Counted from the stretch's first letter, positions 1 to 43,800 are shown. The stretch is 43,800 nt of DNA from an uncultured Chthonomonas sp. (GCA_903885605.1 CAISJD010000107.1:1-43800), one strand, 5' to 3'. The notes: a model not told the origin generated them from the sequence alone. Program-made: numbers and translations.

Positions 1-105
1 CTTCCCCAACGCGGGACTTCGTGCCGATCGACGAACTGGATCGGCACGTTTCCTGTTGGCTGCTCGATTGTGAGATCAGCAGTCACTCCCCCGCTACCAT
101 CGCGT
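1..105 (+). pseudogene. 5' fragment of the tyrosine recombinase gene, inverted copy
   Basis: These bases are identical to the reverse complement of 25899-26003, which encodes residues about 8-42 of the recombinase at the other end of the island. The match ends at base 105: after the shared codons for SHSPATIA the two sequences diverge. The fragment lies on the opposite strand from the complete gene, so the island is bracketed by an inverted repeat. The match begins at the first base of the window, so the repeat probably continues further left. No catalytic residue is included, so this is a remnant or a recombination target, not a working gene. It could have arisen by partial duplication, by inversion between two recombinase copies, or as an element end that includes the 5' part of the gene. 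Confidence 0.85.
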
Positions 106-128
106 GGCGTTATGATCGCACGCGGCCG

Positions 129-1448
129 CTACCGCGCCTTCTCAGGGAGCAGGGCGCGCAGCCGCTTCAGTTCGTCGTTCTCCACCCACCACTTATCCTC
201 ATGCACCATCGATCGAAATGAGCTCGTCTCGGCGCCGGCGGGCGGCTCGGCAGGCACGTAGTCCTCGAGTCCCTTGCAGCGCGGGTGACTCAACGCAACT
301 TCGAGCATCTCCACGTCCAACGCCTCAAGCGTCACCCGCCCTGCGGGGCCGGGCTGCTGGTCCGCATCGGTCCCTCCTCCTTGCGCCTCACGACGGAACT
401 CGACCATCGCGTGGTACAGCGACGTGCCGAGAGTGACCTTGGGGTCGAAGTTCTCGCTGTCCAGCAAGACCTTGAGCAGGACCGGACGACGTGCCTTGAC
501 AGCGCGACCACCCACCCACGGCGTATGCCAGTCCTCCAGCCACGAAGGCGCGTTCAATCCGATAAGATAACGATATGCGTTACTCACTCTCGGCGACCTG
601 GACTTATCGTCGATGTGATGTATACACAGCGTACATAGAACCTCCGGTTCTAGTACGCCTTCCTCTATTAAGCTTTTGACCGCATCCATATAGAAGAGTG
701 ATGTGGCCTGGTACCATGTATGCATCACTATTCCACGCATTGGCCCCCAAAACCGCCTGAATGCCCCGCGCAGGCCGAAGAACGGGCTGTCCGTTCCGTA
801 GAGGACAGGCCGGGCAGACTCCGCCTTGCGGGCAGGAGCCATGGCGGCCGCAGCCTCCTGTAGTGGGCGTTCGTACGCCTGCCGCTCCTCAGCGGCTTTC
901 CGAGCCATTTCCGCACGGGTCTGCTCTGGCTGAACGACGCCGCCTACGAATGAGTACTCCACCCAGAACGAAGCATCGGCGCCCCCTCTGGGCCATCCAA
1001 TCCTCCGGCTGAAGCCAGGGCGTCTGGTGATGTCGCCCTTCCCCGCGGCAATGCGCTGCTTCATCGTCGCAGTGACTGTGACGAGGTCGCCGGGCGCAGG
1101 CGTGACGGCGAGCGGCCGCAGCTCTATCCGGGCGCCCACGGCCGTGCCATCGGTCAACGCATGCCTGGAGGCGAACAAGACCAGACGCTCGCTCTGACCC
1201 CGCGGCGCAGGAACGCTGTGGCGGCGCACAGAATGGACAAACGCCTCGAAGGTCATGGTCCGGTTGCAGTATAGTTTGCCGGCTCGCACCGCACTGCTCC
1301 TGTATGCCAGTTCCATCTCACCAAGAGCTTTCCAGGGATCGGGACACGGCCTTGACTGGACGCCGGGCCCGGCCAGGACCGCAACGGCGGCGGCCAAGCA
1401 GGCGAGCATCGGACCGATCCGGATGGCAGACCTGAAACTGAACAGCAT
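129..1448 (-). CDS. exported protein of unknown function (439 aa)
   Basis: I do not recognise this protein. It begins with a signal-peptide-like stretch: basic residues, then a hydrophobic run ending LACLAAAVAVLAGP at about residues 15-28. The mature part should therefore be outside the cytoplasm. Residues about 55-165 contain hydrophobic-alternating strands (for example GDLVTVTATMKQRI) that could form an OB-like barrel; this is a weak impression. A region rich in Ala, Glu and Arg (about 175-215) looks helical and may link this part to a C-terminal domain with the pair VLCTLCIHH and a Trp-rich stretch near SWLEDWHTPWVGG. The ATG at 1448 is supported by an AGGTGAG sequence just upstream. It is the last intact gene of the island on this strand; its stop lies 23 bp from the recombinase-fragment breakpoint. 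Confidence 0.7.
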   Translation of the reverse strand: MLFSFRSAIRIGPMLACLAAAVAVLAGPGVQSRPCPDPWKALGEMELAYRSSAVRAGKLYCNRTMTFEAFVHSVRRHSVPAPRGQSERLVLFASRHALTDGTAVGARIELRPLAVTPAPGDLVTVTATMKQRIAAGKGDITRRPGFSRRIGWPRGGADASFWVEYSFVGGVVQPEQTRAEMARKAAEERQAYERPLQEAAAAMAPARKAESARPVLYGTDSPFFGLRGAFRRFWGPMRGIVMHTWYQATSLFYMDAVKSLIEEGVLEPEVLCTLCIHHIDDKSRSPRVSNAYRYLIGLNAPSWLEDWHTPWVGGRAVKARRPVLLKVLLDSENFDPKVTLGTSLYHAMVEFRREAQGGGTDADQQPGPAGRVTLEALDVEMLEVALSHPRCKGLEDYVPAEPPAGAETSSFRSMVHEDKWWVENDELKRLRALLPEKAR

Positions 1449-2009
1449 CGCTCACCTGCTCCTCGATGGAGTATCGGGTCCAGGGCGGCCCACGGCAAGT
1501 CGTGTGCCTCGGCCGGCGCGACCACGAAACTGCGCCTGCCCGGCAACCGCACCCAGATACACATTGTAACGGCCTATCGTGAGAGACGGTGCCCCGAAGG
1601 CCGCTCCTGCCGCGAACCTCGGCGAGCTCTCTGAACCCGCTGCCTGCGCGAGTGCGTCGGCCCGGCGGGTACAGCGGCCCAGGTGCGGCGGGTGCCCCCC
1701 CCCCGCACCCGGGCACAATCGGGCATACGCCGGCCGGCCGCGCCCGACACACGCCACCGTGGCGCGTGCACTGCCCGGAACCCTTGCGATGCATGGCGCG
1801 ATTGGTTCCGACCTGGATGCTGCAGATGCGCCCGGCCCCGATCCGGCCGGCAGATTCCGTGAGAATCTGCTCCAAATCGCCTCAAAGACTGCCCCAAAGG
1901 CCGGTTCTCTCACGATGCTCTCACGGTAGCTCGTTATACTGCTCACAGTGATCGTCTGATCCATGGTGCTCCGCCGTCATCGATGCAGTGGAAGAGAGTC
2001 TCGATCACC
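1449..2009. other. gene-free stretch between the exported protein and the Septu-like pair
   Basis: I see no convincing gene here. Open frames exist on both strands but are rich in Arg, Pro and Ala in every frame, as expected of noncoding high-GC DNA. A perfect hairpin with 7-bp arms (CAGATTC / GAATCTG, loop CGTGA) lies at 1851-1869. The octamer CTCTCACG occurs twice close together at about 1908-1926, with its reverse complement at about 1575-1582. This may be a repressor site or leftover sequence. Confidence 0.5.
1851..1869. repeat. perfect 7-bp-arm hairpin
   Basis: CAGATTC, a five-base loop CGTGA, then GAATCTG. The arms are perfect complements. It stands alone in a gene-poor stretch and has no T-run on either strand, so it is not a convincing terminator. 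Function unknown. Confidence 0.5.
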
Positions 2010-2855
2010 TCATATCGCTTGGAAAGGTACTGTGTCATGAGAAGGATATTGGTTGTCCTGCTGATGTGAGTCGCGGTGGTACTCGGCGCATCGCCGAGCG
2101 CGACGGCGGGAGCTGGAGCGGGCAAGCGGGTGCCGGTCATCACTTTGGCCAGTCTTACGACCACTACCGCGACGCCTGGCCTGCGGGTCAGAGCCGCCGA
2201 TGGCCGCTTCCAAGCTCTCTGTCGATGCCGATAGCGCACGGGCGAACGCTGCGTACTCGGCGTCGCTACGCTTGGCCTCTGTGAGCAGAGCGGCGCAATC
2301 AGCGTGCTCGGATGCGAGCAGGGCGAGTGCGGCTAGCCGCGTTACACTACGGCTTCTGTGGGTCCGCAGGTCAGGCCGGTTCAGCCCCAGGGTGCGGACC
2401 GTCACCTCGCCGCGCGGCGTCCGAGGTGCGACGGTTGTGAGGCCCGCCACGGGGTCGAACACGAAGTACAGGTGGTCGCTAGGGTCATCGGAGCATGGGT
2501 TCAGAAGAGGACCACCGGCGTCAGCCTCGGGGAACAGGTCGCCCTTGAACTCCGGGCCGTTACACCGGCCGCACGCAAGCAGCAGGTTGTCCCAGCAGAA
2601 GGCGAGGTCCCGACGTTTGCTCACCGGGCGATAGTGCTCGATCTGCGAATAGCCCACGTGCTTTATCTCGCTCTCGCAGTAGGCGCATTTGCCGTGGAAC
2701 GCCTCCTCCAACGCAGCCCTGATCTGCTTGTGCCTGACCTTTGCGAAGGCGGCTTCCCTGGCCTTAACAGTACTTGCATCAGCCACGGCCTTGTCCCAAT
2801 CCGCCTTCTTTCCCTCCAGGAGGGCTGGCTTCGTACCTCGATCTACCCTGATCAT
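2010..2855 (-). CDS. HNH endonuclease of a Septu-like system, PtuB-type, with abnormal tail
   Basis: The HNH/zinc-finger nuclease signature is clear: a C-x2-C pair at residues 57/60, IEHYRP with the catalytic-type His at 74, then N-L-L-L-A-C-G-R-C-N with Cys at about 95/98. This arrangement is typical of PtuB, which in Septu defence is the nuclease partner of the ATPase PtuA. The gene overlaps the upstream ATPase gene by four bases, so the two should be translationally coupled. Residues about 1-220 look like a normal family member. After GGSD the sequence changes abruptly to an Arg/Ser/Gln-rich low-quality tail (RARRCAEY and similar) of about 60 residues that looks like readthrough into unrelated DNA. 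The original stop may have been lost by a small deletion or rearrangement. The core could still be active. Confidence 0.8.
   Translation of the reverse strand: MIRVDRGTKPALLEGKKADWDKAVADASTVKAREAAFAKVRHKQIRAALEEAFHGKCAYCESEIKHVGYSQIEHYRPVSKRRDLAFCWDNLLLACGRCNGPEFKGDLFPEADAGGPLLNPCSDDPSDHLYFVFDPVAGLTTVAPRTPRGEVTVRTLGLNRPDLRTHRSRSVTRLAALALLASEHADCAALLTEAKRSDAEYAAFARALSASTESLEAAIGGSDPQARRRGSGRKTGQSDDRHPLARSSSRRRARRCAEYHRDSHQQDNQYPSHDTVPFQAI
2037..2234 (+). pseudogene. 5' fragment of an exported-protein gene, interrupted by in-frame TGA
   Basis: A GGAAAGG Shine-Dalgarno (about 2021-2027) sits nine bases before an ATG. The frame reads MRRILVVLLM, TGA, then VAVVLGASPSATAGAGAGK. If the TGA were TGG (Trp), this would be a textbook signal peptide with an Ala-x-Ala cleavage region. 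The frame then stays open to a TAG at 2232. The fragment lies antisense to the abnormal tail of the PtuB-like gene. I infer the remains of a chromosomal or older accessory gene, truncated where the island genes were joined and inactivated by a nonsense change. Chance cannot be excluded for so short a sequence. Confidence 0.35.
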
Positions 2856-4177
2856 TGCAGCCTGCTGCGCAGCACCTGGTCGATCTTGGCCTCAAGGGAC
2901 CCGGGTTCGGGCGGGCCACCGAATGGCCTGGCCTCGTCCATGAACAGGGAGAGCTGCGTCCACTCGCACTCCTCATCACGGCTCCGCCTCGCGCCCTTGA
3001 CGACCAGATGGTCATATCGGTCGATCTTCGCCTGCGTGGCGGGCGAATAGGGGGAGACCGCGCCGAACGCCTCGCTCTGCAGGATGCGATCGACACTGAG
3101 CGCCGAGACGTTGGGCACTGCCTCCACTTCGGCGCGGCCGTCGCGTAACCGGAACCGGACGGTCTGCGCAGTGTCGCCGGCGCCGGCTGCGATGAGCGGG
3201 CTGTGGGTTGCCACGATGAACTGCAGGCCTGGGAACTGCTCCTGCAGCCACTGGGCGATCTGCCGTTGCCAAACCGGGTGCAGGTGTATGTCCAGCTCAT
3301 CGATCAGGACGACGCCTTCCTCGTGCAGAGGGTCGTCGCTGTTCGGAAACGCCTGTATAAGCCGCCACACGAGGTCGCCGGCCAGGGCCAGTACGCTGCG
3401 GTAGCCGTCACTGAGGGCGATGGTGGCGACCGACATGCCGTTAGTAATGAAACAGATCCGCCCATGTGGTGTCACCTGGTCAAACCGCACGCCGTCCGGC
3501 AGCACCTTGTTGATGGCAGCTACTCCCAGGTCGTACTGACGCCGGGCCGTATGGTCCTGGTCCTTTGCGACGCGGTAGTCAAGGTAGACCATCCATCGCT
3601 CAAAGGCGGAGAGGGGCTGGTCCTCGTCGAACTGCGTGCTGAAGTTGGTGAAGCGGGCGGGCTGCTCCAGCGACGGAACGATCACCTGGCTCGACCGCGT
3701 GAGCCTTCGGAATGCGCCGTAGCCAACGGCGAACCAACCGCCGCCCGTCGAGGTAAAGGCATTCTGGCGGAGCCACGAGAGCCGCTTCTCAACCGACTCC
3801 ACAATGGCCGGTTCCGTGTACTGCCGGTTCCGGACCGATACCGGCTTCGACCCTGTAACGAAGTAGGTGTAGCCGAACGCCCGCGTGACCTTGCCGGTGC
3901 CGTGCTGTCCGGGGTCGTTGTCGCCCTGGTGGATGCGCCCGCGGAGCGTGCCGTACTCGTCCTCGCTGCGGAGCCACGCCACCGGCCTGGGCAGGAGCTT
4001 CTGCGCCCCCTCGGGCCCAGCAAGGAGAAGTCCCAGCGCCTGGAGGGCTATGCTCTTGCCGCCGCCGTTCTCGCCGAGCAGAGTGACCCATCGGTAGGGC
4101 TGTCGGGGCTTGCCGAGCTTGATCGTGACATCGTCAAAGCACTTGATGTTGCGGATCTGTAGCTCCTCAACCCACAT
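2852..4177 (-). CDS. AAA/ABC-type ATPase of a Septu-like system, PtuA-type
   Basis: An SMC/ABC-like ATPase of 441 residues. The N-terminus LQIRNIKCFDDVTIKLG is the usual opening of this OLD/RecF-like class. Walker A is GENGGGKS at residues 35-42, Walker B with the following glutamate and D-loop is VVLIDELDIHLHP near 286-298, and the switch histidine is in ATHSPLI shortly after. The next gene, overlapping by four bases, encodes an HNH nuclease, which is the gene order of Septu (PtuA-PtuB). PtuA is known to assemble into an oligomeric scaffold that restrains PtuB until nucleotide levels fall during infection. No reverse transcriptase or msr/msd-like RNA is seen beside it, so the retron that uses the same effector pair is unlikely. 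A 15-bp palindrome about 60 bp upstream may be its operator. Confidence 0.82.
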   Translation of the reverse strand: MWVEELQIRNIKCFDDVTIKLGKPRQPYRWVTLLGENGGGKSIALQALGLLLAGPEGAQKLLPRPVAWLRSEDEYGTLRGRIHQGDNDPGQHGTGKVTRAFGYTYFVTGSKPVSVRNRQYTEPAIVESVEKRLSWLRQNAFTSTGGGWFAVGYGAFRRLTRSSQVIVPSLEQPARFTNFSTQFDEDQPLSAFERWMVYLDYRVAKDQDHTARRQYDLGVAAINKVLPDGVRFDQVTPHGRICFITNGMSVATIALSDGYRSVLALAGDLVWRLIQAFPNSDDPLHEEGVVLIDELDIHLHPVWQRQIAQWLQEQFPGLQFIVATHSPLIAAGAGDTAQTVRFRLRDGRAEVEAVPNVSALSVDRILQSEAFGAVSPYSPATQAKIDRYDHLVVKGARRSRDEECEWTQLSLFMDEARPFGGPPEPGSLEAKIDQVLRSRLQ

Positions 4178-4486
4178 CGTGGCAGCCCTCCATACGGCCG
4201 GGGGCCCGGGCTCGGCGCCCGGCCCGGCCTACCGCATACACTGTATGCTGCTCCGGCAGTGGCCGCCTTCGTACTTGAGTTTCACTGCCGGCGCGGCTCG
4301 AGGGTCCATGGAGAGGGCGGGTGTTCCAGGAAAGGCCCAGTTCACGCCAGGGCGCAGCCCGATGCGGATATGGCAGTGGCCTTGCTTGATACCCGGCGAG
4401 CCAGGCAATGCCCTTGCATGGGTGCAGGCCGGCCACACGCCACAGGCGCCGGCGCGCCCGCCGGCCTCAATGCGTTCTGGGCCCGC
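4178..4486. other. promoter-containing stretch upstream of the Septu-like operon
   Basis: No gene is seen. The stretch contains the perfect palindrome described at 4234-4248. Its right end is the 3' flank of the HicB-like gene. Confidence 0.45.
4234..4248. promoter_or_regulatory. 15-bp palindrome, possible operator of the ptuA-like gene
   Basis: GCATACA-C-TGTATGC has perfect 7-bp arms around one central base and lies about 57 bp upstream of the ATG of the PtuA-type ATPase gene. Perfect odd-length palindromes of this size are typical of dimeric helix-turn-helix repressor sites. No regulator gene is adjacent; the HTH and RHH proteins of the island are 20 kb away. Confidence 0.4.
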
Positions 4487-4891
4487 CTACCTTGCGGTGT
4501 GGCCGATCGCGTGGTTGCCGGGCTCAAGCGCTGCGGTACCCGATGCGAGCAGGCTCTGGATCAGCGCGTTGAGGCTGACGCCCTGCTCTTCGGCCATGCC
4601 CGCCAGCTTGGCGTGGAGCGCCTTCGGCACACGGACGTTGAACTTGCCGCTGTACGCGTGCCAGTCCTTCGCGGGAGACATTGGGGAGAGCGTCTGGTTC
4701 GTCGCGCGGAGCACGTCCAGGAACACGGGCACTGCGGCCATCAGGTCATCGATGGCCTCCTGCTGCGTCTCCCCGTACCCTACGACGTTGCGGGCGAGCG
4801 GCTCGAACAGCGCCTCAAACCCGCCGCCGAGCTCCGGGGTCAGCGGGTTCACGCGGATCGGGTACGACGCGATCACGTCAGCATTGGTCAT
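4487..4891 (-). CDS. HicB-like antitoxin, orphan
   Basis: A 134-residue protein with two parts. The N-terminal half (YPIRVNPLTPELGGGFEALF, then ARNVVGYGETQQEAIDDLMAAVPVFLD) is the partly degraded RNase H-like HicB fold, with the typical 'GxGxT.xEAi.dL' helix. The C-terminal part (GKFNVRVPKALHAKLAGMAEEQGVSLNALIQSLLA) is a ribbon-helix-helix DNA-binding domain common in long HicB antitoxins. The ATG at 4891 has GAGGAG nine bases upstream. No HicA-sized toxin gene is found on either side, so it is either an orphan that works as a regulator or the relic of a toxin-antitoxin pair. Its last 20 codons are partly duplicated about 1 kb away at 5512-5570. Confidence 0.78.
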   Translation of the reverse strand: MTNADVIASYPIRVNPLTPELGGGFEALFEPLARNVVGYGETQQEAIDDLMAAVPVFLDVLRATNQTLSPMSPAKDWHAYSGKFNVRVPKALHAKLAGMAEEQGVSLNALIQSLLASGTAALEPGNHAIGHTAR

Positions 4892-5191
4892 CGCTTCACT
4901 CCTCGCCCTGCAGAATGGCCGCTGCACCGCGCGCCTTGGCGCCGTACCTGGTTCTTCGCACCCCTGTGCCGCACGCGGGGCCCACCCGAACTGCTGGCCG
5001 CGCCGCGAACCGTGTGGGCCGGTGAGTTCATTCTGTTCGCACTGGTGGTATACTGCCCGCGAAACAGACGGACGGTCCTTCACTGGACCGGCGAGCGTGA
5101 GCTCCCGTCTGTTGTTTCCTTTCTGAGCTGCCGAATCCCTCGCGTCACAGAACCGACCTGATCGGCCACCGTCCCGCCTCTCCCGTCGCCG
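4892..5191. other. leader region between the small gene and the hicB-like gene
   Basis: No gene is seen. It holds the nested inverted repeats listed at 5061-5118 and the hicB-like Shine-Dalgarno close to its left end. Confidence 0.45.
5061..5118. terminator. nested inverted repeat, terminator or attenuator
   Basis: An outer stem pairs AACAGACGG (5063-5071) with CCGTCTGTT (5105-5113). Inside it, CGGTCC (5073-5078) pairs with GGACCG (5085-5090) around a six-base loop. Both stems are perfect. On the plus strand it runs into GTTTCCTTTCT, as in an intrinsic terminator, but the neighbouring genes read on the minus strand. There it would form between the stop of the 73-residue gene and the start of the hicB-like gene, so attenuation or a bidirectional terminator is possible. 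Confidence 0.4.
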
Positions 5192-5413
5192 TCATCCCAG
5201 CTCGCGGAAGGTCTCGGCCTCAAGCACAGCCAGCAGGATGGCGGGGACCCGCAGGTCCAGTTGGGCTCGAAGCTCAACGACCTGGCGGGTCAGCGCGTAG
5301 AGGCCGAACTCCATGGCCGCCAGCTTGTCGCCAGCTTCCGCCTCGGGCGACGCCCGAGTGTACGTGATGCCGACCGCCGGGCGCTCGATGTTCAGCAGGA
5401 CCTGTTCCGCCAT
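5192..5413 (-). CDS. small protein of unknown function (73 aa)
   Basis: The start is well supported: GAGAGGAG lies a few bases before the ATG at 5413. The 73-residue product (MAEQVLLNIERPAVG at the N-terminus, then a helical C-terminal half, FGLYALTRQVVELRAQLDLRVPAILL) is mostly predicted helix with alternating hydrophobic residues, which could form a coiled coil or dimer. I do not recognise the family. Its position between the P-loop ATPase gene and the hicB-like gene, with a terminator-like structure after it, makes it either the last gene of the upstream operon or an independent small cassette. Confidence 0.55.
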   Translation of the reverse strand: MAEQVLLNIERPAVGITYTRASPEAEAGDKLAAMEFGLYALTRQVVELRAQLDLRVPAILLAVLEAETFRELG

Positions 5414-5511
5414 TCGGGTCTCCTCTCAATGTCATAGGGCCACCGCAGGCAAGGCGCGACAAGTGCGCGTTGGTTCGGCACGGGCGGCCTATGCCAACGC
5501 GAACTCCAGCG

Positions 5512-5570
5512 GCCCGCCTACCGGGCGGCGTGGCCGATCGCGCGGTGGCCGGGCTCAAGCGCAGCCGTGC
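5512..5570 (-). repeat. degenerate second copy of the hicB-like 3' end
   Basis: The plus-strand sequence here aligns with 4483-4541 with only about nine differences. Translated on the minus strand it gives SGTAALEPGHRAIGHAAR and a stop; the HicB-like protein ends SGTAALEPGNHAIGHTAR. Upstream of these codons the similarity disappears. It is the tail of a second hicB-like cassette whose body was deleted, or a recombination scar shared by two small cassettes. Confidence 0.6.
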
Positions 5571-5652
5571 CGGAGCCGATCGGCCTCCCGCTTCGGCGAA
5601 ACCCGTAGGCCGTCACGTCGCCCCGGGCGGCCTTCCGCCACCGGCCATGTGG

Positions 5653-7125
5653 CTACCGGAGTGGACGAACGCCACCCTTCCTGCCGAGACCGAACGCAAT
5701 CCGGTAAACGTCCGGAACCTGTATGCGCCCATCAAGCAGGCGGAGCACCACACCGAGGTCCGCGAGATCTGCCAGTACGCCCGGCGGGCCGTCGTCAAGG
5801 CGTCTCGGCGGAAGCTTGACGAGCGTCGGCCCGAAGCTCCGATCTCGCAGATGCGCCAGGGTCTGGTTCTCACTCCATATCTGCGCGATCTCGCTCTCAT
5901 GGCATGGGACCGTAAGCCTGCCCTTCAGCGGCAGCATAAGGTCGTTGACCCAGGGATAGTCCTCCCGCGTGATCTCCTCAACGCGAATACGTGAGGCCTC
6001 GCGAACGCCGGCTTCAATACCTCGGAAGTCAAGGGCGTACGGCCAGTCGCTGGGTGGCAGTATCGCGCATGCATACCGAAGGGCAGCCATGAAGCTACGG
6101 GGGCTGACCTCGTCACGCCCGTCCAGGAGGTGGTTTGGAAGCCAGGTGTATGGAAACCCGCGCTTGTGACCGCTAGGCCCCGATGCCATCGTCGGCCCGG
6201 CGATGGCATGGAAGACCCGCCGTTGCTCGCCCTCATCGGTCCGAAGGTGCGCCGGTACCACCCAGGCATCGCCTGCCCGCCCGTCGTCATCGAAGAGGCT
6301 GCGCCTCGGGCCGCAAGCAGTCCTCGCAAAGTATCCACCGTGCGCGGGCGTGCTGCCGATGCACTGGTACAGCAGGGCGTATAGGTCGGCGCGCCGCCAC
6401 GTGAGGTCGACTTTGGTTGCCAGCAGCTTTGATGCGTCGGGAAACAGAAAGACCTCGCGGTCCTCGCGCATATCCGGCCGAACGAACAGCTTGAGACGAA
6501 CTGATCTCAGGGCTCGCAGGTCCAGGGCCAGCTGGAAGAGTGCACGGGCTAGTGGGCGGATGGCGGGCCAGTCGTCCGCCAGCCTGTCAAGTGCATCAAA
6601 CATCACGACATGGGTCGTGCCGGATGCCGTTAGGTCTGCGTCCCTGTCGGCCAACAGACGATCAAAGGCCTCCGTGTTGCTTGATACCCAGGCGACGCGT
6701 GCCTCCCAGTCCCGCATCCCGACGAGGTCGGCCAGTTCGAGGTGGGTGCCGACCACGGTCCGCCAAATCATGCGCGGGTTGAACGTCGGCACGAGCGCTG
6801 CGAGCACGTCCTTTGAAGGCGCAAGTGGAAGACCAAGCCCGGCGCCGAAGCCCTGCGAGGTGCGTGTCGTATCGCTGAGTCCCGCTTCGGGAAACGCTCG
6901 CATGACGAACGCTCTATGCTCCGGCGAGCACAGGGCCGCCCACCAGAAGCTCTTCCCGGACCCGCGTATGCCCTCGACGATCACTGCATCAGGACGAACC
7001 GCCTTGACGTGGCTCGGCGGCACGTAGGTGAACACTGGGGCGCGGCTCGGTTGAGCCCCTGACTGGTCGTTGTCCGGCAATGCGTCGAGCAGGGCGCACC
7101 GTATTACCAGCGGGTCAAGATTCAT
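5653..7125 (-). CDS. P-loop ATPase, third gene of the HEPN-KGGVGR set
   Basis: A 490-residue NTPase. Walker A is GIRGSGKS at residues 52-59 and a Walker B-like strand VVMFDALD is at about 173-180, followed by a region resembling STAND/AAA ATPases (LFQLALDLRALRSVRLKLFVRPD). The C-terminal third contains helical segments and ends with a strand-rich stretch, DLGVVLRLLDGRIQVPDVYRIAFGLGRKGG, that looks like a winged helix. The ATG at 7125 overlaps the stop of the ParA-like gene by 11 bp; a GTG at 7137 is an alternative. With the two upstream genes it forms a tight operon. The family is not one I can name. By context I infer a nucleotide-dependent sensor or effector-control subunit of a conflict system; no nuclease motif was seen in it. 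Confidence 0.7.
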   Translation of the reverse strand: MNLDPLVIRCALLDALPDNDQSGAQPSRAPVFTYVPPSHVKAVRPDAVIVEGIRGSGKSFWWAALCSPEHRAFVMRAFPEAGLSDTTRTSQGFGAGLGLPLAPSKDVLAALVPTFNPRMIWRTVVGTHLELADLVGMRDWEARVAWVSSNTEAFDRLLADRDADLTASGTTHVVMFDALDRLADDWPAIRPLARALFQLALDLRALRSVRLKLFVRPDMREDREVFLFPDASKLLATKVDLTWRRADLYALLYQCIGSTPAHGGYFARTACGPRRSLFDDDGRAGDAWVVPAHLRTDEGEQRRVFHAIAGPTMASGPSGHKRGFPYTWLPNHLLDGRDEVSPRSFMAALRYACAILPPSDWPYALDFRGIEAGVREASRIRVEEITREDYPWVNDLMLPLKGRLTVPCHESEIAQIWSENQTLAHLRDRSFGPTLVKLPPRRLDDGPPGVLADLADLGVVLRLLDGRIQVPDVYRIAFGLGRKGGVRPLR

Positions 7126-8479
7126 CTGATTCAGCACCTAAGCCCGCGAATGACCGGACCATACCCAGTACAGGGCCAAATGCAGCGTCAATGTCCGCGC
7201 GGTCCACTATTCCAGCGCGGATCAGGGCTGTGTCGAACTCCTGGAACCGGGCACTCCACTTGATGCGCCGGGGATAGTGCGGCGCGTCCTCATCCTTGAG
7301 ATCGTAGGACCCCCCCCTTGGCTGATCCAGATGCGGGGCGCCAGACTCGGCGACGATCTCATCGTAGAGCGTGTCTCGGAACAAGTCGTACGATCTCTCC
7401 AGAAAGCGTTGAGCCCTGGCCACCTGATCGGACTCAGGCAGCATCGACTGAACCATCGCGAGGCGCCACCTGACCTCAGTGGCGACGGCCGGGTGCCGCG
7501 ACCAGTGCTGGAACAGCATCCTGTATGCCTGCCATGTCGAGGCGGTGTCTGCGGCGAACAACAGCGTCCAATCGGCGTACCTCACTATGCTGGCCGCAGC
7601 GATGTCGTGGATGCCGGCACGGCTGTCCAGCAGTACCACGTCGGGCTTAACCGAGGCCTCAAGCGCTGCGAGGAGTTTGCCGACGCGTTGTCCAAAGCCG
7701 GCGGGGCCATCCTCTTCCGGGACGTCGCCATACACACGCGACAGCTTCGCCACATAGTGTGGGTCGTCACGGCCGGCTGAGGGCGCGACCAGGATCGTTC
7801 CCGCCATGCCGGCAGACAACGGGCTCTCGGCGGTCATCCTATTGATGAGTGCATTGCCCTGCCCGACGGCGTCCTCCGCAAACCAGTCAATCAGGCCGAA
7901 GTCAGGCATCCGATGGTTGTCAAGCATCGGGTCGTCGCCAAGCAACAGGCCTGCCAGGCCCGGCGATTCAAGGTCAAGGTCCACCACGAGAACCTTCTTG
8001 CCCGCACTTGCCAGGTCATAGGCACACATGGCGACGGCCGTTGAGCGACCAACACCGCCCTTGATGCCGTAGAACACCAGCCGGGGTATGCGGCTGCCAG
8101 CGCGTTCCACTTGGCTGGAGCGCAACCAGTCCTGCCCTCCGATCGACCGATCCAGCATGAGCACACTTGGTGAATCGATAGTTTGTCGGTACGTACCAAT
8201 GTCAGGATTTGAAAAGACCGCGTCGGGATCGTACAGGTCATCACGAGCCAGGAGGCCCGTGTTGCCCATTGCCGCGTGGTTACCTGCGTTCGCAAGGGCC
8301 GCCGTCAACAGAGCTACAACCTCCGCCGAAATGTTGGCGCGGTTCATGTTGACGGCTACATGCAGCCGGCCCCCGAGGTCACAGATCACCACAGGCTCAT
8401 TGGCGAGCAGTGTCCGGATCTTGGCGGCTGCGGCGGCGATCGCTTCGACCGCCTGCCCGTACATTACCGGCTGCGTCAT
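7115..8479 (-). CDS. KGGVGR-variant ParA/MinD-like ATPase
   Basis: A 454-residue SIMIBI-class ATPase. The deviant Walker A reads YGIKGGVGRSTAVAMCAYDLA (Lys at about 140), in which the usual KGGVGKT is changed to KGGVGRS. The rest of the ParA core is present: VLVVDLDLESPG (switch I region), DVVLLDSRAGIHD, then TLLFAADTASTW. An N-terminal extension of about 130 residues (MTQPVMYGQAVEAI onward) is unfamiliar. ATPases with this motif change are known from multi-gene biological conflict systems, where they sit beside effectors; they are not chromosome-partitioning proteins. The start overlaps the stop of the HEPN-like gene as ATGA, so translation is coupled. There is no centromere-like repeat or ParB nearby, which argues against a plasmid partition role. 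Confidence 0.8.
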   Translation of the reverse strand: MTQPVMYGQAVEAIAAAAAKIRTLLANEPVVICDLGGRLHVAVNMNRANISAEVVALLTAALANAGNHAAMGNTGLLARDDLYDPDAVFSNPDIGTYRQTIDSPSVLMLDRSIGGQDWLRSSQVERAGSRIPRLVFYGIKGGVGRSTAVAMCAYDLASAGKKVLVVDLDLESPGLAGLLLGDDPMLDNHRMPDFGLIDWFAEDAVGQGNALINRMTAESPLSAGMAGTILVAPSAGRDDPHYVAKLSRVYGDVPEEDGPAGFGQRVGKLLAALEASVKPDVVLLDSRAGIHDIAAASIVRYADWTLLFAADTASTWQAYRMLFQHWSRHPAVATEVRWRLAMVQSMLPESDQVARAQRFLERSYDLFRDTLYDEIVAESGAPHLDQPRGGSYDLKDEDAPHYPRRIKWSARFQEFDTALIRAGIVDRADIDAAFGPVLGMVRSFAGLGAESDES

Positions 8480-8922
8480 TTCGGTACTCCATCCACCGTG
8501 GCGGCGTCCATCAGGCTCATGGCGCCCTTGGCTGCTTCCTGCCACCGGGCGAACGCAACCGGCAGCACGGCGGCATCGCAGTACCTGTGATCAGTCATCC
8601 AGCCCTGAATGTTGGCGACCACTGGCGCGGCAAGTGCTGAGTAGCGGGCTGCATTGGGCCCGGTAAACGTGACTGATTGCTGAGCGATGAGCATCGCCAG
8701 TTTATCAACATGCAATTTTATGTTCGATGGTATGTGTATATCGGATATCTTGTCGTAGTTTAATCGCATCAGCAGCCATTTTAGCGAACACTCAACAGCA
8801 AATCCGTACAGCTGACCCGCATTGGCCGTTCTAAAGTCGGCCTGCAGGTACTCGGCATCGGCGTAGTGACGGCGTGCCGCCATGCCGAAGTCCACATTGC
8901 CTACCGGGTAGTCATACGGCAT
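8476..8922 (-). CDS. HEPN-like helical protein, first gene of the KGGVGR set
   Basis: A 148-residue, mostly helical protein. The stretch AARRHYADAEYLQADFRTANAGQLYGFAVECSLKWLLM has the pattern of HEPN proteins, in which the first helices carry HxxDA and GxAxExxLK. The C-terminal GWMTDHRYC segment fits the usual final HEPN helices (often W-x4-RY). A canonical catalytic R-x4-6-H was not clearly identified, so it may be a non-catalytic member or use a divergent motif. Start: ATG at 8922 with GGAGGG five bases upstream; a GTG two codons earlier is less likely. Bases around 8700-8770 are more AT-rich than the neighbouring genes. HEPN RNases are frequent toxins in defence systems, which suggests this is the effector of the triad. 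Confidence 0.6.
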   Translation of the reverse strand: MPYDYPVGNVDFGMAARRHYADAEYLQADFRTANAGQLYGFAVECSLKWLLMRLNYDKISDIHIPSNIKLHVDKLAMLIAQQSVTFTGPNAARYSALAAPVVANIQGWMTDHRYCDAAVLPVAFARWQEAAKGAMSLMDAATVDGVPK

Positions 8923-9013
8923 AGCCACCCTCCCCGTCAGATCATCGTGCTACGCCAGTGGGCCTCTGGAACCCCACCCAAGTGTAGCCCGTGCCGGTCG
9001 CCCCGTCAACTCC

Positions 9014-12000
9014 TCACCCGCCCTTCCTATCCACCAACCCCCTCGCCTTCTCCTCGCCGTCGAACAGCACGACGTAGCGCCAGCCGCCTTCAATCGGCTG
9101 CACCGCCTGCACGACGCCCACCTTGCCTTTGACGGAGATGCGGGCGCCTACCTTTGTCCTGGGCGCCGGACGGGCCGGCGGCGCTACCAGCTCAAACGCC
9201 TCCGCAGCCGAGCCGCCCTCCTTGCCGCCGTCGCCCTCCCCACTCGCCACTCGCTCACTCCCCACTCGCCCACTCCCTACTCGCTGCCCCTCCCCACTCC
9301 CCACTCGCTCACTCCCCACTCGCTGCCGTTCCCCACTCGCCACTCGCCCACTCGCTACTCGCTGCCGTTCCCCACTCGCCACTCGCCACTCACCACTCAC
9401 CTCGACCCCCTCGTACGCCACGCCGCTCTCAACAGCGCGCTGCATGGCGTCGTAGACCCGCAGGATCTGCTCCTTGGTGCGGTAGCGGCCGTGGGCGGCC
9501 AGGTCCTTCCGCTTGACGATGGGGAAGGTCTCCATGATGTAGTCCACGTCGTCGCGGCCGATGCCGTAGAGGTGGAAGAAGGCCGCGTCCAGCTCTGCGC
9601 GAAGCAGGAACCGCCGCTCCTCGTCCCACACGAAGGGCGGGCCGTTGTATCCCAGGTCCCGGGCGAAGGGTGCCAGGTCGTGGGCGGTGTAGGTTAGCTC
9701 GAGGACGCGGGGTACGAGCCATGAGGCTACAGAGGCATTGGGGTGCCACCGGGCCGGGGAAGTAACGACGCTAGGAGGCAGGAGAGGCAGTTGTTTCAGA
9801 TAGAAGAATGTAAAACTCGTGTTGGCAACCTTCTGCCTTGCAATGTAATCGAATATGAATGCATTGAGCGCAGCAATGACGAGGCACCGAGCTTGAGAGC
9901 CGTCCCGCGGGTGGATCAGCGGCAGCTTGTGGCCAGCAGGAACGGCAGGCACAATACTGGCAATCATTGTGCGCATATTAGTTGGACTGGTAACATCAAA
10001 AAATCCCAGATTAGCTGCAACATCGTGGTTCTGAGTGGCATCATATTCCTCGCGATGTATCCAGCTCATCGGCATCGCCAGCCTGTCAGGCCTCCTCTTT
10101 TCGTCTGACGAGATAGCCCGTGGCTGGTTCTGGCGCGTGACTGCCGTCTCGCTCTTCACGACGTCGGCCGCACGGTGGTCGAACGCAGCTGTCATCTTCG
10201 CCTCGTAGAGCGGGAGCCACTCCCCGGCTTGCACGGGCTTGCCGTCCACCTTCGCCGCCTTCGGCACGTTCCACCGGTTGCCGACGAGCGCGCCGCCGGC
10301 CGCCTCCAGCTCCTCACGGGTGCGGAAGAGCCCGGAGTCGGACGTCATATTGAACAAGCCCTGCTTGAAGCCGACACCCCACGGGTTGCCGTTCGGGTCG
10401 CCCTCGCGCACCAGCACGGGCACGCGGCGGTAGATCGCCCTGGTGATCTCGGCGTCGCGCTGCGTGCGGAAGACCGGGCAGGTGCGGGTGTTCGGGTTCA
10501 GGAGGGCAATGTCGTCGGCGCTGAGCGTGAAGACCTTGCCGGGCAGGTGCAGGTCCGTGGGGCGGTGGCAGAAGAAGGCGAAGGTCGGCGGCGAGTGGGG
10601 AGTGGCGAGTGGCGAGTGGGGAACGGCGGTGAGTGGGGAGCGGCGAGTGGCGAGTGGCGAGTGGGGAGCGGCGAGTGGCGAGTGGCGAGTGGCGAGTGGG
10701 GGAGCGGGGGCTCGCATGGTTAGCAGGCTGAACTTGAAGCTGGCATGGACCCCGGGGAATAGCCGGCGGTCGCCGGTGGCGGTTCTCTTCCTTCGGCGCT
10801 TGGGTGGGGCCTCTTCTGTGGGCTCTTCTTCGGTCTCGTCGTCGGCGTCTCGCATGCCGTTCTCGAAGTCGTAGAGCGAGACGAGGGCATTCCGGGTCAT
10901 CAGGTCCGCGAAGAAGTGCTTGGTGGTGTCGTCGGTGGCGATGCCGGAGGGGACGACGATGCCGGCGCGGCCCGCCTCGCCCACCAGGTCGCGCTCCAAC
11001 TCGGAGAAGACGGCGTAGGTGTTGATCCTGCCGCGGCCACACAGCGGGAACCGGCCGGAGTTGCCGCAGAAGGCTCCGGTAGCGTCGTGCAGTCGCTTCT
11101 CCTTTGTGAAGTCCTTGTGCAACTCGGGGTCATTGCGCTCAAGGGCAGCAATCAGGCGCTTGCGTTCCGCACCGGTCTTGGCGGTGGCGATATTCGGCGC
11201 CCGAACCGCGAAGAACTCCTTCTCCTTCAGTTCGGTGTGCTCCCAGGGCGGGTTGCCCAGCACCACGTCGAACCCGCCGCCGCCGGCCTCCAGGTCGAAG
11301 AGGTCGGGCCAGGCGACCTGGGGGTGGAAGAAGCGGAGCCGTTCGGCCTCGGCCCGGATGGCGGCGTCGACTTTGGGCTCCAGCTTCGTGCCGCTGGTGG
11401 TGGCCCAGAGCGTTGCCGTGGTGACCTCGGGCTTGCCGGGCCCCTTGGGCAGCGTGAAGGCGGCGCACCAGGCATCGCAGGTGAGGCGGCGCATCTCGGC
11501 GGCCCGCTGCAGCTCCCGGAAGCGGCGCTCCTTCTCCTTGACGCCGGCCAGGCTCTCGTCGCCCATCTGCTCCAGGGCGGCGGCCGTGCGGCGCAGGTTC
11601 TGGCCGGCGAAGGCCTCCGGGGCGAAGAGGTTGCCCTGGCCCTCGCGCTCGGACTTGTTCCGCTTCTTCAGCGCGGCGCAGGCGGCCTTGTCGTCGCCCT
11701 CGATGGCGTCGTAGGCGCCGTCGGGGATCCCCTCGGCCACCAGCTCCGCAGTGGCGCCCAGCAGCGAGTTGCCTGCACAGATGTGGTGATCGAGGAACGA
11801 GAGCGGCTTGCCGGGCTCCAGCGCCTCCATCCAGAGGGCCACCTTGCAGAGCTCCGCGGCCATGGGGTTGAGGTCCACGCCGTAGAGGCACCGGCCGATG
11901 ACGTCACGCAATGCCCGGCGCGTCTCCGGCGGCGCCGGCTCCTCGTCGCCCGTCCGCACCTGCGCCAGCCTCCGAGCCAACCGGTGCGCCGCCGCGATGA

Positions 12001-14194
12001 GGAAGTGCCCGGAGCCGACGGCGGGGTCGATGATGCGGAGGGAGAGGAGGGCGTGGGAGGCGAGTAGCGAGTAGCGAGTAGCGAGTGGAAGGGGCGGTGA
12101 ATGGTGAGTGGGGAGTGGGGAGTGGGGAGTGGGGAGTGGCGAGTGGCGAGTGGCGAGTGGGGAGTGGTGAGTGGTCAGGGGTTGCGGGCTCGCAGGCTGC
12201 GTTCCAGGGCCACCAGCTGCCGGCCGAGGATGGTTGTCTCCTGCAGAATCGGCTGGATCGCCTCCTCCGTGCAGAGCCCCACGTCCGCGCTGATGATCAG
12301 ATGCGTCTCCAGTTCGGTCCTGCTGCCGTTGGCCGTCCGGAGGAACTGCAGCAGCTCCGCCGGGTAGCGTCTGCCCCAGCCCTCGGCGATGTTGGCCGGG
12401 ATCGAGGCGGCCGCCCTGCGGATCTGCGAGGTCATCCCGAAGGCCTCCTCCCGAGGATACGACCTGGTCAGCGTGTAGACCAGCTTGCAGATCGCCCGTC
12501 CCCGCCGCCATACCTCGAGATCGCGATAGCTCTCGATTTCCACGCACCCCACCTCCTCTCGGTGTCTCACCACTCACCACTCGCCACTCACCACTCTCCG
12601 CATCCACCACCACTCGCCACTCACCACTCTCCGCATCCACCACCACTCGCCACTCACCATTCCCCCTTCGCCACTCACCACTCGCCACTCGCCACTCACC
12701 ATTCTCCCTTCGCCACTCACCACTCGCCACTCGCCGCACTTCCGCCAGCCTCTCCTCCACCACCGGGTCCAGCGCGGTGTCGAGTAGGCATTGGATGAGG
12801 CAGTCGGGGGTGTAGTAGCTGCCGGTGGATTTGCGCTCGTTGCCGGAGGCGCCTTTGAGTTCGAAGTGGGAGCCGGAGGAGTCGAGGTCGGGGTGGAGCT
12901 CGAGGAGGGATTCGTAGACGCTGCCGAGCTCTTCGGAGCCCAGGTTCTTGTAGTCGACGCGGGCGCGGCGGCCTCCCTCTTCGGTGACGGCCAGGCATCG
13001 GACGGCCTGGAGGAGGTCGGCGTTGGCGAGGTGGGCGGCGTCGAGGTCCGGGGCGGTCTGGTCGGAGAAGAGGAAGCCTCCGAGGGCGGGGAGGCCCAGC
13101 TCGGGGCATCCGCCGTCGCGGCTCAGCATCTGGAGGACGAGCTTGAGCTGGGCGTAGAGGTCGTGGTGGCGCGAGCTGCCATGGAGCCGCTCGGCCAGGA
13201 GGCGCAGGCGCTGGGTGGAGTAGTAGGCGTTGTAGAGGCGTCGTGCGGCGTCGGGCGCCTCGGGGTGCAGCAGCACGTTGCGGTCCTCGGCCACGGAGAG
13301 GAAGAGGAGCCGATAGACGAGGCGGAGGAGCTGGCGGTAGTACTCCTGCTTGTCCAGGGCGCCGCTTCGCACGCGATCCTGCAGGGCGGTGTTGGCCGGG
13401 TGCCGCAGGAAGCCCTGGCCGAGGCTCTCGATGGAGGCCTGCACTCCATCGCGCAGGCTGTCGAGGGCGCGTTTACCCTCCTCCACGGCGGTCTGCGTCC
13501 ACTGCTCCAGCCGGCACTCCTCGGGGCGCGGCGCGGCGACGCTGGTCTGGTGGCAGAGGAGGTAGAAGAGGCGGAACTCATCGTAGAGGCGGCCTTCGAA
13601 AATCGCTTCTAGGTCGAACTCCACCATGGCCTGGCGGGAGAGGCTCTGGCTGTCGCGGAGGATGCGCCAGCGGAGGCCGTTGCTGACGAAGCCCCAGAGG
13701 TGTTCGTCGCTGCCGTTGAGGAGGAGCTGAACGATGCCGTGGGGGGTCATGCGGGCTGCGCCGGCGGCGCCGGGCGTCCGGGCGTCGAGGTCCAGGCCGC
13801 AGCCCACGAGGTGGATCGGCGTGCGCCCGGCCATATGGGAGACGGGGAAGTCGCGGTCGTCCAGCCGCACCCCCTGGCTTCGGAGGGGATCGAGGGAGCC
13901 GTAGTCCAGCGCCTTCATGATCTGGTTGAGCCACCGTGTGCGGGTCATGGCGGCGCCCTGGTCGCCGGGCGCCATCTGCGACCGATGGTGCTGGAAGCTC
14001 TGCCACGCGGGCTGCAGGCCGTTCCATGCGCGGCTGGCGGCCTCGCGGATGCGCTCGCCACTGAGGCCGTAGTCGAGGGGCTTGAGCCCCGGCAGCCCGG
14101 GGTCCTCGGCATGGATGCGCACGAGGATACTGGGCGGCAGGATGGCGCCTTCGGTGCGGACGGCGGAGAGGCCGAGGGTATCGCGTCGCGCCAT
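9014..14194 (-). CDS. Eco57I/DrmMI-like DNA adenine methyltransferase with low-complexity insertions
   Basis: A class I SAM-dependent N6-adenine methyltransferase. The host sequence has an N-terminal helical domain, then GSYYTPDCLIQCLLD, motif I DPAVGSGHF (Asp at about residue 723) and the catalytic NPPW motif in DVVLGNPPWEH (about 980). Further on are regions usual for large type IIG/DISARM MTases and a short C-terminal SH3-like stretch (GKVGVVQAVQPIEGGWRYVVLFDG). The start overlaps the stop of the SNF2 gene (TGATG). Three insertions break it: a 675-bp element just before motif I, a minisatellite after TMRAPA, and another near the C-terminus. All keep the frame open, giving 1726 residues, far longer than usual. 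Whether the enzyme is active is uncertain. A lower-GC patch (about 9770-10080) suggests exchange of part of the C-terminal recognition region. Its partners suggest it marks self DNA in a DISARM-like system. Confidence 0.8.
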   Translation of the reverse strand: MARRDTLGLSAVRTEGAILPPSILVRIHAEDPGLPGLKPLDYGLSGERIREAASRAWNGLQPAWQSFQHHRSQMAPGDQGAAMTRTRWLNQIMKALDYGSLDPLRSQGVRLDDRDFPVSHMAGRTPIHLVGCGLDLDARTPGAAGAARMTPHGIVQLLLNGSDEHLWGFVSNGLRWRILRDSQSLSRQAMVEFDLEAIFEGRLYDEFRLFYLLCHQTSVAAPRPEECRLEQWTQTAVEEGKRALDSLRDGVQASIESLGQGFLRHPANTALQDRVRSGALDKQEYYRQLLRLVYRLLFLSVAEDRNVLLHPEAPDAARRLYNAYYSTQRLRLLAERLHGSSRHHDLYAQLKLVLQMLSRDGGCPELGLPALGGFLFSDQTAPDLDAAHLANADLLQAVRCLAVTEEGGRRARVDYKNLGSEELGSVYESLLELHPDLDSSGSHFELKGASGNERKSTGSYYTPDCLIQCLLDTALDPVVEERLAEVRRVASGEWRRENGEWRVASGEWRRGNGEWRVVVDAESGEWRVVVDAESGEWRVVSGETPRGGGVRGNRELSRSRGMAAGTGDLQAGLHADQVVSSGGGLRDDLADPQGGRLDPGQHRRGLGQTLPGGAAAVPPDGQRQQDRTGDASDHQRGRGALHGGGDPADSAGDNHPRPAAGGPGTQPASPQPLTTHHSPLATRHSPLPTPHSPLPTHHSPPLPLATRYSLLASHALLSLRIIDPAVGSGHFLIAAAHRLARRLAQVRTGDEEPAPPETRRALRDVIGRCLYGVDLNPMAAELCKVALWMEALEPGKPLSFLDHHICAGNSLLGATAELVAEGIPDGAYDAIEGDDKAACAALKKRNKSEREGQGNLFAPEAFAGQNLRRTAAALEQMGDESLAGVKEKERRFRELQRAAEMRRLTCDAWCAAFTLPKGPGKPEVTTATLWATTSGTKLEPKVDAAIRAEAERLRFFHPQVAWPDLFDLEAGGGGFDVVLGNPPWEHTELKEKEFFAVRAPNIATAKTGAERKRLIAALERNDPELHKDFTKEKRLHDATGAFCGNSGRFPLCGRGRINTYAVFSELERDLVGEAGRAGIVVPSGIATDDTTKHFFADLMTRNALVSLYDFENGMRDADDETEEEPTEEAPPKRRRKRTATGDRRLFPGVHASFKFSLLTMRAPAPPLATRHSPLAAPHSPLATRRSPLTAVPHSPLATPHSPPTFAFFCHRPTDLHLPGKVFTLSADDIALLNPNTRTCPVFRTQRDAEITRAIYRRVPVLVREGDPNGNPWGVGFKQGLFNMTSDSGLFRTREELEAAGGALVGNRWNVPKAAKVDGKPVQAGEWLPLYEAKMTAAFDHRAADVVKSETAVTRQNQPRAISSDEKRRPDRLAMPMSWIHREEYDATQNHDVAANLGFFDVTSPTNMRTMIASIVPAVPAGHKLPLIHPRDGSQARCLVIAALNAFIFDYIARQKVANTSFTFFYLKQLPLLPPSVVTSPARWHPNASVASWLVPRVLELTYTAHDLAPFARDLGYNGPPFVWDEERRFLLRAELDAAFFHLYGIGRDDVDYIMETFPIVKRKDLAAHGRYRTKEQILRVYDAMQRAVESGVAYEGVEVSGEWRVASGERQRVASGRVASGERQRVGSERVGSGEGQRVGSGRVGSERVASGEGDGGKEGGSAAEAFELVAPPARPAPRTKVGARISVKGKVGVVQAVQPIEGGWRYVVLFDGEEKARGLVDRKGG
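9238..9400. repeat. heptanucleotide minisatellite block 1
   Basis: Tandem and interspersed 7-bp units (plus strand CCACTCG/CCACTCC and variants) inside the 3' end of the methyltransferase gene. In the mRNA sense they read GAGTGGC-type units and encode SGEWRVASGER-like peptide. Because 21 bp holds three units and seven codons, the peptide is the same in all three frames. Confidence 0.9.
10591..10702. repeat. heptanucleotide minisatellite block 2
   Basis: About sixteen units, plus strand GAGTGGC/GAGTGGG/GAGCGGC, inside the methyltransferase gene. In the mRNA the complement is read, giving LATRHSP-type heptapeptides between TMRAPA and FAFFCHRPTDL. Its orientation is inverted relative to block 1, 1.2 kb away, so the two could pair in DNA or RNA. 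Confidence 0.9.
12061..12174. repeat. heptanucleotide minisatellite block 3 (left arm of the element)
   Basis: Plus-strand units GAGTAGC, GAGTGGG, GAGTGGC and GAGTGGT. The outermost four units carry GAGTAG in place of GAGTGG. It ends directly at the stop end of the four-helix-bundle gene. Confidence 0.9.
12175..12543 (-). CDS. four helix bundle protein (23S rRNA intervening-sequence protein family)
   Basis: A 122-residue helical protein with the family hallmarks: IESYRDLEVWRRGRAICKLVY at the N-terminus (usual 'f.dL.vw..a..l...vy'), FGMTSQIRRAAASIPANIAEGWGR in the middle, then FLRTANGSRTELETHLIIS and a final helix. This is the S23/IVP family of small helical proteins, also related in fold to Avd of diversity-generating retroelements. 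The start is a GTG at 12543 with a strong AGGAGGT seven bases upstream, so it can be translated by itself from inside the methyltransferase transcript, in a different frame on the same strand. It is enclosed by inverted minisatellite arms. Members encoded in 23S rRNA insertions bind or tolerate RNA hairpins; an RNA-related role here is inferred only. Confidence 0.88.
   Translation of the reverse strand: MEIESYRDLEVWRRGRAICKLVYTLTRSYPREEAFGMTSQIRRAAASIPANIAEGWGRRYPAELLQFLRTANGSRTELETHLIISADVGLCTEEAIQPILQETTILGRQLVALERSLRARNP
12567..12735. repeat. heptanucleotide minisatellite block 4 (right arm of the element)
   Basis: Plus-strand units CCACTCG/CCACTCA. Two higher-order repeats are visible: a segment of about 33 bp containing CTCTCCGCATCCACCACCA occurs twice, and one containing CATTCnCCCTTCGCC occurs twice. 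In the host protein they encode SGEWRVA-type heptads with VVVDAE spacers. Confidence 0.9.
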
Positions 14195-16964
14195 CAGTTT
14201 TTGCCTCCGTAGGGCTGGTACAGGTAGACCCCGATGATGTCCGGTTCGCCCTGCACTCGGACCTCGCGGGCGGCGTCGGCTCCGGCCAGGGCCTTGCGGA
14301 CGCGGCGGTGGGCGGCCAGGGCCTTCTCGGCGCGCTCCTCGGCGCACTGCTGCAGGCGGGGCCTCAGGCTCGGCAAGCCCGCCAGGATGGCGCGCACGAA
14401 CTGCTGGGCCGCTTCGGGCGTCAGGTTGGCCCTGGGTCTGGCGGCCAGCAGCCGCTCGGCCTCCTCGGGCGTGAGCCACTGCGGGTTGGCCGGGGTGCCG
14501 CGGAAGCCCACGGTGACGGCCTCCTCGGCCAGCATCTCGCGGCGAGCGGAGACGATCTGGAAGCGGCAGCGGAGCACGAGCAGCGTGGTGAGGACGGTGA
14601 CGGCGTCGGTGGGCGTGACGCCGCAGCGAGCGGCCACGGCGCCGGGGTCGCCGTCAAGCGCAGCGTCGGCCACGTAGCCGGCCAGGGCTTCGACGAACGG
14701 ATGGGTTCGCGTGAGGTGCAGGGCGCCCCGGGGCGGAGGCATCTCGAAGGTGGCGGCGAAGGGCTTCTTGTACTGGACCGCGTCGCGCAGGGCCAGGGGG
14801 GCGTCGTTCAGGTTCAGGGTGAAGACGGGCTTGTTCTCGGCGGTGCCCTTGTGCGCCAGCACCGCGTCCAGGACGAAGCGGCGGAGGTCCAGCGGGGAGC
14901 CCAGAGCCTGCCGGACCGCCTCCAGCTCCGGGGCGACCTCCTCGGCCTTGATGGCGTGCTGCGCAAAGAGCGTGCGGGAGCGCTTCTCCCTTTCGGCGGC
15001 GCGGTCCCATTCATCGTTGAGGCCGGCGACCTCGGGCAGGCCGAGCTCGGAGGCGAACGAGAGCTGGGCCGTGTCCTGCGACCCCTTCATCAGGAGCGAC
15101 TGGAAGATCGCCTCCAGCACCTTCTCGCTGTTCACGGGCACCGGCACGGAGATGCCCAACGAGCCTCGGATGCGCTTGTGCTTGGCGATGAGGATGCCGA
15201 GGACAATGCCGTCGACGGGATTGTCCTCGCCGTAGTAGGTCACCACGCGGACCTTCGGCGCAACCTGGCCGAAGCGGTCGACGCGGCCTTCGCGCTGCTC
15301 GTGGCGGGTGGGGGACCAGGCGAGGTCGGCGTGGATCACGGCGTCGAACCACTCCTGCAGGTTGATGCCCTCGGAGAGGCAGTCGGTGCAGACCAGCGCC
15401 CGTTTGGCATGCTGCGCCAGGTCGGATATCCGGCCTTCGCGCTCGTCGTGGGGGAGATCGCCGGTGACACAGGCCACCTCCACGCCCTTCATGGCGGCGC
15501 GGAACTCCTCGGCGATGTACTCGGCGGTGGCGATGTACTTGCAGAAGACGATGGGGCAGACGCCCTCGGCGGTGAGGCCCTTGACGAGGGTGATGAGGCC
15601 CTGCAGCTTCCTGTCCTTGGCCCCGCGCAGGCCCTCGGCCATGCGGGCGAACTGAAGGAGGCGCCGCTGCGAGGCCGTGCCGGCGACCTCGGTGTCCGCC
15701 GCGGGCGAGACATCGAAGCCCTCGCCGTTCTCATCATCGGTGAGGTCGAGGACGGCCCTTCGGCGGAGCTCCTCGGCCTCGGGCGCCTCCTCGGCGTCGG
15801 GTATGCCGGCCCGGCTCTTCAGCGTGGCCACGGCCGCGGCAGGGCTGGAGCTGATGCTGCGCAGGAGGGCCAGCGCCGACCACCAGCGGATGCGCTGCTG
15901 GAACTGGGTGCCCGACTTGTCGGCCACGACCTCGCGGGCGTACCGGACCGCCGCATCGAGGAGCTGCCGGTACTCGGGATCGAGGCGGTAGGTGACGTCC
16001 TTCTCGAGCCTCTCGGGGAAGGGGGTCTCCTCGCCGAGGTCCTTGCGCCGGCGCTGGACGAAGTGGGCGGCCAGGCGCTCGCGGTGGGCCTTCCGGTGGT
16101 CGCCGCTGAGGTCCTCGGGCAGGTCCTTGAACTCGGGCTTGAGCAGCGAGAGCATGGAGCGGAAGGCGAGCTCGTTGCCGCTGTGCGGGGTGGCGGTGAC
16201 GAAGAGCATGTGGCGGCGCGGGTCCGCCGACAGCCGCTGGAGCAGGTGGAAGCGGAGCTGGGAGCCCATACTTCCCTGCGTGCAGGTGTGCGCCTCATCG
16301 ACGATGATGAGCGGCGGGCAGGTGCGGACGAAGTCGTCGCGGCGCGTCTGCTGCTTGATGTAGTCCAGCGAGACCACGGTGACCGGGAAGTGCTCGAAGA
16401 CCGAGGCGCCGGGCGGTACCGCCCGTTCGAGCCGGGTGACCGTGCTTGGCAGGACCAGGACCGGCTCCAGGTTGAACTTGCTGCTGAGTTCGCCCTGCCA
16501 CTGCTCGGCCAGGTGCGGCGGGCAGAGGACGCAGAGGCGATCGACCTCGCCTCGGGCCAGCAGCTCCTTGGCGATCAGGGCGGCCTCCACCGTCTTGCCG
16601 ATGCCCACGTCGTCGGCGACGAGGAGCCGCACCGGCGAGAGGCGGAGGGCCATCAGAAGCGGCACCAGCTGGTACGACCGCGGCTCGACGGCGATGCTGC
16701 CCAGGGAGCGGAACGGCCCCGACGAGGCGCGGAAGCCGAGCCGCACGGCATCGCGGAGCAGGCGGCCCGAGACGGAGTCGCCCACGCGGCGCGGATCCGG
16801 CAGGGCGAACGTGGCGGGCTCGACCTGCTCCAGCGCCGTGACGAGTGCCGTGGCCTCCAGATCGGTGCCGCCCAGGGGCTTGATGTGCAGGACAGATGCG
16901 GTGGACTCCGGCAGGACCACCCACTCGCGCCCACGGGCCCGGACCAGCGAACCGGCTGCGAAGC

Positions 16965-16968
<4 letters not shown>
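14194..16968 (-). CDS. SNF2-family helicase, DrmD-like
   Basis: A 924-residue superfamily 2 translocase. Motif I is DDVGIGKT (119-126), motif II is VDEAH (DEAH at 224-227), motif III lies in FVTATPHSGN, and the C-terminal helicase lobe ends with HEQREGRVDRFGQ (motif VI, about 557). The N-terminal about 90 residues precede the first RecA lobe, and the C-terminal about 300 residues are a family-specific domain without a known enzymatic motif. Among defence proteins it most resembles DrmD of class 1 DISARM, and more distantly DpdE. It overlaps the DUF1998 helicase gene upstream (ATGA) and the methyltransferase gene downstream (TGATG), so three proteins are made in a coupled way. Expected role: translocation on invading DNA. 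Confidence 0.82.
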
Positions 16969-22076
<5,108 letters not shown>

Positions 22077-22634
22077 GGGTGTGCCTCCACTCAACTTGGC
22101 GTGCTACAGAGGGCGCAGGGCGCCACTGGCGTCCCGGCGTACACATTTCGGCACAGGTGTAGTAGGTTCCTGCACGGATGGGCCAGAACCTTCCGATCCC
22201 CAAGCGGGCGCCGGTAGCGGCACCACGGCCGCGTGCCGGCGGCGCCGGAGACCAGTTTGCGAGAGGCGCTCTCCTCGCGTGCGCGCGCGCATGCACACTT
22301 CGGGTCGGCCGGATGCCGACTGCAGTCGGGCCGAGGAGCGGCGCATTGGCCGCCGCTGCGATCTCAAACTAACGATTGTAGTGATAAGTCGTCCGTTACG
22401 ACATGGGTCGTTTCGAGATAGTCATTTCTACTCGCCCGTGGCCGGCCCGAAGGGGTCGTGCTCGTCGCAGTAGTAGCCGATGGTCGGGGTTGCCCGGCAA
22501 CGGCCGTGGGCGCAGACTCGCAGTGGCGCGGACGGTGCCGGCCGGACTGGCGCGCGACGACGCGACGACGGCTGCTCTCCTGGCGTTTCAGGCCGGCATG
22601 GGCGGTGGCGCCGCCGCCCATGCGGTCAAGGTTA
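22077..22634. other. gene-free region upstream of the helicase operon
   Basis: I find no gene. On the minus strand a TACAAT hexamer at about 22374-22379 could be a -10 element for the operon. Two overlapping small hairpins (GTCGT/ACGAC arms at about 22388-22402 and ACGAC/GTCGT at about 22398-22411) lie just upstream of it and might bind a regulator. Otherwise it is GC-rich DNA with open frames of shadow type. Confidence 0.4.
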
Positions 22635-23858
22635 TTACGATGCACCAACCACAGGAGTGATCATCTTGGCGTCTTCACGGAACGAATCCACCTGCGGTGT
22701 GTATTCCTTCAGCGCCCATTCCCAGACTGTGCCGGTCCTGAAGCTCTGCACGCCAAGCCCCTTCTTGGCGCGGTTCAGCGTTGCCGACGCGATGCCGGCC
22801 TGCTTGGCTTGCTCCTCTACCCTCTTGGCGGTGACCGGTCCGTCGGCAAGCAGGGCGCGAAGGAAGTCCTGGGCAGTGTCGCTGGGAGCCTCCTTCGCCG
22901 TTGACAGGATCTGGTCAGCGGTGAGGTCGCACTCGCCCAGCCATTCGATCCGCGCCGATCCATTCGACGGTAGCACCTTGTACAGCAACGTGCGGACCTC
23001 TGCTGCCGCGTTGCACTTGGTCATGGCAAACGCTCGACGGCTCTTGTCGTCCGGATCAACGCCGACGGTAAACACGAACCGCGCTGCTCCCGTGAACGCG
23101 ATGCTGCCGCCTCCCCGGTAGAGTGCCGATGCCCCAGCCCCCTTGTTGAGGTGTCGCACAGCGAGGACGGCGCACCCGGTGCTAGTCGCGATCTCACGCA
23201 GCTTGGCCAGGATGACGCGCACCTCGTTGTCGCGGTGCGTGTCGACGGCGGGCAGGAACTCCGTGAGCGGGTCAATGACGAGCAGGTCGGCTCGCACGTT
23301 ACGTACGGACACCTCCAGCTCGTCGGCGTCTGCAGACAGATCCCAGCGTGCGCCATCGGGTTTGGGCCTGATCAGGAAGACGCGTCTTGCGATAGCGCCT
23401 GCCGCATCGAGGCGGGGCTTCTCGGTATCCTCTGCATCGTCCTCACCGGTCAGGAACAGCACCCTGCACTGCGGGGCGGTGGCGCCGTCCGGCATGCGGT
23501 CGCCCCGGCTCAGTCGGGCTGCTATGTCCATTGTGATGAGGCCTTTGCCCTTGCCGGGGTCACCCTCAATGAGAGTGATCTTGCCACGTGCCAAGTGGTT
23601 TGGCCAGATCCAGTCGATCAGCCGCGCGTCGATCTCCGCGAACGATCGGATTGGCGCGAGTCGAGTGCCGGATCCCTGTGTCGCGGCTACCCTCGAGCGG
23701 ACATATGAGGTCGCCGTGCCGACATTGCCGGTCAGTTCCAGCAGCAGATCGACGAGGGCATTAGCAGACTCGACGCCGCCGCCTTCGTGTTCGACGGCGG
23801 CCCTGATGGCCTTGCCGGCTGAAGTCTCGATGCTGGGGTGTGTGGTCCCTGGAATCAG
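22635..23858 (-). CDS. RecA-like AAA ATPase of mobile-element type, non-canonical start
   Basis: A RepA/DnaB-like hexameric-helicase-type ATPase common in prophages and integrative elements. The first part reads THPSIETSAGKAIRAAVEHEGGGVESANALVDLLLELTG and leads without a break into WIWPNHLARGKITLIEGDPGKGKGLITMDIAARLSRG. The Walker A (EGDPGKGKG, about 97-105) has Gly where Ser/Thr is usual. Walker B is DLLVIDPL, followed by AVLAVRHLNKG. A C-terminal winged helix is likely (GPVTAKRVEEQAKQAGIASATLNRAKKGLGV). The frame is open from a TAA at 23871-23873 but contains no ATG or GTG before the Walker region; the first TTG (23594) would cut off 88 coding-looking residues. I chose the CTG that overlaps the upstream stop as CTGA, mimicking ATGA coupling; ATT at 23855 or a frameshift are alternatives. 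Confidence 0.65.
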   Translation of the reverse strand: MIPGTTHPSIETSAGKAIRAAVEHEGGGVESANALVDLLLELTGNVGTATSYVRSRVAATQGSGTRLAPIRSFAEIDARLIDWIWPNHLARGKITLIEGDPGKGKGLITMDIAARLSRGDRMPDGATAPQCRVLFLTGEDDAEDTEKPRLDAAGAIARRVFLIRPKPDGARWDLSADADELEVSVRNVRADLLVIDPLTEFLPAVDTHRDNEVRVILAKLREIATSTGCAVLAVRHLNKGAGASALYRGGGSIAFTGAARFVFTVGVDPDDKSRRAFAMTKCNAAAEVRTLLYKVLPSNGSARIEWLGECDLTADQILSTAKEAPSDTAQDFLRALLADGPVTAKRVEEQAKQAGIASATLNRAKKGLGVQSFRTGTVWEWALKEYTPQVDSFREDAKMITPVVGAS

Positions 23859-24175
23859 GAGACCCCGCCCTTATGTAGCGCGATGGCGAAGTGGAGGCCC
23901 TGCCCGATCTGCCATGTGCACCATACCTTCTTAGCGAGGTGCTCTTCCCAGTCTTGCTCGTTGAGCAGCCGGTCGAGCTCGATGTAGTAGTCCTGTTCCT
24001 CAAGGACGAGTTCGCCATCGATGACACGCCACGGGGATATCAGGGTGTTGATGGCATCGCGACATTTCAGTACGTGCTTGTAATCACTGTGTGTAGTTTC
24101 AAGCGAATGAAAGACATATAATGTGTAGTACATTATACTATCCATCTTTCGTGTCCCCGCACAGAGGTGCTTCAT
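23855..24175 (-). CDS. small protein of unknown function (106 aa) upstream of the AAA ATPase
   Basis: An acidic, aromatic-rich protein (MYYTLYVFHSLETTHSDYKHVLKCRDAIN, then DGELVLEEQDYYIELDRLLNEQDWEEHLAKKVWCTWQIGQGLHFAIALHKGG). The pattern looks like a compact alpha/beta domain and not a frame shadow. The family is not recognised. The start could be the ATG at 24175 or ATG codons 10 and 14 codons later; the second follows a GGGGACACGAAAG leader. It ends in a TGA that overlaps the putative CTG start of the ATPase gene, so the two are probably an operon. The base composition of its 5' part (24100-24150) is AT-rich compared with the neighbours, consistent with a mobile element. Confidence 0.5.
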   Translation of the reverse strand: MKHLCAGTRKMDSIMYYTLYVFHSLETTHSDYKHVLKCRDAINTLISPWRVIDGELVLEEQDYYIELDRLLNEQDWEEHLAKKVWCTWQIGQGLHFAIALHKGGVS

Positions 24176-24244
24176 ACCTCAGACGCGGGTCGCTGGACAT
24201 GGACCCGGCGGGCGAGCCGGGCCCGGTGATGTGTGATCGGCCGT

Positions 24245-24496
24245 TCACGCTCTCGGCAACTCGGAGCCGGCGGACGCCGTTCCGAATATGAATGTGGTTG
24301 CGTTGACGCGATAGACACGCGCCAGCGCTACCGCGAGGCCGTAGGACGCGCCCCCGCGCGCCTCTATGGCTCTCAGGTATCCGTCAGTCACTCCAACTGC
24401 ACGCGCTGCCTGTGCAACCGTCAGGCCGGCGGGAACGCGTGCGGCACGGTACGGGCCAGCGGGCGGCGGATCGCCCTTGCGTCGAGGCCGCCTCAT
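24245..24496 (-). CDS. helix-turn-helix (XRE-like) regulator
   Basis: An 83-residue basic protein with an HTH of XRE type: LTVAQAARAVGVTDGYLRAIEARGGASYGLAVALARVYRVNATTFIFG. The recognition helix falls on TDGYLRAIEA, and the phrase LARVYRVNATTFIF is the usual last helix. An Arg/Pro-rich N-terminal arm precedes it. The start overlaps the stop of the RHH gene by four bases (ATGA). Small regulators of this kind next to a recombinase usually control excision or replication genes of integrative elements. Confidence 0.72.
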   Translation of the reverse strand: MRRPRRKGDPPPAGPYRAARVPAGLTVAQAARAVGVTDGYLRAIEARGGASYGLAVALARVYRVNATTFIFGTASAGSELPRA

Positions 24497-24699
24497 GGCG
24501 TGGTGGGTTCACTCGCCGACATCGACCGGGAGTCGAGCCACATGCGCACGGCATCGCGCACCAGGTGCGAGCGCGAGTCGGCAAGCCCGGCATCGACTGC
24601 GCGGTTGATGGCGCCACTTAGGTCGTCGGGCATGAGGATGGCCCTGAGCTCCTGCTTCCGCCCTCGGCGCACGGGGCGGTCAGGCTTCCTGCTCTGCAT
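24493..24699 (-). CDS. ribbon-helix-helix (CopG-like) protein
   Basis: A 68-residue protein with a basic N-terminus (MQSRKPDRPVRRGRKQELRAILMPDDLSGAINRAVDAGLADSRSHLVRDAVRMWLD). The strand ELRAILMP followed by two helices, the second being SRSHLVRDAVRMWL, is a ribbon-helix-helix fold, so it should bind DNA as a dimer. AAAGGAGA lies eight bases before the ATG. It is the first gene of a two-gene regulator operon with the HTH protein and probably autoregulates or controls the recombinase. Confidence 0.7.
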   Translation of the reverse strand: MQSRKPDRPVRRGRKQELRAILMPDDLSGAINRAVDAGLADSRSHLVRDAVRMWLDSRSMSASEPTTP

Positions 24700-25029
24700 C
24701 TGATGATCTCCTTTCCCATCAAGGGAGGCTAGAATCGAAGCAGGCCCGGCCCCCGCGACCTTGGTAGATCGCGAAGACCGAGCCTGTTTTCGACTAGGCC
24801 CCCGGCGGACCGGGGGCGGCTCACGGGCTGGCTTGTTGCCAGGGATCCGCTTGCCGGCTAGAGGCCCCTATGTTGGGGGTCGCATGGAGTCATGATACCA
24901 CATGTAGTGAGATTCTAGTATCCTTGCCACATTCACACTCATGATCGTGTGTTACAAACGTTACAACTTGTCACGAAACGAACCTTTTTGTGACGTTTAA
25001 CTGGACCTCGTGATGATGCGGCGTCGTGC
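24700..25029. other. gene-free region between recombinase and regulators
   Basis: No gene is seen. It holds the strong hairpin at 24798-24817. Closer to the recombinase end is a short AT-richer tract with several small inverted repeats: CACAC/GTGTG arms at about 24934-24952, and GTCAC/GTGAC arms about 20 bp apart near 24970-24995. This tract is a reasonable place for a promoter of the regulator operon or an arm-type recombinase site. Confidence 0.4.
24798..24817. terminator. GC-rich hairpin, possible terminator of the recombinase transcript
   Basis: GCCCCCGG, four-base loop CGGA, CCGGGGGC: perfect 8-bp arms. Reading on the minus strand, it lies about 210 bp after the recombinase stop and before the RHH gene. 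No T-run follows directly, so factor-independent termination is uncertain. Confidence 0.35.
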
Positions 25030-26022
25030 TCATTTGGCGCCCTTCTTCATGAGGCGCTCGACGGGGCTGTACATGCGATGCTGCGTGGCGACGTCGGCGT
25101 CTGCGATCTGTGAGTAGCGGCGCGTCTGCTTGAGGTCGGTGTGGCCGTGCATCTTCTGCAGCGTGAACGTGTTGCCGCCGGCGCGCAGGAAGGAGATGGC
25201 GGCATAGTGCCTGGCTGTGTGCGGAGAGCAGCGGACGCCAGTGATGCCGGCCTCTTCGCCGAGGCGCTCCACGATGTGGTAGAGGGCATTGGTGGTGAGG
25301 TGCCCGCCGCGCTCCGACGCGAAGACGGGTTCCGAGGAGTCCCGGCGCCCTGTCTTCAGGTACGCCCAGAGAGCCCGTGCAACCGCGGCGCCGAAGCATA
25401 CCTGCCGCCTCTTGCCGCCCTTGCCCTCGACGGTGGCGGTGCGCTGCGAGAGGTCCAGGTCGCCGATGGTCAGGCCGCACAGCTCGGATGCACGCAGGCC
25501 CGTGTCGAAGAGCATGAGGAGCGCGGCGTAGTTCCGCGGGCCCAGCTTCGACTCCTTGGCAGCGTTGAGCAGCGCGTTGGCCTGGTCGTCGGTGAAGGGC
25601 TGCACTTCGTCGGGGCGGTCGACCACGGCGCCGACGCGGGCCATGGGGTCTACGCCGAGCTGGCCGTCCTTGACGAGCCACCGGAAGAACGTGCAGAGGT
25701 GGCGGCGGTAGGTGGCGATGGTGCCCGGCTTGGGCGCCTTGAACCGGTTGACGTTCTTGGCGTTGCCGAAGCGACCGTCAGCGTCACGGTGGCCGCGTGT
25801 GAGGTAAGCCATGAAGGCGCGGAGTTCGTTGGTGCCGCACTCCTGCACGCCCTGTTCCTTGAGGAACCAGAGCAGCTTGCCGGTGACGAGGCGGCGCAAC
25901 GCGATGGTAGCGGGGGAGTGACTGCTGATCTCACAATCGAGCAGCCAACAGGAAACGTGCCGATCCAGTTCGTCGATCGGCACGAAGTCCCGCGTTGGGG
26001 AAGTAAGTTGCCAGTTCTGCAT
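25030..26022 (-). CDS. tyrosine recombinase/integrase (XerC/D-like)
   Basis: A 330-residue site-specific recombinase with an N-terminal SAM-like core-binding domain (about 15-120) and a complete catalytic domain. The catalytic set is visible: Arg177 in TGLRASELCGL, Lys in EGKGGKRR (about 201-204), HTAR with His268 and Arg271, His294 in KMHGHTDL, and the nucleophile Tyr303 in QTRRYSQ. AGGAGGG precedes the ATG at 26022. Codons 3-8 overlap a 16-bp sequence repeated 64 bp upstream, and codons 8-42 are duplicated in inverted orientation at the left edge of the window. It stands at the right end of the 26-kb accessory region and probably moves it, or part of it. Confidence 0.93.
   Translation of the reverse strand: MQNWQLTSPTRDFVPIDELDRHVSCWLLDCEISSHSPATIALRRLVTGKLLWFLKEQGVQECGTNELRAFMAYLTRGHRDADGRFGNAKNVNRFKAPKPGTIATYRRHLCTFFRWLVKDGQLGVDPMARVGAVVDRPDEVQPFTDDQANALLNAAKESKLGPRNYAALLMLFDTGLRASELCGLTIGDLDLSQRTATVEGKGGKRRQVCFGAAVARALWAYLKTGRRDSSEPVFASERGGHLTTNALYHIVERLGEEAGITGVRCSPHTARHYAAISFLRAGGNTFTLQKMHGHTDLKQTRRYSQIADADVATQHRMYSPVERLMKKGAK
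25899..26003. repeat. right copy of the 105-bp inverted repeat
   Basis: Reverse complement of bases 1-105 without a mismatch. It lies inside the 5' coding part of the recombinase gene. Confidence 0.9.
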
Positions 26023-26080
26023 TCAGCCCTCCTGAACGGGGGTTCCAGGAAGGCGTCCGCCGGTAAGTAAGTTGCCAGTT
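26001..26080. repeat. direct repeat at the recombinase start, possible attachment/crossover core
   Basis: AAGTAAGTTGCCAGTT occurs at 26001-26016 (over the first codons of the recombinase) and again at 26065-26080 in the same orientation, 64 bp apart. Just beyond the second copy, AGTTT and AAACT form a small inverted repeat (26077-26093). Paired short direct repeats at the end of a recombinase gene are usual for binding or crossover sites. The left 105-bp repeat of the window begins exactly where the first copy would follow. Confidence 0.5.
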
Positions 26081-26119
26081 TGAGCGTGAAACTCGTAAGA
26101 CTGGAGCGGGAGACGCGCG

Positions 26120-26155
26120 GACCGGCCTATAGGGCCGGTCTGTTTGCGTTTCTGG
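26120..26155 (+). terminator. intrinsic terminator-like hairpin at the island's right flank
   Basis: GACCGGCC (26120-26127), loop TATAG, GGCCGGTC (26133-26140), followed by TGTTTGCGTTTCT. The stem and the T-rich trail fit an intrinsic terminator reading on the plus strand. No plus-strand gene now precedes it; such a gene may have been separated from it when the accessory region entered. Confidence 0.5.
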
Positions 26156-26206
26156 GCTGGGTCGCCTGCCCGTCCGGCCGCCTGTGCACGGCTTCGCCCT
26201 TGCATC

Positions 26207-26226
26207 GTGTATCGTTATGCATACAC
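26207..26226. promoter_or_regulatory. inverted repeat upstream of the nanA-like gene, possible operator
   Basis: GTGTAT (26207-26212) and ATACAC (26221-26226), eight bases apart, lie 22 bp before the GTG start of the aldolase gene. The position, over or just after a promoter, fits a repressor site such as that of a GntR-type sugar regulator; no regulator gene is adjacent. Confidence 0.35.
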
Positions 26227-26247
26227 CACGAGGACCGGAGGCCGCCC

Positions 26248-27165
26248 GTGAACCGATCGCGCCTGACAGGGCTGATCGCCGCTGTCCATACACCGTTCCA
26301 CTCCGACGGGTCGCTCAACATCGGCGCTGTTTCCGGTCAGGCTCGGCGGCTGGCCTCCACTGGGGTCCGCGGCGTGTTCGTCACGGGAACGACAGGCGAG
26401 GGGCAATCGCTGACGCTGGACGAGCGGCGCGCCATGGCCGAGGCCTGGGCCGAGCACGGGGCCGCCGAGCGGCTCGATGTCATTATGCAGGTGGGCGCAA
26501 ACTGCCTGGCCGACTCGCGGGCCCTGGCCGCTCACGCCGAGGGGCTCCGGGTCCGGGCGATCTCGGCGGTGGCGCCCTCCTACCACAAGCCGCATACCGT
26601 GGCCGCACTGGCGGAGTGCAGCCTGCGGATTGCCGAGGCCGCGCCCGTTACGCCGTTCTACTACTATGAGATCCCGGCGTTCACCGGGCTGACGATCCCC
26701 ACCACAGCCTACTTGGAGGCGGCTCTGGAGCGCATCCCCAGCTTCGTGGGGCTGAAATACTCCTGTCCCGATCTCATGCAACTACAGGAAGTGCTGGCCA
26801 CCGGCGACGGTGCGCTGGACGTCCTCTTCGGCGTGGACGAGCAACTGCTGGCGGCGCTGGCGCTGGGTGTGCAGGGCGCCATCGGGGCCACCTACAACTT
26901 CGCCGCCCCCATCTTTGAGCGCATCCTGGAGGCCTATGCCGCCGGCGCGCTGGAGGGCGCCCGGGCGCTGCAACTGCTGACGGTGCGCATGGTGAGGATC
27001 ATCCTCCGCTACGGCGTCGTGCCCGCCACCAAGGCCATCATGCAGATGATCGGCATGCCCGTGGGTCCGCCCCGGCTGCCCTATGCGCCGATGTCTCCCG
27101 CTGAGCTCGCCGAGATGGAGCGTGACCTGCGGGCGATCGGCTTCTTCGAGCATATCGCCCGGTAA
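26248..27165 (+). CDS. N-acetylneuraminate lyase-like / DHDPS-family aldolase
   Basis: A 305-residue TIM-barrel aldolase of the dihydrodipicolinate synthase/NanA family. Class I Schiff-base features are present: GTTGEG (47-52) for the carboxylate of the pyruvoyl group, the tyrosine cluster FYYYEIP (138-140), and the Schiff-base lysine K170 in FVGLKYSCPD. The length is normal. The start is a GTG with GGAGG six bases upstream. By the FYYYEIP and GLKYS motifs it is closer to N-acetylneuraminate lyase than to DapA, so it probably splits a sialic acid or related keto acid to pyruvate and an amino sugar. The exact substrate cannot be told. It is followed 25 bp later by a UROD-family gene on the same strand. 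Confidence 0.85.
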   Translation: MNRSRLTGLIAAVHTPFHSDGSLNIGAVSGQARRLASTGVRGVFVTGTTGEGQSLTLDERRAMAEAWAEHGAAERLDVIMQVGANCLADSRALAAHAEGLRVRAISAVAPSYHKPHTVAALAECSLRIAEAAPVTPFYYYEIPAFTGLTIPTTAYLEAALERIPSFVGLKYSCPDLMQLQEVLATGDGALDVLFGVDEQLLAALALGVQGAIGATYNFAAPIFERILEAYAAGALEGARALQLLTVRMVRIILRYGVVPATKAIMQMIGMPVGPPRLPYAPMSPAELAEMERDLRAIGFFEHIAR

Positions 27166-27190
27166 CCGGCGGGAAGGAGGCGTCCAGCCC

Positions 27191-28162
27191 ATGACCAGCC
27201 GCCAGAGGTTCACGGCCACAATGGTCGGGGAGGGCGCCGACCGGCCGCCGCTGTTCGATGAGGGCATCCGCGACGAGGTGCTGGCGCAGTGGCGCGAGCA
27301 GGGCCTGCCACCCGACGCCGACCTCGCCACGCTGGTTCGCCACGACCGCCGCGAGCGGCTGGAGGTCGACTTCTGGTCCCGCCCGGCGCTGGAGCATCCT
27401 GTTGAGACGGCTGACGACCTGCGCGAGTTGCGGCGGCGGCTCGACCCGGCCGACCCCGGCCGCCTGCCCGCCGATTGGGCCGCCCGCGTGGCCGGCTTGC
27501 GCGACCGCGAACAGACGCTGGAGCTCTACGTCCATTCGGGCTTCTTCCTGACCAACGGAGCCGGCGCCTGGGACAAGGTCGCCCGGCTCCTCTTCCGTAC
27601 CCACGACGACCCCGGGCTGGTCCGGGCGGTGATGGAGGCCCATGCCGAGTGCGCGGCGGCGCTCGTCCGGCGCGTCCTGGCCGACGTGGAGATCGACTAC
27701 GCCACCTTCTCGGAGCCCATCAGCGGCCCGGACCGTCCGCTCATCGGCCCCGCCATGTTCCGCCGGCTCTCCCTTGCCACCTATGATCTGCTGCTCCGGG
27801 CCCTGCGCGAGGGCGGCTGCCGCACGGTCGTCTTCCAGACCTACGCCAACAGCCGCGCACTGCTCCCGGCGGTGGTTGGAGCCGGGTTCGACTGCCTCTG
27901 GGCCGTGGAGTCGACTCCGGGCTCCATGGACTATCCTGAGATTCGCCGCGAGTTCGGCACCGGGCTACGCCTCATCGGCGGCATCGACCTGGACTGGCTA
28001 CGCTCGCCTCCCGCGGAGGTCACCCGCCGGATGGAGGCACTCCTTCCGCCGCTTCTTGCGCAGGGAGGCTACGTGCCACTGGCAGACGGGCGTGTCCGGC
28101 CCGACATCCCGCTGGAGGCCTACCTCCACTACCGGGCAGAGCTGGAGCGGCTCACCGCATAG
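27191..28162 (+). CDS. uroporphyrinogen decarboxylase (URO-D) family protein
   Basis: A 323-residue protein of the URO-D superfamily: the N-terminal SRQRFTATM (usual 'tsreRflaal'), IGGIDLDWLR near 260, and the C-terminal GGYVPLADGRVRPDIPLEAYLHY that marks the end of the barrel. True HemE is unlikely, since the substrate-binding N-terminal RQAGRY motif is absent. Such paralogues, abundant in Armatimonadota and related phyla, are thought to be corrinoid-dependent methyltransferases or catabolic enzymes. AAGGAGG lies ten bases before the ATG at 27191, and the gene follows the aldolase gene by 25 bp, so the two are cotranscribed. The substrate is unknown. Confidence 0.78.
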   Translation: MTSRQRFTATMVGEGADRPPLFDEGIRDEVLAQWREQGLPPDADLATLVRHDRRERLEVDFWSRPALEHPVETADDLRELRRRLDPADPGRLPADWAARVAGLRDREQTLELYVHSGFFLTNGAGAWDKVARLLFRTHDDPGLVRAVMEAHAECAAALVRRVLADVEIDYATFSEPISGPDRPLIGPAMFRRLSLATYDLLLRALREGGCRTVVFQTYANSRALLPAVVGAGFDCLWAVESTPGSMDYPEIRREFGTGLRLIGGIDLDWLRSPPAEVTRRMEALLPPLLAQGGYVPLADGRVRPDIPLEAYLHYRAELERLTA

Positions 28163-28172
28163 GCGACGCGGC

Positions 28173-28208
28173 TCGAGCATGGCCCCGGTGTTCAGGAGCC
28201 ATGCTCGA
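28173..28208. terminator. bidirectional terminator between convergent genes
   Basis: TCGAGCATGGC (28173-28183) and GCCATGCTCGA (28198-28208) are perfect 11-bp complements with a 14-base loop. The hairpin sits in the 57-bp gap between the stops of the UROD-family gene (+) and the RND transporter gene (-), so it can serve both. There is no clear T-run. Confidence 0.65.
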
Positions 28209-28219
28209 ACCGAACCGCC

Positions 28220-31200
28220 TCAGTCCGCGACCGCCTGCGGCCGCGCCCTGCCCTGCAGCAGCAGATAGACGGCCGGCAGGACCAGTAGCGTGAACAGCGT
28301 CGATGTCACCAGTCCGCCCACCATCACCACGGCGAGCGGGCGTTCGATCTCGGCTCCCACGCTCTTGCTGAGCAGGATGGGCAGGAGCCCGAGCGCGGCG
28401 CACGCGGCCGTCATCAGCTTGGGCCGCAGCCGCTGGACGCTGGCCAACCGAATCGCCTCCGGCTGCGTGCGCCCCTGTTCGACGAACTCGCGGGTCTGCG
28501 TCAGGAGCACGAGGCTGTTCTGCACCGCGATCCCGAAGAGCGCGATGAAGCCCACCGCCGATGAGACGTTGAGCGTCTCGCCGGCGAACAGCAGCGACAC
28601 CACGCCGCCCACGAAGGCGCTGGGCACGGTGGCCAGGATGATGCCCGCCTGCCCGGCGGAGCCCAAGGCCAGGTAGAGCAGGATGAAGACGACCACCAGC
28701 GCCACTCCGGTGGCCAGCGCCAGGGATCGCATGGCGCGCTGCTGGCTCTGGTACTGCCCTCCGAAGACGACGGTGTAGCCCGCCGGTAGCTTGAGGGCCC
28801 GGACGCCCGCCTTGATGTCCCCCACCACGCCGGAGAGGTCGCGGCCCTGGATGCCGGCGTCGATGCTGACCCGCCGGCTCATGGCCTCGCGCCAGATCAC
28901 GTTGGGTCCCTCGGTCAGCGTCACCGAGGCCACCTGCGCCAACGGCACACGCGCCCCCGATGGCGTATCCAGGAGGAGCCGGCCGATCGCGTCGGCGTCC
29001 GCCCGCAGGTCATCCCGGTAACGGACGTGGACGCCGTAGCTCCGTTGCTCCTGCCAGACCTGGGTCAGCTCCTCGCCGCCTACCGCCAGGCGCACGAGTT
29101 CCGAGACCGCCCCCACCGAGACGCCATGGCGGGCGGCGGCCCTGCGGTCGATCCGCACCTGCAGTTGCGGGATGCCGGACGCCTGCTCCATGCGGACGTC
29201 GGCCACGCCGCGTGTGCTTCGGACGAGCTCCTCAAGCTTGCGGCCATACTCCGTGAGGACGCTGATATCCGGGCCGAAGAGCTTAACCTGCAGCGCTGCA
29301 GGCGTGCCCTCCATGCTCTCGTCGATCTTGTTTTGCAGCGGCTGGCTGAACGAGACCGCCACACCGGGAATGCCCTCGAGCTTCTCGCGAACGGCCTTCA
29401 GCGTCTCCTCGCTGGGGCGTGACCGCATGCCCTTGGGCTTGAGGTTCACGAAGAGCTCGCCTGAGTTCACAGGCAGCACGCAGCCGATGGCCCGCTCTGA
29501 TCGGCCGTTGCGCTTCACGGTCTCCACGATGTCCGGGTCCGCTCTGAGCGCCGCGTCCACCTGACCGGTGATGCGGTGGTTCTCCTCCAGGGAGGTCTCG
29601 GCCGGCGTGACGGTGGAGACGAACCACGAGCCTTCATCCAGCTTGGGCATGAAGTCTCGGCCGATCCTGGTTGCCGCCATGCCTGCAGGAACCAGCGCGA
29701 CCAGCGCGAGGGTCAACACGGCCCACGGCCTGGCCAGCGCCCGCTCAAGCAGCGGCACGTAGCCGACCTTGAGCCATCGCACCAGCGCCACCTCTTCGGC
29801 GGCCCCGCCCTTGCCGGGCCGGAGCCACCGCGACGCCAATACCGGCGTGAGGGTCAGCGACAGGGCCAGGGCCACCAGCATCGCGGCCGCCACCGTGATG
29901 GCCAACGGTTGGAAGAGGAGGCCTTCGATCCCGCCCATCATGAAGAGCGGCAGGAAGACCGCGATGATGATCAGCGTCGCGAAGGCGATCGGACGCGAGA
30001 CGGCGATGGCCGCCGACCGCGCGACGGCGTCATGGTCATTCGGCGCGCCGGCGCTCGTCGTCCCGCTGTTGAGCCGGTGGTGGATGTTCTCTACCATGAT
30101 GATGGAGGCGTCCACCATGATGCCGACCGCGATGGCCAGGCCGCCCAACGAGAGCGTGTTCAGCCCCACGCCCATCTGCCGCATGATCACGCCGGCGATG
30201 AGTACCGAGACGGGCAGCGAAAGCGCCACAATCAACGTGCTGCGGAAGTGCCCCAGCAGCGCCAGCAGGACCAGGACCACCAGCACCCCGCCGAGGAGGA
30301 TGGCCCTCTGGACCCCGGCCAGCGACTCACGGATCAGGTGCGTTTGGTCGTAGTAGGGCGTCAGGCGGATACCCTTGGGCAGCGTGAGCCGCATGTCGTC
30401 GACGGCCTTCTCGATGCCCTCGACCACCTGGACGGTGTCGGCGTTCGGTTGCTTGATGACGAGGGCCACCACGGTCTCTTTGCCGTTTCGTGTGGCGATG
30501 CCGCGTCGGATGGCCGAGCCCTCGCGCACGTCGCCCACGTCCCGGAGGAAGAGCGGCGTACCGTTCCGCTCGGCGATCACCGTGTCACCGATGTCGGCGG
30601 CAGACTCGTAGCGCCCGACGCCCCGGACCGTGTACTCCGTCGGCCCGGTGCTGAGGAAACCGCCCGAGGCGTTCTCGTTGCCGTTCCGGACCGCCTGCTC
30701 CACGTCGCTCAGCTTCACGTCGTGGGCCTGGAGGCGGCGCGGGTCCAGCGTGACGCGATACTGCCGGACCTCCCCGCCCATGGCCAGCACCTCGGCCACG
30801 CCGGGCACGGTGAGAAGGTTGTAGCGCACCTGCCAGTCGGCGATCTCGCGGCGCTCCATCAGCGGCAGGTCGCCCTCCACCGCCAGCTCATACACCTCGG
30901 CCAGGCGGGTCGTGGCGCTGCTGAGCGTGGCGGGCTCGGTGCCCGGAGGAAGCTGCGCGGCGACCTGGGCCATGCGTTCGCTGACGAACTGCCGTGCGCG
31001 CCAGAACTCCGACTCGATGTCGAACTCCACCACGACGGAGCTGAGCCCCTGGCTGGTCTGGCTCCGTATGCGCTGCACGCCGGGCAGGCCGTTCATGGCC
31101 GCCTCCATGGGCCGGGTGATCAGGCTTTCGATCTCCTCCGGCGCCATGGCCTCGTTCTCGGTGACGATGGTGAAAACAGGAATAGTGATGTCTGGGTACA

Positions 31201-31333
31201 CGTTCCGCGGCATGGCCTGGTAGGCCGTGGCGCCGAAGATCGCCGCCAGGGCCACCAGGAGCGCCACCACCGCCTTGTGCCGGAACGAGCCGCGGATGAG
31301 CGCCTCGATGAGCCCGCCTTGCTGGGTGTTCAT
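28220..31333 (-). CDS. HME-RND heavy-metal efflux permease, CzcA/CusA-like
   Basis: A 1037-residue inner-membrane RND proton antiporter. The N-terminal cytoplasmic/first TM segment (RHKAVVALLVALAAIFGATAYQAMPRNVYPDI) and two large periplasmic halves are present. The TM4 motif GGLAIAVGIMVDASIIMVENI holds the proton-relay Asp. This motif is nearer to the Cu/Ag type (CusA, 'GGIAIAIGAMVDAAIVMIEN') than to the Zn/Co/Cd type with DFGxxVD, but the methionine pair that binds copper in CusA after FMPxLDEG is not seen here (FMPKLDEGSWFVSTV). Metal choice is therefore open. The gene lies eight bases after the periplasmic adaptor gene and ends at a bidirectional terminator. Confidence 0.9.
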   Translation of the reverse strand: MNTQQGGLIEALIRGSFRHKAVVALLVALAAIFGATAYQAMPRNVYPDITIPVFTIVTENEAMAPEEIESLITRPMEAAMNGLPGVQRIRSQTSQGLSSVVVEFDIESEFWRARQFVSERMAQVAAQLPPGTEPATLSSATTRLAEVYELAVEGDLPLMERREIADWQVRYNLLTVPGVAEVLAMGGEVRQYRVTLDPRRLQAHDVKLSDVEQAVRNGNENASGGFLSTGPTEYTVRGVGRYESAADIGDTVIAERNGTPLFLRDVGDVREGSAIRRGIATRNGKETVVALVIKQPNADTVQVVEGIEKAVDDMRLTLPKGIRLTPYYDQTHLIRESLAGVQRAILLGGVLVVLVLLALLGHFRSTLIVALSLPVSVLIAGVIMRQMGVGLNTLSLGGLAIAVGIMVDASIIMVENIHHRLNSGTTSAGAPNDHDAVARSAAIAVSRPIAFATLIIIAVFLPLFMMGGIEGLLFQPLAITVAAAMLVALALSLTLTPVLASRWLRPGKGGAAEEVALVRWLKVGYVPLLERALARPWAVLTLALVALVPAGMAATRIGRDFMPKLDEGSWFVSTVTPAETSLEENHRITGQVDAALRADPDIVETVKRNGRSERAIGCVLPVNSGELFVNLKPKGMRSRPSEETLKAVREKLEGIPGVAVSFSQPLQNKIDESMEGTPAALQVKLFGPDISVLTEYGRKLEELVRSTRGVADVRMEQASGIPQLQVRIDRRAAARHGVSVGAVSELVRLAVGGEELTQVWQEQRSYGVHVRYRDDLRADADAIGRLLLDTPSGARVPLAQVASVTLTEGPNVIWREAMSRRVSIDAGIQGRDLSGVVGDIKAGVRALKLPAGYTVVFGGQYQSQQRAMRSLALATGVALVVVFILLYLALGSAGQAGIILATVPSAFVGGVVSLLFAGETLNVSSAVGFIALFGIAVQNSLVLLTQTREFVEQGRTQPEAIRLASVQRLRPKLMTAACAALGLLPILLSKSVGAEIERPLAVVMVGGLVTSTLFTLLVLPAVYLLLQGRARPQAVAD

Positions 31334-31341
31334 TGCGCCGC

Positions 31342-32880
31342 CTAGTGGTCGGTGCAGCCGGCCTTCAGTTGCCCGCTGCCCATGGCGCTCTTGATCTGGA
31401 GCTGCCCCTGCACCACCACCTGCGTGCCCGGCTGCACGCCGCTCAGGATCTCCAGCCGGTTGCCCAGCAGGGAGCCCGTCGTCACCTCCAGCCGGTCATA
31501 GGCGCCGCACGCGTTGGTCCCGGCCTTCTGGTCCTCAGGGCACTCCATGCAGGGCGTGTAGACGACCTTCTTGCCGGCATCGTCGAGGACGGCCTGCCGG
31601 GGCACCAGGACCGTACTGCCCCTCCGCGCGGTGAGAAGTGAGACGTTGGCGAACATGCCCGACCGGAGGCTGCCTGCCGCGTTGGCCAGGACCAGCCGCA
31701 CACGCGCCGTGCGGCTATCAGCGTTCAGCATGTCACCCACCGATTGCACCGAGGCAGCGAAGACCCTCTCCGGCTCCGAGTCGAAGCGTACCTCCGCACG
31801 CTGCCCGAGCCGGACCCGACCCATGTCGCGCTCGAAGAGGTCAGCCTCCACCCAGACGGTGCTGGTGTCGGCGATGGCGAAGAGCTCGTCACTGGGCTCG
31901 GCCATCTGGCCCACGTTGGTCTGCCGTGCGACGATGCGCCCTGTGATGGGGGCCGTCACCGCCATCGTGTCGCCCGAGCCCTTCGGGTCTGCTCCCATGG
32001 ACCGGATCCGATCCTCGGCGGCCTGCGTATCGAGCCGCGCCGCGTCAACGGCCGACCTCGCGGTCATCAGGGCGCGGGTATCCAGCATCTTGCCCTTGTG
32101 GAGCTTCTCTTCGCGGCCCACGAAGCGGTCGGCGATATCGGCCTGCGAACGGGCGCGCTCAACGGAGCCCTCGGCCCCGGCCAGGCGCGCTCGCGCCCCG
32201 TCCAGCGTGGCGGTGTCGCGGCGGAACTCGGCCTCGGCGGTCTCGAGGTCCTGCCTCGAGAGGATCGTGTCCGAGAAGAGCTCCCTGGCGCGCTCCAGCC
32301 GGCGGCGACACTGCGTCAGCTCGCTCTCGGCCCGGGCGATCTCCGCATGGCACTGGGCCACCTCGCCCTTCGCATCGGCCAATGCGCCCTGCGCGACGAG
32401 CGTCGCCGTGCGCGCCTCTTCGAGTTGCCGATCGGCCACGGCTCCCAAGCCTACCATCCGGCTCTCCTGATCCAGCGAGCGGCGGCACGCGTCCAGGCGG
32501 CCCTGGGCCTGGCGCAACTGGGCGCGGGCCTCGGCAAGGGCCACGCTGGAGATGACGGCGAGCGTCTGCCCGCTCCGCACCGGCGTGCCCAGTGTGCCGT
32601 ACGCGTCGATCACCTTGCCCTCGATGCGCGGGCTCACCTTCACCAACCTCTCCGGCGGGATGGCCACCCGGCCGGTGAGCGCCAGCGTCTCCCAGCCTGG
32701 GCCGGCCTCGGCGCGTTGGGTCATCAGGCCCTGTATCTGCAACGGCTTCGCGGCCGGCTCGACATCCTTCTCCGCAGCCCCGGCGGCGGGCAGGACACGG
32801 GCTGATGTGGTGAAGTGATAGGTTGCGGCGGCGGACACGGCCATGGCCGCCAGGATCATGATCGTCGTGGTGCGGTTCAT
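31342..32880 (-). CDS. periplasmic adaptor (membrane fusion) protein of the RND efflux system, CzcB/CusB-like
   Basis: A 512-residue adaptor. A single N-terminal hydrophobic segment (TIMILAAMAVSAAATYHF) anchors it. A barrel-sandwich part (VKVSPRIEGKVIDAYGTLGTPVRSGQTLAVISS) frames a very long coiled coil (about 130-300, rich in ARAQLRQAQ and RRRLERARELF), then the second half of the sandwich (TAPITGRIVARQTNVGQMAE) and beta-barrel domain. The C-terminal part has a Cys motif (TPCMECPEDQKAGTNACG) absent from most adaptors and possibly metal-binding. The ATG overlaps the stop of the outer-membrane gene (ATGA). Confidence 0.88.
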   Translation of the reverse strand: MNRTTTIMILAAMAVSAAATYHFTTSARVLPAAGAAEKDVEPAAKPLQIQGLMTQRAEAGPGWETLALTGRVAIPPERLVKVSPRIEGKVIDAYGTLGTPVRSGQTLAVISSVALAEARAQLRQAQGRLDACRRSLDQESRMVGLGAVADRQLEEARTATLVAQGALADAKGEVAQCHAEIARAESELTQCRRRLERARELFSDTILSRQDLETAEAEFRRDTATLDGARARLAGAEGSVERARSQADIADRFVGREEKLHKGKMLDTRALMTARSAVDAARLDTQAAEDRIRSMGADPKGSGDTMAVTAPITGRIVARQTNVGQMAEPSDELFAIADTSTVWVEADLFERDMGRVRLGQRAEVRFDSEPERVFAASVQSVGDMLNADSRTARVRLVLANAAGSLRSGMFANVSLLTARRGSTVLVPRQAVLDDAGKKVVYTPCMECPEDQKAGTNACGAYDRLEVTTGSLLGNRLEILSGVQPGTQVVVQGQLQIKSAMGSGQLKAGCTDH

Positions 32881-34103
32881 CGCGTCTCCTCCGTGCTCTC
32901 TTTCGGGGCCATCGGCGCACCCGACGCCCATTCCAGCAGCGCCTGCGCCCGGGCCAGGTTCGTCAGCTCGTCCACATACTCGGCCCTGACGGCGCCGAGG
33001 GTCCGCTGCGCCTCCAGCACCTCCAGCAGGCCCGTGGCGCCCCGCTCGTAGCCCTTCTGGGCCAACGCGGCCAGCTGCTCGGCCCGGGGGATGATCTCAT
33101 CGCGGTAGGCTCCTGCGGAGGCGGCCGCCGCATCGGTGGCTCGGCGGGCCGTGGCCGCGTCGGCCTCAACGCGTGCGCGCACGCCGTCGCGCTCCATCTC
33201 CTGTCGCCGGGTTTGCGTGCGCAGCCGCTTCGCCTCGGACCTCGCCGCTCCCCAGTCCACCAGAGGCAGGCGGATCAGCGCCGCGGCGCCGCCGACCCCG
33301 CGAAGGGTCTCCATCCGGGCCTGCACGGCGATATCGGGGCGCTTCTCGGCCGAACGTAGCTCCTCCTGCGATCGACTTGCCAGGAGGCGGGCATCGGCGG
33401 CGGCCAGTTCGGGCCGCACGGCGAGGCGAGTCGGGACGGATGCCGCTGTCGGAAGCGGGTCGGACGCTCGGACAGCGGCGCCCGGCGTGCGCTGGAGCAG
33501 AAGGTTGAGCGTAGCCCCGGCGTCGGCCAGCTCCAGCTCCGAGCGCGACTGCGCCTGGCGGGCTCGCGCCATCTCGACCTCGGACTTCACGATCTGCGAG
33601 CCCGGCGCCGACCCGACCTCCACCTGCCGGAGCACGGCCCGGTGGAGGTCGGCCAGACGGGCGGAGTCCTCGCGGCGCAGGCGAAGCCGCTCCTGCGCGC
33701 CGGCAAGCGCCCAGTACGCCTGCCGAACCTGAAGGAGGAGGTCGCGCTCAGAAGCCACAGCGTCCAGTTGGGCCGCCTTGGCGTCGTGGCGGGCAACGCG
33801 GGCACGGATAGCGCGGGCGCCGTTAAGCTGCAGTTCCTGAACCACCTCAAGCTCGGCGTCGCTGCCGACGCGCCCGATGATGGGCGGACCCAGCGTGATT
33901 TCCGGGGCCGGGAGGCTACCGGCGGCCTGGGCCGCGTGCACGGTCGACTCGGCGGCCAGCCGCGCCGACGCGAGGGATGTGTTGTGCTTGAGCGCCAGAC
34001 GCTGGGCCTCGGCGAGGCTCAGCTCCTGGGCGCACAGGGGAGCGCAGGCCAATACGGCGAGTGCCGTCGCGGCGCGGCGCAGCCCATGGGTGCGAACGTG
34101 CAT
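32877..34103 (-). CDS. outer-membrane efflux protein, TolC/CzcC-like
   Basis: A 408-residue TolC-family protein. It has a signal peptide (RRAATALAVLACAPLCAQ) and the doubled helical repeat typical of this family: LSLAEAQRLALKHNTSLASARLAAE at the start and LRSAEKRPDIAVQARMETL in the second half. It ends with the coiled region ATGLLEVLEAQRTLGAVRAEYVDELTNLARAQALLEWASG. It forms the outer-membrane channel for the RND pump. It is the first large gene of the efflux operon and overlaps the adaptor gene by four bases. Confidence 0.9.
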   Translation of the reverse strand: MHVRTHGLRRAATALAVLACAPLCAQELSLAEAQRLALKHNTSLASARLAAESTVHAAQAAGSLPAPEITLGPPIIGRVGSDAELEVVQELQLNGARAIRARVARHDAKAAQLDAVASERDLLLQVRQAYWALAGAQERLRLRREDSARLADLHRAVLRQVEVGSAPGSQIVKSEVEMARARQAQSRSELELADAGATLNLLLQRTPGAAVRASDPLPTAASVPTRLAVRPELAAADARLLASRSQEELRSAEKRPDIAVQARMETLRGVGGAAALIRLPLVDWGAARSEAKRLRTQTRRQEMERDGVRARVEADAATARRATDAAAASAGAYRDEIIPRAEQLAALAQKGYERGATGLLEVLEAQRTLGAVRAEYVDELTNLARAQALLEWASGAPMAPKESTEETR

Positions 34104-34175
34104 GGGTGCCTGTCCTTACGATGTGCGTTCAGCCGGACCGCGCCGCAGAGGCGGGCGGCCGGGAGTGCGGACGAT

Positions 34176-34457
34176 CTAGGTAAGGAGAGGCGCCTTGGGA
34201 GGACGGAAGATGGAGTTCGGCTCGCGAGACGGCACAGCTTCGGCGCCATGCACAAAGGGGAGCGGCCGAACCGGGATCAGCACCGGGCCGATTGCAGAGC
34301 CGACGATCACTGCGTGGGTGCAGCCCTGCACGCAGGAGGCGCAGTCCGGGCCGTCGTGCGGGTGGCAGTCGCCGTGGCAATCCACCAGCGGGCTGCATGC
34401 GATGCAGACCGACAGCAGGAGGACGACCAGGACTAGGCGGTGAAGGCGCGGCGACAT
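34176..34457 (-). CDS. small exported Cys/His-rich protein preceding the efflux operon
   Basis: A 93-residue protein with an N-terminal hydrophobic segment (LHRLVLVVLLLSVCIACSP) followed by DCHGDCHPHDGPDCASCVQGC, a compact Cys/His cluster that could chelate metal. VLLLSVCIACS looks partly like a lipobox or signal-peptide region. The rest is Pro-rich and probably unstructured. The stop lies 72 bp before the outer-membrane gene of the metal-efflux operon, so it is probably its leader gene and may be a periplasmic metal-binding or sensing protein. I chose the ATG at 34457; ATG codons 3 and 12 codons earlier are possible. The family is not recognised. Confidence 0.6.
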   Translation of the reverse strand: MSPRLHRLVLVVLLLSVCIACSPLVDCHGDCHPHDGPDCASCVQGCTHAVIVGSAIGPVLIPVRPLPFVHGAEAVPSREPNSIFRPPKAPLLT

Positions 34458-34509
34458 GGCAGGCATTGTACCTGCGCGAGCCGAACCGCGCATGATCGAC
34501 CGAGAGCGC

Positions 34510-34546
34510 GAAGGTCCCACGGGCCACGGCGACCCACGGGACCTTC
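34510..34546 (-). terminator. hairpin after the sulfur operon
   Basis: GAAGGTCCC (34510-34518) and GGGACCTTC (34538-34546) are perfect 9-bp complements with a 19-base loop. It lies about 40 bp past the stop of the DsrE2-like gene and before the efflux leader gene. No T-run follows on the minus strand. Confidence 0.5.
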
Positions 34547-34582
34547 GGCCCGCGGCCCATGGCGGCCGCTACGGCCCAGGGC

Positions 34583-35164
34583 CTATATGAACAGCGTAGA
34601 CTTGCTGCTTCCGGCCTCCTGTAGGAACTTGGCCACGCCCGCGACCTTCAGGTTCGGGTAGTCGACCAACTCGTCCACTGAGAAGCCCATGAGCTCCATG
34701 CTCATCTGGCAGACGTAAATCCGCACGCCGGACTCCGCGGCGACCTTCATGAGCTGCTCCAGGGCCATGACGTTCTTCTTGCGCATGTGCCCCCTCATCA
34801 TGTTGGTGCCCATGCCGCCCATGTGCATCTGGGAGAGCTTCAGCTTGCCCGCGCCCTTCGGGAGCATCATGCCGAACATCCGCGACATGAAATCCTTGCT
34901 GCCCTTGCCCTTGGCCGGGTCGCGCAGCGCCGGGGTCGCCCAGAAGGTGAAGAACATCACCACCTCCTCGAACATGGCGGCCGCGCCGGTGGCGATGATA
35001 AAGGAGGCCAACAGCTTGTCCAGGTCGCCGCTGAAGACGACCATGGAGAGCTTGTCCTCGGGGAGCGATGAGGCCTTGATCTCGTCGATCTGCGCCTGCA
35101 GTGAAACGACCTGCGCGGCGAGGTCGGCGTTGGAGACGGGGGCGTTCGATGGTTCGGTCGACAT
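34583..35164 (-). CDS. DsrE2-like sulfurtransferase
   Basis: A 193-residue DsrE/DsrF-like protein of the DsrE2 type. A short coiled coil (NADLAAQVVSLQAQIDEIK) is followed by the alpha/beta DsrE fold (KLSMVVFSGDLDKLLASFIIATGAAAMFEEVVMFFTFWA). Next comes the Met-rich segment MSRMFGMMLPKGAGKLKLSQMHMGGMGTN usual in DsrE2, and the active-site Cys in VRIYVCQMSMELMGF. The family carries persulfide sulfur between rhodanese/TusA and a redox complex, and DsrE2 is usually membrane-associated. The ATG at 35164 has AAAGGAA seven bases upstream; an earlier ATG at 35212 overlaps the QmoC-like stop and would add 16 residues. It is the last gene of the sulfur operon. Confidence 0.85.
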   Translation of the reverse strand: MSTEPSNAPVSNADLAAQVVSLQAQIDEIKASSLPEDKLSMVVFSGDLDKLLASFIIATGAAAMFEEVVMFFTFWATPALRDPAKGKGSKDFMSRMFGMMLPKGAGKLKLSQMHMGGMGTNMMRGHMRKKNVMALEQLMKVAAESGVRIYVCQMSMELMGFSVDELVDYPNLKVAGVAKFLQEAGSSKSTLFI

Positions 35165-35208
35165 GGCGGGTTCCTTTGTCACTGGCGCTCGGGCGGCAGT
35201 GGTTTGCA

Positions 35209-36324
35209 TCATGCGGTGTTCTGGGACCTCAGGTAGTAGGCGAACAGGGCGATCGGCCGGTAGACGACATGGGCCAGCTTGGTGAAGGCCGCCAGCAGGA
35301 CCAGCTCCATGGCCATGGCCGCGTGGATCAGCAGGACGATGTCCTGCACCGGGCCGGTAGCGCGGAGCGTGACGGCCACCTCGACCCAGAAGCCCGTGGC
35401 TCCGAGGATGAACAGGAAGGCCAGGAGCCACCAATCGGCGGCGAGGCTCTGCTCAACGCTGCGCTCCGTGCGCGTGATGCGCCGCCGGATCGCCGCGCCC
35501 ACGCCGACCATCATGACCGCGCCGCTGAGCGTGCCGATGATGCGCGCGGGCCAGAAGGTGGTCAGGTGCAGCGGCAGTAGCACCAGGAAGACGAAGTCGA
35601 GGATGGTCGCCAGCAGCAGGCCGCCGAAGCCGTACATGATGGCCAGGTGGCTCCACGCCGCATTCGCGTGCCACGGTCCGGCTTTGGCGGCACTCTCGTC
35701 GCGGTGACGCTTCATGGTGGCGATCTCAGCGATGGTCCGCCGCAACGCCGAGATGACCGCAGCGCCGGCGGGGCGCCCGGAACCTGCCAGGAACCGCCGC
35801 AGAACGCTCAGCGCGCCGGTCACCATGGCCAGTGTGGCCAGGACGCCGACCCCGATGCCTACGCTGTGTACCGTCTCGTAGGGCACCAGGTCGAAGAGCC
35901 ACGCACGTGCCTCGGCGGGGGCCTTGATGGAGACAAGGAACGCGCCGAGGACGATGGCGAACAGCAGCGTCAGGATCGCCAGGGCGCCCGTGCTCCGGTA
36001 CATCAGCCGGGCGAGGCCCGTGGGCTCCGCCTGGGCGATGGCGTAGCGGCGCAAAGCGGCCATGTACTCGCCGGGGCCGGCTTCGCGCGGGCAGGTGTCA
36101 GAGCACTCGCCGCAGTAGTAGCAGAGCCAGGCGTCCGGCGCGTCCAGCAGGCGCTTGCGGTCGCCGATCTGCCCGAGGCGGATCATGCGGCGCGGGAAGT
36201 TGCCCTGGGCGTCGCTGAGCGGGCAGACAGCCGAGCAGTTGCCGCAATGGAAACAGGCCGAGACGTCAAACGCGCCGTGGCGCTTGATCTCGCGTATGAG
36301 GGTGGGATCAACCGGGATGGCCAT
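35209..36324 (-). CDS. QmoC-like protein: HdrC iron-sulfur domain fused to a cytochrome b-type membrane domain
   Basis: A 371-residue protein. The N-terminus has two cubane-type motifs, CFHCGNCSAVCP (Cys 24/27/30/34) and CYYCGECSDTCP (68/71/74/78), as in HdrC. From about 110 onward there are five or six membrane segments with several His residues placed like haem b ligands of NarI/HdrE. That fusion is the hallmark of QmoC, which passes electrons between the quinone pool and the Qmo flavoproteins. It should be the membrane anchor of a complex formed by the HdrA-like proteins encoded just upstream. An archaeal HdrE-type partner is not needed. Confidence 0.85.
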   Translation of the reverse strand: MAIPVDPTLIREIKRHGAFDVSACFHCGNCSAVCPLSDAQGNFPRRMIRLGQIGDRKRLLDAPDAWLCYYCGECSDTCPREAGPGEYMAALRRYAIAQAEPTGLARLMYRSTGALAILTLLFAIVLGAFLVSIKAPAEARAWLFDLVPYETVHSVGIGVGVLATLAMVTGALSVLRRFLAGSGRPAGAAVISALRRTIAEIATMKRHRDESAAKAGPWHANAAWSHLAIMYGFGGLLLATILDFVFLVLLPLHLTTFWPARIIGTLSGAVMMVGVGAAIRRRITRTERSVEQSLAADWWLLAFLFILGATGFWVEVAVTLRATGPVQDIVLLIHAAMAMELVLLAAFTKLAHVVYRPIALFAYYLRSQNTA

Positions 36325-36336
36325 TGGAGTGCGCTC

Positions 36337-36642
36337 TCACTTCTTCCGGTAGGGCACGAAGTCGCCCCGCTTCATCTCGTCCTGCACGCGGCTGTACTTG
36401 CGTAGCGCGGTGATCCACCAGAACACATCCTGCTCGGGCAGGCCGGTCTCCGCGGCGATCTCCGGCACGGTCTTGGCCTCGTCGGCGATGGCCTTGAGGA
36501 TGAGGTTCTGCATCTCCTTGCCGCGCTTGCTTCGCTCGATCTGGGCGGGTGTGCCTGCGCCGCGCCTTGCCCGCAGCTGCTTGAGCTGCTCGAGCGCGTA
36601 GTTGCCCTTGCGCTCGCTGCCCTGCTGTTCGCTTTCGGACAT
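36337..36642 (-). CDS. small winged-helix-like protein in the Qmo-like operon
   Basis: A 101-residue soluble protein. Residues about 35-80 (QNLILKAIADEAKTVPEIAAETGLPEQDVFWWITALRKYSRV) form a helix-turn-helix/winged-helix pattern. The N-terminal part is charged and helical. Proteins of this kind occur in Hdr/Qmo-like gene clusters between the HdrA and QmoC genes, with unknown function. Inside an operon it may be a structural subunit and not a transcription factor. GGGAGG lies nine bases before the ATG at 36642. Confidence 0.6.
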   Translation of the reverse strand: MSESEQQGSERKGNYALEQLKQLRARRGAGTPAQIERSKRGKEMQNLILKAIADEAKTVPEIAAETGLPEQDVFWWITALRKYSRVQDEMKRGDFVPYRKK

Positions 36643-36644
36643 GC

Positions 36645-38549
36645 TCAGTTCCCTCCCCCGGCCATGGCGAACTCGATGTGCCGGGCGCTGGGCCGGCACT
36701 CGGTGTGCGCCAGAGCGCCCACATCCTCCGCGACGATGGCATCCACCATGGCGTCGAACTGGTCCAACGTCCATCCGGCCACGTTGATCGCACGGGGCGG
36801 GCAGACGGCGGCACAGGCTCCGCATCCGACGCACATGGCCGGGTTCACGACCGCGCGGCGGACGGTCGCGCCCGCCTCAACGGCATCGGCCATCGTGAGC
36901 GCGCCTTTGTACTCGCACTCGGCCAGGCACTTCTCGCAGCCGTCGCAGCGCTGGGGGTCCACCACGGCCACGAACGGGTCCAGTTCGATGGTCGGGTTGG
37001 CCAGCAGGATCGCGGCCTTCACCGCCGCAGTCTGAGCGGCCGTGCAGGCCTCGTTGATATCCATCGGCCCCTGGCAGGCGCCGGCCAGCAGGATGCCGGC
37101 GACGCCCATCTCCACGGGCCGGAGCTTGGGATGGACCTCTTGCAGGAAGCGGTCAGTTCCAACAGGCAGCTTCCGCAGGTCGATGAGGCTTGCGATGTCG
37201 CGGGGGACCATGCCGGTGGCCAGGACGACCAGATCCACTGGGATCTCCAACTCCTCGCCCCATGTGAGGATATCGCGGGTGGTGACGACGCCCGCGCACT
37301 TCGCGTCTTTCGACGCGGCGAAGGTGGGCGGCTCCTCGTCCGGGAAGCGGAGGAAGAGAGCACCGGCGCGGGAGGCCTCCTCGTAGATGGCCTCGTGCCC
37401 ACGGCCGTAAGTGCGAATGTCCTTGTGCAGGTCGTAGACGTTCACGTCCGGGAACCGCGCCTGCACCTGCCGGATCGTATGGAGCGTGGCGGCGCAGCAG
37501 GTGCGCGAGCAGTAGTCGTTCACTTTTCCGTCGGGCTGCGGAGGGTGCACGCCGTCGATCTGGCGCGAACCGACGCAGTGGATGAAGGCGATGCTCCGAA
37601 CCGGCTTGCCCTGGTAGGCGAGGCCGGACTGCGAGGCCGGGCACTGCCGGAGCGCGGATTGGAAGTCGGGAAGCGTGACGACGGCCGGCGACTGGCCGAA
37701 CCCGTGTTCGCCTTGCGCGGGCCGGTAGTGGTCGAAGCCGGTGGCGATGACGACGGCGCCCGCGCGAACGACGTGGTCCGGATCCTGGGCGGCGGCTGCC
37801 GTCGCGCGGACCGTCACGGTGAACTTGCCGACATGCCCGTCCAGCCCGACCACCTCGCTGCCCAGGCGGACAGCGACCTTGGGGTGGCACTGCACCTGCC
37901 GCGTGAGATTCTGCACTAGATCGGCTCCGCTCTCCTCGGTGGGGTAGACGCGGTCCAGGTCGGCGACACGGCCCCCCAGGGCGCTCGCCTTCTCCACCAG
38001 CGTGACGCCCAGGCCTCGCCCGGCCAGCGCCGCCGCTGCGGACATGCCTGCCACGCCTCCGCCGACCACCACGACGTGGGGCTCAACGCCTACCTTGATG
38101 GGGAAGAGTTCGTCCTGCCGAACCACCTTCTCGACGCCGGCGGCGACCAGGCGGACGGCCTTGCGGGTGGCTCCCTCGTGGTCGCCCTTGTGGACCCAGC
38201 TGGCCTGCTCCCGGATGTTCACGTGCTCGAACAGGTATGGGTTCAGGCCCGCGCGCTGGAGCGCCTTGCGGAACGTGAGCTCGTGCAGCGTGGGCGAGCA
38301 CGCCGCGACGACGACGCGGTTGATGTGGTTCGCCTTGATGTCGTCGATGATAAGCGCCTGGCCGGGGTCGGAGCACATGAACATATAGTCGTTGGAAACG
38401 GCCACGTTCGGGTGCGCCGCGAGTTCGGCGGCTACGGCCTTGGTATCGATGATGTCCGAGATGTTGCCGCCGCAGTGGCAGACATAGACGCCGACGCGGA
38501 TCGGGTCGCCGCTCGGTACCGGCGCACTGGTGGGGCTGGCCTCTGTCAT
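36645..38549 (-). CDS. HdrA-like flavoprotein, full-length (QmoB/HdrA role)
   Basis: A 634-residue HdrA. The N-terminal VGVYVCHCGGNISDIID and NDYMFMCSDPGQ motifs of HdrA are present, then the FAD site VVVVGGGVAGMSAA, the Cys-rich insertion FIHCVGSRQ...CSRTCC, and at the C-terminus two [4Fe-4S] ferredoxin motifs (CDGCEKCLAECEYKG and CVGCGACAAVCPPRAI). Qmo complexes have HdrA fused to an MvhD-like domain as QmoB; here the MvhD domain is a separate gene (39881-40279). The start overlaps the stop of the shorter HdrA paralogue (ATGA). It is expected to be a cytoplasmic flavin/iron-sulfur electron carrier. Confidence 0.9.
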   Translation of the reverse strand: MTEASPTSAPVPSGDPIRVGVYVCHCGGNISDIIDTKAVAAELAAHPNVAVSNDYMFMCSDPGQALIIDDIKANHINRVVVAACSPTLHELTFRKALQRAGLNPYLFEHVNIREQASWVHKGDHEGATRKAVRLVAAGVEKVVRQDELFPIKVGVEPHVVVVGGGVAGMSAAAALAGRGLGVTLVEKASALGGRVADLDRVYPTEESGADLVQNLTRQVQCHPKVAVRLGSEVVGLDGHVGKFTVTVRATAAAAQDPDHVVRAGAVVIATGFDHYRPAQGEHGFGQSPAVVTLPDFQSALRQCPASQSGLAYQGKPVRSIAFIHCVGSRQIDGVHPPQPDGKVNDYCSRTCCAATLHTIRQVQARFPDVNVYDLHKDIRTYGRGHEAIYEEASRAGALFLRFPDEEPPTFAASKDAKCAGVVTTRDILTWGEELEIPVDLVVLATGMVPRDIASLIDLRKLPVGTDRFLQEVHPKLRPVEMGVAGILLAGACQGPMDINEACTAAQTAAVKAAILLANPTIELDPFVAVVDPQRCDGCEKCLAECEYKGALTMADAVEAGATVRRAVVNPAMCVGCGACAAVCPPRAINVAGWTLDQFDAMVDAIVAEDVGALAHTECRPSARHIEFAMAGGGN

Positions 38550-39868
38550 GGCAGGTGTCCCGCGGGTGTCGGCTGCGTCCGGGCCAGGTAGTTGCCGGCA
38601 GCCATGGCCGCGGCGCCGGCATCGGTGATGGCGTCCACGATGTCCTTCGGACCGGTGGCAGTGCCTGCGGCAAAGACGCCGTCGATGGTGGTCAGGGCCG
38701 GGTTCAGCTTCATGCTTGGGCTCTTCAGGAACCCATCGGTATCGGCCTCGACAGCGATGAGGCCGCCCTGGCTCGGCTTCCACGCTGGAACCATGCCCAA
38801 CGAGAGCACTACCAGGTCGTGCTGCACCTCCTCGGGCCCGGTGCCGGCCTCCTGCCGCTCGATGCGAAGGATCGGGTTGTGGCTCTCGTCCTCCGAGATG
38901 CGTGCGACTTTGGCCTTCACGAACTCGACGCCCATGGCCTTGGCGTTCTGGTAGAACTGCTCGTAGCCCTTGCCGAACGCGCGGATATCCATGTAGTAGA
39001 TCGTGATGTCCGCGATGGGCAGCGAGCCGGAGAGCAGCATGGCCTGCTTGATGGCATACATGCAGCAGACCCGCGAGCAGTAGGGCACGCCGAGGCTCTT
39101 GTCGCGGGAGCCGGCGCACTGCACGTAGGCGATGGACGAGGGCGTCTGGCCGTCCGAGGGGCGCATGACGCCGCCGTAGGGGCCGTGCGGGGCCAGGAGG
39201 CGCTCCATCTGCAACGGCGACAGCACGTTCGGGTAGGCGCCGCCGCCGTACTGGGGCTTGGCATCCATGGGTGTCAGCTCAAACCCGGTGGCGAGGATAA
39301 CGGCGCCGGCATCGACCTCGACCTTCTTCGGCTCCTGCAGGAAGTTGATGCACTGCGTGGGACACGCCTTCGCGCAGGCTCCGCAGAGCAGGCAGTTGTC
39401 GGCGTCGAGCACCGGGTACTGCGGTATGGCGTTGGTGAACGGGATCGAGATGGCCTTCTTGGCGCCCAGGCCGTGGTCGAAATCGTCCTCCAGGAAGACC
39501 GTGCAGGCCTCCTCGCACCGCTTGCAGCCGATGCACTGGTCCTCTTCAATGAAGCGGGGCTTCTTCGTGATGGAGGCCCGGAACCGGCCGTCGGCCTTCT
39601 CGATGCCGTCCACCTCGGAGAGCGTAAAGAGGTCGATGTTGGCGTGGTGCGCCACGGAGGCCATGCGCGGGGTGGTGATGCAACTCGCGCAGTCGAGGGT
39701 CGGGAAGACCTTGCTCAGGTTGATCATGGTCCCGCCGATGCTCGGCTTACGCTCAACCAGGACAACCGACTTGCCCTGGTCCGCCAGGTCGAGCGACGCC
39801 TGGAGCCCCGCGATCCCTGCGCCGACGACGAGGACGTCGGCCGTGAGTTGCTGAGTGGATGCTGCCAT
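38546..39868 (-). CDS. QmoA/HdrA-like flavoprotein
   Basis: A 440-residue HdrA paralogue without the N-terminal HdrA domain, as in QmoA. The FAD site is VLVVGAGIAGLQASLDLA (GAGIAG at 16-21). Two ferredoxin motifs lie within the first third: CIGCKRCEEACTVF and CLLCGACAKACPTQCI. The phrase LDCASCITTPRM and the Cys pair near YCSRVCCMYAIKQAM are typical for the family. It pairs with the full-length HdrA downstream, as QmoA with QmoB. Confidence 0.9.
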   Translation of the reverse strand: MAASTQQLTADVLVVGAGIAGLQASLDLADQGKSVVLVERKPSIGGTMINLSKVFPTLDCASCITTPRMASVAHHANIDLFTLSEVDGIEKADGRFRASITKKPRFIEEDQCIGCKRCEEACTVFLEDDFDHGLGAKKAISIPFTNAIPQYPVLDADNCLLCGACAKACPTQCINFLQEPKKVEVDAGAVILATGFELTPMDAKPQYGGGAYPNVLSPLQMERLLAPHGPYGGVMRPSDGQTPSSIAYVQCAGSRDKSLGVPYCSRVCCMYAIKQAMLLSGSLPIADITIYYMDIRAFGKGYEQFYQNAKAMGVEFVKAKVARISEDESHNPILRIERQEAGTGPEEVQHDLVVLSLGMVPAWKPSQGGLIAVEADTDGFLKSPSMKLNPALTTIDGVFAAGTATGPKDIVDAITDAGAAAMAAGNYLARTQPTPAGHLP

Positions 39869-39880
39869 GGTGGGCTCCGG

Positions 39881-40279
39881 TCAGGCCGCCTTGGCCTTGA
39901 GGATGTTCTGCTGCATGTCGCGAATCTCCTTGAGGAAGGCCGCCTTGCAGACCGTGCAGATGGTGGTCAGCTTCAGTCGCGAGGTATCGATCCCAAGCTC
40001 CTTCATCCGAGCGTAGACCCGGCCGACGCGCTTGGAGAGGCGCGGGTAGGCGCCTTCGTAGGGGCAGTCCGACCCGCTGCTCATGATGATGATCCCGTCG
40101 ATCCCCTTGGCGAAGCTGTCAAGGTAGAACTCCTCCGGGAACATGACCGGGTCCGGCACCCGCACGATGAAGGTGCCCGGCGAGTATTGCAGCCGGGCTT
40201 GCCCCACGGTGTTAGCGCCGGGGTACGAGCTGATCATGGTGGTGATGATCAGGATTTTCAGGTCGTCCTTTCGGCTCAT
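39881..40279 (-). CDS. MvhD/FlpD-like hydrogenase iron-sulfur subunit domain
   Basis: A 132-residue protein of the MvhD/FlpD family. The typical N-terminal motif with MISSYPGANTVGQARL and RVPDPVMFPEEFYLDSFAKGIDGIIIMSSGSDCPYEG precedes LTTICTVCKAAFLKEI. The Cys residues in SGSDCPY and TICTVCK fit the [2Fe-2S] ligands. In methanogens and Qmo complexes this domain transfers electrons to HdrA; here it is unfused and encoded upstream of the two HdrA-like genes. Confidence 0.85.
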   Translation of the reverse strand: MSRKDDLKILIITTMISSYPGANTVGQARLQYSPGTFIVRVPDPVMFPEEFYLDSFAKGIDGIIIMSSGSDCPYEGAYPRLSKRVGRVYARMKELGIDTSRLKLTTICTVCKAAFLKEIRDMQQNILKAKAA

Positions 40280-40304
40280 CGGTGGCCTTCCGTTGGAGCT
40301 CGCG

Positions 40305-40553
40305 CTACTTGCGGCGGATCACGTAGAGGCTGTCGTAGCCGTCCTTCTCGACGTAGCCGAGGTACTCGTGCCCGGTCTTCTTGCACCAGGCCGGGATGTC
40401 TTCCTGGCTTCCCTTGTCGCCCGACATGATCTCCAGCGTCTGGCCCACCGTCACCCCGCCGATGGCCTTCTTGGCCTCAAGCAGGGGACCGGGGCACGCC
40501 ATGGAGCGGGCATCGACGACCTTGTCCGGAGTGATGTTGCTCAGATCAGCCAT
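40305..40553 (-). CDS. tusA: TusA-like sulfur carrier protein
   Basis: An 82-residue TusA/SirA-family protein with the CPGP motif (DARSMACPGPLLEAKKAI, Cys20 carrying the persulfide), the usual beta-alpha-beta layout and the C-terminal DSLYVIRRK. It is the first gene of the sulfur operon and follows a region with a perfect inverted repeat. TusA donates sulfane sulfur to DsrE-type proteins and other acceptors. With DsrE2 at the other end of the operon it brackets the Qmo-like complex. Confidence 0.92.
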   Translation of the reverse strand: MADLSNITPDKVVDARSMACPGPLLEAKKAIGGVTVGQTLEIMSGDKGSQEDIPAWCKKTGHEYLGYVEKDGYDSLYVIRRK

Positions 40554-40693
40554 TGCAGTTCCCTTTCGTCGGCCGCCATGCGGGATCGCCGGCGCGGCCT
40601 ATCGGTTGCACGGATGACCGCAGACCGGCATCAGCGGAGCGGTCAGGGAGACCCTACTCGCGCGCCGGTTAGCGGTTTCAAGTTCAGGCGTCA

Positions 40694-40715
40694 GTATATC
40701 ACGACTTCGATATAC
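40694..40715. promoter_or_regulatory. perfect inverted repeat upstream of tusA, possible operator
   Basis: GTATATC (40694-40700), eight bases, GATATAC (40709-40715). It lies about 140 bp upstream of the tusA ATG in the gap before the ogt gene. AT-rich arms with this spacing fit sulfur- or metal-responsive ArsR-type repressor sites, though the regulator gene is not in the window. Confidence 0.45.
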
Positions 40716-40782
40716 CGTCAAGGGGTGGTCGAGGGCTGCGAGTGTACTGGGGCCAAAAACAGGCCAGATCGTCAGTCGCGGA

Positions 40783-41313
40783 TCAAGGCGTGAGCGATAG
40801 GCCGGGCAGGCAGCCGCCCTCGAGTTCCAGCAAGAAGCGCTTCCGATCGAGTCCGCCGGCATAGCCCGTGAGATGGCCGCCGGCGCCCACCACGCGGTGG
40901 CACGGGACAATGATGGAGATGGGGTTGCGGCCGTTGGCCAGCCCCACGGCCCGCGACGCGCCGGGATCGCCCAGCCGCCGCGCCAGCTCGCCGTAAGTTA
41001 CAGTGGCGCCGTAGGGGATGCGCCGCAGCTCCGCCCAGACGCGCCTCTGGAACTCCGTCCCCGCAGGCGACAGCGGCAGGTCGAACCGGCGCCTTCCGCC
41101 GCCGAAGTACTCGCCCAGCTGCTCCCCGGCGGCCGCAAAGGGCTCCGCACCATCATCGCGCACCCAGTCGGCGCCGATCTCAGGGCCATGGGCGTGGTCC
41201 GGCATATACAGCCCGGTCAGCGCCGCGCCGTCCGAGGTGAGCAGCAGCTCGCCGATGGGAGAGTTCAGGGTTGTGTAGAGGGTCAAGGGCCAAATCCAAT
41301 CGTGCGCGCTCAA
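40783..41313 (-). CDS. ogt: methylated-DNA-[protein]-cysteine S-methyltransferase (Ogt type)
   Basis: A 176-residue suicide DNA repair enzyme for O6-alkylguanine. The active-site motif IIVPCHRVVG and the winged-helix stretch FQRRVWAELRRIPYGATVTYGELARRLGDPGASRAVGLANGRNPI are complete. The N-terminal part (TTLNSPIGELLLTSDGAALTGL) is the usual Ogt domain. The chosen start is a TTG at 41313; a second TTG nine codons later is possible. It is divergent from the downstream UROD-family gene, with 83 bp between. Confidence 0.92.
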   Translation of the reverse strand: MSAHDWIWPLTLYTTLNSPIGELLLTSDGAALTGLYMPDHAHGPEIGADWVRDDGAEPFAAAGEQLGEYFGGGRRRFDLPLSPAGTEFQRRVWAELRRIPYGATVTYGELARRLGDPGASRAVGLANGRNPISIIVPCHRVVGAGGHLTGYAGGLDRKRFLLELEGGCLPGLSLTP

Positions 41314-41396
41314 CGCCTTGGAGGTTTGGCGTAGTGTGGCACATCGGCGTCAGGCCGCAGGTACCATTCCACCAATCGCCCCTGACGGAGGCCCCG

Positions 41397-42512
41397 ATGA
41401 GCCCCAGACAGCGCGTCCACGCAGCCCTGCGCCGCGAGCCGACGGACCGTGTGCCGATCTTCATGTGGTTCCACCCCGAGACGACGGCCCGGCTGGCCGG
41501 CCTGCTCGACGTGCCGCCGGCCACTGTCGGCGAGGCCATGGGCAATGACGTGACGATGACGTGGGTGAACAACAACTACGCCATGGAGGGCATCGTCCAC
41601 GAGCGCGACGGCGAGGGGCACACCGACGACTGGGGCATCCGCTGGGTGAAGGAGGGTCCGTACAACCAGATTGCCTCCTTTCCACTGGATGGGGCCACCC
41701 GCGAGGAGGTGCTGGCCTACCGGTTCCCCTACCACCGCGAGGAGCGTCTCCTCTCACTGATGGAGCCGGTGGTGGCCCAGGCCGACCGCCTCTTCGTCGG
41801 CTGCGATGTGTCGCCCTGCGTCTTCGAGATGTACTGGCGCCTGCGCGGCCTCGGCGCGGCCGTGGAGGAAGTCGCCGCCGACCCGGACCTCACCGACACG
41901 ATGTACGGCCGGTGCGCCGACTTCGCGGTACGGATGGCCGAGCCGGCTTGTGACCGGTACCCGCTCGACTGGCTCTGGACCGGCGACGACGTAGCCTCGC
42001 AGTCGGGCCTCATCATGAGCCCGCGCTCGTGGCGGAAGCTGGTGAAGCCGCACCTAGCGCGGGTCTTCGAGGTCGGGACAAGCCGCGGCCTGCCCGTGGC
42101 CTACCACTGCTGCGGCGCCCTGCGGCCCATTATCGGCGACCTGGCGGAGATGGGCCTCAGCGTTCTGAACCCCATCCAGCACGGATGCCCGGGCATGGAC
42201 CCGCTGGACCTGAAGCGTGAGTTCGGAGCGCGCCTCACCTTCATGGGTGGCGTCGACACCATGCACCTGCTCCCGCACGGATCTGCCACCGAGGTCGAGC
42301 GCGAGACGGCACGCCTCATCGAGGGCATGACGGCCGACGGCGGCGGCTACATCATCGCCGCATCGCACACGGTGCCTCCCGAAACGCCGACCGACAACAT
42401 CTTCGCCATGTACTCGGCCGCCGGGCTCAGCCGCGAGGCGATCCTGGACGCAGCAGCATCGATCCGCGCACGGCTCAGGCGAAGCGCAGGTGGAAGCGAC
42501 TTCGCGACTTAG
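41397..42512 (+). CDS. URO-D family methyltransferase-like protein
   Basis: A 371-residue URO-D superfamily protein. SPRQRVHAALRREPTDRVPI at the N-terminus, GDDVASQSGLIMSPRSWRKLVKPHLARVF in the middle, YHCCGALRPIIGDLAEMGLSVLNPIQ, GGVDTMHLLPHGSATEV and HTVPPETPTDNIFAM are typical of the MtaA/methylcobamide methyltransferase-like branch. The His-Cys-Cys motif resembles its zinc site, so a corrinoid methyl transfer role is more likely than haem synthesis. Substrate unknown. The ATG at 41397 follows a GGAG sequence. It stands alone on this strand. Confidence 0.82.
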   Translation: MSPRQRVHAALRREPTDRVPIFMWFHPETTARLAGLLDVPPATVGEAMGNDVTMTWVNNNYAMEGIVHERDGEGHTDDWGIRWVKEGPYNQIASFPLDGATREEVLAYRFPYHREERLLSLMEPVVAQADRLFVGCDVSPCVFEMYWRLRGLGAAVEEVAADPDLTDTMYGRCADFAVRMAEPACDRYPLDWLWTGDDVASQSGLIMSPRSWRKLVKPHLARVFEVGTSRGLPVAYHCCGALRPIIGDLAEMGLSVLNPIQHGCPGMDPLDLKREFGARLTFMGGVDTMHLLPHGSATEVERETARLIEGMTADGGGYIIAASHTVPPETPTDNIFAMYSAAGLSREAILDAAASIRARLRRSAGGSDFAT

Positions 42513-42527
42513 GAAGCCGTCGGCTTC
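42513..42527. terminator. small hairpin after the URO-D family gene
   Basis: GAAGCC, GTC loop, GGCTTC directly after the stop codon at 42512. A 6-bp stem without a T-run is a weak terminator; it lies between convergent genes. Confidence 0.3.
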
Positions 42528-42675
42528 ATCGCCTGCGGCCACCCAGATTGAAGACCCCGGACAGCCGCTGTAACAGGCTCTGTGCTTGCGGGTCCGTCGG
42601 CGGGTTGCTGAGGGTCGAGGGCGAGGGCGATGTCTCCGCCACGCCGTGGCTTCTGGCGTCACGGTTATCCGCGAC

Positions 42676-43800
<1,125 letters not shown>

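Follow-up and report, generated by a model that had tools for sequence, protein, structure and literature searches.

An S23 gene between inverted heptanucleotide arrays inside a methyltransferase gene: a putative mRNA-resident relative of 23S rRNA intervening sequences

We know of no function for the S23 proteins and of no origin for the heptanucleotide repeats of bacteria. Leptospira is also among the organisms with an intervening sequence (IVS) in 23S rRNA that carries an S23p open reading frame (ORF). The IVS in helix 45 of the 23S rRNA of Coxiella burnetii has a terminal stem of 28 bp and an S23p ORF with GACAGAT heptamers beside it, and RNase III cuts it; its ORF appears degenerate, the protein is apparently not made, and the number of heptads varies between strains (PMC4990558). 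Heptanucleotide families have been described in Xanthomonas (GGGAATC, with 70 inverted pairs in X. campestris) and Nostoc (GGGGA(C/T)T), in a paper that mentions neither a four-helix-bundle nor an intervening-sequence gene (PMC4692102). A search of the open-access literature returned no paper that links S23 genes to heptad arms outside rRNA.

The window (the whole stretch of 43,800 nt that was analysed) corresponds to contig C107 of a draft genome of 5.6 Mb (G000). It holds an adenine methyltransferase gene that contains an S23/IVP gene between inverted repeat arms, and the features relevant to this arrangement are the following:

9014-14200, minus strand: host Eco57I/DrmMI-type adenine methyltransferase gene, frame open throughout (PF07669, E=6.5e-13; DrmMI, E=8e-58)
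12061-12735, minus strand: whole insert (arm, S23/IVP gene, inverted arm), 675 bp (linker of 259 versus 35-39 aa; fold z-score -9.45)
12566-12735, minus strand: upstream arm, G-rich (GAGTGGN)n on the sense strand of S23 and host, read in the host frame as SGEWRVA-type repeats (alignment, TRF)
12061-12174, minus strand: downstream arm, C-rich inverted heptads, read in the host frame as ATRHSPL-type repeats (alignment, TRF)
12175-12543, minus strand: S23/IVP four-helix-bundle gene with GTG start at 12543; longest ORF 12175-12573 (PF05635, E=6.8e-33)
12551-12557, minus strand: Shine-Dalgarno sequence AGGAGGT of the S23 gene (from the sequence)
10590-10699, plus strand: solo heptad array, GAGTGGC on the plus strand, in a second linker of the host gene and absent from orthologues (TRF, genome search)
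9231-9398, minus strand: solo heptad array near the host C-terminus (TRF, genome search)
14194-16968, minus strand: neighbouring SNF2-type helicase, DpdE/DrmD-like, defence operon (profile match)
16965-22094, minus strand: neighbouring DEAD/MZB helicase, DruE-like, defence operon (profile matches)

The earlier note on this DNA had reported a 20-bp exact inverted match (12134-12153 and 12678-12697), which is correct and is the sole 20-bp inverted pair at most 1 kb apart in the window. The longest exact inverted match in 2,000 mononucleotide shuffles had a mean of 9.9 and a maximum of 23, and the 20-bp match alone is not overwhelming evidence; the long arms (92 nt at 80% complementarity) are stronger. 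These arms are imperfect tandem repeats of a 7-nt unit (TRF arrays of period 7/14/21) in inverted orientation, and they bracket a complete PF05635 gene with its own AGGAGGT and GTG, as had been noted. The host sequence flanking the insert reads ...LDPVVEERLAEVRR on one side and LLSLRIIDPAVGSGHF on the other.

Two solo arrays (9231-9398 and 10590-10699) had been missed by the earlier note, as had the restriction of all GAGTGGN-type arrays in the 5.6-Mb genome to this one methyltransferase gene. Extra heptad arrays were present in 5/9 S23-bearing methyltransferase loci (the window included), whereas 34 methyltransferase loci that lack S23 (125 kb) had no heptad array at all. The arrays thus accompany the S23 gene: they either need the S23 element or come in with it, and they spread locally.

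The product of the inserted gene belongs to the S23/IVP family (PF05635; 113.5 bits against a curated cut-off of 33.8 bits), which confirms its assignment to the protein family of the 23S IVS. Its AF2 model (pLDDT 96) has four helices and is close to XCC0516 (2gsc; TM ~0.90, 36-37% identity), which together with BT_0352 (2rld) represents the S23 family among known structures; to our knowledge, no function is known for either of them. Neither the model nor the structure comparison showed a nuclease or recombinase fold, the insert encodes S23 only (no transposase and no known recombinase), and no relatives of the gene were confirmed in IMG/VR and phage records. Divergence from the S23 gene of the Polyangiaceae locus L142 amounts to 0.32/0.20/0.46 at the three codon positions of the S23 frame and is thus concentrated at third positions, and among the window, L142, L097 and L061 identity is 0.54-0.68 in the S23 frame versus 0.31-0.39 in the host frame. 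Judged by these patterns, the S23 gene is under purifying selection, so that S23 is the selected product and the host-frame reading filler. A Shine-Dalgarno sequence of >=5 nt precedes 6/9 methyltransferase-embedded S23 genes.

That the segment splits an adenine methyltransferase just before motif I, measures about 675 bp (a multiple of three) and leaves the frame open was borne out by comparison with uninterrupted relatives. The linker from YYTP to motif I spans 259 aa in the window versus 35-39 aa in L033, L034, L035, L036, L225 and L226, and the segment is missing at this linker in these six loci and in L232. The closest uninterrupted relative, L033, is 56% identical across the methyltransferase region, and orthologues at 49-56% identity have no insert at the motif-I linker. 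A conserved methyltransferase domain, which the earlier note had named as an outcome that would overturn its reading, could therefore be rejected, given the absence from orthologues and the low identity in the host frame. The same linker is occupied by other inserts elsewhere, L228 having a DUF559 cassette, L227 an 18-aa repeat array and L244 a different insert, which makes it a tolerant site.

Inside the METHYLTRANSFERASE, nine S23 loci were found in this Eco57I/DrmMI-type family, the window included. The element lies in the linker before motif I in 7/9 (the window, L061, L066, L097, L142, L144 of Phormidium and L145 of Fibrobacteres) and near the C-terminus of the methyltransferase in L101/L035, where L035 has an arm-S23-arm insert and none at the motif-I linker. 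It lies before KSSGSYYTP in L159 (Chloroploca), whose upstream half is short and whose host continuity is the least certain of the nine. Supported branches of the S23 tree force at least 4 changes of the methyltransferase-host label, which points to several independent insertions into this family, and the subclade of the window, L097, L142 and L061 was seen only there. Exclusive targeting of this methyltransferase family became less plausible with a second host family that has the same in-frame arrangement (L318, L321), and with the other inserts in the linker.

PDC-M28B and PDC-M28C candidate defence proteins are encoded downstream. No match to the methyltransferase was found in two genomes of the same genus, which suggests that the defence locus may have been acquired horizontally.

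The arm-gene-arm layout recurs widely, as the earlier note had proposed to check. The S23 loci compared, ~170 from many phyla, were collected through their similarity to the PF05635 profile or the window protein. For each of them the flank upstream of the gene was aligned with the downstream one in inverted orientation (threshold score 16); inverted short-repeat arms were present in 50-65% versus ~1% in controls. Among 88 S23 loci of the window's phylum 65% reached a score >=16 (cross-locus flanks 1.3%, shuffles 0.4%, direct orientation 3.4%), and among 80 loci from many phyla, with one genome per species, 50% were armed (cross-locus 0.9%, shuffles 0%, direct 5%), so that 35-50% of S23 genes are without clear arms. 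The unit is 7 nt long in 77/97 armed loci and G-rich on the S23 sense strand (G 0.39, C 0.14). It varies between loci and is common to related S23 proteins: it is shared by 50% of pairs at 60-70% S23 identity, by 83% at 70-80% and by ~2% below 50%, always in the same sense and never antisense, and only 1/500 permutations of a Mantel test of unit sharing against S23 identity was as high, some of the sharing pairs having the same genomic site. Common units were also found in L143/L148/L151 and in L144/L150, whose flanks have no similarity, GAGTGGC is common to the window and L142, and L132, from the window's phylum, has GGGAATC arms around its S23 gene. Because the units track the S23 protein and are shared across unrelated flanks, the arms are co-inherited with the protein and so belong to the element.

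The elements are oriented with the genes around them. Neighbours on both sides were codirectional with S23 in 65 loci and opposed in 5 (p=2e-14), with orientation taken from the longest ORF and half of the loci unclear. Recurrent sites, which from the flanking ORFs we take to be groES-groEL, nuoC-nuoD, sdhA-sdhB, gmk-nadD and argF-argG, are operon spacers; the possibility that these conserved-context loci lie inside 23S rRNA was rejected, since they are protein operons, no rRNA was found in 15 sampled relatives, and a blastn search of the loci with E. coli rRNA likewise gave no match. Within one genus, six genomes have an arm-S23-arm element in a groES-groEL spacer of 468-574 nt, the heptad differing from genome to genome; the spacer has an S23 gene without clear arms in five genomes, and is 17-89 nt long in another five, which we call empty because spacers below ~200 nt were read as such from their length only. 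Elements sense-oriented in operon mRNAs and inside cistrons fit the earlier idea of an mRNA counterpart of the rRNA insertions.

It had been left open by the earlier note whether the segment is removed from RNA or tolerated as about 225 residues, and here the host frame is informative. Among the methyltransferase-embedded loci, which were found by tblastn of the host protein irrespective of frame, this frame crosses the S23 gene without a stop in 9/9 cases versus 2-35% of GC-matched S23 genes (at GC >=0.55, 8/8 embedded versus 7/40 others, Fisher p=1.7e-5). S23 is always in the +1 frame relative to the host, a constancy to which we attach no meaning, as none of 172 S23 genes has the other frame open, which forces the relation. 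As an open frame is needless for an excised segment, the insert is most likely translated through and not spliced out, giving an enzyme with ~220 extra residues. Precise, intron-like removal from the methyltransferase mRNA, which would leave the enzyme without these residues, would agree with the very stable predicted hairpin (z-score -9.45, 0/20 shuffles as stable, 121 end-to-end pairs) and with the excision of the 23S IVS by RNase III (PMC4990558), but RNase III cuts without rejoining, and such breaks are tolerated by rRNA and not by a message. Excision by RNase III is thus disfavoured, and we regard an intron-like element as most improbable. At the level of PF00078 the genome has no RVT_1 reverse transcriptase and hence gives no sign of a group II intron, and no Rfam ribozyme matched in the 15 related loci covered, a set that lies outside the window. 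Phase-variable methyltransferases are well known, and heptad slippage could toggle the frame of this one, 7 not being a multiple of 3, with S23 as an incidental passenger. Such a contingency switch would be in line with the extra arrays within the same genes and with the differing heptad number among Coxiella strains (PMC4990558), but all nine hosts are in frame, for which random states give (1/3)^9 = 5e-5, and this argues against random frame switching. Moreover, the arrays are imperfect and absent from the methyltransferase loci without S23, and S23 also occurs in housekeeping operons, making a switch very unlikely. The frame-neutral minisatellite of the earlier note holds only in part: a stop-free heptad array can be open in all frames, but the 7-nt unit is not itself frame-neutral and the total must be a multiple of 3.

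The arms might also be terminal inverted repeats of a DNA-level transposable unit, recognised by S23 or by a host recombinase, with RNA folding irrelevant. Where the two arms mismatch, G:U is not in excess on the sense strand (89 G:U versus 91 A:C); this wobble bias, looked for as a mark of covariation in RNA, was absent. Selection for an RNA helix is therefore unproven, and the arms could instead function at the DNA level or be kept alike by gene conversion. Arms co-inherited with the protein and common to L143/L148/L151 despite unrelated flanks, and empty and occupied forms of the groES-groEL site in one genus, likewise favour such a unit and, with the several independent insertions, lend indirect support to the mobility claimed before, although no movement was seen and no known recombinase is encoded. 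S23 has neither a nuclease nor a recombinase fold, however, strict sense orientation is unexpected for an ordinary DNA transposon, and no target-site duplication could be shown, there being no near-identical empty site for comparison; overall, we consider a DNA transposon unlikely. The other inserts in L228, L227 and L244 would suit a hypervariable linker that collects any tolerated insert by chance, with no specific relation to S23. Chance accumulation of this kind explains the tolerance of the site, but not the recurring arm-S23-arm layout, the correlation of arms with protein or the operon sites, and is very improbable.

We therefore prefer, with good though not full confidence, to see the insert as an mRNA-resident relative of the 23S IVS, with inverted heptad arms around an S23 gene, in frame with its host and most likely read through. 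Such an element sits sense-oriented in a transcribed gene and would borrow the transcription of its host. In the RNA its arms can pair into a long hairpin whose loop holds the S23 ORF, and S23 would be translated in the +1 frame from a ribosome-binding site of its own. It presumably entered the methyltransferase linker just before motif I and would persist there because its length and the host frame leave the methyltransferase readable. We infer that S23 is expressed and may recognise the repeats, that the hairpin may form in vivo and possibly be cut by RNase III, and that the element spreads as a selfish passenger.

More tentatively, and with rather less than even confidence, S23/IVP genes with protein-matched heptad arms might together make up a single large and for the most part undescribed class of selfish elements that reside on the sense strand of bacterial mRNAs; the 23S IVS would then be a special case of this class. 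The protein would recognise the hairpin of its own repeat to maintain or spread it, the dispersed arrays of Xanthomonas and cyanobacteria would be non-autonomous offspring, and some elements would lie in frame in defence enzymes, so that two proteins are made from one overlapping stretch. Since every S23 protein has a repeat that goes with it, the link would open both S23 proteins and heptad repeats to testing. It would also extend 23S rRNA intervening sequences to mRNAs, both those of phage-defence enzymes and those of central operons (groESL, nuo, sdh, arg). In the window, moreover, one gene lies within another in a different frame, and the outer one, which encodes an enzyme, can still be read. 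For annotation, SGEWRVA/ATRHSPL-type peptide repeats in large methyltransferases should be taken as marks of inserted elements, not as domains.

Several known systems resemble the element in part. Avd of diversity-generating retroelements (4dwl, 8ub7) has the same fold as the window S23, with a weaker match (TM ~0.79) than XCC0516 and 14% identity, but the fold alone matches, and the set of reverse transcriptase, template and variable repeat and Avd is not present in the window element; mobility of this type was rejected because the genome is without RVT_1. Cyanobacterial STRR and the Xanthomonas and Nostoc families are, like the window arms, 7-nt G-rich tandem arrays that partly form close inverted pairs; the latter two are mostly dispersed, whereas the window unit is confined to one gene, and they may be non-autonomous relatives of S23 elements. 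The Coxiella IVS likewise has an S23/PF05635 ORF between complementary termini in a tolerant loop of a transcribed gene and is of similar size (428 nt; the elements found here have a median of 512 nt). Complementary termini around an ORF are also found in the window, the location being a methyltransferase gene and not rRNA. The differences from the 23S IVS are a host that is a message, with the element in a cistron or an operon spacer, arms made of long tandem arrays, a preserved host frame, and an ORF that is under purifying selection, where that of Coxiella is apparently degenerate. As far as the sequence comparisons go, no known system is closer than the 23S rRNA IVS with its S23p ORF, and the window element would be its mRNA or operon form.

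The approximately 400-aa protein of loci L318 (genome G126) and L321 (G127), which carries an in-frame S23 gene between inverted repeat arms, is a second host family with an in-cistron arm-S23-arm element; its L318 copy had no Pfam match. Exceptionally long arms (inverted score 161.5; units ACGGTGG) surround the S23 gene of L198, a locus from Planctomycetota.

A second groES-groEL spacer in G100 (L277, contig C1, near 4621920) measures 141 nt and contains inverted heptads of the GCGTTAG/CTAACGC type and no S23 gene; it looks like a deletion derivative.

The genome of the window, G000, has a second clear S23 gene (L002, C60:14558-14869; around 1390-1900), which is intergenic, lies between transporter-like genes and has short inverted repeats of the GGGGTGAA type on its two sides. 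In the S23 tree, the branch leading to this gene is very long. The window itself also includes a defence island:

5653-8545, PDC-M28B and PDC-M28C, candidate defence proteins
2010-4177, HNH protein and adjoining AAA ATPase
25030-26022, phage-type integrase

In L228 (G258), the methyltransferase linker before motif I holds a DUF559 endonuclease-like cassette (E=4.2e-34), fused in frame and bordered by SPSP/SGEGAGG-coding repeats. This insert is repeat-flanked, like the arm-S23-arm element at the same linker, but the inserted cassette is a different one.
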